A stretch of 64,000 bases of DNA from Stappia taiwanensis (GTDB taxonomy: Bacteria > Pseudomonadota > Alphaproteobacteria > Rhizobiales > Stappiaceae): the NCBI RefSeq assembly GCF_014635285.1, contig NZ_BMCR01000001.1, positions 372,001 to 436,000 of the forward strand, given 5' to 3'. The translations under genes and the position numbers were made by a program. The notes below the pieces were generated by a model. It saw only the letters and a list, made by a program, of their open reading frames with translations, was not told where the DNA came from and searched no databases. This document shows positions 1 through 64,000 of this stretch, one piece after another. Within the stretch, counting starts at the first letter, position 1; each line of letters begins with the position of its first letter.

Positions 1-698
1 CGCTGGCGCGCGGCGTCGCCGAGGCGACCGCCGGGCGGGTCGACATGGCGGTATGCCCGCCGGCGACCCTGGTGGCGACGGCGGCGGATGCCTTGCGCGG
101 ATCGGGCATTGCCACCGGCGGCCAGGACTGCCACACGGCGGCCAGCGGCGCGCACACAGGCGATATTTCCGCCGAAATGCTCGCCGATGCCGGCGCGAAC
201 ATGGTGATCGTCGGCCATTCCGAGCGCCGCGCCGATCATGGTGAGGACGATGCCTGCGTGCGCGCCAAGGCGGAGGCCGCCTGGCGGGCCGGCCTGGTGG
301 CGATCCTGTGCGTTGGCGAAACCGAGGCGGAGCGCAAGGCGGGCACGGCGCTTGAGGTGGTCGGCAAGCAGCTTGCCGGCTCGGTGCCCGACCGGGCGGA
401 CGCGGAGCGGCTGATCGTAGCCTATGAGCCGGTCTGGGCCATCGGCACGGGGCTGACGCCCACCGCCGAGGATGTGGCGGAAATGCATGCCTCGCTGCGG
501 GCCGGTCTGGTGGAGCGCTTCGGCGCGGCCGGTGAGGGGATCCGGCTTCTCTATGGCGGTTCGGTGAAGCCGGGCAATGCCGAGGAGTTGATGTCGGTGG
601 CCAATGTCAACGGCGCGCTGGTGGGCGGCGCGAGCCTCAAGGCCGCTGACTTCCTTGCGATTGCGGCCGCCACGGCGGCGGTGACGCAAAAGGCCTGA
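1..698 (+). CDS. tpiA: Triose-phosphate isomerase, 5' end cut by window edge
   Basis: The reading frame is open from base 3, so this is the C-terminal 231 codons of a protein normally about 250 residues long; the true start is outside the window. It interconverts dihydroxyacetone phosphate and glyceraldehyde 3-phosphate in the cytoplasm. Visible family motifs are VIVGHSERR (around the electrophilic His region), [11 protein letters not shown] containing the catalytic Glu, and the phosphate-binding [11 protein letters not shown] and GALVGGASL near the end. It lies just upstream of secG and pyrG, an arrangement common in Alphaproteobacteria. The ATG at 45 is internal and is not the start. Confidence 0.96.
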
Positions 699-874
699 CG
701 ACAAGGGTGGAAAGCACCGCCGCATTGGTGTAGAACCCACGCCAAATTCGTAACACCGAGGCAGATTCCGCCCCTTGATGGGGCGTGAATCATGTCTTGG
801 GAACTCTGACCCCGATCAACGCGCCGGCCTTTGGGCTTTCGGTAGTCCGGCCGGTTGATCCAATCTGGTGTCCG

Positions 875-1255
875 ATGGAAACCGTTATCATCGTCATTCA
901 TCTGATGGTCGTGCTCGCGCTCGTGCTCGTCGTTCTGTTGCAGCGCTCCGAAGGTGGCGCGCTCGGAATGGGTGGCGGCGGTGGCGGCGGCGGTCTGATG
1001 TCCAGCCGGGGCAGCGCCAATGTGCTGACCCGTGCGACCGCCATTCTCGGCGCTGCGTTTTTCGCGACCTCGCTGACCCTTGCCATTCTGGCGCGTACCG
1101 GCGACCGTCCGGCGTCGATTCTCGATGCGGCGCCCGGTACCCAGACGGCACCGCTCGGCCAGACCGAGGGCTCCGGCAACGGCATCCTGGATCAGTTGAA
1201 GCCGCAAGAGCAGCCGGCGGCGCCGTCAGGGCCGCAGGTTCCGGCCGCGCAGTAA
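875..1255 (+). CDS. secG: Protein translocase subunit SecG
   Basis: This 126-residue protein is the small accessory subunit of the SecYEG channel in the inner membrane. It begins METVIIVIHL, a first membrane helix, followed by the family signature LLQRSEGGALGMGGG with a poly-glycine loop, and a second helix around residues 52-74. The tail after residue 75 is Pro/Ala/Gln-rich, as usual in alphaproteobacterial SecG. The frame is open from 785, but only the ATG at 875 gives the standard N-terminus. It sits between tpiA and pyrG and is followed by an intrinsic terminator. Confidence 0.95.
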   Translation: METVIIVIHLMVVLALVLVVLLQRSEGGALGMGGGGGGGGLMSSRGSANVLTRATAILGAAFFATSLTLAILARTGDRPASILDAAPGTQTAPLGQTEGSGNGILDQLKPQEQPAAPSGPQVPAAQ

Positions 1256-2998
<1,743 letters not shown>

Positions 2999-3096
2999 CG
3001 CGGGTCAGGATCCGAAGACAATGGAAGACTTGCCCCGTTCCGGCGCATGAGGATGCGCCGGACAGGAGGAGGGGCGCGAGGGGGGGATAGCAGGGC

Positions 3097-3963
3097 ATGC
3101 ACGCGCGCGGACTGGATCATCTTGTGTGGGCGGTGCGCGATCTCGACGCGGCCGCGGACTGCCTTCAGCGCCTCGGTTTCACCGTCACGCCGCGCGCCCG
3201 TCACCCCTGGGGCACCGAGAACCGGTGTGTCCAACTGGACGGTTTCTTCATTGAATTGCTGACGGTCGGCGAGGCGGCGCATATCCCGCCCGCATCGAAT
3301 GCGACGTTCTCCTTCGGGGCGTTCAACCGCGATTTCCTGGAAACGGGCGAGGGCGCGTCGATGCTGGTCGCCGAAAGCCAGGATCCGGCCGCCGACCGGC
3401 GCGCCTTCGAACAGGCCGGACTTCCGGTGTTCGCGCCGTTTGCGTTTGAGAGGGAGCAAACCCTGGCCGATGGCGGTGTGCGCAAGGTCGGGTTCGACCT
3501 GACCTTCACCCGCGACCGGGACGATGCTCGCAACGGCTTCTTCACCTGCCACAATCGCTACCCGGAAAACTTCTGGTCGGCGGACTATCAGCAGCATGAC
3601 AATGGTGCGCGGGAGCTGGAGGCGGTGATCGTCGTCTGCGATGAGCCGGCCAGCCATCATATTTTCTATTCGGCGTTTACCGGCGTGCGCGACATGCGCG
3701 CCAGCAGTCTCGGTATCACCATCGACACCCCGCGCGGGGCCGTTCGGCTCTTTACCCCCGGCGCTTTTGCCGGTTTGTTCGCGCAGGCAGCCCCCCGCGA
3801 TCCGGCGGGCGCGCCGGTCATTGCCGCGCTTGTGCTGCGCGGGGCGGATCGGGCGGCACTTGTCGCGCGGCTTGAAAAAGCAGGCATGGATTACGTGCTT
3901 GCGCCAGAAGGTCTGGTGGTGCCGGAGACGGCCGAGCACGGTTTGTCGCTTGTTTTTGCCTGA
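3097..3963 (+). CDS. VOC/glyoxalase-like domain protein
   Basis: This 288-residue protein starts MHARGLDHLVWAVRDLDAAADCL, the first beta-alpha-beta unit of a vicinal-oxygen-chelate fold (glyoxalase-like, PF13468 type). It has two related halves: residues about 5-130, and a second repeat from about 150 to 230. Such proteins bind small ligands or metals; the substrate cannot be inferred. A His near the start and Glu in FFIELLTVGE are plausible metal ligands. It lies downstream of pyrG on the same strand after a 98-nt gap, probably as its own unit. The family call is firm, the function is not known. Confidence 0.8.
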   Translation: MHARGLDHLVWAVRDLDAAADCLQRLGFTVTPRARHPWGTENRCVQLDGFFIELLTVGEAAHIPPASNATFSFGAFNRDFLETGEGASMLVAESQDPAADRRAFEQAGLPVFAPFAFEREQTLADGGVRKVGFDLTFTRDRDDARNGFFTCHNRYPENFWSADYQQHDNGARELEAVIVVCDEPASHHIFYSAFTGVRDMRASSLGITIDTPRGAVRLFTPGAFAGLFAQAAPRDPAGAPVIAALVLRGADRAALVARLEKAGMDYVLAPEGLVVPETAEHGLSLVFA

Positions 3964-3974
3964 CTTGGCTGTAA

Positions 3975-4033
3975 CGTCACGTGACGATAGTAGACAATGT
4001 AAATGAGGCGCCCGGCGCAGCGATGCCGGGCGC
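3975..4033. promoter_or_regulatory. 12-bp palindrome and hairpin upstream of RND operon
   Basis: Perfect palindrome CGTCACGTGACG at 3975-3986, flanked by a weak possible -35 (TTGGCT, 3965-3970) and a poor -10 (TAGTAG, 3988-3993). A second element, GCGCCCGGC (4008-4016) with GCCGGGCGC (4025-4033), forms a 9-bp stem without a T-tract. The palindrome resembles an operator for a dimeric repressor of the efflux genes, but no regulator gene adjoins it. Confidence 0.45.
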
Positions 4034-4125
4034 GGACCAGAACGCAAGGTGATCCACGGATCGCTGACAGACGTTAAGAGAGCCGGAGACGGCGAATCCT
4101 CGGAATACGCAAGGAGCTAGGGCGA

Positions 4126-5283
4126 ATGATTTCTGCGGTCGGTCGGTATATGCGGAACACTGGCGGCATTGCGCTCGTTCTTGTCGCCGTTGGCGTTGCT
4201 GCGTGCAAACCGCAGGAAGAAAAGGCGTCCGCCGCTCCGCCGCCCTCTGTCCAGGTCGCGGCGGCCTTCAAGAAAGAGATTCGCCAGTCGGCCAGTTTCG
4301 TTGGCCAGATCGAGGCGGTGGACGATGTGAACCTGCTCGCCCGGGTGTCCGGCTTCCTCGAAACCAAGCAGGTCAAGGACGGCGCATCAGTAGAAAAGGA
4401 TCAGATCCTTTTCACCATCGAAAAGGCATCCTATGAGGCCACGCTTGCTTCGGCAAAGGCCGATGCCGAGAAAGCCGAGGCCGATGCCGCACTGAAGGCC
4501 GCCGACCTGGAGCGGGATACGGACCTGTACGAAAAGGGGCATGTCTCCAAGGCCAAGTTCCAGGCGACGCTGGCCACCAAGGAGCAGGCCGACGCGGCGG
4601 TGGAAGCTGCCCATGCGCAGGTCAAGCAGGCCGAACTTAATCTCGGCTATACCGATATCTACGCGCCGTTCCCGGGCAAGATCGGCAAGACCACCTACAG
4701 CGTTGGCGATGTGGTGGGGCCGACGTCGCAGCCCCTTGCCCGGCTCGTGCGCTTGGCGCCGGTCTATGTCAACTTCGCCATCAGCGAGAAGGATTATCTC
4801 GACGCGGTGCGCGGGTCGGGCAAGTCGCCGGAGGACGTCAGGACCGGTGATGCCAAGATCCAGATCCATCTTATTCTGCCGAACGGAAAGCGCTACGGCG
4901 AGGATGGTGAGATCGTCTTCATCGACAACACGGTCGATCCGAAGACCGGCACCATCTCCGTGCGTGGTCAGTTCGCCAACAAGGATACGCTCCTGGTAGC
5001 CGGCACCTTTGTCACCGTGGTGATCGAAGCCGGCGAAAGCTCGAATGAGCTGCTGATCCCGCAGGCGGCGATCCAACGCGATCAGCGCGGCGCCTTCGTG
5101 CTCGCCATCGGCAAGCAGGAGATGGTCGAACAGCGTTACGTCGAACTGGGCGAACAGGTCGAGACCGACTTTGTGGTGAAGAAGGGCCTCCAGGAAGGTG
5201 ATCGTGTCATCACCGAGGGCCTTCAGAAGGTTCGTCCCGGCGTTCCCGTCAACGCTGTGCTTGCCGGCACGCCGGTGGAGTAA
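4126..5283 (+). CDS. RND efflux periplasmic adaptor lipoprotein (MexA/AcrA type)
   Basis: This 385-residue protein belongs to the membrane-fusion protein family that links an inner-membrane RND pump to an outer-membrane channel. It has an N-terminal hydrophobic signal with a lipobox ending at Cys27 (VAAC), so it should be lipid-anchored in the periplasm. A lipoyl-like half motif (GQIEAVDDVNLLARVSGFL) is followed by an Ala/Lys/Glu-rich alpha-hairpin (about 100-160) and the returning half (LGYTDIYAPFPGKIG). The start at 4126 is supported by AAGGAG about 9 nt upstream. The stop lies 5 nt before the pump gene, so the two form one operon. Confidence 0.93.
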   Translation: MISAVGRYMRNTGGIALVLVAVGVAACKPQEEKASAAPPPSVQVAAAFKKEIRQSASFVGQIEAVDDVNLLARVSGFLETKQVKDGASVEKDQILFTIEKASYEATLASAKADAEKAEADAALKAADLERDTDLYEKGHVSKAKFQATLATKEQADAAVEAAHAQVKQAELNLGYTDIYAPFPGKIGKTTYSVGDVVGPTSQPLARLVRLAPVYVNFAISEKDYLDAVRGSGKSPEDVRTGDAKIQIHLILPNGKRYGEDGEIVFIDNTVDPKTGTISVRGQFANKDTLLVAGTFVTVVIEAGESSNELLIPQAAIQRDQRGAFVLAIGKQEMVEQRYVELGEQVETDFVVKKGLQEGDRVITEGLQKVRPGVPVNAVLAGTPVE

Positions 5284-5288
5284 GCCAG

Positions 5289-8200
5289 ATGCTGTCACGG
5301 ATCTTCATTTACCGACCGAAATTCGCTCTGGTGATTTCACTGGTGATTTCGATTGCCGGTGCCCTGGGCTACATGGCCCTCCCGGTCGAGCAGTTCCCCA
5401 ACATCACGCCGCCGGTGGTCAATGTTTCGGCCACCTACACCGGTGCCAATGCCGAGGTGCTTGAGGAAACCGTCGCCGCGCCCATCGAGGCGCAGGTGAA
5501 TGGTGTCGACAACATGATCTACATGTCGTCGAACAGCACCGACAACGGCAACTATTCGCTGAACGTCACCTTCGCGGTCGGGACCGATCCGGATATCGCC
5601 ACGGTGAACGTGCAAAATCGGGTGAGCCAGGCGACCAGCCAGTTGCCGTCCGATGTGACCAAGAACGGCGTGACGGTGCAGAAAGCCAGCACCAACATGC
5701 TGCTGGTCACCACGCTGTATTCGCCGAACAAGACCTATGATGAGGTCTTTCTCGCCAACTATGCCTCGATCAACCTGAAGGATGCGCTTGCGCGTGTTCC
5801 CGGCGTCGGCAAGGCGGATGTGCTGACCGATTTCGCCTATGGCATGCGCATCTGGCTGGATCCGGACCGGCTGACGAGCATGGGCATGACGCCCTCGGAT
5901 TTCATCACCGCGATCCAGGACCAGAACCTTCAGGTCGCCGCCGGCCAGATTGGCGCCCCGCCGGTGCCGGACGGGCAGCAGTTCCAGTACACCATCAAGG
6001 CGCAGGGACGCCTGACCAGCGTCGAGCAGTTCGAGAAGATCGTGCTGCGCACCGGCTCTGATGGCGCGGTCGTGCGCATTGGCGATGTTGCCCGGGTGGA
6101 GTTGGGCTCGCAGATCTATTCGGCCAATGGTCGCTTCAACGGACGTCCGGCGACGGTTCTGGCGGTCTATCAGGCACCGGGAGCCAATGCTCTGGCGGTC
6201 TCCGAAGGCGTGCTCAAGCGGCTTGAGGAACTGTCGAAGGCCTTCCCCGACGACATGGCCTATGAGGTTCCGTTCAACACGACGGACTTCGTCAAGCAGT
6301 CGCTGAGCGACGTGGTCTTCACCCTGTTCCTGACCTTCACGCTTGTCGTTTCCGTGGTGTTTATCTTCCTTGGAAACTGGCGGGCGACGGTCATTCCGAC
6401 GGTTGCCATTCCGGTGTCGCTGATCGGCACCTTCGCCGTTCTCCTGGCGGCGGGCATGTCGCTCAACACCATCAGCCTGTTCGCGCTGGTGCTGGCGATC
6501 GGTATCGTCGTCGACGATGCCATCATCGTGGTGGAGAACGTCGAACGGATCATGGAGGAAGAAGGGCTTCCGCCGAAGGAGGCCACCGCCAAGGCGATGG
6601 AGCAGATCACCACTCCGGTGATCGCCACCACGCTGGTGCTGCTCGCGGTGTTCGTGCCCACCATCTTCATGCCGGGCATCACCGGTCGGCTCTACTCGCA
6701 GTTTGCCGTGACGATCTCCGTCGCGGTGGTGATTTCCTCGATCAACGCCCTGACCCTTTCGCCGGCGCTGTGCGGCCTGGTGCTGAAGCTGCGCAGCGGT
6801 CCGCGGACCGGTATCTTCGCGGTATTCGAGGCGATTATCGACCGGATGCGCAAGGGCTACGTTGGGATTGTTTCTCGGCTCTTGCCCCGCTCCTTCATCG
6901 GTCTGGGGGCGGTGGGCCTGGCGGTTGCCCTCATCGTGCTGCTCGGCGGCCGGCTGCCACAGGGCTTTCTTCCGCTGGAAGATCAGGGCTACCTGATGGT
7001 CGATGTGCAGTTGCCCGATGGCGCGGCCCTTCCGCGTACCGACAAGATCACCGAGGAGATGGAAACCCGGCTGGAGAAGATCGATGGCATCGCCAATGTG
7101 GTGATCGTCAACGGCTACTCGATCCTGAACGCCGGATTGTCGCCGAATGCGGCGATGGTGATCGTCACGCTCGATCCATGGGACGAGCGTCAGACGCCGG
7201 CACTGAAGGCGGACGGAATCCTGGCCACCATGTGGCAGGATTTCTCCACCATCGCCGGCGCCAACATCATCGCCTTCAATGCGCCGCCGATTCCGGGTCT
7301 CGGCACCACCGGCGGCGTGGAGATGAAGGTCCAGCAGACCGGCGGCGGCACGCCGCAGGATCTGGCCGCAGGCATCGGCTCGATGGTCTATTCCGCCAAT
7401 CAGGCGAAGTCGATCGGCCAAGCCTATTCCACCTTCCGGGCCAACGTGCCACAGGTGTTTGTCGATCTTGATCGGGAGAAGGCCAAGCTTCTGGGCATCA
7501 AGATCTCGGATGTCTTCCTGACGCTACAGGCCTATCTCGGCTCATACTACGTGAATGACTTCAATCTCTTCGGCCGGGTCTACAAGGTGATGATCCAGGC
7601 GGAGGGCGCGTTCCGCAACCAGGTGGAGGATATCGACCGGCTCTACGTCCGCTCCGCGGATGGCGACATGGTGCCGCTGCGCTCTCTGGTCAACATCGAG
7701 AACATTCTCGGTCCGCAGATCCTCAACCGCTACAACATGTTCCGGTCGGCGTCGGTCAACGCCTCGCCTCGGCAGGGCGCATCGACCGGCACGGTGATGA
7801 CGGACATGGAAAAGGCGGCGGCCGAGGCCTTGCCGGCCGGCTATACCTTTGAATGGACCGGAACGGCCCTGCAGCAGCAAGGGGCGGGCGCCATCGTCAT
7901 CTACATCCTGCTGCTGTCGATCCTGTTCGCTTATCTCTTCCTCGTTGCCCAGTATGAAAGTTGGTCGATGCCGATCGCCATCCTGATGTCGGTCACCATC
8001 GCCCTGCTCGGTGCCTTCGTCGCCGTTCTGGTCACCGGGCGAGACGTCAACCTCTATACCCAGATCGGCATGATCATGCTGGTGGGCATGGGGGCGAAGA
8101 ACGCGATTCTGATCGTGGAATTCGCCATGGAGGAGCGGGCTGCGGGCCGGTCGATCATCGCTGCCGCGCGTAAAGCGGCGGGCCTTCGGTTCCGGGCTGT

Positions 8201-8468
8201 GATGATGACGGCGCTGTCGTTCCTGCTCGGCGTCGTGCCGCTTCTGGCGGCCTCCGGTGCCGGTGCCGCCAGCCAGCAGGCGATTGGCTACGCGGTCTTC
8301 GGCGGCATGCTGTTCGCGACCCTGTTCGGCGTCATCGTCATTCCGGTCCTCTATGTGGTGATGCAGATCATTCGGGAGCGGCTGAAGGGGCAATATCGCG
8401 GCGCCAACACCGAGCGCGAACCGGAAGCGCCTCTTCCGGGCAAGGAGCCCGCGCCGCAGGCCGGCTGA
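5289..8468 (+). CDS. RND multidrug efflux permease (HAE1, AcrB/MexB type)
   Basis: This 1059-residue proton-driven inner-membrane pump exports hydrophobic compounds. Its length is typical for the family. The N-terminus (FIYRPKFALVISLVI) is the first transmembrane helix. The TM4 proton-relay motif is seen in GIVVDDAIIVVENVERIMEEEG (Asp-Asp pair), and the matching Lys in GMGAKNAILIVEFAMEE. Two large periplasmic loops are present. No outer-membrane factor gene is adjacent, so it probably uses a TolC-like protein encoded elsewhere. The gene is followed by a strong terminator, so the operon appears to be just adaptor plus pump. Confidence 0.95.
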   Translation: MLSRIFIYRPKFALVISLVISIAGALGYMALPVEQFPNITPPVVNVSATYTGANAEVLEETVAAPIEAQVNGVDNMIYMSSNSTDNGNYSLNVTFAVGTDPDIATVNVQNRVSQATSQLPSDVTKNGVTVQKASTNMLLVTTLYSPNKTYDEVFLANYASINLKDALARVPGVGKADVLTDFAYGMRIWLDPDRLTSMGMTPSDFITAIQDQNLQVAAGQIGAPPVPDGQQFQYTIKAQGRLTSVEQFEKIVLRTGSDGAVVRIGDVARVELGSQIYSANGRFNGRPATVLAVYQAPGANALAVSEGVLKRLEELSKAFPDDMAYEVPFNTTDFVKQSLSDVVFTLFLTFTLVVSVVFIFLGNWRATVIPTVAIPVSLIGTFAVLLAAGMSLNTISLFALVLAIGIVVDDAIIVVENVERIMEEEGLPPKEATAKAMEQITTPVIATTLVLLAVFVPTIFMPGITGRLYSQFAVTISVAVVISSINALTLSPALCGLVLKLRSGPRTGIFAVFEAIIDRMRKGYVGIVSRLLPRSFIGLGAVGLAVALIVLLGGRLPQGFLPLEDQGYLMVDVQLPDGAALPRTDKITEEMETRLEKIDGIANVVIVNGYSILNAGLSPNAAMVIVTLDPWDERQTPALKADGILATMWQDFSTIAGANIIAFNAPPIPGLGTTGGVEMKVQQTGGGTPQDLAAGIGSMVYSANQAKSIGQAYSTFRANVPQVFVDLDREKAKLLGIKISDVFLTLQAYLGSYYVNDFNLFGRVYKVMIQAEGAFRNQVEDIDRLYVRSADGDMVPLRSLVNIENILGPQILNRYNMFRSASVNASPRQGASTGTVMTDMEKAAAEALPAGYTFEWTGTALQQQGAGAIVIYILLLSILFAYLFLVAQYESWSMPIAILMSVTIALLGAFVAVLVTGRDVNLYTQIGMIMLVGMGAKNAILIVEFAMEERAAGRSIIAAARKAAGLRFRAVMMTALSFLLGVVPLLAASGAGAASQQAIGYAVFGGMLFATLFGVIVIPVLYVVMQIIRERLKGQYRGANTEREPEAPLPGKEPAPQAG

Positions 8469-8493
8469 TCGCCTTGCTGCTATCGAGACGATC

Positions 8494-8530
8494 AAAACCC
8501 GCCGGCTCTTTAATGTCGGCGGGTTTTTTT
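8494..8530 (+). terminator. Intrinsic terminator after RND operon
   Basis: Stem CCCGCCG (8498-8504) with CGGCGGG (8517-8523) flanked by AAAA on the left and seven T on the right; can act on both strands. Confidence 0.9.
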
Positions 8531-8630
8531 GCATTCCGGCGCCGTCGAACCGGCCGGCGGGCGTGCGAGCTGTGGCATCTTCTGGTTGAGTAGTGGCCTA
8601 TAAATGCTGATTACCACTTGATAATCTGCT

Positions 8631-9470
8631 ATGACCGCTCTCCTGAAACATGAGAATGGCCGAGGACACTCCTTGAAGAAGGAAACTTCCCTGAACAGCC
8701 TGCGACGCGGCTTCCTGATCCTTGAAACCTTCGGCGTTGGCGAGGACAGTCTGAGCAATGCAGAGATCTCGGCACGCACCGGCATGCCGAAATCGACCGT
8801 TTCGCGTCTGACTGGCGTGCTGTGCGAAATGGGATACCTCAGCCCCGCGCTCGAGACCGGCGGTTTCCGAATCGGTGCCGGCGCGCTGCGACTGGGCTAT
8901 TCGGCGCTGGCGAGCATGAACATTCGCCAGCGTGCCCGCCGGCCGATGCAGGAACTGGCGGATCGGGCCTCGGTTTCGGTGTCCCTGGCCATCCGCCAGG
9001 GCGTGCACATGCTGTATATCGAGCAGGCGCGCGGGGCGGCGGCCGTCACCACCCGGCTGACGGTCGGCGACCGGTTGCCGATTGTCGTCTCCGCCATCGG
9101 CCAAGCCTATCTGGCGGCCTGCGATGCGGCGGAGATCGCCGAGATCGCCGAGCTGCTGGCGGAGAGTGATCCGCAGGCCGCAGCCACCCTCGGCGACAAG
9201 GTCACCGAAGCGCGGCGGCAGATCGCCGAGCAGGGGTTCTGCCTGTCGATGGACACCTGGCTGCCGGGCATTCATGCCATCGCCGCGCCGGTGCTGGATC
9301 TGGATACCAAGACGCGCATGGCGGTCAATTGCGGCGGCGTCGCGACCCTGTTGCCGAAGGAGCGCCTTGTCGCGGAACTTGGTCCGGCAATCGAGGCGCT
9401 CGCCTCCCACATCTCTGCGCTGCCGCCGCGCGCGCTGGTGGCCGAGGTCGAGGCCGGCCGCCAGATCTGA
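8631..9470 (+). CDS. IclR-family transcriptional regulator
   Basis: This 279-residue regulator has a winged HTH at about residues 22-75 (LRRGFLILETF...NAEISARTGMPKSTVSRLTGVLCEMGYL) and an IclR-type effector domain from about 95 to 260. The effector domain shows GQAYLAA and the usual AIAAPVLD stretch. IclR proteins typically control catabolic operons and bind small carboxylates. It converges on the SDR/BKACE pair and lies next to the uptake/beta-oxidation operon. The IclR-like inverted repeat at 11299-11321 is a candidate target, but this link is inference. Confidence 0.92.
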   Translation: MTALLKHENGRGHSLKKETSLNSLRRGFLILETFGVGEDSLSNAEISARTGMPKSTVSRLTGVLCEMGYLSPALETGGFRIGAGALRLGYSALASMNIRQRARRPMQELADRASVSVSLAIRQGVHMLYIEQARGAAAVTTRLTVGDRLPIVVSAIGQAYLAACDAAEIAEIAELLAESDPQAAATLGDKVTEARRQIAEQGFCLSMDTWLPGIHAIAAPVLDLDTKTRMAVNCGGVATLLPKERLVAELGPAIEALASHISALPPRALVAEVEAGRQI

Positions 9471-9498
9471 CGTCTCGGCGCGTCGCTTCGGTCAAACG

Positions 9499-9532
9499 AA
9501 AACCGGGCTGCCATCTGGTGATGACAGCCCGG
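9499..9532 (-). terminator. Intrinsic terminator for the SDR/BKACE operon
   Basis: Stem CCGGGCTG (9503-9510) with CAGCCCGG (9525-9532), extended inside by CAT/ATG. Read on the minus strand it is followed by TTTTCGTTTG. It lies between convergent IclR and SDR genes. Confidence 0.8.
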
Positions 9533-9567
9533 CTACAGAGCGGATCAACGGTCGATGGGGCCGGTGA

Positions 9568-10320
9568 TCAGAAGCGCCCGCAATCCAGCGTGATCGTTTG
9601 TCCGGTCATCGCTTCGTTGCAGGAGAGAAACACGATCGCTTCCGCCACATCAGAGGCTTCCACCCAGCGCTTCAGGGTGGTCGCCGCGAGCGAGCTTTCG
9701 GTGCGGCTCTCCGGCCAGGTTTCGGTCCAGGGCGTGCGCGTGAGGCCCGGGGCGACCGCATTGACGCGGACCTTCGGCCCCAGTCCCTTGGCCAGATTGA
9801 TGGTCATGTTGACCAGCGCCGCCTTGCTGGCGGCATAGGCCATGGAGCTTGCTCCGCCGCCAAGGCCCGCGATGCTGGCGGTGTTGACGATGGCGCCGCC
9901 GTCGCGCAGATGCGGGGCTGCCGCCCGGGCACACCAGAACGGCCCCATCAGGTTGGTGTTCAGGATCTTGTCCCAGAACGCATCGTCAAGCCGGTCGAGG
10001 TCCGACAGGGGGATCGGCTCCAGCGTCCCCGACGTGCCGGCATTGTTCACCAGAACGTCGAGCCCGCCGAGGTCGGCGATCGCGGTCTTGACCATGGTCT
10101 CCGCATCGGTGCGGACGGAGACGTCACCGGGGGCGGAGAGAACGCGGCCCTGGCCGTGTTCCTCAGTGAGACGGGCGATCAGCGCCGGGACATTTTCATC
10201 CCCCGGCAGGTGGTTGATCGCAACGCGTGCCCCTGCGGCCAGATAGGCCTCCACGGTGGCAAGGCCGATGCCCGAGGAGCCGCCGGTCACCAGGACCCGG
10301 GTTTGCGCGGAAATCTGCAT
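9568..10320 (-). CDS. Short-chain dehydrogenase/reductase
   Basis: This 250-residue classical SDR oxidises or reduces a hydroxyl/keto group with NAD(P). It shows the cofactor motif VTGGSSGIG near the N-terminus, NNAG in the core, the catalytic Ser (IVNTASIAG) and Tyr-x3-Lys (YAASK). The frame is open far upstream, but MQISAQTRVLVTGG (start 10320) gives the standard N-terminus. It begins 4 nt after the stop of the BKACE gene and is co-transcribed with it, so it probably makes or removes the beta-keto substrate of that enzyme. The specific substrate is unknown. Confidence 0.92.
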   Translation of the reverse strand: MQISAQTRVLVTGGSSGIGLATVEAYLAAGARVAINHLPGDENVPALIARLTEEHGQGRVLSAPGDVSVRTDAETMVKTAIADLGGLDVLVNNAGTSGTLEPIPLSDLDRLDDAFWDKILNTNLMGPFWCARAAAPHLRDGGAIVNTASIAGLGGGASSMAYAASKAALVNMTINLAKGLGPKVRVNAVAPGLTRTPWTETWPESRTESSLAATTLKRWVEASDVAEAIVFLSCNEAMTGQTITLDCGRF

Positions 10321-10324
10321 CGGA

Positions 10325-11200
10325 TCAGCGAAGCTCCAGGATTTCGCGGGCTTCGGCGGCGTTCGCGGTTTCCTTGCCGAGACCTTCAAGGATCTGGACG
10401 GCGCGCCGCACCAGCGAGGCGTTGTCCGGCGCCAGGACGCCGCGCGACAGGTAGAGATTGTCTTCCAGGCCGACGCGCACATGGCCGCCGCAGACCGCCG
10501 ACAGAGCCACGATGTCGAACTCCTGCCGGCCGATGCCGAAGGCCGCCCAGTTGGCGTTCTGCGGCAGCTGCGACTGCAGGAACAGGTGGGACTGCGGCGT
10601 GGCATCCGCGCCGTAGGGGATGCCGAGGCAGATCTGGAACAGCGGGGTGCCGGTGAGGGCGCCCTCGGCAATCAGCTTCTTGGCGAGCACGATGTGGCCA
10701 ATGTCGAAGACCTCCAGCTCCGGCTTGGTGCCGGCTTCCTCGACCAGCCGCGCCATGGTGCGCAGATGGGAGGGGAGGTTGAGGAAGGCATGCTCGCCGA
10801 AGTTCATGGTGCCGATGTCGAGCGTGCACAGCTCCGGCTTCAGCTCCAGAACATGGGAGACGCGCTCTTCGGGCGAGCAAAGCGTCGTGCCCGGACCGCC
10901 GACCTGCATGTTCTCCGCGGAAGGGACATAGCGCGCGCCGGCACCGGTGGTGAGGTTGAGGACGATGTCGACATCGGCGTCGCGGACGCGTTCAACCACT
11001 TCCCGGTAAAGGGCGATGTCCATCGACGGAGCGGCCGTCTCGGGATCGCGCACATGGATATGCGCCACAGCCGCGCCGGCCTTGGCCGCGCCGATGGCCG
11101 AATCGGCGATCTGCTTCGGCGTCACTGGGACCGCGTCGCTCTTGCTGGGGGTGTCGAAGGATCCCGTGATCGCACAGGTGATAATGACTTTGTCGGCCAT
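10325..11200 (-). CDS. BKACE-family beta-keto acid cleavage enzyme (DUF849)
   Basis: This 291-residue protein belongs to the 3-keto-5-aminohexanoate cleavage enzyme (BKACE) family. These are metal-dependent TIM barrels that use acetyl-CoA to split a beta-keto acid into acetoacetate and a new acyl-CoA. Metal-binding residues are seen in AHIHVRDPE (His47, His49), and the later GGHVRVGLEDN carries the conserved Glu. The start at 11200 (MADKVIITCAITG) has GGAG upstream. It is the first gene of a leftward pair with the SDR and is divergent from the TAXI transporter operon. Family members act on carnitine, lysine or betaine-type intermediates; which applies here is not visible. Confidence 0.92.
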   Translation of the reverse strand: MADKVIITCAITGSFDTPSKSDAVPVTPKQIADSAIGAAKAGAAVAHIHVRDPETAAPSMDIALYREVVERVRDADVDIVLNLTTGAGARYVPSAENMQVGGPGTTLCSPEERVSHVLELKPELCTLDIGTMNFGEHAFLNLPSHLRTMARLVEEAGTKPELEVFDIGHIVLAKKLIAEGALTGTPLFQICLGIPYGADATPQSHLFLQSQLPQNANWAAFGIGRQEFDIVALSAVCGGHVRVGLEDNLYLSRGVLAPDNASLVRRAVQILEGLGKETANAAEAREILELR

Positions 11201-11298
11201 ACGCGTTCGTCTCCGGAAGTTCCAAAAAACCTGAATCGGCCCGGCACGGCGCATGAGACTGCGCGGCACCATGGCGCGCTAGCTGTGCCACAACCTCA

Positions 11299-11321
11299 AC
11301 TGTTCCGCAATATGGAACAGT
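11299..11321. promoter_or_regulatory. Inverted repeat, probable IclR-type operator
   Basis: Arms ACTGTTCC (11299-11306) and GGAACAGT (11314-11321) are perfectly complementary around a 7-nt AT-rich spacer. The site lies in the shared control region between BKACE and the TAXI operon. TGTTCC/GGAACA arms resemble IclR-family operators. Confidence 0.65.
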
Positions 11322-11326
11322 GTGCC

Positions 11327-11372
11327 ATTTTGTGCTTTCCCAAGTTGCGATTTTGTGCAAGCTGCCTATAGG
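11327..11372 (+). promoter_or_regulatory. Direct repeats and possible promoter of the TAXI operon
   Basis: ATTTTGTGC occurs at 11327-11335 and again at 11350-11358, 23 bp apart (about two helical turns). TTGCGA (11345-11350) and TATAGG (11367-11372), 16 nt apart, make a plausible -35/-10 pair reading toward the transporter gene. Confidence 0.4.
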
Positions 11373-11424
11373 AGGGGCGAATCCACCCTTCGACGGGTAA
11401 TTTGTCAGCCGAGAGGAGAAAGAC

Positions 11425-12585
11425 TTGAAGCGCTACTCGAAAACCGCATTCGCCGCGGCCGCTCTTGCCACGACCATTCTGGGAACGGCATCGCTTTCCG
11501 CACAGGAACTGCCGAAGACCATCGCCTGGTCGTCCTACGGCGTTGGCGGCGCCAGCTACAATCAGGCCGTTGCCATCGGCAAGGCGATGAAGGAAGAGCT
11601 GGGTGTGAACCTGCGCATCCTGCCGGGCAAGAACGACATTGCCCGCACCATTCCGGCCCGTGCCGGCAAGGTGCATGCGATTGCCGGCGGTGTTGCCAGC
11701 TACTTCGCCCAGGAAGGCGTGTTCGACTTCTCCGGTTCCGACTGGGGCCCGCAGCCGATCCGCATCGTCATGACCTCCATCGGCGACACCAACCTTGGGC
11801 TGGGCGTGGCCAATGACATTGGCGTCAAGACCCTGGCCGACCTCAAGGGCAAGCGCGTTGCCCGCATCAAGGCCGCCGCGGCGCTGAACTACAACACCGA
11901 GGCGCTGCTGGCCTCCGCCGGCCTGACCTGGGACGACGTTGAAGTGGTCGAGTTCTCCGGCTTCGGCGATTCCTGGGACGGCATCATCTCGGGCAAGGTG
12001 GACGCTGCCTTCGCCCTGATGGCGACTGGCCGGGCTTATCAGCTCGAAGCTTCGCCGCGTGGCCTGATCTGGCCGGAAGTGCCGGAAAGCGACACCAAGG
12101 CCTGGGCCGCGCTCAAGGCCAAGGCGCCGTATTTCGTCTACAGCGTCGGCACCGAAGGCGCGGGCGTCAGCCCGGAGAAGCCGCATCATGGCGCGCTCTA
12201 CCCGATGCCGCAGCTGATGGTCTACGCCAACCAGGACGACGATCTGGTCTATGCCATGACCAAGGCGATGGTCGACCTCTACCCGAGCTACAAGGACGGT
12301 GCCCCGGGTGCCTCCGGTTGGGCTCTGGAGCGGCAGAACTTCAAGTGGGCGGTTCCCTACCATGATGGCGCGATCCGCCTGTTCAAGGAAAAGGGCGTGT
12401 GGACCGACGAGATGCAGGCCCATAACGACGGGCTGATCAAGCGTCAGGACGTTCTGGCCGCAGCCTGGACCGACTTCAAGGCAGGCGCTGGCGCCGACCT
12501 TTCCGGCGATGCGTTCGAAAAGGCCTGGCTCGAAGCCCGTGCGGCAGCCCTGACCGAAGCCGGCATGGAGCCTGTCTTTAAATGA
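11425..12585 (+). CDS. TAXI-family TRAP transporter solute-binding protein
   Basis: This 386-residue periplasmic binding protein has a signal peptide (MKRYSKTAFAAAALATTILG, cleavage near AQE). The mature part begins with a TAXI-type YGVGGASYNQAVAIG segment. It captures a carboxylated solute for the fused permease that follows. The start codon is TTG at 11425, chosen because GAGAGGAG lies at the right distance and the signal peptide begins there. It overlaps the permease gene by 4 nt (ATGA). It is the first gene of the operon and is divergent from BKACE. The ligand is unknown. Confidence 0.92.
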   Translation: MKRYSKTAFAAAALATTILGTASLSAQELPKTIAWSSYGVGGASYNQAVAIGKAMKEELGVNLRILPGKNDIARTIPARAGKVHAIAGGVASYFAQEGVFDFSGSDWGPQPIRIVMTSIGDTNLGLGVANDIGVKTLADLKGKRVARIKAAAALNYNTEALLASAGLTWDDVEVVEFSGFGDSWDGIISGKVDAAFALMATGRAYQLEASPRGLIWPEVPESDTKAWAALKAKAPYFVYSVGTEGAGVSPEKPHHGALYPMPQLMVYANQDDDLVYAMTKAMVDLYPSYKDGAPGASGWALERQNFKWAVPYHDGAIRLFKEKGVWTDEMQAHNDGLIKRQDVLAAAWTDFKAGAGADLSGDAFEKAWLEARAAALTEAGMEPVFK

Positions 12586-14600
12586 CAACGACGGGGGTCG
12601 ATGCGCCCTCGACCGAGGAACGGAACGATACGGTAGCGGAGACTCTCCGCTACCGGACTCTGACCGGAACTTGGCGCGTCGTTCTGGTCCTCGCCACGAT
12701 CGCTGCGGTGGGGGTTGTTATCAATCAGTTGTTCAATCTCCAGTTTATGGTTGGGCACACGCTGGTTGGCTCGTCGTTCCTCTATTTGCTTGCGCTGTTT
12801 ATCCTGCCCTTCATCTTTATCGTCGCCCCGGCGAGCGCTTCCGCGCCGCGTGACAGGGTGCCGCTTTACGATGTGGTGCTGGCGCTGGTGGCGGCCGGTA
12901 TTCTGCTGTTCTTCAACCTCAACAGCGAAACCATCGTCATGGCCGGCTGGGAGTATGTGGCTCCCGTCTCGGCCCAGATCGTCGCCGCGCTGTTCTGGCT
13001 GCTTCTCGTGGAGGCCAGCCGCCGCGCCGGTGGCACGGCGCTCGGCATCATCGTCGCGATCTTCTCGCTGTATCCGCTCGTCGCGGACCAGGTTCCCGGA
13101 CCCATTCAGGGCTTCCCGCAGGAACCGGAGACGGCGGCCAGCTTCTATGCCTTTTCCAGCGAAAGCGCCTTCGGTATTCCGATGCAGGCCTTCGGCGGAC
13201 TTGTCGTCGGTTTCATCATCTTCGGCGCGGCCTTGCAGGCGACCGGTGCCGGCAAGGTGTTCATGGATCTGTCCTTCGCGATCCTCGGCACCGTGCGCGG
13301 TGGCGCGGCCAAGGTCTCGATCTTTTCCAGTGGCCTTCTGGGGTCGATGAGCGGCAGTGTCATCACCAACGTGCTGACCACCGGCGCCATGTCGATCCCG
13401 GCGATGCGCAAGACCGGCTTCGACAAGGAACACGCCGCCGCCGTGGAGGCCTGTGCCTCGACCGGTGCGGTCCTGATGCCGCCGGTCATGGGTGCGACGG
13501 CCTTCATCATGGCCTCGTTCCTGCAAATTCCCTATTCCGACGTGGTGATCGCCGCTGTCATCCCCTCGGTGCTCTACTATCTGGCGCTGTTTCTGCAGAT
13601 CGACGCCTATTCGGCCCGTCGCAAGCTGAAGGGTATTCCGCGTGCGGATCTGCCCCGGGTGCGCGATGCCCTGAAGGAGGGCTGGCACCATATCTTCGCC
13701 TTCGCGCTGTTGATGTGGATGCTCCTGTTCCTGAAGCAGGAGGCCGCCGCGCCGTTCTACGCCACCGTGGTCCTGCTGGTGGTCAACCAGATCTTCGGCA
13801 AGCGGCTGAACTGGTCCGCCGCCACCAACCTGGTCTATGACATCGGCCGCACGCTGGTGGAGCTGACCGCGATCCTGACCGGTATCGGCCTGATCATCGG
13901 TGCGCTGGTCGTGACCGGCCTCGCCGGAACCTTGGCGACCGATCTGATCGTGCTGGCCGGTGGCAGTGCCCTGCTGATGCTGTTGATGGGGGCGGTGACC
14001 AGCTTCCTCCTCGGCATGGGCATGACGGTGACCGCCGCCTATGTGTTCCTCGCGATCATTCTGGCGCCGGGCCTCGTCTCCGCCGGTCTCGATCCGCTGG
14101 CGGTACACCTGTTCATCCTCTACTGGGGCATGCTGTCCTTCATCACTCCGCCGGTTGCGCTTGGGTCCTTCACCGCGGCCAGCATCGCCGGTGCCAGCCC
14201 GATGCGGACCGGCCTGACCTCCATGCGGCTCGGCAGCATCATCTACTTCGTGCCGTTCTTCTTCGTGCTCAATCCGGCGCTGATCCTGAAGGGAACGCCG
14301 CTGGAGATCGCGTACATTCTGGGAACGGCCGTCGTCGGTGTGTTCTTCATCTCCGCCGGCACTCAGCGCTATCTGGTCGGCTTCGGCTCCCTGGGCCGTG
14401 GTGTCGCCGGGCTGGTGGCGCAGATCCTGATGCTCGTGTCCGGCCTGTGCCTGCTCTATCCGGGCGGCGTTGGCGGGGTGTCGACGGAGCTCGTCCTGGT
14501 GATCGCCGTGGTCGCGGCGGTTGTGGCCATCGGCCTTGCCTGGATCTTCCCGGAGCGCGTCGAGGCGGAGCCGGCCGGAGGAGGGGCGCGCAATGCGTGA
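12582..14600 (+). CDS. TRAP transporter fused 4TM/12TM permease (TAXI type)
   Basis: This 672-residue inner-membrane protein fuses the small (4-helix) and large (12-helix) TRAP subunits, the normal form partnering TAXI binding proteins. It is hydrophobic almost throughout. The large-subunit signature GSMSGSVITNVLTTGAMSIPAMRKTGF and the later LGMGMTVTAAYVFLA and SFITPPVALGSFTAASIAG segments are clear. Transport is expected to be Na+-coupled uptake. The start overlaps the stop of the binding-protein gene, and its 3' end overlaps the dehydrogenase gene by 8 nt, so all are translationally coupled. Confidence 0.94.
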   Translation: MTTTGVDAPSTEERNDTVAETLRYRTLTGTWRVVLVLATIAAVGVVINQLFNLQFMVGHTLVGSSFLYLLALFILPFIFIVAPASASAPRDRVPLYDVVLALVAAGILLFFNLNSETIVMAGWEYVAPVSAQIVAALFWLLLVEASRRAGGTALGIIVAIFSLYPLVADQVPGPIQGFPQEPETAASFYAFSSESAFGIPMQAFGGLVVGFIIFGAALQATGAGKVFMDLSFAILGTVRGGAAKVSIFSSGLLGSMSGSVITNVLTTGAMSIPAMRKTGFDKEHAAAVEACASTGAVLMPPVMGATAFIMASFLQIPYSDVVIAAVIPSVLYYLALFLQIDAYSARRKLKGIPRADLPRVRDALKEGWHHIFAFALLMWMLLFLKQEAAAPFYATVVLLVVNQIFGKRLNWSAATNLVYDIGRTLVELTAILTGIGLIIGALVVTGLAGTLATDLIVLAGGSALLMLLMGAVTSFLLGMGMTVTAAYVFLAIILAPGLVSAGLDPLAVHLFILYWGMLSFITPPVALGSFTAASIAGASPMRTGLTSMRLGSIIYFVPFFFVLNPALILKGTPLEIAYILGTAVVGVFFISAGTQRYLVGFGSLGRGVAGLVAQILMLVSGLCLLYPGGVGGVSTELVLVIAVVAAVVAIGLAWIFPERVEAEPAGGGARNA

Positions 14601-15513
14601 CCCCGCGATGATCGAAACCGTGGCCGTGATCGGCCTCGGGACCATCGGCACCGGCTGGGTCGCCCGGTTCGCCGCCGCCGGATTGGCGGTGCGGGCTTTC
14701 GACCCGGACGCTGCGCAGCGCGAGGCCTTGCCGGAGGCGATCCGGCAGGTCCTGCGTGATGGCGGGCATGGCGAAGCCGCCGAGGCCCTGCGGCTCAGCC
14801 TGCATGACACGCTTGAAGAGGCAGTTTCCGGCGCGGATTTCATCCAGGAAAACGTGCCGGAGCGGCAGGCGATCAAGGCCGATGTGCTGGGCCGACTGGA
14901 CCGGGCCGCCCCCGTCGATGTGATCATTTCCACCAGCACCTCCGGCCTGATGCTCGGTCAGTTCCAGGAGGCGCTTTCCGCGCCGGAGCGGACCGTGGTT
15001 GGTCACCCGTTTCACCCGGTCTACCTGATGCCGCTGGTGGAAGTGGTGCCGGGACCGCGCACCGCGCCCGAGGCGGCGGACGCCGCCGCCCGCTTTTATG
15101 AGCGGGTCGGGCATGTGGCGGTGACCTTGCAAAAGGAGGCGCCCGGCCATCTGGTCAATCGCCTTCAGGCGGCCCTGTGGCGGGAGGCGGTGGCCTGTGT
15201 CGAGGATGGCATTGCCTCGGTCGAACAGGTCGACAAGGCGGTGGTCAACTGCCTTGGCCCGCGCTGGTCGGTGGTGGGGCCGCACATGGCCTTTCACCTC
15301 GGCGGCGGCAAGGGCGGTCTGCGCCATTTCGTGGAGCAGCTCGGCCCCGGGATCCAGAAGCGCTGGAACGAATTTCGCACGCCGGACCTCGCCGCGATGA
15401 CCGACACGCTGGTGCGCGGTGTCGAGGAAGAGGCCGGGGGCAGGGATCTTAACACCCTGCAGCGGGAACGGGATCGCAAGCTGAGCGCCTTGCTCGCCCA
15501 TCTCGCCGGCTGA
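14593..15513 (+). CDS. 3-hydroxyacyl-CoA dehydrogenase family, L-carnitine-dehydrogenase-like
   Basis: This 306-residue NAD-dependent dehydrogenase has an N-terminal Rossmann motif (VAVIGLGTIGTGWVARFAAAG) and a C-terminal helical domain. The segments VIISTSTSGLMLGQFQ, VVGHPFHPVYLMPLVEVVPG and NRLQAALWREAVACVEDG follow the pattern of L-carnitine 3-dehydrogenase and its relatives more closely than that of fatty-acid FadB enzymes. It may oxidise a free beta-hydroxy acid rather than a CoA ester, which would fit the divergent BKACE cleaving a beta-keto acid. Start 14593 overlaps the permease gene. A specific substrate is not proven. Confidence 0.85.
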   Translation: MRDPAMIETVAVIGLGTIGTGWVARFAAAGLAVRAFDPDAAQREALPEAIRQVLRDGGHGEAAEALRLSLHDTLEEAVSGADFIQENVPERQAIKADVLGRLDRAAPVDVIISTSTSGLMLGQFQEALSAPERTVVGHPFHPVYLMPLVEVVPGPRTAPEAADAAARFYERVGHVAVTLQKEAPGHLVNRLQAALWREAVACVEDGIASVEQVDKAVVNCLGPRWSVVGPHMAFHLGGGKGGLRHFVEQLGPGIQKRWNEFRTPDLAAMTDTLVRGVEEEAGGRDLNTLQRERDRKLSALLAHLAG

Positions 15514-15523
15514 GCCCTTCCGT

Positions 15524-15550
15524 CGGCGCGGCCCGCATGCGGCTGCGCCG
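15524..15550. other. Intercistronic hairpin
   Basis: CGGCGCGGCC (15524-15533) pairs with GGCTGCGCCG (15541-15550), one G-U pair, 7-nt loop, no T-tract. It lies in the only sizeable gap (103 nt) of the catabolic operon and may affect mRNA stability rather than end transcription. Confidence 0.4.
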
Positions 15551-15616
15551 GCCCCGCACCCTTTCGCATTGCCGTGAAACGCCGGACCCTCCCTCCGGCA
15601 GAAGGACTGCACACCC

Positions 15617-16437
15617 ATGACTGACCAGACGGAGCCATCGGTCGTTTACGACACGGGCGATGGCTATGCCAAGCTGACGCTGAACCGCTCCGAGACGCTC
15701 AATGCCTTCACCCCGGACATGCATGCCGGGCTGATGGAGGGACTGGCCCGGGCCGAGGCGGATCCCGCTTGCCGCGCGGTGCTGATCACCGGAGCGGGGC
15801 GGGGCTTTTGCGCCGGCCAGGACCTGCGCGACCGCGATCCGCGCAAGATGGACGGCCCGCCCGACCTCTCCGACTCCGTCGGGCGCTACTACAACACCCT
15901 GGTGCGGCGCATTCGCGAGTTCGACAAGCCGGTGATCTGCGCTGTCAATGGCGTGGCAGCCGGTGCCGGGATCGGCATCGCGCTTGCCTGCGACATCACC
16001 CTGGCCAGTGAGGAAGCCCCTCTGGCCATCGGCTTTTCCCGCATTGGTCTGGTGCCGGATGCCGGCACGAGCTGGACGCTGACCCGCCGCCTGGGCGAGG
16101 CGCGGGCCATGGGGTTGGCACTCACCGGCGGCCGGTTGAGCGGGCGCGAGGCCGCCGACTGGGGTCTGATCTGGCGGGCTGTCCCGAACGAGGATCTGGC
16201 CACTGAGGCTGAAATCATGACCGCGCAACTGGCGCGCGGGCCGGCGCAGGCGCTGCGCCTGACCCGAAACGCGATCCGCGCCGCCGCCGATCAGCCGCTC
16301 GACGATCAGCTTGAGCTGGAGCGCGGCTTTCAGGGCCAGGCAGGCCGGAGCCCGGATTACGCCGAAGGCGTTCTCGCCTTCCTGGAAAAACGCAAGCCTT
16401 GCTTTGCCGGGGCGCATGACGAAGCGGAGCACGAAAA

Positions 16438-16441
<4 letters not shown>
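15617..16441 (+). CDS. Enoyl-CoA hydratase/isomerase (PaaG-like crotonase)
   Basis: This 274-residue crotonase-fold protein acts on an enoyl-CoA ester. The oxyanion-hole segments are seen as [10 protein letters not shown] and [17 protein letters not shown]. In the second, a Glu-containing catalytic position typical of hydratases appears altered, as in PaaG-type enzymes, and [16 protein letters not shown] follows. The overall sequence resembles phenylacetate-pathway PaaG (2-(1,2-epoxy-1,2-dihydrophenyl)acetyl-CoA isomerase), but no other paa genes are visible, so only the general family is asserted. An AAGGA lies about 11 nt upstream. The 3' end overlaps the thiolase by 4 nt. Confidence 0.88.
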
Positions 16442-17639
<1,198 letters not shown>

Positions 17640-17640
<1 letters not shown>

Positions 17641-19604
17641 TGAAGCTGAGCGATCCCGTCACCATTTCCCAAAAGGGCGATCTGGCGATCGTCACCATCG
17701 ACAATCCGCCGGTCAACGCCACCTCGCAAGCCGTCCGCGCCGGGCTGCTTGAGGCGGTGAAGCGGATCGAGGCGATGCCGGAGGTTGCCGCCGTTGTCCT
17801 CGCCTGCGCCGGGCGGACCTTCGTCGCCGGTGCCGACATCACCGAGCTGGGCAAGCCCCCGCGCGAGCCGCATCTGCCCGATGTGATCGCCGCCATCGAA
17901 GCGAGCCGGGTGCCGTGGGTCGCCGCGATCAAGGGCGCGGCCCTTGGCGGCGGGCTGGAAATCGCCCTTGGCTGCCATGGGCGCGTTGCCGCGCGGGGCG
18001 CCAAGCTCGGCTTGCCCGAGGTCACGCTGGGGATCGTCCCGGGTGCTGGCGGGACGGTGCGCCTGCCGCGCCTGATCGCAGGCGCCGATGCGCTGGACAT
18101 GATCACCACGGGCAAGCCGGTCAGTGCCGAAAAGGCCCTGACTACTGGCCTCGTCGATGCGGTGGCCGAGGACGACCTGCTGGAGGCGGCGACGGCCCGT
18201 GCCGGTGCGCTCGCCGCTGAGGGACGTCCGGTGGCGCTGCTCGATCGGGATCCGGTCGCACCGTTGGCTGATGCGGACTGGGACGCGGCCGCCGACCGTC
18301 TGCGCAAGAAGGCGCGCGGGCAGGCCTCTCCGCTGGAGGCCCTGGCCGCCCTGCGCGATTCCGCGAACCTTCCGGCGCGCGAGGCTCTGACCAGGGAGCG
18401 CGCCCGCTTCCTTCGTTTGTCGGGCAGCGAAGAGGCGGCCGCGCTGCGGCATGTCTTCTTCTCCGAGCGCCGCGCCGGTGCCAGCCTGAAGGCGGCCGAG
18501 GCCGCGCCGGCCGATCTTGGCCATGTGGGCGTCATCGGGGGCGGCACCATGGGAGCGGGCATTGCCGCAGCTCTTCTGCTGTCGGGATCGCGCGTCAGCC
18601 TGATCGAGCGGGATGAGGCAAGTTGCGCCGCCGCGGCAGGGCGCATCACCGGGATTCTGGAAGGAAGCCACAAGCGCGGACTGCTCGACGATGCCGGTCT
18701 GGCCGATGCCACCGCGCGGCTGGAAACGGGCAGCGATTATGCCGCTCTTACGCCGTGCGAACTGGTGATCGAGGCGGTGTTTGAGGACATGGACGTCAAG
18801 ACCGAGGTCTTCGCCCGTCTCGATGCGATCATGGCGCCGGACGCGATCCTTGCCAGCAACACGTCCTATCTCGACGTCAATGCGCTGGCGGCCCGCACCG
18901 CCCGTCCGGAGCGGGTGATCGGGTTGCATTTCTTCTCGCCGGCCCATGTGATGAAGCTCTTGGAGGTGGTGCGCACCGATGTGGTGTCGGACCGGGCGCT
19001 GGCGACGGCGGGTGCGCTGGCCAAGCGTCTGCGCAAGACGCCGGTGGTCGCCGGGGTCTGCGATGGCTTCATCGGCAACCGCATCATGAGCGCCTATCGC
19101 CGCGAATGCGACTTCATGCTGGAAGAGGGCGCGCTGCCCTGGCAGATCGACGCGGCCATGCGCGACTTCGGCTTCGCCATGGGCATCTACGCGGTGCAGG
19201 ACATGGCCGGGCTCGATGTCGCCTGGGCCATGCGCAAGCGCCGCGCGGCGACCCGTCCGGCGGACGAGCGCTATTCGCGCATCGCCGATCGCCTGTGCGA
19301 GATGGGCCGCTTTGGGCGCAAGACCGGCGCCGGTTGGTACAGCTACGAGGATGGCAAGCCGGTGCCCGATCCGCTGGTCGAGGGGATCATCCTTGAGGAG
19401 AGCGAACGTCTCGGCATTGCCCGGCGCGACTTCAGCGAGGCCGATATCATCGCGCGCATCATGTCGCTGATGCAGGCGGAGGCCCAGGCCGTGCTCGATG
19501 AGGGCATTGCCGAGGGACCCACCGACATCGATGTGACGATGATCCTCGGCTACGGCTTCCCCCGGCACAAGGGCGGGCCGATGTTCCTGGCCGGGCGGGT
19601 CTGA
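17640..19604 (+). CDS. Bifunctional enoyl-CoA hydratase/3-hydroxyacyl-CoA dehydrogenase (FadB/FadJ-like)
   Basis: This 654-residue fusion has an N-terminal crotonase domain (about 1-180) with ALGGGLEIALGCHGR and LGLPEVTLGIVPGAGGT. A central dehydrogenase Rossmann domain begins about 295 (GHVGVIGGGTMGAGIAAALL). The C-terminal 3-HCDH domains (HFFSPAHVMKLLEVV onward) are duplicated. It is shorter than E. coli FadB (729), as is normal for the alphaproteobacterial form. The ATG at 17640 shares a base with the thiolase stop; the frame is open upstream but overlaps the thiolase. It is the last gene of the TAXI/beta-oxidation operon and converges on the response-regulator gene. Confidence 0.93.
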
Positions 19605-19631
19605 CCCGCGTCCGTAGTCCTTCAGAAACGT

Positions 19632-19662
19632 CGGTTGGCGGTGGCAGGTCCATCGCCAACCG
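19632..19662. terminator. Hairpin between convergent operons, possible terminator
   Basis: CGGTTGGCG (19632-19640) pairs with CGCCAACCG (19654-19662). Only a short T-run follows (CTTTC), so termination strength is uncertain. Confidence 0.5.
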
Positions 19663-19673
19663 GCCGCTTTCGA

Positions 19674-20714
19674 TCAGAGCAGCAGCTCGGCGCGCCCCGT
19701 GGAGATGGGGCACGACAGGATCAGGGCAATCAGATCCGCCTGACGGTTGGTGCCGGTTTTTTCAAACAGATTTTTCAGATGAAATGAAACCGTGGTCGGG
19801 GCAATGCTCAGCTCTGCCGCGATCTCCGAGGTGCGCATGCCTTTTGCCAGGGCAAGGGCGACCTCCGTTTCCGTCGGCGTCAGTTTGAAAAGCTCCGCCA
19901 GGATCGCGTGGGGAATGCCGAGCGGCTGGTCCGGGTCGATGATGAACAGCGCCGTGACCGGGGCGCCTTGGGCACTCGTCACCTTGCTGGCAACCAGGAG
20001 ATAGTCGTGCTTGCCCGAGGGCCGGGGCAGCGACAGCGAGGCTGTCGAGGGGGCGGGGGCCGCCGCCTTCTGAAGGTCGCCAAGCATCTCGCGAACCTTG
20101 CGATCATCCAGCCCATCCTCCGCCTGGATCCGGCGGTCGATGCGTATCCCGTCCTTCTGGTCGGCAATCTGCCGGGCCGCGCGGTTGGCGAAGATGATTT
20201 CGCACCGGTCACCGATCAGGACCGTTCCAAACCCGAGGAGGTCGAAGGCTTGCACGAAGGCGCTGTGGAGGCCGTCTGGCCCCTGCGCCGCACGGTTCTC
20301 GCGTATGCGCTCCACCTCGCGCAACCGCGCCTCGATGGTCGCCAGCATCAGGTCGAAATCGATCGGTTTGACCAGGTAGTCGTCCGCGCCGGCCTTCTTG
20401 CCTTCGACGATCTCGCGCCGGTCCGCAAGGGCCGTCAGGAAGACGAAGGGCGTGTCGGCCAGCTCCGGCCGGCCGCCGCGCACCGCGCGCAGCACATCGT
20501 AGCCGGTGAGGCCGGGCATGCTGATGTCGCACAGGATCAGGTCCGGCGTTGCCTCATCGAGCGCGGCCAGGGCGGACGCCCCATCCAGCGTGGAAAGGGT
20601 GCGGTATCCAGCCTCCGCCAGTTCTTCCTCAAGATCGTTGAGAAGCTCCGCCTCGTCCTCCACGCACAGAATGAGCGGGGCGTCTGCGGGCGTTTGGTCC
20701 TTTCGCTCGGTCAT
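19674..20714 (-). CDS. Response regulator with REC and LuxR-type HTH domains
   Basis: This 346-residue protein has a receiver domain at about 14-130 with the phospho-acceptor Asp63 (LILCDISMPG) and the conserved Lys in DDYLVKPID. A PAS-like middle region (about 160-270) follows, then a C-terminal LuxR/FixJ HTH (LTPTETEVALALAKGMRTSEIAAELSI). It should bind DNA when phosphorylated by the adjacent kinase. Its ATG overlaps the kinase stop by 4 nt, so the two are translationally coupled. The middle PAS-like segment is unusual for a LuxR-type regulator and may sense a second signal. Confidence 0.92.
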   Translation of the reverse strand: MTERKDQTPADAPLILCVEDEAELLNDLEEELAEAGYRTLSTLDGASALAALDEATPDLILCDISMPGLTGYDVLRAVRGGRPELADTPFVFLTALADRREIVEGKKAGADDYLVKPIDFDLMLATIEARLREVERIRENRAAQGPDGLHSAFVQAFDLLGFGTVLIGDRCEIIFANRAARQIADQKDGIRIDRRIQAEDGLDDRKVREMLGDLQKAAAPAPSTASLSLPRPSGKHDYLLVASKVTSAQGAPVTALFIIDPDQPLGIPHAILAELFKLTPTETEVALALAKGMRTSEIAAELSIAPTTVSFHLKNLFEKTGTNRQADLIALILSCPISTGRAELLL

Positions 20715-22540
20715 GGAACTGGAAGGTCTCTCCTGATGTGAACGGGGGCGGCATAAAGGGAAGGTGTCGCGGGGCCGGCGCCGATGCGCGGCAGGAGAAA
20801 GCGGAATTCGACTTTCCCTTCATGCTCCTGGACTGAAAGCTCTATGTCGCCATTTTGCATGCGCGCCAGCGCGCGCGCCATGTAAAGACCGATCCCGGTG
20901 CCGGGAAGGCCCATGGCATTGCTGCCACGGTAGTATCTGTCGAACAGTTTTGCGCGGTCGTCGTCGGTCAGCGGTTTCGCGGTTTCATTGCGCACCGAGC
21001 AGGTGACCAGATCGCTTTCGAGAGTAACCCTCACGGAAATGGGAGAGCCTTCGGGGGCGTATTTCACCGCATTGGAGATGAGGTTCGACAGAACATGTTC
21101 CGCGTGGGTCGGGTCGAACTGCGCGGGCGCGGGCCCTGTCGTCTCCAGGTGGATCCTGCAGCCCGGAGAGGCTTCCCGCTGGCGGTCGCAGATGGTCGCT
21201 GCCAGATCCGCGATGTCGCATCGCTCGCAGGTTACCTCGACTTGACCGGCATCCAGTCGTGCGGTGTCCAGGGTCGTTGCGACCAGCGAGGTCAGGCGCC
21301 GGATGGCATCGCGGGCCTTCGTCGCCCGCTCGGTTATCTCAAGCGACGAGACCCGGTCGGCCCGTCGCACCAGGCGTTGCAGGGCGGAATCGATGATGGC
21401 GAGCGGCGTCCGGAACTCATGCGAGACCATGGCCGCGAAATTGCGGTAAAGATCCGCGGCCGAACGCTGCTGCTGGAGTGCTTCGTTCAGCTCCCGGGTC
21501 CGGTCCGCGATCAGTTCCTCAAGCCGTTCGTTGTGCCGCGCAATCGCCTCTTGCGCGGCGTGCTTGTCGGTGACGTCCCGCACAAGACCGATGATGCCGA
21601 TGGTCTGATCCCGGTCGCGCAGCGGGAACAGGCGCAGGTCGACATAGTGGGGCAACTCCTCGCCCGAACGGAAGAACGGAAGGAACGGCAGGTCGAACGG
21701 ATCGCCCGCCAGCGCCCGTTGCAAGCCCTCGCGGACCCGCTCGGTGGCAAAGAAGCCGGAAATGTCTTCCAGCGACGCACCCCGCGCCTGGTTCGGGGAA
21801 ACGTCGAACAGCGCGTGCATGGCATCGTTCCAGACGGTGCAGCGGCCGTCCGCGTCGGCGGCGAGAACGCCATCGCCGCTGGAGGCGACGAGCAGTTCCG
21901 AGAACCGGCGTTCCCTTCGCAACAGGCTCGTGCGGTGCCGCGATTGCCTGAGGGTGAAGATCAGATAGGCCGAGAGAACCGCACCGGCCGCCATCAGGCC
22001 GAAGAGAAGCCAGATGATCTGCCAGAGCTTCTGGCGATGGGTGTCGAGGCGACTGCCCAGTTGGTTCCATTCGGAAATCATCGCCGCATTGCCGGCGCGC
22101 CCCAGAACCGGATTGAAGGGGTGCAGCGCGTCCCGGATTTCCTGAATGTTGGCGCGGGTCGGATCCTTGACCATGGGGGCTACGGAGCGGGCCGCCGTCG
22201 TCAACCGGTCCAACTCGTCGGAATACCCCAGTGCCTCCACCTGCCGCCGTTGCGGTCCCTCGTTCAGGAGGGCGATGCGGCTCAACAGCACATTGTAGCG
22301 TCTTTCGATCTCCGCCGGCGAGACCGCTCCGGAGTCTGCCTTCAGCAGGACATTCTCCAGTTGGAGAGCGGACGAATGCGCCTGATACATCGTCCACAGC
22401 ATGTTTTGCGTGGCCTTGATGCGCATGTCCTGCTCGATCTCCGCAAGACGGGACAGGGAGTAGAGCAGGAGAGCGGCAAAGACGGCGATCAGGGCAAGGG
22501 GCAGAAACAGGCCGAGGAGGGTCCTTGGCAGGCGGTTCAT
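20711..22540 (-). CDS. Membrane-bound PAS sensor histidine kinase
   Basis: This 609-residue kinase has transmembrane helices at about 8-28 and 174-196 flanking a periplasmic helical domain of about 145 residues, and a PAS domain at about 210-330. HisKA follows with the phospho-accepting His374 (MVSHEFRTPL), then a HATPase domain with NLISNAVKYAPEG (N-box) and GLPGTGIGLYMA (G-box). It is the middle gene of a three-gene leftward operon. The gene upstream encodes a periplasmic molybdopterin-fold protein that could feed its sensor domain a signal. Confidence 0.93.
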   Translation of the reverse strand: MNRLPRTLLGLFLPLALIAVFAALLLYSLSRLAEIEQDMRIKATQNMLWTMYQAHSSALQLENVLLKADSGAVSPAEIERRYNVLLSRIALLNEGPQRRQVEALGYSDELDRLTTAARSVAPMVKDPTRANIQEIRDALHPFNPVLGRAGNAAMISEWNQLGSRLDTHRQKLWQIIWLLFGLMAAGAVLSAYLIFTLRQSRHRTSLLRRERRFSELLVASSGDGVLAADADGRCTVWNDAMHALFDVSPNQARGASLEDISGFFATERVREGLQRALAGDPFDLPFLPFFRSGEELPHYVDLRLFPLRDRDQTIGIIGLVRDVTDKHAAQEAIARHNERLEELIADRTRELNEALQQQRSAADLYRNFAAMVSHEFRTPLAIIDSALQRLVRRADRVSSLEITERATKARDAIRRLTSLVATTLDTARLDAGQVEVTCERCDIADLAATICDRQREASPGCRIHLETTGPAPAQFDPTHAEHVLSNLISNAVKYAPEGSPISVRVTLESDLVTCSVRNETAKPLTDDDRAKLFDRYYRGSNAMGLPGTGIGLYMARALARMQNGDIELSVQEHEGKVEFRFLLPRIGAGPATPSLYAAPVHIRRDLPVP

Positions 22541-23070
22541 TTGATATCCAGGCGATAGAGCTGCCAGACCCAGCGATAATCGTAGCGAATGTCCTGCAAC
22601 TCCTCATGATCGTCACGGGGATAGACGATCCAGAGCGGGCCCTTGCCGCTTTTCTCAAGGCGCTTTCCGTTCCGTGTGATGGCGACGATCACGTCGTAAC
22701 GGCTGAAGTCGCTGACGGGAATCTCGACCGAATAGTCATTGAGCGCCGTGGCCGCGACCATCGAGCCTCGGGCGCCGAGAAGCGCCAGCAGGTCGCGCAT
22801 GAGAAAACCCTCGAAGACCTGCGTGCCGTCCGTGACGACCGTCGATGTCTCCAGACGGTGGGACGGCAGGGCGGCCAGCATTGCCTCGTCGAAACGCGCG
22901 ATCCCGGTGCCGCCATTTCCGTTCGCGATGTTTCCCTCCACTTCAAGGATCACCGTGCCGGTGGGAGCAGCCAGGGACGCGCCTGCCGAGGGCATGCCTG
23001 GTGCTTCCGCCGCGATCGGTTGTGCGAGCATGAGCAAGAGGCAGAAGGCATATCGTCTCATTGAAGGCAT
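22537..23070 (-). CDS. Exported molybdopterin-oxidoreductase-fold protein, probable sensor partner
   Basis: This protein of about 177 residues has a signal peptide (RRYAFCLLLMLAQPIAAEA). The rest resembles the molybdopterin-binding fold of sulfite-oxidase-type proteins: MRDLLALLGARGSMVAATALNDYSVEIPVSDFSRYDVIVA and GPLWIVYPRDDHEELQ. The expected cofactor Cys is not evident, so it may be a non-catalytic binding protein. Start is either 23070 or 23061; neither has an ideal ribosome site. The 3' end overlaps the kinase gene by 4 nt. Similar protein/kinase/regulator triads occur in Alphaproteobacteria, but the signal is not established here. Confidence 0.72.
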   Translation of the reverse strand: MPSMRRYAFCLLLMLAQPIAAEAPGMPSAGASLAAPTGTVILEVEGNIANGNGGTGIARFDEAMLAALPSHRLETSTVVTDGTQVFEGFLMRDLLALLGARGSMVAATALNDYSVEIPVSDFSRYDVIVAITRNGKRLEKSGKGPLWIVYPRDDHEELQDIRYDYRWVWQLYRLDIK

Positions 23071-23278
23071 CGTCTCCCGTTCCAGCCTGCAAGCCGCTGG
23101 CCGTATGATCGGCGTTTGCACCGCCACGATACAGGATCGGCGGCTTCGCTCCGCCCTCCGTCCGAAGGGGGCGGGGCCTCCTCTTGCCGGATCATGGAGA
23201 ATGCGGTCCGCCTGTTCAATTGCAAAAGGGGCGCCCGACAACCGACAACCGGCGCGCCTGAGCGCTTCTGACGACGGG

Positions 23279-24319
23279 TCAGCCTGACACGGAACAGCGG
23301 GATTTGGTTCGCCGGAACACGCCCGGGCTCTCTCCGGTCCACCGACGGAATGCCTTGTGAAAATTGGCGGAAGAGGAAAACCCGAGATCCTCGGCAACCT
23401 GCTCGACGCTCTTTTCCGCGTTCAGAAGCTCCCGCATGGCAATGTCGCGACGCAGGCTGTCCTTGATCGCCTGAAAGGACGTGTTCTCGCGGTCGAGGCG
23501 CCGCATCAGGGTCCGCGGTGTCATGCCGAACAACGCGGCGGCATCGGCCAGCCGGCAGTCCTCCCAGTCTGAGCGATAGAGAAACTCGCGCACGCGCAGC
23601 GACTGCGCATGTTCGCGGTAGCGGGTGAAGATCCAGTCTCGCGGCGCGCGGGTCACGAATTCGACCAGCTCGGATTTGCTGCGCGCCAGGGGAGGACCAA
23701 GGGCGGCGCGGTCGAAGGAAATCTCCGAGTACGGAGCATCGAAATCCACCCGCGCGGGAAAGATCACGGCGTAATCCTCCGCGAAATCGGGCTGGGCAAA
23801 GGCAAAGCGAATGGTGCGGACCGGGACCTCGTACCCGGCGAGCCAGGACATCAGCCCATGCGCCAGCTTCAGGATCAGCAGATGACCGAAACGCTGTACC
23901 GGCTGCTCGCCCATCGGCATCAGCGACAAGGCAATCCGGTCCGTGTCCTGCGTCAACTCGAAGCGGAAATCGTCGAGCAGGAGATTCCAGAAAGTCGAGA
24001 ACCGAAACAGGGCCGAGGGGAGGGTATCGGCCTCCCGCACAGTGGTGAGAAGGTGCTGCAGCGCGCGCGCCCGGATGGGGCGGCTCCACAATCCCATCAT
24101 CTCGTCGCCGCTCTCCACGGCGGCGATCTGATAGAGCAAGACGATCTGGTCGAGCGTCACCCGGGTGTCGGCATGGGTGGGTATGTCCTCCAACCCCGAG
24201 CCTTGCAGCAGCGCGCGCATCTGCGCAGTGGAACAGCAGCGGCGCAACGCCTCCAGCCAGTCCTCGATCAGGTGGCGGGAGACGGTTGTGGGGCTGACGG
24301 GGTCCGTGATGGCGATCAT
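23279..24319 (-). CDS. AraC-family transcriptional regulator
   Basis: This 346-residue regulator has an N-terminal arabinose-binding-like domain (PF12625 type, about 25-210) and a C-terminal pair of HTH motifs. The latter comprise CRLADAAALFGMTPRTLMRRLDREN and SVEQVAEDLGFSSSANFHKAFRRWTGESPGVFRR. This OruR/PchR-like class often activates catabolic operons. The gene is divergent from the acyl-CoA dehydrogenase/hydratase pair, its likely target, with a 117-nt shared control region containing phased TGTCAY repeats. It ends about 200 nt upstream of the molybdopterin-fold gene on the same strand. Confidence 0.92.
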   Translation of the reverse strand: MIAITDPVSPTTVSRHLIEDWLEALRRCCSTAQMRALLQGSGLEDIPTHADTRVTLDQIVLLYQIAAVESGDEMMGLWSRPIRARALQHLLTTVREADTLPSALFRFSTFWNLLLDDFRFELTQDTDRIALSLMPMGEQPVQRFGHLLILKLAHGLMSWLAGYEVPVRTIRFAFAQPDFAEDYAVIFPARVDFDAPYSEISFDRAALGPPLARSKSELVEFVTRAPRDWIFTRYREHAQSLRVREFLYRSDWEDCRLADAAALFGMTPRTLMRRLDRENTSFQAIKDSLRRDIAMRELLNAEKSVEQVAEDLGFSSSANFHKAFRRWTGESPGVFRRTKSRCSVSG

Positions 24320-24339
24320 GGCAATCGGGGCGCTGTCTT

Positions 24340-24408
24340 TGTCACTTTTGGAAATAAAAATGTCATTCTATGACGTTGAGACGGCATCTTAAGCGGAATA
24401 GATGTCAC
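24340..24408. promoter_or_regulatory. Phased TGTCAY repeats in AraC/dehydrogenase control region
   Basis: TGTCAC at 24340-24345, TGTCAT at 24361-24366 and TGTCAC at 24403-24408 are spaced 21 and 42 bp, whole numbers of helical turns. The middle copy is part of an inverted repeat GTCAT-TCT-ATGAC (24362-24374). Direct repeats about 21 bp apart are typical AraC-family binding layouts. Confidence 0.5.
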
Positions 24409-24436
24409 ATAACAACAGAGCAGGGAGAGGCCAAGG

Positions 24437-26203
24437 ATGACCTTCCAGGCGCCGATAGATGACATCATGTTCAATGTCCTGAACTTGTCGCAGTGGCCTG
24501 AGGTCAGCGCCCTGCCGCGCTATGACGGCATTGACCATGGCGACATCCGGACGGCACTTGATGCCTTTGGCCGGTTCTGTAGTGGCGTGGTCGCCCCATT
24601 GGCACAGGCGGGAGACGTGGCCGGGGCACGTCTCAGCGAGGGGCGGGTGGTCATGCCCGACGGGTACGGGGAGGCCTACCGGAAGTTCGTGGAGACCGGC
24701 TGGCAGAGCCTGTCCCATCCGGCCGAGTTCGGCGGTATGGGGATGCCCCGCGCGGCCGGCGCGGCGGCGACCGAAATCGTCAATGCCGCGGATATGAGCT
24801 TCGGCCTCTGTCCGCTGCTGACGGATGGGGCCATCGACGCGCTGTCGGTCAACGGTTCACCGGAACAGCAGGCGCTCTACCTTGAAAAGCTGATCTCCGG
24901 GCGCTGGACCGGCACCATGAACCTGACCGAGCCGCAGGCGGGAAGCGATCTGGCGCGCATCCGCACCATGGCCACCCGTCGGGAGGATGGCACCTACGCG
25001 GTGTCCGGGAGCAAGATCTTCATCACTTACGGCGAGCATGATCTGAGCGAGAACATCGTTCACCTGGTTCTGGCCCGTACCCCCGGCGCACCGGTGGGCG
25101 CGCGCGGATTGAGCCTGTTCGTGGTGCCGAAATTCCTGCCGGAACCCGATGGGTCTCCCGGCGCGCGCAATGCGGTCGCTTGCGGCAGTCTCGAACACAA
25201 ACTCGGCGTTCGCGCCAGCCCAACGGCGGTTCTGAACTACGAGGAAGCGACCGGTTTCCTCATCGGCGAGGAAAATCGCGGGCTGGAATACATGTTCGTG
25301 ATGATGACCTCCGCCCGTTTCGCGGTGGGGATACAGGGCGTTGCCATCGCCGAGCGCGCCGCCCAGCAGGCATTCGCCTATGCCCGTGAGCGGGTGCAGG
25401 GCCGTCCGGTCGACGGCAGCTCCGCCGACAGCGTGCCGATCATCGAGCACCCGGAAACGCGTCGCACCCTCATGCGGATGCGCGCCACGGTGGAGGGCTG
25501 CCGGGCGCTTGCCATCGCCACTGCTGGCTGGCTCGACATCGCCGAGAATGGCGACGAGACCAGCCGGAACGACGCCAGGGCAATGGCGGAGTTTCTGGTG
25601 CCGCTGGTCAAGGGATACTGCACCGAGAGCGCGGTCGATGTCGCCTCAATGGCGGTGCAGGTGCATGGCGGCATGGGGTTCATCGAGGAAACCGGGGTGG
25701 CGAGGCTCTACCGCGACGCGCGCATCTTGCCGATCTACGAAGGTACCACGGCGATCCAGGCCAACGATCTGTTGGGGCGCAAGGTCCAGCGCGACGGTGG
25801 CGCCGCCGCGCGGTGCTTCGCCGGTATGGTCGTCGACACCGCCCGTGCCCTTTCCATGGGAGACGCACAGTCCCAGTCGGTGGCGGCCCAGCTTGACCTG
25901 GCCCGTGCGCAGTTCGAAGCGAGCCTCAATCACCTGCTTGCCGCGCTCGGGGGGGATGTCAACGCGGCCTATGCGGGCAGCGTTCCCTTCCTGATGCTGT
26001 CCGGCAACCTCGCCGCCGGGTGGCAATTGGGCCGCGCCATGCTGGCGGCCAAGGCCGCGCTGGCGCGCGACGAGACCCCCGAGTTCATGGCGAACAAATG
26101 CGCCACCGCATCCTTTTATGCCCACAACATCCTCGTGCAATGCGCGGCCGACCGCGCCCGCATCACCGAAGGCGCGCCCAGCCTGCGGGACGCCACCCTT
26201 TAG
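24437..26203 (+). CDS. Acyl-CoA dehydrogenase with C-terminal extension
   Basis: This 588-residue flavoprotein is longer than ordinary acyl-CoA dehydrogenases (about 380). It is of the class with an N-terminal segment (about 1-40) and an extra C-terminal helical domain after about 460. Core signatures are TEPQAGSDLARIRT and MFVMMTSARFAVGIQGVAIAERA, with AVQVHGGMGFIEETGVARLYRDARILPIYEGTTAIQ containing the catalytic Glu. It inserts a 2,3-double bond into an acyl-CoA. It is the first gene of a two-gene unit with the crotonase 45 nt downstream and is probably controlled by the divergent AraC regulator. Confidence 0.94.
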   Translation: MTFQAPIDDIMFNVLNLSQWPEVSALPRYDGIDHGDIRTALDAFGRFCSGVVAPLAQAGDVAGARLSEGRVVMPDGYGEAYRKFVETGWQSLSHPAEFGGMGMPRAAGAAATEIVNAADMSFGLCPLLTDGAIDALSVNGSPEQQALYLEKLISGRWTGTMNLTEPQAGSDLARIRTMATRREDGTYAVSGSKIFITYGEHDLSENIVHLVLARTPGAPVGARGLSLFVVPKFLPEPDGSPGARNAVACGSLEHKLGVRASPTAVLNYEEATGFLIGEENRGLEYMFVMMTSARFAVGIQGVAIAERAAQQAFAYARERVQGRPVDGSSADSVPIIEHPETRRTLMRMRATVEGCRALAIATAGWLDIAENGDETSRNDARAMAEFLVPLVKGYCTESAVDVASMAVQVHGGMGFIEETGVARLYRDARILPIYEGTTAIQANDLLGRKVQRDGGAAARCFAGMVVDTARALSMGDAQSQSVAAQLDLARAQFEASLNHLLAALGGDVNAAYAGSVPFLMLSGNLAAGWQLGRAMLAAKAALARDETPEFMANKCATASFYAHNILVQCAADRARITEGAPSLRDATL

Positions 26204-26248
26204 ACCTGACCTGCATGGGCGCACCGCGCCCGCCTCAAGGAGTTTACG

Positions 26249-27055
26249 ATGCCCCTGGATGCCCGTTTCGACGGCTATACCAACCTTTCGATCGAACTGC
26301 GCGACAACGGCGTTGCCATCGTGTCCCTGAACCGCGCGGCCAAGCGCAACGCGCTCGACATGGCGACCATTGACGAGTTGGTGAGCTTCTTCGGTTCGGC
26401 TCATCGTGACGGCGTGCGCGCCGTGGTCTTGCGAGGGGAGGGCGACCACTTCTGCGCCGGCCTCGATCTCATCGAACACTGGAAGGCCGATCGGACCCCG
26501 GACGAGTTCATGCATGTCTGCCTGCGCTGGCATGAGGCGTTCAACAAGATGGAATACGGCGGGGTCCCGGTGATCGCCGCGCTCAAGGGCGCGGTGGTCG
26601 GCGGCGGGCTGGAGCTTGCCTCCGCCGCGCATATACGGGTGATGGATCAGACCACCTATTTCGCTCTTCCCGAAGGGCAGCGCGGCATCTTTACCGGCGG
26701 CGGCGCCACGATCCGGGTCAGCGACCTGGTCGGCAAGGCCCGGATGATCGACATGATCCTGACGGGGCGCGTCTACCAGGGGCAGGAGGCTGTCGATCTG
26801 GGGCTCGCGCAATACATCACCGAGGGATCGAGCTTCGACATGGCGCTGGAGCTGGCGGACAAGGCGGCGGCGAATCTGCCGCTGACCAATTTCGCGATCT
26901 GCTCGGCGGTCAGCCATATGCAAAACATGTCGGCCATGGACGCCGCTTATGCGGAATCGGTGGTGGCCGGCATGGTCAACACGCAGCCCGCCGCCCGCGA
27001 GCGGCTTGAGGCCTTCGCCAACAAGACCGGCGCCAGAATCCGCCCCAACAGCTGA
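26249..27055 (+). CDS. Crotonase/enoyl-CoA hydratase family protein
   Basis: This 268-residue crotonase has oxyanion-hole segments [16 protein letters not shown] and [48 protein letters not shown] follows, where a Glu of the hydratase pair is present. AAGGAG lies upstream of the ATG. Paired with the acyl-CoA dehydrogenase, it would hydrate the enoyl-CoA product. The substrate class is not determined. Confidence 0.92.
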
Positions 27056-27409
27056 CCTGATCGGGTCGAGGCGCGCGACCGGGCCTTATTGCCATGGGCC
27101 CGGTCGGCAGCGCCGACCGCAGACGCATCGGGCCTTGTCCTGGCGGGCAAAGGACCCGCGTCGTCCTTGGTGAGGCAGCTCTTTCGGTTCAGGCATGTGC
27201 CCTTGAAACCTTCGCGTCCGCCATTCTCCCCGTCACCCCCCTGCAAACACAGGGGGAAGCCCTCCGTCTCCCGCGCTAGCTTCCCGCATGGGTGGTATGC
27301 CGAGGTAGAGAGGGAGTGTGCGATGCGTGATCCTGTATTTTGCGCGCGCGTATCTCCTCCATCCCGCCAAGGCCGGCCGTCTGATGCCGCCAGCAAGGGC
27401 TCCACGGAT
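27056..27409. other. 354-nt intergenic region with hairpin
   Basis: No supported gene. CGACCGGGCC (27076-27085) pairs with GGCCCGGTCG (27097-27106), a 10-bp stem after the crotonase gene without a T-tract; it may act as a weak terminator. Open frames here are short and lack coding character. Confidence 0.5.
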
Positions 27410-27892
27410 ATGACCATGAAGATGAAGTCTGTTTCCGCAGTGGCCCTGGCTCTTGGTCTGACAGGTACGCCCGCTCTGGCGGCCGACGATGTGATGATCG
27501 TCTCCGACGGTCTCCATGTGGGGGCAGATCGATGGCATTCCCAAGATCGAGATTGCGCGGGAGGTCATGGGGGATCTGATCGCGACCTGGCCGCAAGTAA
27601 CCAATCTCGGGTTGATCGCGTATGGCCATCGTCGCGATGGGGATTGCTCCGACATCGAGGTCAAGGTGATGCTCGATCCGGTCGACCGGGCAGCCTTTCG
27701 CGATGCCGTCGATGAGGTGGTGCCGCGCGGGTGAAAGCTCCCGATTTCTCGTGGCCTTCTGCGGCTGCCGTCGGAGATGAAAGCCTGATGAAACTGACTA
27801 TGCCCGACAAACCCGGTCACTCTGAGATCCGCTTCCTCGATCTCGGCGGCCGGAAGATTCTGGGGCGTGCGATTGTGGAGGTGATGGAATGA
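27410..27892 (+). pseudogene. Degraded von Willebrand factor A (VWA) domain protein
   Basis: Three frame-shifted pieces of one exported VWA protein are seen. Piece one (27410 on) is a signal peptide ending ALAADDVMIV. Piece two (from about 27516, different frame) reads MWGQIDGIPKIEIAREVMGDLIATWP, the helix after the metal site. Piece three (27788-27892, first frame again) reads PGHSEIRFLDLGGRKILGRAIVEV, a typical C-terminal beta domain. About five bases are missing exactly where the MIDAS motif (DGSGS) should be, and most of the middle of the protein is deleted. The ATG of the next gene overlaps the stop, as in an intact operon. Confidence 0.8.
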
Positions 27893-28674
27893 CCTCATGG
27901 ACCGGCCGGACGCAGCTCCTTGCTGCTCTACTCCTCGCCTCGGCGCTTTGGTCGGGGCAGGGGCAGGCTGAGATCGATGGACATGGACCGGACGCCTGGC
28001 GCGTTCGAGGCGTGGCAGCGAACGATGTGCTCAACATGCGCATGGGGCCAGGTACCCACTACGGTGTGCTCGGGGCGTTTCGCGCTCACGAGCGCGGGCT
28101 GCAACAGGTGACCTGCGTCCCGTATGTGCCTGCCGCGCGCTACATGGCCCTTTCTGAGGCAGAGCGGGCGTCTCTTCCGCCGCGCTGGTGCCTGATGCGT
28201 AGCCGCGACCTGACCAGGGCCGGTTGGGTCCGCGCCACCTATCTGGTGCCCGATCATGGTGGCGGGGAGGCGAGGGCGCCTGCAGAAAATGGCGATGCGC
28301 AGATACGCGAAGCCGAAGACGTGGTACGCGCGCTTTATGAGGCACGCAGGATCGAGGATGCTGGCGGCAAGACCGATCTCCGGCGCTCTCGCGGCGCGAG
28401 GCGATACTTCTTTGCCGATGTGGCCGCCGATTTCCTGTCCGGGCGCGCCGGGGCGGACCCGGTCTATGGCGGGCAGGATTTCGATGGGAGCTGTCAGGCG
28501 CCAAGGCGGGATCCGCAAACCCCGATGCTGCGCGGCATGATCACCGTCAACGTTGATTGCGTGAACTTCGGACGTGCCCAGCGGGCCGTCTATCGGCTGC
28601 GCGCGGACCCGGACCAGCCGGGGGCTCCCATCCGCATCTTCCGCATCGAGCATGAAGGTTGGTCCTTCCCATAA
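27889..28674 (+). CDS. Exported SH3-domain protein
   Basis: This 261-residue protein has a signal peptide (residues about 1-26, LLAALLLASALWSGQGQA) and a bacterial SH3 domain at about 36-115 (VLNMRMGPGTHYGVLGAF, then two Cys). The C-terminal half (about 150-250) is unrecognised, with a further Cys pair. SH3b domains bind cell-wall or peptide ligands in the periplasm. Its ATG overlaps the end of the broken VWA gene by 4 nt, which suggests the two once worked together. Function is unknown. Confidence 0.82.
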   Translation: MTSWTGRTQLLAALLLASALWSGQGQAEIDGHGPDAWRVRGVAANDVLNMRMGPGTHYGVLGAFRAHERGLQQVTCVPYVPAARYMALSEAERASLPPRWCLMRSRDLTRAGWVRATYLVPDHGGGEARAPAENGDAQIREAEDVVRALYEARRIEDAGGKTDLRRSRGARRYFFADVAADFLSGRAGADPVYGGQDFDGSCQAPRRDPQTPMLRGMITVNVDCVNFGRAQRAVYRLRADPDQPGAPIRIFRIEHEGWSFP

Positions 28675-28680
28675 TGGGCG

Positions 28681-28697
28681 GACTGTCGACGACAGTC
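28681..28697. promoter_or_regulatory. Inverted repeat between SH3 gene and exported protein
   Basis: GACTGTC (28681-28687) and GACAGTC (28691-28697) form a perfect 7-bp inverted repeat with a 3-nt centre, 6 nt after the SH3 stop. ACTTTGTT follows, so it could be a weak terminator or an operator. Confidence 0.45.
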
Positions 28698-28725
28698 ACT
28701 TTGTTAGGCATGTAAGGAGCTTGAC

Positions 28726-29277
28726 GTGTTTCAAACCGACATCAAAAGACTTGCCCCCGTGGCGATGGCGGGTGGGTTAGCCACCCTCCTGTCCTTTGGC
28801 GCCGAGGCCTTCGACGTGAAAGCGATTGGCAGTGTGACGGCGACCATCGACGAGGCGTCTTACGAAGGCGAGACGCTCCTCGTGTCCGACGATCAGAGCG
28901 CTACGGCAACCTTTCGCTCCTTTGGACCCGTAAATCAGATTTCCATCCAGGCCCATGCCAAGGCCAACGAAAACAAGACCCAGAATATTCTGAACATCGA
29001 ATTTTCCGTTATGGGCAAAGGGGCTGCCGCGACCGTCACGAATGCGAGCGTGTCCTGGTGGCCTGAGGGAATGAATGGGGAGTTTTTCGTTGCCGGTGAT
29101 GAGGGCGGGACGGCAAGGGTAACGCTCGAAACGTTCGTTCTTGATGCGTCTCCAAATGCTTCGGGAACGTTTGAGGCGGAAGTCTGCGCGAAGGAGAGCT
29201 TCTCTGCCGAAGCGGACCTCGCAAAGTGCCTTCCGATCAAGGGAACGTTCCAGACGTCGTTGGCCGAGGGAAAATAA
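28726..29277 (+). CDS. Exported hypothetical protein
   Basis: This 183-residue protein starts with GTG at 28726, supported by AAGGAG 8 nt upstream. A signal peptide ends near residue 28 (SFGAEA/F). The mature part is beta-rich and acidic, with two Cys near the C-terminus (EVCAKES and AKCLPIK) that could form a disulfide. No family was recognised. It is the last host gene before the prophage junction and follows the VWA/SH3 remnants on the same strand. Confidence 0.7.
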   Translation: MFQTDIKRLAPVAMAGGLATLLSFGAEAFDVKAIGSVTATIDEASYEGETLLVSDDQSATATFRSFGPVNQISIQAHAKANENKTQNILNIEFSVMGKGAAATVTNASVSWWPEGMNGEFFVAGDEGGTARVTLETFVLDASPNASGTFEAEVCAKESFSAEADLAKCLPIKGTFQTSLAEGK

Positions 29278-29412
29278 GGTATTTCAGGCGGGGCGGCGGC
29301 GCGGCTGCCCAGCCGTGCAGCGGCGAATGATCAGATCTACGCCGCCCGGCCAGCCTGTTCAAATTTCGTGGCCGGCAGCGTCGCTGGGTATCCAAATCGA
29401 TTTTGGGAAAAA

Positions 29413-29458
29413 TGGTGAGCCCGCAGGGGCTCGAACCCTGGACCTACTGATTAAAAGT
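29413..29458 (-). repeat. 3' fragment of tRNA-Lys(UUU), prophage attachment site
   Basis: Read on the minus strand, these 46 nt match the 3' part of tRNA-Lys. They comprise the anticodon TTT with the 3' anticodon stem (ACTTTTAATCAGT), variable loop AGGTC, T-arm CAGGG-TTCGAGC-CCCTG and acceptor end GCGGGCTCACCA. The match stops abruptly inside the anticodon arm, and unrelated AT-rich DNA follows. This is the expected remnant att site left when a phage integrates into a tRNA gene; the intact tRNA should lie at the other prophage end, outside the window. Confidence 0.85.
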
Positions 29459-29558
29459 TATGAATAATTTCATTGAAAACAATGGCTTATGAGATTCGCG
29501 CGGCAAAATCTCACGAGATATGCCGGATGCCAATAGGTGTCCGGCGACGCGCCAACGA

Positions 29559-29864
29559 CTACGGGCCGCCGCCGTTTCGCGAATGAAGCGCAATCACTTT
29601 GTCCAGCCGCTCGACGAACTCGCGCCGCATGTCGCGGATATCCCCGCGCATGTCATCCACCGACTTGTCGAGCCGCTGAATGTGGTTGTCGAGATCCGAC
29701 CGGCGCACATATTCGTCACGGGTGCGGTTGATCCGTTCGTGGAGCTGATCGAGCGCGGATTGCAGGTGGCGCCACATCTGGCGATCGCGCGCCAACAACG
29801 CCAGCACCAGACCGACGGCGGAGATCGCCATGCCGATCACCGGCCAGGCCGTACCTTCTCCCAT
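29559..29864 (-). CDS. Phage membrane protein with coiled coil (holin-like or lysis accessory)
   Basis: This 101-residue protein has one membrane helix at about 7-26 (AWPVIGMAISAVGLVLALLA), then a charged coiled coil to the end (LHERINRTRDEYVRRSDLDNHIQRLDKSVDDM). It resembles small phage proteins found in lysis cassettes. Its ATG shares a base with the stop of the Rz1-like gene. It is the last gene of the leftward late operon before the att site. A role as holin or antiholin is possible but unproven. Confidence 0.65.
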   Translation of the reverse strand: MGEGTAWPVIGMAISAVGLVLALLARDRQMWRHLQSALDQLHERINRTRDEYVRRSDLDNHIQRLDKSVDDMRGDIRDMRREFVERLDKVIALHSRNGGGP

Positions 29865-30073
29865 CACATGCACCTCAAGCGATAGTTCGCGTCATTGTTT
29901 TTGACCCGTTCCGCCGCCGGCCGGTCGACCCGGATCAGTGCGACATATCCGGCCGGTGAGAGGTCATTGAGGGTTCGGCCGCCGCAGCCGGTCGCACTCG
30001 TCGTCTGGCAGGCCGCCAGCGCCAAGGTACTCATGACAGAGATCGTAGTCAGACAGAGAGCGTGCATGGGCAT
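29864..30073 (-). CDS. Outer-membrane spanin lipoprotein (Rz1-like)
   Basis: This 69-residue protein has a hydrophobic leader and a lipobox (TLALAAC) with Cys22, giving a lipoprotein of about 47 residues. Its 5' part overlaps the Rz-like gene by 110 nt in another frame, the classic Rz/Rz1 nesting. It would pair with the inner-membrane spanin to fuse host membranes at lysis. The start at 30073 is chosen because it precedes the signal directly; a longer frame to 30100 is possible. Confidence 0.75.
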   Translation of the reverse strand: MPMHALCLTTISVMSTLALAACQTTSATGCGGRTLNDLSPAGYVALIRVDRPAAERVKNNDANYRLRCM

Positions 30074-30260
30074 CGTCCTCGCTCCTTTTCCGGTAGGCAT
30101 CGAGATCGTCGCGGAGCTCGTCCGTCACCCGTGCCTGATAGCCCTCATCCCGCGCCAAGCCGACGCGCCACAGATGCAGGCCGACAGCAAGGATGACCAG
30201 AGCCAGTGCCCAGACCAGCCGTGATCCAAACGCCTTGCGAATCGTGGCGCGCGAGATCAC
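29964..30260 (-). CDS. Inner-membrane spanin (Rz-like)
   Basis: This 98-residue protein starts with GTG overlapping the endolysin stop (GTGA). It has an N-terminal membrane anchor (LVWALALVILAVGLHLW) followed by a periplasmic charged helix (ELRDDLDAYRKRSEDDAHAR). With the nested lipoprotein gene it forms a two-component spanin. The assignment rests on size, topology, position after the endolysin and the nested partner, not on a specific motif. Confidence 0.72.
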   Translation of the reverse strand: MISRATIRKAFGSRLVWALALVILAVGLHLWRVGLARDEGYQARVTDELRDDLDAYRKRSEDDAHARSLSDYDLCHEYLGAGGLPDDECDRLRRPNPQ

Positions 30261-31069
30261 GCTGCCACTGCCCGCGCACGCTCCAGCCGATAGACCGCAT
30301 AGACCCCACCGGCCACCAGCAGTCCGGCGATGGCCCAGGCGACCGGCCCGGAGCTGGTGGCTATGGTCGCCACCGTGCCGGCCAGGCCGGTGATGAGCCC
30401 CCACAAGCTCGGTTCCTTCGCGGCCTTCTTGGCGATGGCGATCGCGCTAGTATCCTCGTCCAGCGCCTTGCCAGAGGGCTCTCGGGCCGGTTTGGGCGCG
30501 GGGACTGCGGTTGGTCGCATGGTGGCGAGCAACGTCGCGCGGTCGATCACCCCAATGTCATCATCCTGCGCGCCGGCCGTTCGGCCCATGACACGTGCAG
30601 TCCAGCCGCGACCGAACGTCGACCAGGTGCGCAAGCCGCGCAAGAAGACCATGCGCCGCTCGCACAGCGCTTTGATCGCGTCGATGATCCGTGCGGACCT
30701 GGCAGCCTCCAGCGTCTTCTCGCCCAGGTGACCGTCGACGCGGACACGCAACACCTCCTGCAGGTGGCGGATGCCGCGGCCGGGCCCCGAATTGACCGCA
30801 TAGTCAAAGACCGCGTAGTCCAGACCGGCGGGCAGGCTGTCGCCCTGCACCGCATCCCAGTACTGCCGACGATAGATCGACCGCACTTCATCGTCTTCGA
30901 TCTGACGCACCGACCGGGTGGGCAGCTTCTGCCGCCGGCGCCAGGCGGTATAGACCTGCTGGGTCACTCCCTTGTTCGTGGCTCCGCCAGGATCGTTCGG
31001 GTGATCCGAGTACCCACCCTCGTGCGCGAGAACCCAAGTCAGGCATGCGCTGAAATTGCCGATGGCCAT
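30257..31069 (-). CDS. Endolysin: GH108 muramidase with peptidoglycan-binding domain and C-terminal membrane helix
   Basis: This 270-residue protein has an N-terminal glycosyl hydrolase 108 domain with the catalytic Glu in AHEGGYSDHPNDPGGATNKGV and YDYAVNSGPGRG-type core. A peptidoglycan-binding type-3 segment follows (about 90-150, DGHLGEKTLEAA). The tail (about 210-270) carries one or two hydrophobic helices (LWGLITGLAGTVATIA; VAWAIAGLLVAGGVYAVY), unusual for a soluble lysozyme. The enzyme degrades the cell wall at lysis. The C-terminal anchor may hold it in the membrane until release. Confidence 0.9.
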   Translation of the reverse strand: MAIGNFSACLTWVLAHEGGYSDHPNDPGGATNKGVTQQVYTAWRRRQKLPTRSVRQIEDDEVRSIYRRQYWDAVQGDSLPAGLDYAVFDYAVNSGPGRGIRHLQEVLRVRVDGHLGEKTLEAARSARIIDAIKALCERRMVFLRGLRTWSTFGRGWTARVMGRTAGAQDDDIGVIDRATLLATMRPTAVPAPKPAREPSGKALDEDTSAIAIAKKAAKEPSLWGLITGLAGTVATIATSSGPVAWAIAGLLVAGGVYAVYRLERARAVAA

Positions 31070-31249
31070 AGGGAGCCCTCCATTGCTTTAGATCTCAGAA
31101 TAAAGTGGGTCTGATGAGATCAATTGCGGTCCTCGATCATGTCGGCGACAGCACAAAGGCCGGCAAAATAAGATTGCGAAAATTTGAAATGCAAAATATG
31201 GTTGCGTCGCGCAATCGCATGAATTCCAAATTCTTTATTGGCGGACCTG

Positions 31250-32302
31250 ATGCTGAATACTATCGAAAAAGAACGTTGCTATAGAACCTTCCTATCTGAG
31301 GATCAGGTTATTTGGGCTTACAGGATAATATTGGATCGTGATCCAGAGTCGCAGGAAGCGATTGAAAGGCATCGCCGCCATTCCTCATTGGAAGAACTTA
31401 GGTCTATATTGCTAAATTCCCCAGAGTACAAAGAAAAGAAAGAAAAGGTTTTTTGGGGTGCGTCCGATCTGGACCGTTTTGTTATGGAGGTTGATAATAA
31501 CGGAGGGCCAGAGGCGCCCAAAACGAAGGAGTTGTACCGAAAGTTCCGTTATATATCATCGGTTTCAGTAGATAGTAGCCTCGATCCGTACTCAGATGCG
31601 TATGTGAAACAGCAAATTTCTCTTCATGAAGAAATCTCTAACCGGCATCTAAATCAGCACGAGAACGAACAGACACCTTTTGATATGGATCGTCATATTT
31701 GCGCCCCGAACCCTTATGGCCGGCGAAGCGTCGAGAATATTGGTTATCACATCAGTCAACTCGCGAATGTTATGTTCCGCTCAGGTTTGGCGCGGGGCAC
31801 GAGACTGCTCGATATGGGATGCGGTTGGGGGATGACCAGCGAACTGTTTGCTTTCGCTGGAATGGACGTAACGGCAGTAGATATAAATCCACGATTTGTT
31901 GAACTCATAAATAGAAGGCGTGAGAAGTCAGGTCTCCCGATTAAAGCCTTGGTCGGATCTTTCGAAGAAATACCGACAGAGGGAAAATTTGATGCGGTGT
32001 TGTTTTATGAATGTCTTCATCATGCTGTTAGGCCTTGGGTTGCGCTGAATCAGGTTCAAAAACTACTAAAGCCTGGTGGTAAACTCCTTCTCGCCGGAGA
32101 GCCGATTAATAATGATTGGCCCAATTGGGGGCTGAGACTCGATGCGAGGTCAGTCTACGTCATGCGCAAGCATGGATGGTTCGAAAGTGGGTGGAGCCCT
32201 AAGTTTATTCGCGAATGCATAGAAAGGTCAGGTTTCCATGTGACGCGCCTTAGTAAGGATCCACATCCTGTCGATTGGATTGTCGTTGCCGAAAAAATCT
32301 AG
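31250..32302 (+). CDS. SAM-dependent methyltransferase with DUF4214-like N-terminus
   Basis: This protein of about 350 residues has an N-terminal segment (YRIILDRDPESQEAIERH, LLNSPEY) resembling the DUF4214-type repeats of glycan-modifying proteins. A class I methyltransferase domain follows, with motif I LLDMGCGWGMTSELFAF and VTAVDINPRFVEL. The gene is clearly AT-richer than its surroundings and runs against the late operon, its stop overlapping the spike stop. It looks like a cargo gene for modifying host surface sugar. Start: ATG at 31250 (weak GGA upstream); a TTG at 31238 would add four residues. Confidence 0.8.
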   Translation: MLNTIEKERCYRTFLSEDQVIWAYRIILDRDPESQEAIERHRRHSSLEELRSILLNSPEYKEKKEKVFWGASDLDRFVMEVDNNGGPEAPKTKELYRKFRYISSVSVDSSLDPYSDAYVKQQISLHEEISNRHLNQHENEQTPFDMDRHICAPNPYGRRSVENIGYHISQLANVMFRSGLARGTRLLDMGCGWGMTSELFAFAGMDVTAVDINPRFVELINRRREKSGLPIKALVGSFEEIPTEGKFDAVLFYECLHHAVRPWVALNQVQKLLKPGGKLLLAGEPINNDWPNWGLRLDARSVYVMRKHGWFESGWSPKFIRECIERSGFHVTRLSKDPHPVDWIVVAEKI

Positions 32303-34650
32303 GCGTGCCGTATCAAGGTAATCTTGAGTGCTCCGGTCACGAGATCTTGCGTTGACGGAGTGCGGTTATGAAACCGCACAGAGATAACGCCTGGGCTGGA
32401 TACGCATCCGGACAGTTGCATGTTGCTGTTCACGACTGCTGTGTGGTTGACGATTACCGTGTCACCAAGGCGCGCGCCAGGCACGACAACCGTTGTGTTC
32501 TGGTGCGCGTCAGCCGCTGTGGATGGTATGTCCCAAGTGGAAGAGACGCGGATGATGTCGGAGCCCTGCAAGACTTCTGTGCATGGGTGTTCGGAATTTA
32601 TTTCGCCGCTGGTATTATTCGAGAATCTAACGCTTGAGTAGGTAACTCCATGATCGGAGACGTTTGTATTAATTCCGTAGCCACTATTGTCATGAATCGC
32701 ACTGTCGCCAATATTAATGCGGGCTAGTGCATCATCAACACGTATTCCATCCGCGCCGCAGTTGAAGAACCTGCATCCTCCAGAAATTTCCATTCGTCCA
32801 CTGAGCCGCCTGACGTGAAGCCCGTGCGTTGCGCTTGATGCAATCCAAGTGCGGCTCATTTGAATGAGAAGGTTACCAGGATCGTTGATGTCGATACATG
32901 GCCCGTAATTGGTGACATCGTATGCCCCTCCCAATAGAAAGAGCTCGCGATTGCGCTCGGCAACAATTGATTGATCTACAAGCAGGTGACTATCGTTCTT
33001 GATGTAGTCGCCATCGCCGAGATAGAGGCCGCCAAAGCCGCCTGCTAGGTGAACTGCAATGCCGTTGCGCGCGATCTTGTAGGGCGCCCTAAAAAAGAGG
33101 CCTGCCTTTGGGCCGGAGAGTGCGCCATTCACGATGACCGCGGTGCCGGCACAGCCCCAAATATTATGGGGATCAAAGATTGTATTATCGACAGCATCAA
33201 ACCATACGCCATGATTGAGCTTCTGGCCGACAGCGTTCCACCGCTCCTGCGACATGGCGTCGATAGAGAGCTCGCTGTTCACGAATTTTCTGAGGTGGAC
33301 GGCCGTCCCCGAAGTCATTTTGCGTATGCTGTCAACAGTAATTGATTGGATATGGACATTATGCACCGTGGCGACACCGTCGCCGAGTTCAAACAAGTCC
33401 ACGACTGCGCTCGGCCCGGCATAGACCAGCCTGACCGAGCCCGCCCCTGCGGTTTGAATCGCATAGGACGATGTGTGCTTCGTAAGCGTTGCAGTGAAAA
33501 GCGCCGTGCCAGGGTCGATGCGAGCACCGCCTCCTTCAGGTATAGCGTCGAGCCATGCCTGCAACGCAGCGGTGTCATCACTTCCATAGCAGTACTCTGC
33601 GTCAAAAACGCTCGTGCTCGCAGCGTCTGATAATTCTACGCTTGTAGATGAGTTGACGCTGGCGATCACCGTGATGAGTTCAGTCCCTCCGGCGCCAGCT
33701 CCCTCTACTCCGATAATCTTGCCAACGTCTTCCGGCTTGAAAATTGCCAATGCGCTGTTGAATGTCGTGGCAGATGCTGAAACGCTTCCAGCGCGACCAA
33801 AAACGGCATCGAACCGAGCGCCATACATGCGTGGTGTTGGCTGCCTGACAGATAATCGCCAGAAAGCTCCGTCGGCTGATTTCAACCAACCAGCATTAAC
33901 CGGTTCACTCGCAAAGCGCGTGTAGAGCCCGCCGCCGCCGTCTCCTGGCAGGTAATATCCGGCGACATAGATAGCTGACACACGCGCGGAGATCCTGGCA
34001 TTCTGGACGTCGCTACAAGTGTCGAATCTCGCGGTGGCGATCTGTGCAGCCGTCGCAGCCGCATCCGCAGCAGCCATTTGAGCTGCATCTGCGGCGGCCG
34101 CTGCCATCACGGCATTTTCAGCAGCGGTCGCAATGTCGTCCGCGCTGCCGCCGTCAACGAGATTGCCGGCCTCATCTGTGACCAGGAAACGACCGGCATT
34201 CGCCGGTATGTTAAGCACCGGCGGCGTGCGGTCGTGCTGCACAATCATTGCGCGGCCGAGATCGCGCCGCAGCTCTTGCAACGTGGTGGCTGTTTTGCTC
34301 AGCTCCTTTTCCAACTCGGACGGCTTCAGGCCACCACCCATGAAAAGTGCGACGGACCGCTCCGGCGTGCGGGCGCTGTAGACGACGAACGAGGTTGTGA
34401 TCGGATGGACGTGATCAAAGGTGATCGAGAACGTGTCGTACGTTGACCCGCTGGTCTTGGTGACCGTGACGCTTGCGTCGCGGGAGAACCCGGCATCGTC
34501 AGAGTGACGGACATCGACCACCACATCCTCGATGTCGAAGATATGAAAATCGAACGGTCCATAGGTTGCGCTGGTGCCGTCGCACACCAGCACACCCGAC
34601 GAGCGGGTTTCTCGGGGCAGGGGATAGGGTTGCGCCACTTTAGCCTCCAT
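32299..34650 (-). CDS. Tail spike with T7-fibre-like N-terminus and beta-helix
   Basis: This 783-residue receptor-binding protein has an N-terminal particle-binding domain (about 1-150) similar to the T7 gp17 N-terminus (AQPYPLPRETRSSGVLVCDGTSATYGPFDF...DFHI). An Ala-rich helix (about 165-210) follows, then a pectate-lyase-like beta-helix region (about 340-690, GSDDTAALQAWLDAIPEGG onward) that probably binds or cleaves host polysaccharide. A small jelly-roll-like C-terminal domain ends the protein. It is the last large gene of the late operon before lysis genes. Its C-terminal coding part is AT-richer than the N-terminal part, a sign of exchange. Confidence 0.9.
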   Translation of the reverse strand: MEAKVAQPYPLPRETRSSGVLVCDGTSATYGPFDFHIFDIEDVVVDVRHSDDAGFSRDASVTVTKTSGSTYDTFSITFDHVHPITTSFVVYSARTPERSVALFMGGGLKPSELEKELSKTATTLQELRRDLGRAMIVQHDRTPPVLNIPANAGRFLVTDEAGNLVDGGSADDIATAAENAVMAAAAADAAQMAAADAAATAAQIATARFDTCSDVQNARISARVSAIYVAGYYLPGDGGGGLYTRFASEPVNAGWLKSADGAFWRLSVRQPTPRMYGARFDAVFGRAGSVSASATTFNSALAIFKPEDVGKIIGVEGAGAGGTELITVIASVNSSTSVELSDAASTSVFDAEYCYGSDDTAALQAWLDAIPEGGGARIDPGTALFTATLTKHTSSYAIQTAGAGSVRLVYAGPSAVVDLFELGDGVATVHNVHIQSITVDSIRKMTSGTAVHLRKFVNSELSIDAMSQERWNAVGQKLNHGVWFDAVDNTIFDPHNIWGCAGTAVIVNGALSGPKAGLFFRAPYKIARNGIAVHLAGGFGGLYLGDGDYIKNDSHLLVDQSIVAERNRELFLLGGAYDVTNYGPCIDINDPGNLLIQMSRTWIASSATHGLHVRRLSGRMEISGGCRFFNCGADGIRVDDALARINIGDSAIHDNSGYGINTNVSDHGVTYSSVRFSNNTSGEINSEHPCTEVLQGSDIIRVSSTWDIPSTAADAHQNTTVVVPGARLGDTVIVNHTAVVNSNMQLSGCVSSPGVISVRFHNRTPSTQDLVTGALKITLIRHA

Positions 34651-34711
34651 CGTTCACACGATGATGCAGGCGTGACGGAAGAGTTAAGTGGGGTGCTGGC
34701 AGGTCGGGATG

Positions 34712-37270
34712 TCAAGGACGAGCAGCAACGCCAGGTGCCCGGTCGGGCGAGGCATCGCCGGGCTCCCACCAGTATTCCTGACCGGTGCGGCGCTTGAGGT
34801 TCTGCTGACGGGCCTTGAAGCTCTTTGCCGCGCCCGGGTCGACCATCCACTGAAGCTGATCGAGCACCATTCGCCGATAGGCGGCGCGCGTGGCCCACCA
34901 ACTGGAGAGCACCGGCGTGTAGCGCCCGGCGAAATTCACCGCTTCGCGACCGGCGTTTGTCTTCTCACCGCGCGCGCCTTCCAGCGCATTGCCCACGGTC
35001 AGGCCGAACAGGTCGGAGCCGAAGTTCAATCCCGGACCAACAAACGACGAGGCGACGCCGCCACCGAAGCGGTTGGAGCTGGCCGAGGCGAAATCTCCGA
35101 GCAGGCCGAAGCCGCCACCCTGAAAGGCCGCACGCACCCAGAACTGGCTGTTGCGCGGATCCATCTCCTCAAGGTCCTTGCCGTCGGCCAGGTTCTTGAT
35201 CTGTATGGCGATGGCGCCGCCGATCGTCAGGCCGATGGCGAGCTGCGCAAAATAGGCCGGGGCCGCGAACCGGCCGGCACTGTCGAGCGCTCCGATCCGC
35301 GTCATCGCCTCGATCTGCAATGTGGTCAGCGACAGCCCAAAACTCTTGAACTGGAGGCCGAAATCGGCGAATTCGCCCAAAGGCGTGCCGCGCTCCACAC
35401 TGCCGGTCACCCAGCTCCGGGCGTTCGGCGTGCCGCTTGGTACCGCCCGTTCGGTCCAGCTCGCGATCAGCTCGGCATATTTCTCGGCGACCAGCCGGTG
35501 CGGAATGCGGTCTTGCTCCGCAAGATCCGACAAGCGCCCCTCGCTTGCCATGATCGAGGATGGGGTGATGAAGCCGTGATCATCGACCGAGTCGCGCATG
35601 ATGTCCCAGTCGTCTGCGGTGATGCCGAACCCCTCCAGCGCCGCGCGCAGACGCTCCGGCAGTGCCTCCAGGCGATTGCCCGCCATGTCCGCCAGCGCGG
35701 CATGCCAGCTTCGGGCATGTGCGATCCGCCGACCACTGGTGATCGGCTTGAGGCCGAAGGCCATCATCGAACGGTCGACCATGTATTTCGACCAGTTGGA
35801 GCCGAGAACGAGCCCGGCAAAACGCGCCTCGGCTTCCATCACCTGAAGGTATTCGTCCCAGATGGCCCCGTCGCGCAGGACCTCCTTGCGGGTCTTGGCC
35901 GAGAGTGTTTTCAGCAAACCGCCAACGTCGCGCATGACCGGGAGGCCAGCGAGCTTCTTCGACATAGCCTCCACGAATGGATCCGTCGCGGCCGCGACGA
36001 TCGAGGCGGAGCCGAGCAGGGCGGAGTTCATCACGTTCTTGACATTGGCCGTCAGCGTGGCGACCCCGGCAGCCGCGACCGGCCGGCCGCGCAGATGGGC
36101 ATAGAGGCCGCGCAGGCGCCATTCAGCGTGACTGCCGGGTTGGGTTCCGGTTGCCCAGCGGGCCGTCTGACCGGTCTCGCGCGCGAGCGAAGGGGCGCCC
36201 GTGGTCGAGACGGCAACCTCGCGCCGGACGTTCTGGATCATCCATTCAAGCATCGCATCCGGGTTCGGCCCGAGCGTTTCCATCGCGGCGATGTCCTTCG
36301 CCATCGAATTTATGTGGTTGAAGATCGTCTCGATCACGTCGCCGGTGCCGAATTCCGCGTTGTAGCTCTGCCAGTGCGCCGGCGATTTGGCCACGAGAAT
36401 TCGGGCGTCCTGCCGCTGGCTCGCCAATGCGCCCTTGCCGGTCCCGCGCAAGGATGGCTCCATATGCGCCCAGCCTTCGGTTGTGACCTGGTCGAACATG
36501 CGGTCAAGGAACCGATCCGCACCGGCATCGCCGATCGGCTCACCGGTGAGCGGGTTCACCGACCGGTCGAAATCGAAGGCTTCCTTGGCTTTCGCGATCC
36601 AGTTGGCCTTGGCCTTGACGATCGTTTCCGCGCCGCCGGCCTTGCGCATCTTCAACCCGTCATGCGTATGCGGAAGGCCGAAATCCTTCAGCTTGGCAAT
36701 CGCGCCGCCGGCGGCATTGAAGCGCTGGCGCAGATCTTCAAACACCTCGGAAATCGACTGCGCCAGGGCGGCGGCCGTCTCATTGCCGGACGGCTCACCG
36801 TGAAGATCCTTCACCAGGTCCTCGATGTCGGCGAGGTTATGACGCATGCCCGTGACCGCGCCTCGTCGCCAATGCCACATGGCTTCGTTGAGCCGGCCCT
36901 GGGCCAGCATGATGATGGCTTCGGATCGACCACGGATCGAGGAATAGCCCCGATAGCCATAGTGCGACAGCACGCCCATGGCCGCCTCGAACACGTCCGG
37001 GCGTCCCTTCTCGTCGCGATAGCCAATCAACTCGCCCTTGAGCCGCTGCCGCGCCCGCTCCATCAGGGCGGCGCGGCGGCGCTTCTCGATCGCTTGCATC
37101 TTCAGTTCGCTGGAAAGCCGCTCGCGGGCGAGCCGCGCCGCCTCCTCATCGCCCAGCGACATGCGCGCTTCGGCAAAGCGGGCGTCGAAATCATCGTTGA
37201 GCGCCTGCGCTTCCTCGCGTGAGAGCGCGCCCTGTTCGACGGCAGAGATCAGGCAATCGCTGAACGACAT
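34712..37270 (-). CDS. Large internal virion (ejection) protein
   Basis: This 852-residue protein is mostly helical, with charged N-terminal coiled segments (about 1-90) and some hydrophobic stretches in the last third (about 690-720, YFAQLAIGLTIGGAIAIQI). It lies where T7-like phages encode gp15/gp16-type core proteins that are ejected into the host. No enzymatic motif was seen; it has no lysozyme domain, which is on the neighbour at 40077-42818. It is 2 nt from the small AT-rich gene to its right. Confidence 0.72.
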   Translation of the reverse strand: MSFSDCLISAVEQGALSREEAQALNDDFDARFAEARMSLGDEEAARLARERLSSELKMQAIEKRRRAALMERARQRLKGELIGYRDEKGRPDVFEAAMGVLSHYGYRGYSSIRGRSEAIIMLAQGRLNEAMWHWRRGAVTGMRHNLADIEDLVKDLHGEPSGNETAAALAQSISEVFEDLRQRFNAAGGAIAKLKDFGLPHTHDGLKMRKAGGAETIVKAKANWIAKAKEAFDFDRSVNPLTGEPIGDAGADRFLDRMFDQVTTEGWAHMEPSLRGTGKGALASQRQDARILVAKSPAHWQSYNAEFGTGDVIETIFNHINSMAKDIAAMETLGPNPDAMLEWMIQNVRREVAVSTTGAPSLARETGQTARWATGTQPGSHAEWRLRGLYAHLRGRPVAAAGVATLTANVKNVMNSALLGSASIVAAATDPFVEAMSKKLAGLPVMRDVGGLLKTLSAKTRKEVLRDGAIWDEYLQVMEAEARFAGLVLGSNWSKYMVDRSMMAFGLKPITSGRRIAHARSWHAALADMAGNRLEALPERLRAALEGFGITADDWDIMRDSVDDHGFITPSSIMASEGRLSDLAEQDRIPHRLVAEKYAELIASWTERAVPSGTPNARSWVTGSVERGTPLGEFADFGLQFKSFGLSLTTLQIEAMTRIGALDSAGRFAAPAYFAQLAIGLTIGGAIAIQIKNLADGKDLEEMDPRNSQFWVRAAFQGGGFGLLGDFASASSNRFGGGVASSFVGPGLNFGSDLFGLTVGNALEGARGEKTNAGREAVNFAGRYTPVLSSWWATRAAYRRMVLDQLQWMVDPGAAKSFKARQQNLKRRTGQEYWWEPGDASPDRAPGVAARP

Positions 37271-37272
37271 GA

Positions 37273-37686
37273 TCAGTCCTTTTCTGCATCACCTGCGCGC
37301 TTGCGTAAGTTATTCTCTCTTAGAAGATCATCATATTTTTTCGTATTGGGGCGATCTGTTATAAGGTGGTCAATGATTTTCAGCATAGCATCATCTTTCG
37401 TTGCGAATTGCCCCTTCCAGAGACTTCGCTTTATATCGAGGCTGTGCCTTAGAAGCTCTTCTTTCGCCTTCTTTGAAAACGGCACGCCTGAGTACTTTTC
37501 CACAAGCTTGATCCCCCAATCTCGTGCGGCAGAAATTCCGTCCTTCCTCGGCGGTTCTCTAAGGATGGCAAGACCAATCTCCACCATTTTGATGTTGTGT
37601 TCACGTCTCTTGGCCATCCATTGAAATACTCCTGTAACAGCACCGCCTCCAAGGAATGCACCGAACAGGGTCACGAAGAAGTCCAT
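37273..37686 (-). CDS. Small membrane-anchored protein of unknown function, AT-rich insertion
   Basis: This 137-residue protein starts MDFFVTLFGAFLGGGAVTGVFQWM, a single N-terminal membrane helix, and continues as a charged cytoplasmic helical domain (MVEIGLAILREP...KKAKEELLRHSLDIKRSLWKG). No family was recognised. Base composition is visibly AT-richer than both flanking genes. It sits between two internal virion genes with 2-3 nt gaps, a place where T7-like phages have no gene. It may be a recently acquired cargo gene, for example for superinfection exclusion; this is inference only. Confidence 0.7.
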   Translation of the reverse strand: MDFFVTLFGAFLGGGAVTGVFQWMAKRREHNIKMVEIGLAILREPPRKDGISAARDWGIKLVEKYSGVPFSKKAKEELLRHSLDIKRSLWKGQFATKDDAMLKIIDHLITDRPNTKKYDDLLRENNLRKRAGDAEKD

Positions 37687-37689
37687 TGA

Positions 37690-40080
37690 TCAATCCTTGC
37701 AACTGTCGACGATGGCTGAAAGGTCATCGTCGCGTGTGGCCCGCGCCACAGCCTCATCACCGGTAGTGAATCGCTGATTGCCATCGCCGTCAACGCCATC
37801 GGGCAGCATATCCCACATCGAGCCCTGACCGGCCTCTTCCAGCTCCGCAGCCGTGGCGGGCTGTGGTACCAGCTCGTCAGCCGATCTTGCCGCATCTGGC
37901 GAGCCTGGTTCGACTGTCGCGGCCGGCTTCAGCTCCGGCTCGGCAGGCGAGAGCAGGCGGCCAAGTCCGCCTTCGTCGATCATGGTCTTCACATCCGCCA
38001 CGAATGCGCGCGCCGCTGGTCCGGGCTTCGCCCCTTCCGCAACCTGGCGCGCGGCGGCCGACAACGCATCGGAGACCGGGCCGCGTGTGCGCGCCATCCG
38101 ATCCAGCAGCTCGCCGATCATCTCGGCGGTCGCCGCGCGGCTTTCATTGCCGCCCGTATCGAGCCGGTTGCCTGCGGCCTCGATCACATCGGCGTTGTCG
38201 GCGAGCGTGGCGAACAGGCGCTTGTCCGAACGCAGCGCCTTGATCGCCGCATCCAGCACCTTCACGCGCTCGCCCATCAGCGTCCGTTCGATGCGGAACG
38301 AGCCGAACATGTCGTTCTGCACCTCGACCTGGCGGCCAGAGGATAGGCTTTCGCCGATCAACAGCCGTGCCTGGCGATCGGTTTCCGGCGCGAAGTGTGC
38401 AAGATCCTGGAGCACACCGGAATGAAGCGCGGGATCGGCGACCATTTCACCGACAAGCGCCGCGTGGTTCTCCGGCACCAGGCCGTTGAGCGTCATTCCG
38501 AAGGCATCGTCCGACAGACGTGAAAGGCCCACCGCCTTGCGCATCATCGGGCCGGACACCGGCAGGCTGTCGTCAAGCAGCTCGGGGCTGTCGCGCAGGA
38601 TCCGCGCGGCGTCGAGCGGCGTTCCGCTGCCCTCCTGCATGTTCTTCTTGGCCGCGAGTGCACGAACGTCGGCAGTCGTCCAGCCATCCGCCTCGCGAAA
38701 CACAAAGCCGTCCAGCACGACGCCCTCGGCGCCGTCTTGCTGGAGCCGCTTCGCGAGCCCCAGGCGTTGATGGCCGTCGGCGACATAGCGGGCGCCACCG
38801 CCCCGCTCATGCACGAAGATCTTCCCGCTGGCGGTCGGGTCCCATTTCTCCACCCCGGCGAGCCGGTCGGTGACGCCGGCGGCATCGCCGCCGCCCTTGT
38901 ACTGGTATGCGGCTGCGTCCGTCTCCAGCGTGCCGGGATCGAACCGGGAGAAGACCGCCGGCTTGCCCTGCACATCGATGCGGCCGGACGGCGCTTCGGC
39001 GGCCTCGTCCAGGACCTGAGCGACGTCGGGTGCCCGCGTCGGCTTTTCGACCGCGCCGGACACCGGCGGGCCATCATCCGCGATCTGGTCAACGGCCTCG
39101 GTAGCCATGCGGCCGCTTTCCTCCGGCGTCACGCCCTTCGGTGGATCGGCGAAGGCGGCGGCTTCGTCGCGGCCGACTTCGAGGGCCGCGTCGAACTCAG
39201 CTTGCACGTCCGGATCGAGCTTTTCACGCGCCGCCCGAACCTCGGCCGGCGCCGCGCGGCCAGCGCGGATCATTTCGCTGACGCCGGTCATGGCGCCGCC
39301 GAGAACGCCACCGAGGCCGGCCGCAATCGCGACATTGCCGGCAGCCTCGCCAACGCCCGCTTCGAGCCCGGCTTCGGCCCGGCCCATCTGGGCGGGCACC
39401 TGCAACACGGTTTCCACTCCTGCATTGATCGCCGCGTTCCGTCCGACCGAAGATAGGATCCGCAACGCGACATTCGCGGCGGCGCCGCCTTCGGGGCCGC
39501 CGACGAAAAGGGTTCCGACCTGCAAAGGATCGCGCAGGTAGCCGCGCATCGTGCCGGCAAAGCCGGCGAGCCACGAACCATCTGGCGCGTTCGGGTCCGC
39601 GTTGACTGCCTCGGCGCGGGCCTCCGCCGCGCGGCCAATCTCGCGCGCCTGGTCATCGATCGACAGGCCGGCGCGGATCCGGTCAGCCTTGTCCGGGTAC
39701 TGTTGTTGGAGCTGGTGCAGGCGATCGGCGAACAGGCGTTTGCGGGTGGCGACGATGTTTTCGTTCGGATGCCGCCGCCGCAGTTCGTCCATGGTGGGCA
39801 TGCGGGCCAGCCTGAGAGGGTTTTCAAGCTGCACCCCCGTCGCCTCCTTCACGGCCGCGATGCGCTCGTCATAGGCCCGTTCCCGGCGGGCCAGGAGGTT
39901 CATGGCGTTCTGGGTGTAGGTCTGCGCTTCGTCGTTGGCGCGAAAGGCTTCTGCAAAGCCCGCGAAATCCCGATCGCGACGTGCCGCGTCACGCTGGCCG
40001 GCTTCCGACCAGTTTCGCGGCGCGGCCTCCGCAAGGCTGGCGTCGCGCGCATCGGCCGCGGGCGTCAGGAAGATGCTCAT
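37690..40080 (-). CDS. Internal virion protein with ParB/sulfiredoxin-like domain
   Basis: This 796-residue protein starts MSIFLTPAADARDASLAEAAPRNW at 40080; the frame extends further but overlaps the neighbour, and ATGA overlap with the upstream stop supports this start. A helical N-terminal half is followed at about 370-480 by a ParB-like fold. There, AVFSRFDPGTLETDAAAYQYKGG is followed by ARYVADGHQRLGLAKRLQ (the ADGHQR motif typical of ParB/DdrB-like nuclease-fold domains). It is encoded among ejection proteins and is probably injected with phage DNA. The ParB-like domain might act on DNA in the new host cell. Confidence 0.75.
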   Translation of the reverse strand: MSIFLTPAADARDASLAEAAPRNWSEAGQRDAARRDRDFAGFAEAFRANDEAQTYTQNAMNLLARRERAYDERIAAVKEATGVQLENPLRLARMPTMDELRRRHPNENIVATRKRLFADRLHQLQQQYPDKADRIRAGLSIDDQAREIGRAAEARAEAVNADPNAPDGSWLAGFAGTMRGYLRDPLQVGTLFVGGPEGGAAANVALRILSSVGRNAAINAGVETVLQVPAQMGRAEAGLEAGVGEAAGNVAIAAGLGGVLGGAMTGVSEMIRAGRAAPAEVRAAREKLDPDVQAEFDAALEVGRDEAAAFADPPKGVTPEESGRMATEAVDQIADDGPPVSGAVEKPTRAPDVAQVLDEAAEAPSGRIDVQGKPAVFSRFDPGTLETDAAAYQYKGGGDAAGVTDRLAGVEKWDPTASGKIFVHERGGGARYVADGHQRLGLAKRLQQDGAEGVVLDGFVFREADGWTTADVRALAAKKNMQEGSGTPLDAARILRDSPELLDDSLPVSGPMMRKAVGLSRLSDDAFGMTLNGLVPENHAALVGEMVADPALHSGVLQDLAHFAPETDRQARLLIGESLSSGRQVEVQNDMFGSFRIERTLMGERVKVLDAAIKALRSDKRLFATLADNADVIEAAGNRLDTGGNESRAATAEMIGELLDRMARTRGPVSDALSAAARQVAEGAKPGPAARAFVADVKTMIDEGGLGRLLSPAEPELKPAATVEPGSPDAARSADELVPQPATAAELEEAGQGSMWDMLPDGVDGDGNQRFTTGDEAVARATRDDDLSAIVDSCKD

Positions 40081-42818
40081 GGCCGCCACACTCCGGCGGG
40101 CAGGCGGTCGCGCAGGGCCGGAATCGCCTCGAAGGACAGCACGAAGGGCCGCCCGTCGGCGCCGCGTACCCACATTGGCGTGTCGCTCTCTGGATCTCCG
40201 GTGGCGAAGCGATAGCCGCCAGCCGTGGCGACCGGAAAGGCGCCCTTGATCTGGGCCGCCGGATAGGGGCGACCCTCCGCGTCGACCGGTGGAACGGGAA
40301 GGGCGCGAAGGTCGGTTTCGGTGACAGCATCGAGCACCTGGCCGAAGGCGTCGGCGCGGATGCCGGTCGGAACGAGCACCTTGCGCGAGGACCACCACAG
40401 GCCCGGATCGTGATCGGCGAAGCCGCCATACTGCACGTCGCCGATGTAGGTCGCGCCGGCCGCTTCGTTGAGCGCGCGTTCATAGACCGGGCGCGCGTCG
40501 TCGGACTTGGGATCGATGCCGGCCGCATCGAGCCGCGCGCGGGCGATGGACCCGGCCGCAGCGCGAATGCGCGCACCCTCGGCGGGATGCAGCGAAAAGG
40601 CCGTGCCGATCACCTCCGACGAAACTTCACGCTGACGGTCGCGCGGCACCTGCGGCCGCATTCGTCCGTCCTGTCCAGGTCGCGTGCCTTCCAGGACCAG
40701 GCGCGCGGCCTCCGGATCGCCGCCGGCGGCGATGATCGCGCCCGCGTGCGACAGCGGCTCGGCATCCTTACCGAGTTCGCGCAGCATAGACGGCAAGGCG
40801 TCACCGCCGGCGCTGACCATGCCGGCCGCCAGCGCCATCGCCGCTTCCGGATCGTTGTCGATCAGGCCGCGCAACAGTTTTGCCTCGCCAGCGCGGAAAT
40901 ACAGTGCCGGCACGCCGAACCGCTCTGCCGCCGTCTCCGCTGCATCCAGGCGCTTTTCGAAAGCGGCAGCAGCATCGGCCGGCGTCGGCGCATCGAACGG
41001 AAGCGGTTCGACTGGATCGATAGCCCCGAACCGTTCGGCGACGCCGAGCGGATCGGTCGCAAGCTCTTTCTTGTGCCTGTCGATCAGATCGCGGCCGAAG
41101 GCCAGATCCGTCGGATTGGCCCGACCGCTTTCGTCACGCACCAGCTCGGGAAGCGCGCGTTCAGCATCCGACAGCGGCATGGTGCGGATAGCCTCTGCCA
41201 CCTGAAGCCTGCGCAGGGCCGACCGCCCGATTTCGGAGCCGTCCGGCGCCTGGGCCAGTTCGAACTGGAAGGCGGCCAGTTCATCCGCCCCGGTGGTTTC
41301 GCCCACCGCATGCCGTTTGGCGAGGTCATCTCCCTCCCGCCGCAGGCGCTTCGAAATCTGCTTGTCCTTCGTCCGCCGGTCGCGCTCCAGCTTGGCTAGT
41401 TTCGCGTCGATATCGGCGAAGGCGTGGCGGTCGACGCCGGGCAAGTCACCGGCCGCATAGTCGCTGCGGATCTGGTCGCGCAGGGCAGCGATATCATCGG
41501 CCGGCAGCTTCATGCCCTGGCTGACATAGAATCCCGTCATGGTGTCGCGGCGCGAGCGTTCTTTCGCCTGTCGGGCTGCATCGGCGGACATGATGCCGCG
41601 CTCGGCCGCGCTGTCGTAATGATCGTCAATCGTGGCCTGTGCGGACAGAAGTTGTTCAAGCGCACCATCTTCCGTGACATCCAGACCGGCCATCAGGCGA
41701 GACTTGTCTTCTTCAGCGATGCCGAGCCGGTCGTTAAAGGCCGCGCGGTCGGCTTCCTCGGCGCGCTGTGCCGCCTCGGCCTTCGCGCGGCCGACGGCGG
41801 AATTGGCCTGCCTGTCGAACGCAACGGTGTAGTCGGCTGCGATTTCCTCGAACACATGCTCGTTGAGATGTGCCGCCTTCAATTGGCCGAGCGCAGTTTC
41901 CAGCTTTGCCGGATCGTCCTTGTAGGTCTCATAGACAGAGCTGATGTCATCCCGCATCGCAGTGTCGAGCATCTGCAAATAGGTGCGGCTGCCCGCCTGG
42001 TCATAGGCCCTGCCACGCAATGTGGCGGACCCGGTCGGCTGCCAGGCCGCCGACCGGCCAGCAGCAATCGATGTGGCGCCGCCGGCTTTCGAAATCCACA
42101 GGTTGGCAAACTCGCGAGCGGTCATATCCGACCGGCCGCCATTCAGCGCAATCGCCTCAGCGCCGACGAGATCTGCGGCGCGGCGGCCCGGATTGGCCAA
42201 GAGTTTGGTTGCGCCGCCGGCCCCTTGCTGGTGTGCCAGATACAACTCTCCAGCGGTCGGCTCACGGCCGAGAGCCTTGCGCAAGGTCGCTGCGTTATCA
42301 CGAGCGAAGCGCGCGGCCGCATCTGAGGCTTGCGCTGGGTCGAAACGATCGGCAAGGCCATATTGCGCGGCGGTGCCATCAATGAACTGAAACAGGCCAC
42401 CGGCGGAGGTGGCCGGGTTTTTCGCCGCTGGATTGAAGGAACTTTCCAGTTCGGCGATTTTCAGAAGCGCGGCAGGGTCGATGCCGTGACGCTGCGCCGC
42501 AGCCGAAATCATCTGGCGGATGGCACCGGGAGCCTGCACCTGCGCGCGGGAAGGGCGGTCCGAGGCCGTCGCGCCAGCACTACCGTCGATCGACATCGGC
42601 CGGCCAGCCAGTGCGTCTGCTTCGCCGCGCCGCCCGCCGTCAAGAATGGCTTCTCGGTCGGCGATCGCGCTGAACTTTCCAGCAAGCCGGCTCATGCCGG
42701 CGGCCACGCGGCGCTCAAGGTCGCCGCCTTCGCGAGCGACCGGCAACAGACCTTCCGCAAGCAACGGCCGCGCCTCGAACTTGCGATACTGAACGGGAGT
42801 GCGCCTCTTGTTGGTCAT
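40077..42818 (-). CDS. Internal virion protein with lytic transglycosylase domain
   Basis: This 913-residue protein has an SLT-type domain at about 100-210. The catalytic Glu125 lies in IAELESSFNPAAKNP, then SAGGLFQFIDGTAAQYG and ELYLAHQQGAGGA. The domain locally opens the peptidoglycan for the ejected core, as the N-terminal domain of T7 gp16 does. The rest is long helical repeats (about 250-800). It overlaps the ParB-domain gene by 4 nt and follows the gp14-like gene by 2 nt. Confidence 0.88.
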   Translation of the reverse strand: MTNKRRTPVQYRKFEARPLLAEGLLPVAREGGDLERRVAAGMSRLAGKFSAIADREAILDGGRRGEADALAGRPMSIDGSAGATASDRPSRAQVQAPGAIRQMISAAAQRHGIDPAALLKIAELESSFNPAAKNPATSAGGLFQFIDGTAAQYGLADRFDPAQASDAAARFARDNAATLRKALGREPTAGELYLAHQQGAGGATKLLANPGRRAADLVGAEAIALNGGRSDMTAREFANLWISKAGGATSIAAGRSAAWQPTGSATLRGRAYDQAGSRTYLQMLDTAMRDDISSVYETYKDDPAKLETALGQLKAAHLNEHVFEEIAADYTVAFDRQANSAVGRAKAEAAQRAEEADRAAFNDRLGIAEEDKSRLMAGLDVTEDGALEQLLSAQATIDDHYDSAAERGIMSADAARQAKERSRRDTMTGFYVSQGMKLPADDIAALRDQIRSDYAAGDLPGVDRHAFADIDAKLAKLERDRRTKDKQISKRLRREGDDLAKRHAVGETTGADELAAFQFELAQAPDGSEIGRSALRRLQVAEAIRTMPLSDAERALPELVRDESGRANPTDLAFGRDLIDRHKKELATDPLGVAERFGAIDPVEPLPFDAPTPADAAAAFEKRLDAAETAAERFGVPALYFRAGEAKLLRGLIDNDPEAAMALAAGMVSAGGDALPSMLRELGKDAEPLSHAGAIIAAGGDPEAARLVLEGTRPGQDGRMRPQVPRDRQREVSSEVIGTAFSLHPAEGARIRAAAGSIARARLDAAGIDPKSDDARPVYERALNEAAGATYIGDVQYGGFADHDPGLWWSSRKVLVPTGIRADAFGQVLDAVTETDLRALPVPPVDAEGRPYPAAQIKGAFPVATAGGYRFATGDPESDTPMWVRGADGRPFVLSFEAIPALRDRLPAGVWRP

Positions 42819-42820
42819 TG

Positions 42821-43393
42821 CTACCCCCGCTCCAACCGGTCGGCACCGTACGAAAAGGCGAGACCGAGCGCGTCCATGAAGCCGCCGCGCCGCGCCCGCC
42901 GCGCGCGACCACGAAAGACCGAGGCGCGTTCCGACAGCCGCGCGGTCCGGGTTTCCTGCGTTCCCGCATCCGAGGTCAGCGCATAATCAGCCTCGCGAAA
43001 CGCCTGTTTCTTCGCGACCCTGGGCGTGCCAAAGCTGAGATCGACGCCGCTTGCCGCATAGGCGGTGTCCTGATCGCCGATCGCCTCGGCCAGTTCCCGC
43101 TTGATCGACGCGCGACGGGAGATTCCCTGCAGCGTCTCAAGCGGAATTTGCCGTTCGGCATCCTCCGCCTGAAGCTCCATCATCTCCGCATCCGCGTAAC
43201 CGGCGCCGATCGCCGAGACGGCCCCGAGCACCGTCGCGGTTCCCTCCAGCAGCGATGCAAGGGAAAATCCACTGCCAGCCGCTGCCGCTCCAGACGTAGC
43301 CGCCGCCCCCGCCGTTGCAGCGGCCGTGCTGGTCGCGGCGGTCCCCGTCAACGCTTGAAAGCCGGATGTCAGAAGCCCGATGGCGATTTCCAT
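42821..43393 (-). CDS. Small internal virion protein (gp14-like)
   Basis: This 190-residue protein has an Ala/Gly-rich N-terminus (residues about 12-65, membrane-active in character) and a charged helical C-terminus (LQAEDAERQIPLETLQGISRRASIKRELAEAIGDQD) typical of podovirus internal core proteins of the T7 gp14 type. It starts within the last base of the tail tubular B gene (shared position 43393). Assignment is by sequence style and order. Confidence 0.72.
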   Translation of the reverse strand: MEIAIGLLTSGFQALTGTAATSTAAATAGAAATSGAAAAGSGFSLASLLEGTATVLGAVSAIGAGYADAEMMELQAEDAERQIPLETLQGISRRASIKRELAEAIGDQDTAYAASGVDLSFGTPRVAKKQAFREADYALTSDAGTQETRTARLSERASVFRGRARRARRGGFMDALGLAFSYGADRLERG

Positions 43394-45525
43394 TACAGCG
43401 CGGCCTCCACCGTATAGTCGCGGACCCGCAAGCGGCCGGGACGGTTTTGCGTGATCACCAGTGTCGGAGCGACCGTCATGCCCGGCATGCCGGTCACACG
43501 CACGGGTTTCGTTTTCGCCGGTGGTGGCGCGCCTGCAGGATCGGCCGTCGTCAGAAGATCGACCGGCTTTGGCGCACCGCCATTGGCGCCGACGGCGAGA
43601 CTGTCTGTGTCGATGATGTTGATGGTCACTGAATGAATGCGGCCCGGGCGCAACAGGATTTCATCGTTCGGCAACAGCTTGTGGTAGCCCATCGATTCAT
43701 GGACCGGCGGTTGCCACAAGCCGGCGCGAACCTCGGCGAATGGGCTTTCAAGATCGATCGCGCCAGCGGTGACAACGAACGGGCCGAGGATATAACCGTC
43801 GGCCTCAGCCCAAACCGTGCGCCCTTCCCACAGATCAAGGCCGGACATCTTGCCCGCGAGATCCGTGGTGCCGGTGATCGCGCCCTGGAACAGGTTGGTT
43901 TCCTGTTCTTCCATGATTTCATGCGTGACGGTGCCGCCGCGATCGACCGTGAGCCAGACCCGGTTTTGCCCATCCACTGACAACCCAGTAACCTTGCCTG
44001 CATCGGCCGCCACCCACTCGACAAGAGCCAGAATTTCCTGGTCGAGCACCACCAGCGCGCAGATGAGGCGACCGGTCGATGACTTCAGCCACCAGCGTGC
44101 GGCATCATTTTTCCGGACCTTCTTTTGCAGCGCGTCCATGTCCAGTTCATTGACAAGATGCGAGGCCAAGAGGCTTTCCGGTTTCGAGCTGTAGCGCGTC
44201 GAAACGTCGTCATAATTCGCGGAGTAGAGCACCTGACCCTGACTTCGGTCGCCATCGGGTCGATCGTTGCCCGACACATAGAAGACGCGCCCCTCCATTT
44301 CGACCGGCGGCACATGCGGCTGGATCCCGTTTGACGAGGTGCGCACCCAGTTCAGCGGTTCGCCTTGTTTGATGGTGCGGTTGGACGCGAACCACTCCCC
44401 CTGATCCGTGAAAACGAGAAGATACTTGTCCTCGAAGATCGCAAGGATCCGTTGTGATGTCTGCGTGCGCAGGGCTTCCAACCGGGCGGCGTTGTCCCCT
44501 GAAGCTTCGATGTTGAGCCGGAAATACTCCCCCACTTCAGACATCGCGAGAGCCGCCTGCCGGGCCTTCGGGGTGAGATATATTGCGCGATCCTGGTACA
44601 GCCCCATACCGGCGAACCATCCGCGTTCGTCGCTGACAATCGGTTCTCCGTCGGTCTCGCCGATCTCCCGATGAAACGATAGAGCGGAGGCTTCCGCCGT
44701 GTTCACGATACGTGCATCGACTTGGTATTCGGCGCCAGCCAGGTCCGCACCAAAGGTGATACGCAGGACGCGATAGCGTGACGCTGCCTGTGTTTCATCC
44801 TGGGCAACGGTCACGCCATCGGAAAGCGACGGCAGGCTGCGCAGCTCGGCCTGCAGCGCGGTGGCCAACAGATCGTAATGCGCGGCGGTCGAGGCGTCCG
44901 GAGCAATCGGGTCTCCCATCGCATCGACCAGTGGGAGCCCCTTCGTCTCTTCACCGTTCACACTGACCGACAAGACAAAGCTCGCGGTGCTACCCGCCCA
45001 CCGCAACGCGATATCCCAAACATCGTCGGTTTTCGGGTATACGTCGCCAAGATCAACCTTGGGTATCCGGTCATAGGGCCAAAGGTCCTTGGTCCAGACG
45101 GTATCGTCCGCGCTGTCGCGCAACAGCCGGATCGTCTCCAGGTCCTCATGGAAGATGCCGACCGTCGCCGCTTCGCCGTAGAATTCCAGCTCAGGCAGAA
45201 GCGCAGCGGTGATTTCCGGCAGCGCAATGCTTGCGACAGCCTGCCGGTCGTTTCTGAAAATGTCGCACCAGCCAGCACTGAAGATCAGCGTATACGAGAC
45301 GCGCGCACTCACGGGCAGCGTGAAATGCCGGACCGAAGCGGATCTGGCAACCGCCACGTGGGCGGTGCCTGGCATAAGCCGGAAACCCGATTGAGGAACA
45401 GGCTCGACATTCTTGAAGCGCTTTCCCGCCGAATAGTACTGGCGCATGCCGACCTTGCCATACAGGTCTTCGCTGAATTCACCCGCATTGCAGGATGACT
45501 TCTGCGGTCCGGATTGTGTCACCAT
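43393..45525 (-). CDS. Tail tubular protein B (nozzle)
   Basis: This 710-residue protein has an N-terminal segment (SCNAGEFSEDLYGKVGMRQYYSAGKRFKNVEPVPQSGF) that matches the start of podovirus tail-nozzle proteins. The size is like T7 gp12 (about 794) or slightly smaller. It forms the distal tail tube to which fibres attach. It lies directly after the tail tubular A gene (3-nt gap), as in T7-like phages. Confidence 0.86.
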   Translation of the reverse strand: MVTQSGPQKSSCNAGEFSEDLYGKVGMRQYYSAGKRFKNVEPVPQSGFRLMPGTAHVAVARSASVRHFTLPVSARVSYTLIFSAGWCDIFRNDRQAVASIALPEITAALLPELEFYGEAATVGIFHEDLETIRLLRDSADDTVWTKDLWPYDRIPKVDLGDVYPKTDDVWDIALRWAGSTASFVLSVSVNGEETKGLPLVDAMGDPIAPDASTAAHYDLLATALQAELRSLPSLSDGVTVAQDETQAASRYRVLRITFGADLAGAEYQVDARIVNTAEASALSFHREIGETDGEPIVSDERGWFAGMGLYQDRAIYLTPKARQAALAMSEVGEYFRLNIEASGDNAARLEALRTQTSQRILAIFEDKYLLVFTDQGEWFASNRTIKQGEPLNWVRTSSNGIQPHVPPVEMEGRVFYVSGNDRPDGDRSQGQVLYSANYDDVSTRYSSKPESLLASHLVNELDMDALQKKVRKNDAARWWLKSSTGRLICALVVLDQEILALVEWVAADAGKVTGLSVDGQNRVWLTVDRGGTVTHEIMEEQETNLFQGAITGTTDLAGKMSGLDLWEGRTVWAEADGYILGPFVVTAGAIDLESPFAEVRAGLWQPPVHESMGYHKLLPNDEILLRPGRIHSVTINIIDTDSLAVGANGGAPKPVDLLTTADPAGAPPPAKTKPVRVTGMPGMTVAPTLVITQNRPGRLRVRDYTVEAAL

Positions 45526-45528
45526 GCA

Positions 45529-46167
45529 CTAGAACCTTCCGTGCCAGGGGCCCGACCCCGCCAACGTGAGCGGGTTTTGGTCGCTCAACGGCTGGCCGAT
45601 CGGGGCGGCAGCCTTGTTCTGTGCCATCAGACGGCCGAACATGCCGCCCGTGCCTTCCTTGGACGGCGTGCCAAAGGCTAGCTTGAACTGCTCATCTCGC
45701 AGGTTTGTGTTTTGGGTTACGGGGACCGCGAGATATCCGGCAAGCGCGGCCGTGAAGGCGGTTCGAAACGCCGGGTCCCAATGCTCTGGATCCCGCTCGA
45801 CCTTGATGGTGACCCAGATATCCATGGCCTCCGCGTAGAGGAAATCCCCCTCCAGATCGAAGTTTCGGCAGGGCTGCCGGCTGCGGGGATCGGTCATCAC
45901 CTTCAGCGGATCGCCGATCCGGCCGCCAGGGAGTGCGAATTCATGCGGCCAGCCATTGACCGGTTGGCGGCCCGTACGGGTCAGCTTGAAGGTCTGCTTA
46001 CAGAACTTCCAATCAGCAAGGCCAAAGCAATGGTCGACACAACGTTGCCAGGTCCGCTGGATCTGACCGGACAAATCGTCGTCGCCGTCGACGCTGAAGG
46101 TCGCGAAGGCTCCGATATCGGTCAGTGCCCAGTTGATGATCACCACCTTGTCGATAACCCCGGTCAT
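45529..46167 (-). CDS. Tail tubular protein A (gatekeeper)
   Basis: This 212-residue protein (MTGVIDKVVIINWALTDIGAFATF, with W/C-rich CVDHCFGLADWKFCKQTFKLTR) has the size and layout of podovirus gp11-type adaptor proteins that ring the connector. The start at 46167 has GGGGGG upstream; the longer frame to 46188 lacks support. It follows an intrinsic terminator, so tail genes may be transcribed partly from a separate promoter or by readthrough. Confidence 0.82.
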   Translation of the reverse strand: MTGVIDKVVIINWALTDIGAFATFSVDGDDDLSGQIQRTWQRCVDHCFGLADWKFCKQTFKLTRTGRQPVNGWPHEFALPGGRIGDPLKVMTDPRSRQPCRNFDLEGDFLYAEAMDIWVTIKVERDPEHWDPAFRTAFTAALAGYLAVPVTQNTNLRDEQFKLAFGTPSKEGTGGMFGRLMAQNKAAAPIGQPLSDQNPLTLAGSGPWHGRF

Positions 46168-46184
46168 GTGCCCCCCTTCGAACC

Positions 46185-46215
46185 GCAAAAGAGAGGAGGC
46201 GCCAGAAGCGCCTCC
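46185..46215 (-). terminator. Intrinsic terminator between capsid block and tail block
   Basis: GGAGGCGC (46195-46202) pairs with GCGCCTCC (46208-46215), 5-nt loop. On the minus strand TCTCTTTTGC follows. It lies 10 nt after the 46225 gene. Confidence 0.75.
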
Positions 46216-46224
46216 CGCTCATCA

Positions 46225-46665
46225 TCATGCAGGTGCGTTCACGCCTGCCGTTTCCAGGTTGGCAATGAGTGCGTTGACCGTGGCCTGCACGCTCGCAAAC
46301 CGCGCGTCGACATCGGCCGCGGACGCCGCATTGCTGCCGGCACCATCAACGCCGGTGACCGGCGTCAGCGCCAGATCCGCCACATTGGCCTGTCCAAGCA
46401 CGGGACTTTCGAGCTTCACCGTCACGTCGCCAGTGTCCGGGACGCTGGCAAAGGTGAGGACCACGAACGCGGGGCTGCCGTCCTTGTCGATCATCGCCAG
46501 GACAACATCGCCCGCGCCGATCGTAGTGCGGCTGTCGTTGAAAAAACCGGCCGAAATCACCTCGGCCAGAGTGTGGTTGCTCGAATAGACGTAGAAGTCG
46601 GTCTGGTTGGTGCGGCCCATGTCGGCCGTCATGAAGCGCGAGAGCGCCTTTTTCGAATGTGCCAT
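46225..46665 (-). CDS. Phage structural protein of unknown role, possibly capsid decoration
   Basis: This 146-residue protein starts MAHSKKALSRFMTADMGRTNQTDFYVYSS at 46665, with CGGAGG upstream; the longer frame has no ribosome site. It is beta-rich (VVLTFASVPDTGDVTVKLESP), with a C-terminal helical stretch (AADVDARFASVQATVNALIANLE). Position just after the major capsid gene suggests a decoration or minor head protein, but no family was recognised. Confidence 0.65.
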   Translation of the reverse strand: MAHSKKALSRFMTADMGRTNQTDFYVYSSNHTLAEVISAGFFNDSRTTIGAGDVVLAMIDKDGSPAFVVLTFASVPDTGDVTVKLESPVLGQANVADLALTPVTGVDGAGSNAASAADVDARFASVQATVNALIANLETAGVNAPA

Positions 46666-46720
46666 TTTTTTGCCTCCGGGCAATAGGGACGATGGCGGCC
46701 AGGGCGGCCGCCACATGCTG

Positions 46721-47671
46721 TTATGCCGGGCGTTCAGCCCGGTTGATCGCCTTGAACCGAAGGCGCACGACGCCTTCCGGGAGGATCCCGACCGCGTTGC
46801 CGGACAGCCCGACCTTGCCGAGCATCGGCGTCCCTTCGTGGTCTGCATGGGTGGTCAGGCTCATGTCCTCCTTGTCCCACTCTGCTTCCGCACCGACCGC
46901 ATCCTTCGCCCACATGAAGGTGTCGAGGTAGCCGGTATCATTGAAGGCACGCGATCCGGCGCCCGTGCCAAACTTACCGGTGCCATAGGTGAAATACTCG
47001 TTCGGCAGGGCGAGCAGGTGACAGCCCCGAACCGTGCGCTTCTTGACCTTGGTCGCCTTGGCGAAGGGCAGGTTGTCGGGACCGGAGTACTGCGAGTTTT
47101 TGATTTCCTCGTACATTTCGAGCTGGCTCATCCAGGCGTGGGGGATCACCCAGGTCATCATGTTGTCGTCGTCGTCATTGCCGGCGCCGGCGACATGATC
47201 GATCGCCTCCATCATGTCGACGATGTCGATCCGCGCGCTACCATCGCCAATCTGCAAGCAACTCTGCGGGGCATCCTGAAGCGCCGAAACGCCATTCACG
47301 AAGGTGTTGAGCGCATCGAGCTTCAGCGTGTCGCGCTTGCGGCGAATGGCCCCCGTCAGCATACGGCCAATCGCCGCCTGCTCGTTCGGTCCCTGGCGGC
47401 GCGCGTCCTGCACACGCATCCAGGCGGACGCCTCGAAGTCACGCATCGACACCTTGATCAGGTCGAGCGACGGATTGGTGTTTGTGATCTTCTGAATCGA
47501 TCCGGAAAGCTCATACGCTTCCACGCGGCCAACGACAGGAAACTTGATTTCACCCGCGCCGCCATCGCCCTGCACCATCGTGCCGTCGAGATAGCCGCCC
47601 ATCGCCTGATAGCGCGCGCGGACCTGGTCACGGATTTTTTCCCGATACCAGTTGGGTGCCTGAGTGGTCAT
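46721..47671 (-). CDS. Major capsid protein
   Basis: This 316-residue protein has the size of HK97-fold capsid subunits and lies directly after the scaffold gene. An N-terminal helix (APNWYREKIRDQVRARYQAMGGYLDG) is followed by mixed alpha/beta segments (MTWVIPHAWMSQLEMYEEIKNSQYSG). It forms the head. A 164-nt gap separates it from the scaffold gene and may hold a promoter or processing site; no clear motif was found there. Confidence 0.82.
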   Translation of the reverse strand: MTTQAPNWYREKIRDQVRARYQAMGGYLDGTMVQGDGGAGEIKFPVVGRVEAYELSGSIQKITNTNPSLDLIKVSMRDFEASAWMRVQDARRQGPNEQAAIGRMLTGAIRRKRDTLKLDALNTFVNGVSALQDAPQSCLQIGDGSARIDIVDMMEAIDHVAGAGNDDDDNMMTWVIPHAWMSQLEMYEEIKNSQYSGPDNLPFAKATKVKKRTVRGCHLLALPNEYFTYGTGKFGTGAGSRAFNDTGYLDTFMWAKDAVGAEAEWDKEDMSLTTHADHEGTPMLGKVGLSGNAVGILPEGVVRLRFKAINRAERPA

Positions 47672-47835
47672 TTTGTTCGGACCTCATGTGATTTGCATGG
47701 AAACCACCTGGGGCTCGATTGGCCGGAACGGGCAGCGGGTCCGGTGAAGGATGGCTACTGCACAGTCCGGGTCGCTTCCGCCCGGTGAACAGCTTTGGAG
47801 TGTGCGGCCTGTCCACCGGGCTTAAATGCAATGCT

Positions 47836-48753
47836 TCAATTGCCGACGACGCGCTCGTACTCCTTCTGGAGCTGGTCATAGCTTGCCCGGTCGAATTTCG
47901 GATTTCCCGGCGTGTTCTCGGGCAGGGCGGCTTTCCGCGCCAGTTCGGCGCGCGGGTCGGCTCCACCGCCATTCGCGCCCCCGCCAAAAGGACCCGTGCT
48001 CGTATCGCCGCCGGCAAGCCGGCGCACATACTCGATGAACATGTGACCCTTGGCACTGTCACCGAGCTCGGTTTTCACATAGTCGAAAACCTCCTTCGAT
48101 ACGCCGCCTTCGCGCCCCGCTTCACGGCTTGCAAGCTGATCGAGAAACGACTCGTTCTCCTGCATGCGACGCTCGCGCGCCTGCTGTTGTTCGGCCGGTG
48201 ACAAATCGCGAGCGTTTTCGGGCGTCAGCGCCTCGCGCTCGGCGTCCACGTCCAGGAACGGCTCCAGCACCCCCATTTCCTGGGCAACGGCATAAAGCTC
48301 CGTTGTCAGTGACTGGAAGTCACCGACCGGGATGCCGCGCTCATGGGCGATCTTGGCGACACGCTGGAAAGCCGTATCATCCGAAAGCCCCTTGATATGC
48401 GGCGCCAGGGCTTCGGGAACGTCGTCGCCGAAGGTACTGTACGCGGCGGGATCGGCCGGCACCCCGCGATCCGTGTCCTTCTGCCGGTAACCACTCAGCG
48501 CTTTCGCCATCTTGTCGATGGTTTCGCGGTCGGATTGACCAAGCATATGGTCAGGCAGGCCATCGGGTCGGTAGATTTCGTTCCGCCCCTGCGGCGGCAG
48601 ATCGCTGGGCGGAGCGCTGTCATTCGCGCTCCCGCCTTCAGCATCGCCGGGCGGCGGCGCATCATTACCGCTATCGGCCGCGCCGCCGCCGTCTTCCGGC
48701 GCCCGCAAGATCATGTTGTGCAGCCGCAGCTTCTCAATAAGCCAGTTGGGCAT
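47836..48753 (-). CDS. Capsid assembly scaffold protein
   Basis: This 305-residue acidic, low-complexity protein has a Gly/Ala/Pro/Asp-rich N-terminal third (GGGAADSGNDAPPPGDAEGG) and a helical C-terminus rich in charged residues, typical of phage scaffolds. It lies between the connector region and the capsid gene, as T7 gp9 does. It guides head assembly and is then lost. The identification is by composition and order. Confidence 0.78.
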   Translation of the reverse strand: MPNWLIEKLRLHNMILRAPEDGGGAADSGNDAPPPGDAEGGSANDSAPPSDLPPQGRNEIYRPDGLPDHMLGQSDRETIDKMAKALSGYRQKDTDRGVPADPAAYSTFGDDVPEALAPHIKGLSDDTAFQRVAKIAHERGIPVGDFQSLTTELYAVAQEMGVLEPFLDVDAEREALTPENARDLSPAEQQQARERRMQENESFLDQLASREAGREGGVSKEVFDYVKTELGDSAKGHMFIEYVRRLAGGDTSTGPFGGGANGGGADPRAELARKAALPENTPGNPKFDRASYDQLQKEYERVVGN

Positions 48754-48755
48754 TG

Positions 48756-49109
48756 CTATTTCTCCAGCAGTTTCTGACCATGCTCGATGGCGGCGAGCAC
48801 CGCTTCGCCGACACCGTTGATGCCCTGCCGCGTCGCCGCGCGCAGAGCGGTTTCCTCAAGTGTCTTGCCCGTCGGCCGGAAGGGTTGGCGCAGGGTGATA
48901 TCCATCAACCATTCGATGACCTCGCGGCTTCCAGAGTGCTGGGCCAGCATCGCCAGGTTCTTTGCGACCAGATCGCTTGGTTGCAGCGGGGCTGTTGCCA
49001 GATGCGGCTTGAACAGCTCCTCCAGTCCCTCCCATCCGTCGCCACCGGCACGGCTCACCATGTCGTCAAGCGGTTGCGCCTGACGACCGCCGAAGATGGG
49101 GCCGCTCAT
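48756..49109 (-). CDS. Conserved phage protein between connector and scaffold, unknown function
   Basis: This 117-residue helical protein (MSGPIFGGRQAQPLDDMVSRAGGDGWEGLEELF onward) has no recognised domain. It overlaps the connector gene by 4 nt and precedes the scaffold by 2 nt, so it is translated with the head genes and is probably a minor head or assembly factor. Confidence 0.65.
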   Translation of the reverse strand: MSGPIFGGRQAQPLDDMVSRAGGDGWEGLEELFKPHLATAPLQPSDLVAKNLAMLAQHSGSREVIEWLMDITLRQPFRPTGKTLEETALRAATRQGINGVGEAVLAAIEHGQKLLEK

Positions 49110-50704
49110 GCGGCCTCCTTCATCGCCGCGTTGGCGAGCATCCCGGGGGCTTGCTTCGCCATTTCCGCGCCGAACAGCTCCACGATCTGCGACTGTTGCG
49201 CCGCCGCCATATCCTTCTCGATCTTTTCGCGTTCAGCTTCGTCTGGGATCAGATCCTTGTCGATCTGAAGGCCGTCTCCGACCCGCTCCATGATCCGGTC
49301 GAGATTGGCGTAAAGCGGAACCTTCTCCGGGCCGGCGATCGAGCCGACGAATTCAAGATAATTTGCAATGGAGGCGAGACGATCCGCATTCAATGCGGCC
49401 GCCATCGGCGACTGGACTCGGATCGCGACAAGCAAATGGTCGATCGGCATCGGCATTTGCGCGAGAATCCCGAAATCATGCAGGATCTCCGCAACGCGCG
49501 GCACCACGACAGGCATGATCTCACGGACGAGCCGGCCGAAAGCGCCGATGTGCACATTGGCCTTCTGTTGCAGCCGAGCCGCGATCTCGCTCGCGGCTTT
49601 TGGCGTCCCCTGATATTCTGGCAGACGGGTGTCGAACATCGCATCGCGGATCTGATCTTGCAGGTTGCCGATCAGCATCCGCGCGACATCCATACGGCCG
49701 CCGGCCGGATCGATCCGCTGCACGTCCGGACCGAGGATGCCGCCGGTTGATTGCATGCCCCAAAATTCACCGGGCCCCACGCGAACCGTATCGGGGTTGA
49801 ACGTCCCGCCGGCGCGATACCCCCAGATACCGAGCATCTGGATAGCGGCCGCTTTAAGCGCGATCTCCTGGGCTTTGTTGACCGTCTTGATCGAGGGGAG
49901 GGCGGTCAGCACCACGCCCCGACCATAGGGCTCGCCAGGCACGCGGTAGTAGCGCGGCACCGCTATGGGCTGCCTCCGGTAGCGTTCTTGTGTGATGGGT
50001 TCAGTCGATTGCGAGACATAGGCGACGAATTGCCAGCCCGAGCGAGGGCCGGGACCGCGCTGATAAAAGTCCTGGTAGAGTTCGATTTCGTCGTTGCCGC
50101 GCGTTCGGTTGGCCTCACGAAAGCCATCGGGATACTTGCCATCCGGAAACGCTGCGATGATCTGTTCGCGTGTGAAGGTCTGTCGCCACGAGATGAACAC
50201 CACGTGGCCATAGGCATCGGTCTTGACGGCGATTTGATCAATAGGAATGGATCCGAATCTGACCGGATCGTCCGGTGTTCCTTTGATCACGATCAGAGCC
50301 CCGGTGCCAATGGCCAGATCGATGCACATTTCGTGCACGGCCGAGTCCCAATCTCCGGACAGAAAAAACGGGTGGATCAACTTTGAGGTACCCGCCAACA
50401 CGCGGTCGAACTTCTCAACGCCGCGCTCGCCGATGGCCGCCGCTGCGATCGGCCCGGTCTCCATGGTGAATGTTGGTTGGCCCGCCGGGAAAAGGTCGCG
50501 CTGAAGGTTGCCGGCGAAGTGCATCGCACTGGCGGGCGCCGTCATGTCGAACAGAAAATCGCCGGTACGCTTGGACCGGCTGCGACCGCCGGGCTGACGT
50601 TGCGGAATGGCATAGTCGTATGCCTCCTGATAGATCGCATCCCACGGCGCACGGTTTGACCATGCCTCTTGCGCCTTCTTCTTGGTGGCCACGAAGCTCA
50701 TCAT
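49106..50704 (-). CDS. Head-tail connector (portal) protein
   Basis: This 532-residue protein is of the T7 gp8 type (PF12236). Its N-terminal half has AIPQRQPGGRSRSKRTGDFLFDMTAPASAMHFAGNLQRDLFP, and it continues with the conserved helical and wing segments. It forms the dodecameric ring through which DNA enters and leaves the head. It overlaps both neighbours by 4 nt. The portal of this class marks the particle as podovirus-like. Confidence 0.9.
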   Translation of the reverse strand: MMSFVATKKKAQEAWSNRAPWDAIYQEAYDYAIPQRQPGGRSRSKRTGDFLFDMTAPASAMHFAGNLQRDLFPAGQPTFTMETGPIAAAAIGERGVEKFDRVLAGTSKLIHPFFLSGDWDSAVHEMCIDLAIGTGALIVIKGTPDDPVRFGSIPIDQIAVKTDAYGHVVFISWRQTFTREQIIAAFPDGKYPDGFREANRTRGNDEIELYQDFYQRGPGPRSGWQFVAYVSQSTEPITQERYRRQPIAVPRYYRVPGEPYGRGVVLTALPSIKTVNKAQEIALKAAAIQMLGIWGYRAGGTFNPDTVRVGPGEFWGMQSTGGILGPDVQRIDPAGGRMDVARMLIGNLQDQIRDAMFDTRLPEYQGTPKAASEIAARLQQKANVHIGAFGRLVREIMPVVVPRVAEILHDFGILAQMPMPIDHLLVAIRVQSPMAAALNADRLASIANYLEFVGSIAGPEKVPLYANLDRIMERVGDGLQIDKDLIPDEAEREKIEKDMAAAQQSQIVELFGAEMAKQAPGMLANAAMKEAA

Positions 50705-50931
50705 CCGCCACCATTGCCAAGTTTGCTGGGAAGCGCTGCCTTGCCGCCATCCTCGAACAACCGCTTGCCACGTGCCATCCGTCGCGAAACGCCGCTTTTC
50801 TTGTCGGCGCGGTTGGCCTCGGCCAACTGGCGGTCATTGGCGACACGTTGCGTCTGCGCGGATCGTTCCGCCGCCTCGCGCGCGCCATTGTCGCCGCCGC
50901 CGCCGAACAGCGACTGGATCACTTTTCCCAT
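50701..50931 (-). CDS. Small phage protein upstream of connector
   Basis: This 76-residue Gly- and charge-rich protein starts MGKVIQSLFGGGGDNGAREAAERSAQTQRV. Short proteins with this KVIQSLFGGGG-type start are common next to the portal in podovirus genomes; their function is unknown. The start at 50931 follows the upstream stop directly. Confidence 0.65.
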   Translation of the reverse strand: MGKVIQSLFGGGGDNGAREAAERSAQTQRVANDRQLAEANRADKKSGVSRRMARGKRLFEDGGKAALPSKLGNGGG

Positions 50932-50933
50932 CG

Positions 50934-51332
50934 TCAGAGCCTCCAGACGTGAACCCAACATCCCGGTGTTTCCGGATCCGGCACGAAGCCGGTGAGGCGC
51001 GCCATGCGCTCGCCCGGCAGGTGGCCAGGCCGAACATGGGTCTTCACCCGCATGCCAGTCTGGGCGATGGCCTGAAGTCTTAACTGCGCAAGCCGGATCA
51101 GAGCGCGCATGCGGGTGCGCGCGTCCGGGCGAATGGCAAGACAGAATTCGGTCCAGCCATCGCCGAGCGGCCAGAGATAGGCCACGGCAAGCAATGCGTC
51201 GTCGTCGTGGATTGAAACACTGTCACCCCCGCGCCGCATGTGGAGCACGGCCTTGCGCATCCACCGGGTTGGGCTCGCGCAGGCCAGACAGTCGTCGCGG
51301 AGCGCCGGCGACCGTGTGGTCAGGGTCACCAT
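50934..51332 (-). CDS. GNAT-like phage protein (gp13-type), uncertain
   Basis: This 132-residue protein contains DSVSIHDDDALLAVAYLWPLGDGWTEFCLAIRPDARTRMRALIRLAQL, which looks like an acetyltransferase (GNAT) fold of the type found in T7 gp13-like proteins. It overlaps the terminase gene end by 7 nt. Whether it has enzymatic activity is unknown; in T7 the related protein assists particle assembly. Confidence 0.55.
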   Translation of the reverse strand: MVTLTTRSPALRDDCLACASPTRWMRKAVLHMRRGGDSVSIHDDDALLAVAYLWPLGDGWTEFCLAIRPDARTRMRALIRLAQLRLQAIAQTGMRVKTHVRPGHLPGERMARLTGFVPDPETPGCWVHVWRL

Positions 51333-53038
51333 AGTTTGATGTCCTGAAGGCGGTTGCGGTTGGCTTTGGCGCGCGCGGTGCGCTGATGGCGCATGCCGAC
51401 CACGTTGTCTGGCCGGCCGAGCTGCGAGGCGCCATCGATCACACCGAACCGGCCGCGATGGCCGAGGCAGATGTACTGCAAGGCGTCGTGTGGGTGCGAA
51501 TACTGGTTCTTCTGCACCGCCAGGACATCCGTTGCGCCGACGGACGCTTGCTTGGTCAGCTTGTAGTGCGCGGCGAAGCCGCCCACGATCATCTCGCACA
51601 CCGGGTCGACCTGCATGCGTTCGGTGTTTCCATCGATCGGTCGGCCGAGATACCAGCGCACCGCCTCTTGGCGGATCGCGGGTTCGTTCGACGGTGCCGG
51701 CAGGATGTTGATGTTGAGAGCTCGCGCCACCGTTTCCATGAACGCAAGTTCACCGGCTTGCTTGTCCGCTCCCCAAAACGCCGACGGATCGCCATATGCC
51801 TCGCTGATCGCGAAGCCGGAGAAGCGTGAAAGCAACACCTCCATGATCATTTCCGCAAAGCGGGAGGGGCCGGTTCCGGGCATCGCGCAGATCTCCGCGA
51901 GGATCCTCAACTGGCCGTTCGGCATGAACTGAACGATCACCGCGGCTGGCGATCCGCCGGCGTCAAGACCGATGCCGAGCGGGACGCCCTTTGCCGGTGT
52001 GATTGCCGCGTCTGCCGCGTGGCGGGCAAGCGCGAACTCCGGATAGACGGGCTTGCCGTCGAGCGCATAGCCGAACTCGCCGTGCACCATGCGCCGCACG
52101 ATGTGTTCTGGCTGGGTCGCCGCCTCCAGCTCGTAGCTGGATCGTGGCTTGCCGACGCGATTTTCCGCGTTGGGCGACAGGCCGGACGGCTGCCGGAACA
52201 GATTGAAACCGGCGATCTTTTCCTTGATGCAGAAGCGATAGACCCAGTTGTCGATGTCCGGTGGATTGAGGTCACCCCACACCATGCGCGGCAGGATGAT
52301 TTCATTCTCATCGTAGCTCAGCCCCATCAGATCGAACGACTTGCGGCCATCACGCGACACACGCTCAAGCTCGCTTGGCGCGATATCGCTCACCCTCGGG
52401 TAGCGGCCCGTGCGCTGGAACAGCAGACCAGGCACGCGCTCGTCGAGCATGTCGCACTCGTTGATCCAGCCGTAGGTGATCTCGTAGCCCTTGATGTATT
52501 GCTCCACATTCGCATCGCCGATGGCGCCGGTCTGCATCTCGTAGTCGATGACCACTTCGCCGATACCTGGTCGCCGGGCCCGCCATTTCAGGCGATGGCG
52601 CACCGGCCGGTCCTGCCCACCTTCATGGCTCACGGTCCAGGGGTGATTGATCGGGAAGGTCTCGTACCAGGACGCAAGCGCGGTGCGCGCGAAGTCGCGA
52701 TAGGTATCGCGGATACAGGCTGCCTTGACCCGCACCACGCCATCGCGGCAGACGGGCGCATATGCGGCCGCCAGCGCCGGCCCCTTGACGACGCTGACCA
52801 CGGTCTTGCCCGAGCCCGCTGGCCCCATGATCAGGTCGATCGGCCCTTTCGAGTGCAGAAACCGCTCACCAACCGGCCCCGGTGGTTTGTAGCGCTGAAC
52901 GTCGATTCCCAAGACCCTGACCCCGCTCCCGGCGCGCGCCCGCGCCCGCTCCCGGTGAACGAGAGTATTTTCGTGGGCCACCCCTTCAGTGCGGGGCAGG
53001 ACAGGCAAGCGGAACAGGTCGTGTGTGTGAGGCGGCAT
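51326..53038 (-). CDS. Terminase large subunit
   Basis: This DNA-packaging motor has a Walker A motif IMGPAGSGKT, a Walker B region (YGWINECDML) and a C-terminal RNase H-like nuclease domain whose first Asp lies in GIGLDAGGSPAAVIVQF. The family N-terminus (RYKPPGPVGERFLHS) begins about 55 codons before the ATPase core. Start choice is uncertain: 53038 (ATG) is given; a TTG at 52912 would fit homologues better; the frame extends to 53197 but that part looks non-coding (Arg/Pro/Gly-rich). Confidence 0.9.
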   Translation of the reverse strand: MPPHTHDLFRLPVLPRTEGVAHENTLVHRERARARAGSGVRVLGIDVQRYKPPGPVGERFLHSKGPIDLIMGPAGSGKTVVSVVKGPALAAAYAPVCRDGVVRVKAACIRDTYRDFARTALASWYETFPINHPWTVSHEGGQDRPVRHRLKWRARRPGIGEVVIDYEMQTGAIGDANVEQYIKGYEITYGWINECDMLDERVPGLLFQRTGRYPRVSDIAPSELERVSRDGRKSFDLMGLSYDENEIILPRMVWGDLNPPDIDNWVYRFCIKEKIAGFNLFRQPSGLSPNAENRVGKPRSSYELEAATQPEHIVRRMVHGEFGYALDGKPVYPEFALARHAADAAITPAKGVPLGIGLDAGGSPAAVIVQFMPNGQLRILAEICAMPGTGPSRFAEMIMEVLLSRFSGFAISEAYGDPSAFWGADKQAGELAFMETVARALNINILPAPSNEPAIRQEAVRWYLGRPIDGNTERMQVDPVCEMIVGGFAAHYKLTKQASVGATDVLAVQKNQYSHPHDALQYICLGHRGRFGVIDGASQLGRPDNVVGMRHQRTARAKANRNRLQDIKLW

Positions 53039-53288
53039 ACCCCGCCCAGGGGTGCCCGCGCCGGTTTTCGAAGCCGGCGGCCGGCCATCGGCCGCCGCGC
53101 CGAGGGGCACCCCCACAGATCGGCGATACGCCAACCGGCCGCGAGGGGTTGACGGCTCCAGGTCGAAACTGCCCAGCGTAGACCTACTGATTTTCAATCA
53201 CTTGGACTGTCGACATAATGTCAATTAAATCAATACCTTGGGTTGATCGTGAGACGGCGTGTCAGCCCGTCGCACATCGCCGCGAAAG

Positions 53289-53930
53289 CTAAGTGCTTGA
53301 TCCGTCATCGCTTTCCGAAATTTCGCCGGTCAGGCTGATAACCCCATCCGGCGGACGCTGCCCGCCGCTCTCGACCTGCTGGAACACCATCAGGCCAAGG
53401 CGCTCCTCGCGGTGCACGGTCTCGGTCGGTCGCTTGCTCTCGAAATAGGGCAGCAACTCAGCGTTTGCCTTGACGATCAGGTCCGCCGCCTCCTTCGGTT
53501 TGCATCCCAGTTCCACCGCGAGCGCGGCCGGGCTGGCGTTCGCCAGGTCTGCGAGGTTCTGGCCGGGGTGGCGGTAGCCTTGTTTCAGCAGGTAATCGCG
53601 AAAGAGCTGATTGCGCTTGTTTTTGGAGCCTTTCGGCCTCCCGCGCCCGCCAGCTCGCTCCAGAGTTTTCGCCACATGGCGGACCGGGCCGGCGAATAGG
53701 CAGGGTTCATCATCGAGCAAGGACGCCTGGTCGGCCTCGTCCTGCAGATCGATCAGCGCCGCCAAGTCATCCAGCGCGGCCTCGGCGGTCGCGGCCATGT
53801 CGCCGACCTTCGCGGCGCGCTCGGCGTCCGGCTCGACCGGCCGCGCCTGGTCGGCCGGATCCGCCGGTGTGTGTGCCCCCGCCAGCGTCTCCTTCGGGTC
53901 CTGGTCATCGCCCATCGGATTGATCCCCAT
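53289..53930 (-). CDS. Probable terminase small subunit / DUF5681-like DNA-binding protein
   Basis: This 213-residue protein has an acidic N-terminal half, then GGRGRPKGSKNKRNQLFRDYLLKQGYRHPGQNLADLA, a GRPKGSKN AT-hook-like motif seen in phage small terminases and DUF5681-type proteins. It is the first gene of the late operon, upstream of the large terminase. The start at 53930 is not well supported (53915 is possible). The CTAACC repeat array starts 32 bp upstream of this gene. Confidence 0.7.
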   Translation of the reverse strand: MGINPMGDDQDPKETLAGAHTPADPADQARPVEPDAERAAKVGDMAATAEAALDDLAALIDLQDEADQASLLDDEPCLFAGPVRHVAKTLERAGGRGRPKGSKNKRNQLFRDYLLKQGYRHPGQNLADLANASPAALAVELGCKPKEAADLIVKANAELLPYFESKRPTETVHREERLGLMVFQQVESGGQRPPDGVISLTGEISESDDGSST

Positions 53931-53961
53931 TTGTTTAATCCGCTGGCCACGGAACGGTGTT

Positions 53962-54176
53962 CCTAACCGCAACCTAACCGCGAAACCGTAATGAAATCAG
54001 GAATATATTTCTCTCGGTTAGAGGTTATGAGGTTAGGAAGGTCCCGCGTATCCGCACACGCGCGCGCGTGAAACTCTCCCTAACCGCGCCATCCGCCTAA
54101 CCATTCCGTCAACATCCTGATTTTGTTAGAAAAAGCCGGTTAGGTAGCGCCTAACCACGTCTAACCGACGCTAACC
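53962..54176. repeat. Array of CTAACC/GGTTAG hexamers in phage control region
   Basis: Ten exact copies in 214 bp: CTAACC at 53963, 53974, 54080, 54097, 54151, 54161 and 54171, and the complement GGTTAG at 54016, 54031 and 54138. Near copies are GGTTAT (54023) and TGTTAG (54124). Several are spaced 10-11 bp (53963/53974; 54151/54161/54171), consistent with protein binding on one DNA face. Many copies extend to CCTAACC(G). The region has no gene. It may be an origin, or the operator of the late operon; which is unknown. Confidence 0.9.
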
Positions 54177-54424
54177 CCCGCGCCCGCCGGCAGCGGAAAT
54201 CCAACCTCGCACACGCGCGCCCTCATCAAGTGCCCGCGCCGGCCTTGAGCTAGCCAAGTGCGAATGCCGCAGGCGCGCGAAAGCGCGGCGGAGGCGGGCA
54301 GATGAGGACCGGCGCGGGCTCCGTTTAGAGCCCAGCGGGGCGGGGGGGAATGGATATCAAGTGCAGCGACGGTTTTTAGGCTCGGAACAGGGGGGCGCGG
54401 GCGTCGTGTCGACTAAAAGCATAG
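54177..54424. other. Non-coding GC-rich stretch between repeat array and DUF932 promoter
   Basis: No convincing gene. It completes the roughly 590-nt gap between the small terminase and the DUF932 gene. It includes GC-rich inverted segments (for example around 54225-54320, CGCGCC/GGCGCG) and a G-run at 54340-54349. Confidence 0.5.
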
Positions 54425-54473
54425 CCAATGGTTATATTCTCTCTTGACGTAAAATGATACCATTGGTTATATT
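54425..54473 (+). promoter_or_regulatory. Promoter of the DUF932 cassette with direct repeats
   Basis: -35 TTGACG (54444-54449) and -10 TTATAT (54467-54472) with an ideal 17-nt spacer. The 10-mer TGGTTATATT occurs at 54429-54438 and again at 54464-54473, exactly overlapping the -10; each is preceded by CCAA or CCAT, forming CCAATGG/CCATTGG palindromes. The repeats are likely operator half-sites. Confidence 0.7.
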
Positions 54474-54485
54474 ATGACCGTCAGA

Positions 54486-54504
54486 AGCGCCATTGAGGCG
54501 CGCC
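54486..54504 (+). repeat. 19-bp leader repeat, copy 1
   Basis: AGCGCCATTGAGGCGCGCC just before the ribosome site of the DUF932 gene; identical copy at 55445-55463. Confidence 0.85.
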
Positions 54505-54521
54505 AACAAGGGAAAATGACA

Positions 54522-55388
54522 ATGTCGATTTACGCAAACACCGCTCGTTTCGATGGCGCTAAGGTTCTCGGTGAGGATGAGTTGCGCCGCCTGGCGCCGT
54601 CGGTCTTCGCCACATCCGCCCACGAAAGCCGTTCCGACCGGTTCCAACCGATCCCGACAATCGAGATCCTGCGCGGCCTGATGGCCGAAGGGTTTATGCC
54701 GGTCGGCGCGAAACAGTCTCGCAGCCGCGACGCAAGCAAGGTTCACTTCACAAAGCACATGCTGCGGCTGCGTCGCATCGACGAGGATAGTAGTCTTCGT
54801 GTTGGCGATACGGTCTGCGAGATCCTGTTGAAGAACGCGAACGACGGCTCCAGCGCCTACGACCTGATGGCCGGTCTGTTCCGCATCCGCTGCCTCAACT
54901 CGCTGGTCGCGCAAACGGGCACAATCGACAGCGTGAAGGTTCGCCATTCCGGCGACGTGCAAGGGAAGGTGATCGAGGGCACCTATCGCGTCATGGAAGA
55001 GGCGCAAAAGGCGCTTGTCGCGCCGGCGGAATGGTCCGGCCTGGCGCTATCTCGTGACGAGCGCATGGCCTTCGCCGAAGCCGCTCATGTGCTCCGCTTC
55101 GGCGACGCGGAAGGCAACGTCGACACGCCGATTACGCCTGACCAGCTCTTGCAACCCCGCCGCCGCGATGATCGCGCGGCCGACCTCTGGACCACGTTCA
55201 ACGTCGCGCAGGAAAACGTCATTCGCGGCGGGCTGCGCGGTGTCACCCGCAATGCCAACGGCCGGCGCCGGCGCGTCTCGACCCGCGCTGTGAACGGAAT
55301 CGACCAGGACGTGAAGCTGAACAAGGCCCTTTGGATCCTCTCGCAGCGCATGGCGGAGATGAAAGGCGTGGACAGCCTGGCGGCCTGA
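54522..55388 (+). CDS. DUF932-family phage/plasmid protein
   Basis: This 288-residue protein is related to the DUF932 family: KSRSRDASKVHFTKHMLRLRR (here QSRSRDASKVHFTKHMLRL), GSSAYDLMAGLFRIRCLNSLVA and HSGDVQGKVIEGTYRVMEEAQKA are the characteristic segments. The family is common on phages and plasmids, with unknown biochemical role. The start at 54522 follows AAGGGA at good spacing; the upstream in-frame ATG at 54474 lies inside the promoter. It begins a rightward three-gene cassette. Confidence 0.88.
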   Translation: MSIYANTARFDGAKVLGEDELRRLAPSVFATSAHESRSDRFQPIPTIEILRGLMAEGFMPVGAKQSRSRDASKVHFTKHMLRLRRIDEDSSLRVGDTVCEILLKNANDGSSAYDLMAGLFRIRCLNSLVAQTGTIDSVKVRHSGDVQGKVIEGTYRVMEEAQKALVAPAEWSGLALSRDERMAFAEAAHVLRFGDAEGNVDTPITPDQLLQPRRRDDRAADLWTTFNVAQENVIRGGLRGVTRNANGRRRRVSTRAVNGIDQDVKLNKALWILSQRMAEMKGVDSLAA

Positions 55389-55444
55389 TGCTTGGCAGTG
55401 CGGCCGCCATACCGGCGACCGCATCCCCGGCAACAGGCCGAGAA

Positions 55445-55463
55445 AGCGCCATTGAGGCGCGCC
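55445..55463 (+). repeat. 19-bp leader repeat, copy 2
   Basis: Exact copy of 54486-54504, again directly before the ribosome site (AAAGGAG) of the next gene. Confidence 0.85.
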
Positions 55464-55478
55464 GAAAGGAGACGACAG

Positions 55479-56525
55479 ATGACACCCAACCGCATGCGCA
55501 CGATGGCCGACAAACTCCAGCACCAGATCGATGACAAGTTTTCGGATCGGCTTTCGAACACGCCTCGCCGGCAGCGTCAGGCCGCAGCGGCCGTTCTGGA
55601 TGGACTCCACCTGGAGCGGACGCAAAGCGCGCTTCGCTGGTTGGCAGACGCCACGGAGGCCAATACGCTCCCTTCATGCCTTGCGGGTCTCCGGAGCAAA
55701 AAGGCGGTGCATGAGTTGACGCGAGCGAGAATTGTGCGTTCCGGCGGATACTACGATGCCGGCGTCGAGACCGGAGAGCCTGCCAGCGAGAGCGAGGCCG
55801 CGCGGGTGCTCTGGCATGCGCTGGCAGATCGGCAGAGGGAGCGCCTGGAGAAAGAACGCATCAGGCGCGCACTCGATGACGCCCGTCTCGCGCGGATCCC
55901 CGGCTATTTTCCGACACCGGCCAATCTTGCGGCGACAGTCGTGCAGGTGGCTGAGATCGGGCCGCGAGACTGTGTTCTGGAGCCGTCGGCCGGCTCCGGC
56001 GCACTGGTGGATGCGGTGGTGAGCGAGGCCCCAAGCGCACCGGTAACCGCCTATGAAATTGCGCCGCGCTTGCGAGCGATTTTGGAAATGAAGGGGCATG
56101 GGGCAGCGCTTGCAGGCAGCGACTTCATGGAGGTCACGCCGCGCCAAGTGTATGATCGCGTGATCATGAACCCGCCATTTGAGAATGGCCAGGATCTCGC
56201 ACATGTCCGCCGCGCATTCGAATGGCTGATGCCCGGCGGTCGCCTGGTTGCTATCATGTCCGGCAATGCTTTGGAGAGGTCTGGGCGTAGGTGGGACGAG
56301 TTTCGCGCGTGGTTTGAGAGCAAGAACGGTAAAGCCGAATTGCTGCCTGCCGGATCGTTTGCCGAGAGCGGAACCGGCGTTTCCGCGCTGCTGGTTGTCG
56401 TGGATGCACCGGCAGTCGCCGCGCGGCTGGTTGTTGAGCCGACACGATCCGGCTTGCAATACGTCCTTCCCGGATGCGAAAAGGTGGGTGCGAGCGCTCC
56501 CCCTGCACAGATGGACCTTTTTTAG
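55479..56525 (+). CDS. DNA adenine methyltransferase-like protein (NPPF type)
   Basis: This 348-residue protein has a helical N-terminal part (about 1-130), then the methyltransferase core: FPTPANLAATVVQVA, SAM-binding LEPSAGSGALVDAVV and the catalytic NPPF in VIMNPPFENGQDL, typical of N6-adenine DNA methylases. No target-recognition domain is evident, so it could be a solitary phage methylase. The start at 55479 follows AAAGGAG and the leader repeat. It is the second gene of the rightward cassette. Confidence 0.85.
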   Translation: MTPNRMRTMADKLQHQIDDKFSDRLSNTPRRQRQAAAAVLDGLHLERTQSALRWLADATEANTLPSCLAGLRSKKAVHELTRARIVRSGGYYDAGVETGEPASESEAARVLWHALADRQRERLEKERIRRALDDARLARIPGYFPTPANLAATVVQVAEIGPRDCVLEPSAGSGALVDAVVSEAPSAPVTAYEIAPRLRAILEMKGHGAALAGSDFMEVTPRQVYDRVIMNPPFENGQDLAHVRRAFEWLMPGGRLVAIMSGNALERSGRRWDEFRAWFESKNGKAELLPAGSFAESGTGVSALLVVVDAPAVAARLVVEPTRSGLQYVLPGCEKVGASAPPAQMDLF

Positions 56526-56527
56526 CC

Positions 56528-56788
56528 ATGCCTGAGACCATGTCACCGACAGATATTCAGAAAGCCCGGGTGCAGCTCGGGCTTTCGGTTGCTGACATGG
56601 CGCGGATGCTCGGTCATTCGGATTTGCACCAGCGCCGACTGGAAAGCGATCCGGATATCGAGATGCACCGCCGGGCGCGGCCGACGACGGTGCGCCTCTT
56701 GCGCGCCTATCTGGATGGCTACCGCCCGGCCGACTGGCCGGAGTACAGCCGACCGGGCCAGGCTGCGAAACGAATTGACGCTGAGTGA
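56528..56788 (+). CDS. Small HTH DNA-binding protein
   Basis: This 86-residue protein has an HTH (IQKARVQLGLSVADMARMLGHSDLHQRRLES) and a C-terminal basic tail with RLLRAYLDGYRP, typical of short phage/alphaproteobacterial regulators. It starts 2 nt after the methylase stop and ends next to the convergent membrane-protein gene. It probably regulates the cassette or its own promoter, possibly by binding the TGGTTATATT repeats. Confidence 0.78.
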   Translation: MPETMSPTDIQKARVQLGLSVADMARMLGHSDLHQRRLESDPDIEMHRRARPTTVRLLRAYLDGYRPADWPEYSRPGQAAKRIDAE

Positions 56789-56962
56789 TCACCACATATC
56801 GAACAGCGCGGCCGCCTGAATCACCACGATCCACAGCAGGATGAAGATGGCGGCCTGCGCGCGGCCGGGCTCCTGGCTCCACGCGAAGGCGAGAAAGGCG
56901 AAGAGCGGTAGAAACGCGATTCCCGCGACGGCCGCCAGCCCCTGAAGAAGAACGTCCCACAT
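56789..56962 (-). CDS. Small two-helix membrane protein
   Basis: This 57-residue protein has two hydrophobic helices, VLLQGLAAVAGIAFLPLFAF (residues 4-23) and AAIFILLWIVVIQAAAL (38-54). It lies 21 nt after the helicase gene on the same strand and stops next to the convergent HTH gene. No obvious ribosome site is visible. Phage small membrane proteins of this shape may be holin-like or host-inhibitory; this is inference. Confidence 0.5.
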   Translation of the reverse strand: MWDVLLQGLAAVAGIAFLPLFAFLAFAWSQEPGRAQAAIFILLWIVVIQAAALFDMW

Positions 56963-56983
56963 GGGGCGAGCTTAGCCGCCCGC

Positions 56984-58834
56984 CTAATCCTCCGCCTTCG
57001 GCATCGCGGCATCATAGGCGCCGAGATCCACCAGCAGGCAGTGTTTCGCCGTCCGGTTGATCTTGATCGTGTGATAGCGCTGTTCAAGGCCGCGCAACAC
57101 GATGTGTTCCGGCGCCTGTTTCAGGGCCAACCACCAGCCCCCTTCAAAAAAGTCCGTCTCCTGGAAGATCTTGAACAGCGCCGGGTGTTTCGCCGGCACC
57201 GCCAAGAACGGACCGATGCCGATTTCACCGGCCTTGCGCAGGCCGAGGCCGGCAAGCGCCAGCCGCTCGCGCGCATATTGCAGCTCCAGCGATGCACCGC
57301 GCTCATATTCCAGCAGCACGCCGCCGACCGTCAGCCGGTCGCCGCTGCGATGCGCGTCGATCGTGGCCGCCAACAGGTGCTCAAGGCACTCCTGCCATTT
57401 TTCCGTTTGCTCCGCGCGTTCGGCCTCGGTGGCGGCGCGGATGATTTCCGCCAGCCGCTCCTGATCGGAGATTTCCAGCCCGAGCGCTTCCAGCGCCTCA
57501 GGGCCGACCAGCAATTCGGCGGCCGCGAGCAACGTGCCGTAGGTATCCATCGCGCGCGCGTCGAAACCGGCTTTGTGCAGCGTTTGCTTCCAGTCGGGCA
57601 GGAGGCGCGTGCGAAATTCCTGCCAGCCGTCCATGATCTGCCGCAGGATCATGCGGCCGTCCGTGTCCCGCACGACAGGTTCGCGGCCGTGGGCCTTGTC
57701 GAGGCGCTTGAGGTTGAGGGTTGCCATCCGCGTCTTGTCCTGGACGCCCATCGGCGGCGGCAAAATCGCAGAGAACATAAAGCTGGATCGCGCCTGGAAC
57801 GTGGTGCCCTCGTGATTGGCGCCGCCGCGCGCCATCTTGCCGCCGCTCGATGCCAGACGCGCCAGCTCGATAATGCTGGTCGCCTTGGAGCTGCCGCGCT
57901 TCGCCTCCAGTTCATCGACCGTCACGGGCAGGCTGTCCTGCTTGACGTGCTGGTAGATGCCGGCGGCGGTCGTGTCGACCAGGGCGATCAGGCTATCGCC
58001 CAGGATCGCCTGCGTCAGGCTGTGCAGTGTCGACTTGCCGACACCGGCGCCGCCGGTGGTGAAGACGATCGGCCGCCAGTCGAGCGCCCCCCCCATGAAC
58101 GCGCAGGCAATCCAACCCAGAAACAGCACCGGATCCAGATATGGACGGTCCCAGTTCCATGTACGCAGATCCTCAAGGATCGAGAGGGCAGGGCTCTCCT
58201 CGCGGGCGATCGCGGTTTCCCACGGCCGGTCGATGTCGGGCGATCGCAGATAGAGATATCCGTCATGTTCGGCCGGGCGGGCGGTGATAAGCTTGCCCCT
58301 GTCATCGACCGACCACAGGAATTCGCCTGAGTTCCAGATGAATGCGCCGGAATCAACCATCCAGCCACCGCGCCCGCGCACGCGCTTTTCCGGATCGAAC
58401 AGCCCGCGCCGCTTGCCCTCCGACACCAGGCAGATCATCGCCTTGTCACGCTCGACGCGATCGATCTTGTAGATCGGCTCACCATCTTCATTGGTGCCGA
58501 CCTTCTTCATCGCCGGCCACCCCCAGTAGAGGTAGTTGATCTTCGGCGCGAACAGACTGGTCAGGATGTGCATATCCCAGCGCTCCACCGCGTGGAGCTG
58601 ACCGGTGGCTGACCGGCAATAGGTCACCGTGCCATTGTGACCCAAGACTTCTACCGGGCAGTTTGGCGGCATGCGGTCCCAGGGCGCGCCGATCCACTTT
58701 CCGGGGAGGATACCATCGCGCGCAAGGTTCGGGTCCGGATCCTCGATATCCGCCCGTTCCTCCAGACGGCGTTGCGCCTCCAGCCAATGCGCGCGGGTTG
58801 CCTGTGTCCCGACCTGTGTCCTGCGCTTCGCCAT
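56984..58834 (-). CDS. Phage primase/helicase (P-loop ATPase)
   Basis: This 616-residue protein has a P-loop GGAGVGKS at residues 261-268, downstream acidic motif SLPVTVDELEAKRG, and ARSSFMFSAILPPPMG (sensor-like), as in DUF927/virulence-E-type phage DNA helicases. It should unwind DNA during phage replication with the Toprim protein encoded upstream. The start at 58834 is chosen because the longer frame (to 58876) would run through the terminator hairpin and lacks a ribosome site. It is last in the early operon. Confidence 0.82.
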   Translation of the reverse strand: MAKRRTQVGTQATRAHWLEAQRRLEERADIEDPDPNLARDGILPGKWIGAPWDRMPPNCPVEVLGHNGTVTYCRSATGQLHAVERWDMHILTSLFAPKINYLYWGWPAMKKVGTNEDGEPIYKIDRVERDKAMICLVSEGKRRGLFDPEKRVRGRGGWMVDSGAFIWNSGEFLWSVDDRGKLITARPAEHDGYLYLRSPDIDRPWETAIAREESPALSILEDLRTWNWDRPYLDPVLFLGWIACAFMGGALDWRPIVFTTGGAGVGKSTLHSLTQAILGDSLIALVDTTAAGIYQHVKQDSLPVTVDELEAKRGSSKATSIIELARLASSGGKMARGGANHEGTTFQARSSFMFSAILPPPMGVQDKTRMATLNLKRLDKAHGREPVVRDTDGRMILRQIMDGWQEFRTRLLPDWKQTLHKAGFDARAMDTYGTLLAAAELLVGPEALEALGLEISDQERLAEIIRAATEAERAEQTEKWQECLEHLLAATIDAHRSGDRLTVGGVLLEYERGASLELQYARERLALAGLGLRKAGEIGIGPFLAVPAKHPALFKIFQETDFFEGGWWLALKQAPEHIVLRGLEQRYHTIKINRTAKHCLLVDLGAYDAAMPKAED

Positions 58835-58853
58835 GTTCAGCCATTCCCATTCG

Positions 58854-58894
58854 AAAAAAAAGCCGCCAGCGATCATGCAAGGATCGCAGGCGGC
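58854..58894 (-). terminator. Strong intrinsic terminator just before the helicase gene
   Basis: A 13-bp stem (GCCGCC-A-GCGATC at 58862-58874 with GATCGC-A-GGCGGC at 58882-58894, one mismatch) is followed on the minus strand by eight T (complement of 58854-58861). It ends 20 nt before the helicase ATG and 21 nt after the preceding gene, leaving no room for a normal promoter. Confidence 0.88.
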
Positions 58895-58914
58895 GGTAAT
58901 CCCGTTGCGACCGC

Positions 58915-59400
58915 TCAGCGCCCCTTTGCGGTATCCGTCAGCCCCAGCGGCTCGCGAACGACCTTCAGCGCCAGGTGTCGGGGATCCGATGGCGGGGCAT
59001 CCGCCGCGCGATCCGCATCGGTCGGCAGCGGGTCGGCCTCGGTCGCTACCTGTTGATCGGCGATCGCCAGGACTGCACGGAACACACGAACCTTGAACCG
59101 CAGCAACTCGTCACCGCCGCGCGCCTGGCCGCGCATGGACAGATGCGTCACCACCGCCTCGTCGCTGGCGCCGGGCGCGCGGCGAAGGTACTCGGCCATG
59201 CACACGGCCTGGTCAGCGAGACGGCACGGCTCGGCCGGGTCTGCATCCTCACCGATCCAGCCGCGCACGGCCGCCCGCGTGGCGCGGAAGGCCGCCCACG
59301 CGGCCAGGTCACCGCCGAACAGGGGAGGGGCGGGTTCAGCGCTCACCACAGCCGTCGACGCCGGTTCCGGTTGCGCTTTCTTTGCCTGTTGCTTGCTCAT
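58915..59400 (-). CDS. Early phage protein of unknown function
   Basis: This 161-residue protein has a Lys/Ala/Pro N-terminus (MSKQQAKKAQPEP) and a helical core (LAAWAAFRATRAAVRGWIGEDADPAEPCRLADQAVCMAEYLRR). No family was recognised. It overlaps the DUF2829/Tad2-like gene by 4 nt and is the last gene before the terminator. It may be a small replication accessory factor, judging by position only. Confidence 0.65.
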   Translation of the reverse strand: MSKQQAKKAQPEPASTAVVSAEPAPPLFGGDLAAWAAFRATRAAVRGWIGEDADPAEPCRLADQAVCMAEYLRRAPGASDEAVVTHLSMRGQARGGDELLRFKVRVFRAVLAIADQQVATEADPLPTDADRAADAPPSDPRHLALKVVREPLGLTDTAKGR

Positions 59401-59678
59401 GCGGCGGTCTCCGTGATCCCAACGACGTTCCAGTCGTCGGCCATGATGTCGGTCTGTGAGGCGAGCCAGGGAACAATGCTCCCGTCCGCCGCGCGCATGT
59501 CGATGTGCGGCCGGTAGGTGACTTCCGTCCCCTCTCCGAGGATGGAGGGCAGCGGCTCCCGGCTCACCCGGAAGTTGGAGCCGGCGACGAGGAACACGAA
59601 CATTCCCTTGCCGTTCCAGCCGGCCCGCGCGAGCCGCTTTCCTTCCTTGATCGCGTTCAACGCATCGCTGAAGTTCAT
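59397..59678 (-). CDS. DUF2829 family, Tad2-like anti-Thoeris protein
   Basis: This 93-residue protein matches the DUF2829 pattern along its whole length. It has MNFSDALNAIKEGKRLARAGWNGKGMFVFLV at the start, RPHIDMRAADGSIVPWLASQTDIMADDW in the second half, and the hallmark W-N-G-K-G-M and DxxADDW ends. Characterised DUF2829 proteins (Tad2) bind and sequester cyclic ADP-ribose-type signals of the Thoeris immune system, and some also bind CBASS cyclic nucleotides. It overlaps both neighbours by 4 nt in the early operon, so it would be made at once after infection or induction. Confidence 0.88.
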   Translation of the reverse strand: MNFSDALNAIKEGKRLARAGWNGKGMFVFLVAGSNFRVSREPLPSILGEGTEVTYRPHIDMRAADGSIVPWLASQTDIMADDWNVVGITETAA

Positions 59679-60799
59679 TCCACATCTCCTTTGCCTAGGT
59701 CGTTAAAATCGCTGCCGGCGTGCGGCCGCATCAGCTCCACCGGCTTGCCGCTCGCCTCAAGCTGTGCAAGCGCACGGTCGAGCTGGCGCTGTGCTTGCGG
59801 CTTGTCCCAATCGTTCTCGCCGGCCACGATCACCGCCGAAATGAAATCGAAATTCACTGGCACATTGCCAATCCCGGTGATCGAGCCACCGGCGGCAACC
59901 CGCGCCTCGGGAATGTCCATCGCGATGCGCTCGCCGGTCTCGATGCCCTCAGACAGCACCAGCGGATGCGGCTGGGTGGCCTGCCATGGCGGGACACCTT
60001 CCGGACCGTGGCTGATCCAGACGGCCGCGCCTTTGGTCGGCGCTTTCATCAGCCGCGGGCTGTTCTTTGGCCCCAGCACAGCCTTTTCCGGCTTCACAGG
60101 GTCAAGAAAGGTCACATGACATGCACGGATCTGGCCGAGCGGCGAGCGCATGGCGGCGAGAATGCCCGGCAGCAAGGGCCCGGGCCGCGTCTTGATCGCA
60201 CGGCCGCGCTCATCGCGGCTCCACTCGGCAAGCGTCCAGTACTCCACCTGTGCCGCGTAGCGCAGCGATGTGCGGTCACGATTGCGAATCTTGTCCAGGT
60301 CGATCGCGCGCGCGCGAAGATAGGCGCGGGCATGAGCCTCGGCCGCAGATCCGGCGCCGTCCATCATTGCCTGATCGAACAGCTTTTCCGCCTGCCGTCT
60401 TTCCCATTCCGCCCGGCGGCGGGCCTTCTCATCGTCTTCGGCCGCGCGGACACGCGCCGCCTCCGCGAAGCTTCGGCGCTGGTCGGCGGTCATCTGGGCA
60501 AAACCGAGGAAATCGCGCGACCATTGCAGCGCCCCGCGAAAGTCGGTCTGATGCAGGTATTGCACGAGCCCGACGACATCGCCCTTGTCTCCCGAACGCC
60601 AGTCTTTCCACGCCCCTTTGTCTCCGGTCAGGGCAACCTTGAGCTCCGGGGTCTTGCGGTGGTCGGCCGTGATCGGATTGTTCGACACCCACAGCCGGCC
60701 GATGCGCCGGCCATGGGGCAACAGGCGCCGGCACAGATCCTCGATCCGATCCTTCAGGCCCTGCTTGACGGCCTCCACTTCGCGGCGACGGTCGGACAT
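59675..60799 (-). CDS. Toprim-domain primase-like protein
   Basis: This 374-residue protein has an N-terminal region without a clear zinc finger (WVSNNPITADHRKTPELKVALTGDKGAWKDWRSGDKGDVVGLVQYL). A charged helical linker follows, then a C-terminal Toprim domain with LVLSEGIETG (catalytic Glu) and VIVAGENDWD (acidic pair) and the ending SDFNDL. Such proteins prime phage DNA replication with a separate helicase. It starts 2 nt after the upstream stop and overlaps the Tad2-like gene by 4 nt. Confidence 0.86.
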   Translation of the reverse strand: MSDRRREVEAVKQGLKDRIEDLCRRLLPHGRRIGRLWVSNNPITADHRKTPELKVALTGDKGAWKDWRSGDKGDVVGLVQYLHQTDFRGALQWSRDFLGFAQMTADQRRSFAEAARVRAAEDDEKARRRAEWERRQAEKLFDQAMMDGAGSAAEAHARAYLRARAIDLDKIRNRDRTSLRYAAQVEYWTLAEWSRDERGRAIKTRPGPLLPGILAAMRSPLGQIRACHVTFLDPVKPEKAVLGPKNSPRLMKAPTKGAAVWISHGPEGVPPWQATQPHPLVLSEGIETGERIAMDIPEARVAAGGSITGIGNVPVNFDFISAVIVAGENDWDKPQAQRQLDRALAQLEASGKPVELMRPHAGSDFNDLGKGDVE

Positions 60800-60801
60800 A
60801 G

Positions 60802-61044
60802 TCAGTGCCCTTCATCCCTGCGATCCGCGCGGAACGGGATACCGAACTGGTCTTCCACTGCGTCCACATGGGCGAGGATCTGCCTGAACAGCTCGGCGGC
60901 GGCCGCCTTGGCCTCAGCATGGTCGGGTGCGCAACTGGCGAGCACTTGAGCCATCTGATCGGCCAGCGCCTCCAGAACCGAGCGAGGAGCCCGGCCGGTA
61001 CAAACCCGGTTAATCACTATGAACAGGTCGTCGCTTTCGCTCAT
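60802..61044 (-). CDS. Small early phage protein, unknown
   Basis: This 80-residue acidic helical protein starts MSESDDLFIVINRVCTG and continues with ALADQMAQVLASCAPDHAEAKAAAAELF. The start is placed where ATGA overlaps the methyltransferase stop. No family was recognised; it is between the methyltransferase and Toprim genes. Confidence 0.6.
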   Translation of the reverse strand: MSESDDLFIVINRVCTGRAPRSVLEALADQMAQVLASCAPDHAEAKAAAAELFRQILAHVDAVEDQFGIPFRADRRDEGH

Positions 61045-61763
61045 GCTGCTTTCTCCAAAGCGCGAATGATCGGGTGGTTTCTTGGTAGGTCCGAGCATCC
61101 CCCGAACCGCAAAATGTCGTAGTCACGCGAAAGTTCGCGCCGGCACGGCGGGATCCATCGAAACAGTGGCGCCGCCGCCGCGATCGACGGCGCCGGGTCG
61201 CGCTGCCAGACGATCCAGGCGTAGCTGGTCGCCGTCTTGGCATTGACGGCCCACCGACCGGCGACCATCGGCACCCGCTCGACAAACTGGAACACAGCCG
61301 TCGGCGGGTTTTTCAGAAAAAGGTCGGCATGGCGCGTCTGGCCTTCCAGCCAGTTGGACCGCACCAGCGCCGCGACGATCGCCGGCCGGTAGGACAGGGC
61401 GTGTTTGACGAACGTGGCCGCCTTGTTGAACGGCGGGTTCATGACAATGGTTTGTGGTCTCGGGTTGGGCCCCGGGCATGTGATCAAGAAGTCTTCAACC
61501 ATCCGCTGGCCGTAGGGGTGAACGTCGCTTTCGAGCACGCTCCAGAAGAAACCACCCAGCACCTTGCTCATGTGTCCCGCGCCGCAGCACGGATCCCATG
61601 CGCCGCGTTTTCTCAACGCGCCCATGCTCTTCACCAGCTGCGGCAGGCAATGCACCAGCAGCGCTCGCGTGGCCCAGGGTGGGGTCGGAAAGAAGTCGAG
61701 CCCCGCCGGCGGAGAATGCCGCCGGTTCATCACGGCAAGGGAGGAGCGCACAGTGGCGGTCAT
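61041..61763 (-). CDS. Phage DNA methyltransferase (NPPF type)
   Basis: This 240-residue protein has FFPTPPWATRALL, the SAM-binding DPCCGAGHMSKVL and catalytic NPPF (VMNPPFNKAATFVKHAL), as in N6-adenine methylases. The domain order differs from the methylase at 55479-56525, so the two are not simple duplicates. The start at 61763 overlaps the ASCH gene stop by 4 nt (ATGA). It may protect phage DNA or alter its recognition. Confidence 0.86.
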   Translation of the reverse strand: MTATVRSSLAVMNRRHSPPAGLDFFPTPPWATRALLVHCLPQLVKSMGALRKRGAWDPCCGAGHMSKVLGGFFWSVLESDVHPYGQRMVEDFLITCPGPNPRPQTIVMNPPFNKAATFVKHALSYRPAIVAALVRSNWLEGQTRHADLFLKNPPTAVFQFVERVPMVAGRWAVNAKTATSYAWIVWQRDPAPSIAAAAPLFRWIPPCRRELSRDYDILRFGGCSDLPRNHPIIRALEKAA

Positions 61764-62227
61764 AGCAGAGCGCCTTGCGCTTGATCGCGTGTGACAGGGA
61801 GCATCCACTTAGCGGGAGCTGGAACAATTGAGGTGTCGGCGGGTGACCAGCGGAAATACCCGAGTGCGCCGACAGCAGGGATGAACGGAACCGCCCGCGC
61901 ATCCGCCAGAACAAGGCCACGTGGACCAAAGAACCAGCGGCTTGAATGCTCCTTCACGACATCAACGACAGTTGCGACACCGATGATGCCGCCACGCAGG
62001 AGCGCGGCCGGAGGCGGGCATTCGACACCGACCGACGCCATGAAATCGGCCGCTTCCTCGTACTCGCTGCGGGTCATCCCTTTGGCTGCATGGATGCAGA
62101 CCGGGCCGCGACGACGGAGCCCATGATTCACGGCCTGCCATGAGCGGTTTTCGATGTCCTTGCCAGCGTGGATGATCGACCATGCCCACGGTTGACGGAT
62201 AGAAAGAGCCAGCTCGGGGAGCTTCAT
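61760..62227 (-). CDS. ASCH-domain protein
   Basis: This 155-residue protein starts MKLPELALSIRQPWAWSIIHAGKDIENRSW, the core of the ASCH (RNA/nucleotide-binding, PUA-like) fold, with VCIHAAKG and GGIIGVATVVDVV further on. ASCH proteins are frequent in phages and may bind modified nucleotides or RNA. The start shares a base with the upstream stop (TGATG); the long upstream frame is in the neighbouring gene's sequence. Confidence 0.85.
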   Translation of the reverse strand: MKLPELALSIRQPWAWSIIHAGKDIENRSWQAVNHGLRRRGPVCIHAAKGMTRSEYEEAADFMASVGVECPPPAALLRGGIIGVATVVDVVKEHSSRWFFGPRGLVLADARAVPFIPAVGALGYFRWSPADTSIVPAPAKWMLPVTRDQAQGALL

Positions 62228-62694
62228 CACCCACCCCTCCCAGCGCGGTCCAGCCGCTCGATTTCGGCGAGGATCAACGCGCCGGCTTTCACCAGGTCTC
62301 GGCGTGGACCTTGCGGCTTGAACCAAGCCCAGGACCACGACCAGCCCGGCCACCAGGTGCGCGCGCCGTTCGGGTTCACCAGGGCCATGAGGTAGGCGAT
62401 AGCTGCGAATGTCAGCTCGCCTCGCCGGTGCTGGTCGTCATGTTCCGCCGTGAACCCTTCCTCGATCGCCTGCCGGGCGCGCTCGTCGAGCACGTCACGG
62501 GCCGCGCGCGAGGGCAGGGGCGGCCGGTCGTTCCAGCTCGACACGAGGTTTTCCTTGCGGTCGAAGTGGACCGGCCCACAGGCGCCGCAGCGCTGGCAGA
62601 CGATGCAGGTCCCGCCGAAGTTGTCGCCGGGCTCATCGATCTCGTGGCGCTCCGCCGGACCACCGCAGAACGGGCAGGGGAGAAGGTCGGTCAC
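62227..62694 (-). CDS. Lar-type zinc protein fused to a phage C-terminal domain
   Basis: This 155-residue protein has an N-terminal Lar-family zinc ribbon: CPFCGG (residues 7-12), CIVCQRCGA and SWNDRP. These are seen in restriction-alleviation proteins. The second half (RDVLDERARQAIEEGFTAEHDDQHRRGELTFAAIAYLMALVNPNGA) resembles a separate phage domain usually found alone. The fusion may link anti-restriction to another function. GTG start, overlapping the previous stop by 4 nt (GTGA). Confidence 0.82.
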   Translation of the reverse strand: MTDLLPCPFCGGPAERHEIDEPGDNFGGTCIVCQRCGACGPVHFDRKENLVSSWNDRPPLPSRAARDVLDERARQAIEEGFTAEHDDQHRRGELTFAAIAYLMALVNPNGARTWWPGWSWSWAWFKPQGPRRDLVKAGALILAEIERLDRAGRGG

Positions 62695-62930
62695 AGGCTC
62701 CTCCCCTCATCGAGGGCAACCTGTATTGCCTCATCGAGACTGTCTTCCCCACGGAGGCAGCGCTTCATGTCGTCGCACTGGTCGACAACCGTCTGATCCA
62801 CATCGCCATAGAGGCCGCCGATCTCATCGAGCAGCACTTCTATCTTGCTCACCCGGCGCCGCGCTGCGGCGGCCGCGCTCTTGGGTGTCCAGCGCTTGAG
62901 GGAGACATAACCTTTGGGCCGTCGGCTCAT
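62691..62930 (-). CDS. Small early phage protein with coiled coil, unknown
   Basis: This 79-residue protein starts MSRRPKGYVSLKRWTPKSAAAAARRRVSKIEVLL (basic N-terminus) and has an acidic helical tail. An AGGAG lies upstream of the ATG. No family was recognised. It sits 40 nt after the DnaA-like regulator and overlaps the Lar-like gene. Confidence 0.6.
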   Translation of the reverse strand: MSRRPKGYVSLKRWTPKSAAAAARRRVSKIEVLLDEIGGLYGDVDQTVVDQCDDMKRCLRGEDSLDEAIQVALDEGRSL

Positions 62931-62970
62931 GCGTTTCTCCTGTTGTGCCTGACCGGTGGCAGCGGAAATC

Positions 62971-63492
62971 TCATGTTTCGACCTGCATCACCCGCTCGAT
63001 GGCGCTGATCACGGATCCGTCGTCATCGCTTTCGCGCGTGTCCTCGATCGCATTGACGGCCAGGCTGACCGCCGCCGCCGTCATGCCCGAGACGCGGGCC
63101 AGATCGGCCTGGCTGACACCGCAGCAGACATGCGCGATATAGAGCGCTCGCCGACGCACTTGCGCCGCTGTCATCCATTCAGGATCACTGGTCGCGCGCC
63201 GCGACGGATCATGCGCCAACACTTGCATCGGATCGGCCTGCGCCTCCTGCGCCACCAGGACCACCGCCAACCGGTAAAGTTGAAAGGCCTGGCCAGCATC
63301 GTTCGCGGAGCCGTTGCACAGCCGCCGCAACCCGATTGCCAGGCTCGATAGCGTTGCGGGGCGGGGTGCGTGCTCGCCCCCGCGCAGGCGACCATAGTGA
63401 GCCAAACTCACCCCCGACGCGGAGCAGAGCTGTAGCAGCGTCCAGCCTTGAGACTGTCGCCGCGCCTCGATATCGCGAACGGAGAGTGTCAT
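62971..63492 (-). CDS. Phage regulator with XRE-like N-terminus and DnaA domain-IV-like C-terminus
   Basis: This 173-residue protein has an N-terminal XRE-type HTH (MTLSVRDIEARRQSQGWTLLQLCSASGVSLAHYGRLRGG). Its C-terminal domain (RRRALYIAHVCCGVSQADLARVSGMTAAAVSLAVNAIEDTRESDD) resembles DnaA domain IV or the related short alphaproteobacterial HTH proteins. No AAA+ ATPase is present. It could regulate early genes or mark an origin. The start overlaps the Cro-like stop by 4 nt; the frame extends to 63792 but overlaps other genes. Confidence 0.78.
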   Translation of the reverse strand: MTLSVRDIEARRQSQGWTLLQLCSASGVSLAHYGRLRGGEHAPRPATLSSLAIGLRRLCNGSANDAGQAFQLYRLAVVLVAQEAQADPMQVLAHDPSRRATSDPEWMTAAQVRRRALYIAHVCCGVSQADLARVSGMTAAAVSLAVNAIEDTRESDDDGSVISAIERVMQVET

Positions 63493-63707
63493 TCGGCAGC
63501 CTCGTCCGGAAGGCGATAGCCCGTATGCAGATCGTTGGCCGTTACATCGCCATCGGTCGCCTTCACGATGCGGGTGATGCTTCCCGGCGAGGGGAAGCGC
63601 CGCCGGTACTCCCAATCGGCAATGGTGCCGGCTTTGCATCCGATGATTTTTGCCGCCTCCGCGCGCGTCAGATTGCGCTCGGATCGCCACTTGGTCAGTG
63701 GGTGCAT
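63489..63707 (-). CDS. Cro-like HTH protein
   Basis: This 72-residue protein starts MHPLTKWRSERNLTRAEAAKIIGCKAGTIADWEYRRRF, a short XRE/YdaS-like HTH. It is the first gene of the leftward early operon and faces the repressor gene across a 117-nt operator region, the usual layout for Cro in lambda-like switches. Its promoter contains the ATATG-C-CATAT palindrome. Confidence 0.8.
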   Translation of the reverse strand: MHPLTKWRSERNLTRAEAAKIIGCKAGTIADWEYRRRFPSPGSITRIVKATDGDVTANDLHTGYRLPDEAAE

Positions 63708-63741
63708 GCCGCAAGGCTCCCGATTGAGTGATTCGTGCTTC

Positions 63742-63794
63742 TTGCAGATTAGGGCAATATGCCATATCGTCGTCAACATCAAAATATGGCATTC
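63742..63794. promoter_or_regulatory. Divergent repressor/Cro control region with palindromic operators
   Basis: ATATG-C-CATAT at 63757-63767 is an 11-bp palindrome, and ATATG-G-CATTC at 63784-63794 is a near copy. The first lies between a leftward -35 (TTGACG, complement of 63771-63776) and a -10 (CCTAAT, complement of 63748-63753), 17 nt apart. A rightward pair TTGCAG (63742-63747)/TATCGT (63765-63770) is weaker. Confidence 0.6.
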
Positions 63795-63824
63795 CGCCAG
63801 AAGATTGGTGTTGCGAGGATTTGT

Positions 63825-64000
63825 ATGCTGTCCCTCGCTATGGCAGATACGGCTCAACAGAATGCCCAGTACGACGTCTTCGTCTATGAATGGAGGCGGC
63901 ATCTGGATGTGACTGTCTCGAAGCTCGCAGAGGATGCGGGCATCGACCAGGGCACGCTGTCCAAGCTCGAGAGCGGCAAGCGTCGCCTCAACCTAGATCA
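63825..64000 (+). CDS. Phage repressor (CI-like), 3' end outside window
   Basis: This is at least 58 residues with an HTH (VSKLAEDAGIDQGTLSKLESGKRRL), as in XRE/CI-type repressors. GAGGA lies upstream of the ATG at 63825; 63840 is an alternative start. It is divergent from the Cro-like gene. It probably keeps the prophage silent. The rest of the protein, including any C-terminal domain, is outside the window. Confidence 0.82.
   Translation, partial: MLSLAMADTAQQNAQYDVFVYEWRRHLDVTVSKLAEDAGIDQGTLSKLESGKRRLNLD

Follow-up and report, generated by a model that had tools for sequence, protein, structure and literature searches.

A mirror-image hexamer array in a Stappia taiwanensis phage element: a probable replication origin read by a D5/SF3-like helicase

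Iterons of SaPI/PICI elements differ from element to element, and short repeats also serve the satellite phage P4, whose alpha protein is a primase-helicase initiator that binds them, with ori and crr as two separate sites. In the pac site of phage P1, hexanucleotide groups lie on either side of a centre, together with IHF, and the site is bound and cleaved by the terminase. The rep-ori of SaPI/PICI elements, as described in two accounts, combines a self-loading helicase of the D5/SF3 or DUF927 type with two sets of iterons around a central region, and the origin usually adjoins the helicase gene (PMC7581432, PMC6092414). The former account also reports that SaPI Rep reads its iterons with its C-terminal domain, and that SV40 large T and papillomavirus E1 are helicases that bind their own origins (PMC7581432).

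The window, meaning the whole stretch of 64,000 nucleotides (64 kb) of Stappia taiwanensis analysed here, contains an array of CTAACC/GGTTAG hexamers at 53963–54176 which, judged by sequence comparison, is most probably a phage replication origin read by the helicase encoded at 56984–58876. The likeness to the SaPI/PICI rep-ori extends to the D5/SF3-like fold of the helicase (matches to 7ola and 5dgk), to two sets of short iterons around a central region, and possibly to a C-terminal mode of recognition, which is suggested here by statistics. The SaPI/PICI central region, however, is AT-rich, whereas the centre described here is usually an alternating purine-pyrimidine tract and is not; and the SaPI/PICI origin lies directly downstream of rep, whereas that of the window stands 2.8 kb from the helicase gene, behind a rightward cassette, although phi1422 and two Arsenophonus plasmids are among the relatives in which it directly follows the helicase gene, as in SaPI/PICI. 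Unlike in SaPI/PICI, each half is made up of two oppositely oriented clusters, one inner and one outer, separated by an AT-rich spacer, and the element is found in complete phages and small plasmids. A PICI is, moreover, a satellite without capsid genes of its own, whereas the element in the window encodes TerL, a virion structural protein, and a protein matching Head-tail_con. The best reading by analogy is that the array element would function like a SaPI/PICI rep-ori replicon and yet is not a PICI: its clusters in mirror image, its spacers rich in AT, and its alternating centre set it apart, as does its occurrence in complete phages.

The system of P4 resembles it in having a primase-helicase initiator and short repeats, binding being a proposal in the present case, but has two separate sites instead of one compact mirror-symmetric site. 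P1 pac is similar in its hexanucleotide groups flanking a centre and in IHF; it is terminase-bound, whereas the hexamers described here did not follow the terminase in one clear exchange. SV40 large T and papillomavirus E1 use an N-terminal DNA-binding domain, in contrast to the C-terminal one proposed here. No published description of this element in phages was found among the titles and abstract openings of the top matches listed, which is weak evidence of absence.

The array and its surroundings in the window

Ten exact copies of the hexamer, counted on both strands, lie in 53963–54176 as the sequence-only reading had reported, and two others are scattered over the remaining ~63.8 kb, giving 12 in the window. 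The density is indeed far beyond chance, and the expectation of 0.1 copy given in that reading is lowered to about 0.02 per 214 bp, since dinucleotide shuffles of the window gave a mean of 7.03 copies per 64 kb. The 10–11 bp period that it described was borne out at 53963/53974 and 54151/54161/54171, and two near copies identified by the motif model, GGTTAT (54023–54028) and TGTTAG (54124–54129), bring the total to 12 sites. Its statement that the array has no gene holds if the leftward gene begins at the ATG at 53930, a longer TTG start at 53972 being formally possible.

Absent from that reading was the mirror-image arrangement of the sites around 54053–54070. Along the plus strand, the outer cluster beside the small-terminase gene (53963–53979) consists of two plus-strand CTAACC sites 11 bp apart, a position kept in relatives, and is followed by an AT-rich spacer (53980–54015) containing the IHF-like AATCAGGAATATA, which is near to the IHF consensus without matching it. 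Three minus-strand sites, GGTTAG, the near copy GGTTAT, and GGTTAG in steps of 7 and 8 bp, form the inner cluster (54016–54036) before a 43-bp centre (54037–54079), where the stretch 54053–54070 (CGCACACGCGCGCGCGTG) is the sole alternating purine-pyrimidine run of at least 17 in the 64-kb window. The mirror half then opens with the second inner cluster (54080–54102, plus strand), in which CTAACC occurs at 54080 and 54097 and the middle site is degenerate in the window and present in some relatives. The second AT-rich spacer (54103–54137) holds the near copy at 54124–54129 and carries on its minus strand AATCAGGATGTTG, which fits the IHF consensus WATCARNNNNTTR. A lone GGTTAG site in the opposite orientation (54138–54143, minus strand) precedes the outer mirror cluster (54151–54176, plus strand) of three CTAACC in 10-bp steps. 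The intergenic DNA of the array is single-copy in its own genome, the sole other match being to 25 bases of the adjoining GC-rich stretch, and a search of 53000–55000 against Rfam gave two matches, both under the gathering score.

Leftward of the array lie the genes of a TerS-like protein (53289–53930, minus strand), which adjoins it and was assigned by position and relatives, of the large terminase TerL (51326–52921, minus strand), and of a protein matching Head-tail_con. The TerS-like protein contains an AT-hook-like GRGRPKGSKNK, and its structure model is poor (pLDDT 70.8); across the family, the AT-hook-like motif reads GRGRPKGSxNK and a profile match to HMG-I/Y was obtained (E 0.004). To the right, three genes run rightward, namely that of DUF932 at 54474 and those of a methyltransferase-like and a small regulator-like protein; they are followed by the leftward genes of the proposed initiator, the D5/SF3-like helicase (56984–58876, minus strand; probable start 58834), and, upstream of it, of a Toprim/DUF7146 primase (59675–60799, minus strand), a probable replication partner of the helicase.

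Several features of the rightward flank are recorded in their own right. Many viral contigs, as well as jumbo phages of Erwinia, Serratia, Cronobacter, and Xanthomonas, encode relatives of the DUF932 protein (54474–55388). A GC-rich stem-loop at 54226–54327, between the array and the DUF932 gene, is bounded by the arms GCCCGCGCCGG/CCGGCGCGGGC and encloses a hairpin whose loop is GAAA. Its alignment in five other genomes (one cut short) showed changes on both sides in four of 23 predicted pairs, such as C-G to U-A in G056, with an unfavourable overall covariation term; it has no Rfam match, and from its sequence may possibly be a small RNA or a terminator-like element. Two near-identical copies of CCAATGGTTATATT, at 54425–54438 and 54460–54473, flank a TTGAC-type hexamer before the DUF932 gene when inspected by eye and look like operators of the DUF932 cassette.

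The AlphaFold model of the helicase is of high confidence (pLDDT 92.3, pTM 0.88), and its Foldseek matches (50 listed) include D5/SF3-type proteins, namely ASFV PrimPol, the C-terminal region of NrS-1, and poxvirus D5/E5. The SaPI5 primase-helicase (7ola) was matched with a modest query TM-score of 0.27 and SCCmec Cch (5dgk) with 0.38, the highest among the 50 matches listed. Pfam DUF927 was detected weakly in three of 55 members of the helicase family and was not found in the protein of the window. The last ~110 residues are modelled as helices and strands which, on a reading of the secondary structure, could form a winged helix.

The same layout with other hexamers

TerS homologues were found in six of 87 family genomes, the window's own included, and in two viral contigs, all of which have the array; seven close relatives, some near-identical to one another, keep the sites and their spacing while the intervening bases vary. 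A search of relatives for the array, which the sequence-only reading had proposed as a check, revealed that the layout recurs, often with a differently spelled repeat, and no relative examined possessed the same genes with the array missing.

Alignment searches with TerL and the helicase (the best 80 of 511 helicase relatives being entered), combined with earlier loci, yielded at least 184 regions, at least 156 of them unique in differing within the 300 bases that were compared on the upstream side of the terminase match; the surveyed loci are mutually related and not independent. The repeat is GGTAACC/GGTTACC in L084 and L085 (TerL 57% and 47% identical), AGAACC in L087, and GGTAACG in L091, and no array was seen in the phage records L088, L089, L090, and L266 matched by TerL. 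A motif was fitted in 103 regions (log10 p ≤ −8.4), and a centre was found in 99 of them, the exceptions being L133, L146, L188, and L197, the last of which has no array. Across the 99 arrays the best hexamer takes 48 different forms, of which some represent the same motif read with an offset, and the median number of sites is 12. Inner sites adjoining the centre follow each other in steps of 8 or 9 bp in 170 of the 192 cases counted, other same-orientation steps show a further peak at 11–12 bp, and the order of orientations also recurs; control segments 2 kb downstream gave hexamer clusters in 0 of 90. The end of the array is within about 300 bp of the TerS match in most unique array regions. 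In the AGAACC group (L087, L211, L212, L225, and L259) it follows shortly after the helicase gene and ~650 bp separate it from the downstream TerS, unlike in most relatives.

An alternating run of at least 12 is present in 91 of the 99 centres, compared with 1.3% of random windows from the same loci and 1.1% of shuffled centres, and one of at least 16 in 76, compared with 0.36% and 0.07%, respectively; among the eight centres with a run below 12, some (e.g., L105 and L122) are probably spacers picked by the script. The AT fraction of the 99 centres is 0.394 versus 0.359 in the loci, with about equal nearest-neighbour stability, and is 0.33 in the centre of the window and 0.589 in the 146 spacers counted. 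In the AT-rich phages Acjo_20 and S-H1, TATATA-like stretches occur inside the centre, that of Acjo_20 being AT-rich. Matches to the IHF consensus number 26 within the arrays (26.7 kb in total) and are spread over 25 of 99 loci; their density of 0.97 per kb exceeds the 0.086 of the loci as a whole, a difference for which the AT-rich spacers may partly account.

The array accompanies the helicase closely. A helicase match of at least 100 bits is present in 99 of the 156 unique regions, and all 99 have the array, 98 by rule and L154 by eye, in which it is located between a 70-bit TerS match and TerL. In the 48 regions with TerL only, it was found in none within the scanned distance of up to 1.9 kb upstream of TerL, at least 1 kb of upstream sequence being available in 40 and the full 1.9 kb in 27. 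A scan of these TerL-only loci over their whole length detected hexamer clusters (log10 p ≤ −10) in seven of the 48, with no helicase match, so the link to the helicase is strong, if perhaps not exclusive. In L251, on a 5-kb contig that stops about 200 bp farther on, TGGACA is laid out in the present mirror arrangement, so that a helicase could be encoded past the contig end; L218, L234, L237, and L255 have in common a cluster of ATCACA, arranged differently and situated ~2.5–2.8 kb upstream of the gene for a distant TerL, which might be a related element that uses a different initiator; the cluster of L209 is a tandem repeat, and that of L216 is ambiguous in kind. Nine further regions have a TerS-like match without a helicase of at least 100 bits. 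Four of them carry an array, namely L098, L185, and L189, which are cut by contig ends, and L195, whose helicase is elsewhere in the record; the five without one are L196, L199, and L205 (records of 30–34 kb with no helicase match) and L183 and L210, which are cut or short. Left out of these counts were three helicase loci with no TerS or TerL in view, of which L150 and L151 have no cluster and L175 an uncertain one at the locus edge.

The position of the array relative to the terminase genes is variable. The gene order in L194 is array, TerS, primase, helicase, TerL. In Acjo_20, the array stands directly upstream of the helicase, with TerS ~4 kb away when counted around the record end, and in phi1422 it comes directly after the helicase, the annotated TerL being 7.5 kb distant; in both, the gene beside the array is a single long primase-helicase-like gene. 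The array also follows the helicase in MinM1, and clusters lie 1.6 and 4.6 kb beyond the helicase-like gene in MQ-4 and ZRG1. The 11 records of distant phages that carry a helicase-like gene comprise five with a cluster (log10 p ≤ −9.9), two with a weak one (L263 and L271), and four with none (L262, L270, L272, and L274).

In five of the 14 plasmid records found, the layout occurs beside the helicase in L277 (NZ_CP123558.1) and L281 (NZ_CP123519.1) and partially in L278, and L279 and L280 have no array. L277 and L281 are small linear plasmids of Arsenophonus nasoniae (7.9–8.2 kb) in which the layout, with the repeats ATTACAA and GGTAACA, lies just after the helicase gene. Their annotated genes number five and seven, many of them hypothetical, according to a PLSDB table that is possibly incomplete; one plasmid has an annotated protelomerase and the other an annotated small terminase, annotated capsid genes are absent from both, and no other replication protein is annotated in either besides the one protelomerase. 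As judged from these sequences, the two plasmids support the view that helicase and array may together constitute a replicon. No long-range change in GC skew was seen across the array: the right-minus-left difference is −0.001 and is above zero in 43 of 97, the only change being a local swing within 500 bp.

Candidate readers of the hexamers

A natural exchange is provided by L093 (Aureimonas ureilytica NS365) and L167, in which an upstream open reading frame occupying the primase position is 96% identical, TerS 92%, TerL 94%, and the helicase 56–58%. The hexamers are unrelated (GGTAACG versus AATTAGA), with the clusters at matching distances from TerS; in terms of DNA, the two loci are 91% identical from near TerS onward, and the similarity ends after the helicase, save for 95 bases at 80%, and returns near TerS. 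Since TerS, TerL, and the upstream protein are 92–96% identical and the hexamers differ, these proteins are unlikely to set the hexamer, on the evidence of this one pair. The exchange extends to the small gene immediately before the helicase, whose products are 51% identical.

The comparison of motifs with proteins covered 93 loci, six of the 99 centre-bearing ones being dropped for want of one of the three proteins. At identities of 0.75–0.95, a motif distance above 0.40 was observed in 0 of 22 helicase pairs, one of 10 TerS pairs (L093/L167), and 16% of 44 TerL pairs; at 0.60–0.75, the figures were 12% of 90, 19% of 52, and 53% of 183, and L163 and L174 have clearly different motifs with helicases that are 71% identical. 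The partial correlation with motif distance was −0.378 for helicase residues 390–616 (0 of 1000 permutations) and −0.187 for residues 1–390 (five of 1000), and residues ~390–616 are proposed as the hexamer reader on the strength of these correlations. Mantel tests on whole proteins were weak and failed to set the helicase apart from the other two (simple: TerS 0.338, helicase 0.437, TerL 0.390; partial: TerS 0.129, helicase 0.112, TerL 0.079).

The sequence-only reading had offered a DnaA-like protein or the HTH protein as the recogniser. The former finds no backing, given that no such family was recognised among the 21 open reading frames of the window that were scanned, a set that excludes most late genes; the latter is likewise unsupported, given that the point at which DUF932 begins in the HTH/DUF932 cassette can be seen next to the array in the window, L003, G077, and G080 but was not seen in the stretch read beyond the array of G078/L056, G060, and G056. 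Among 52 loci of DUF932 relatives, a scan limited to CTAACC found a dense cluster in L003 only. The helicase is the better candidate, and the TerS-like protein is judged not to be the recogniser of the array.

Competing readings were considered for the site as well as for its reader. An origin read by another replication protein, such as the product of the small gene upstream of the helicase, with the helicase then recruited, would accommodate the exchange of that gene in L093/L167; it is nonetheless unlikely, for the motif is tracked best by the C-terminal part of the helicase, and in phi1422 and Acjo_20 the array is adjoined by the single long primase-helicase-like gene. The related SaPI Rep is moreover reported to read its own iterons (PMC7581432). 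Packaging initiation, in which the TerS-like protein would bind hexamers flanking a cleavage centre in the manner of P1 pac, was once the leading idea: the array of the window family lies directly upstream of TerS, that of most unique array regions ends within about 300 bp of the TerS match, TerS carries the AT-hook-like motif, L194 places the array upstream of TerS with primase and helicase further down, and the four TerL-only loci with ATCACA clusters have no helicase match. It was dropped on the evidence of Acjo_20 and phi1422, in which the array neighbours the helicase gene at a distance from the terminase genes, and of the L093/L167 exchange, and is now considered very unlikely; L277, moreover, has no annotated terminase, the annotated TerS of L281 is more than 3 kb from the array, and the TerS-like loci L196, L199, and L205, with no helicase match, lack the array.

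Of the two functions that the sequence-only reading had suggested, an iteron-like origin or a multi-site operator for late control, the comparison favours the origin. The operator, at which a phage regulator on the hexamers would switch the terminase operon, would suit a site between early and late genes, and a conserved TATATT-like stretch in one spacer, noted by eye, could be its promoter. This reading is unsupported: the element also occurs just before the helicase in Acjo_20, after the helicase and ahead of unrelated genes in phi1422, and on small plasmids in which capsid genes are not annotated. A non-exhaustive search, moreover, found no regulator accompanying all arrays, and the DUF932 start is not visible beside several of them, as described above; control of late genes is considered most improbable. 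An attP site was set aside by reasoning alone, as the element lies whole inside the integrated element.

Proposed mechanism and wider meaning

In the favoured reading of the array as an origin, the C-terminal part of the helicase (56984–58876) would read the hexamers, and two sets of helicase would assemble on the two mirror-image halves, aided by bending at the AT-rich spacers with their IHF-like sites. The duplex may then open at the spacers or at a supercoil-sensitive centre, after which the helicase rings would travel outward and the phage primase (59675–60799) would prime synthesis.

A wider proposal is put forward tentatively, as possible rather than probable: that the array represents a widespread class of phage and plasmid origins in which the geometry is fixed and the hexamer code drifts or is swapped together with the helicase, while a Z-DNA-prone alternating centre, conserved in its alternation rather than in its sequence, might sense supercoils between the two half-origins as the spacers open. 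The 48 best hexamers of the 99 arrays, each array paired with its helicase, form a natural data set on how initiators change their DNA code, and the conserved alternation of the centre, a puzzling structural feature, raises the question of whether supercoils are sensed or stored there as the origin opens.
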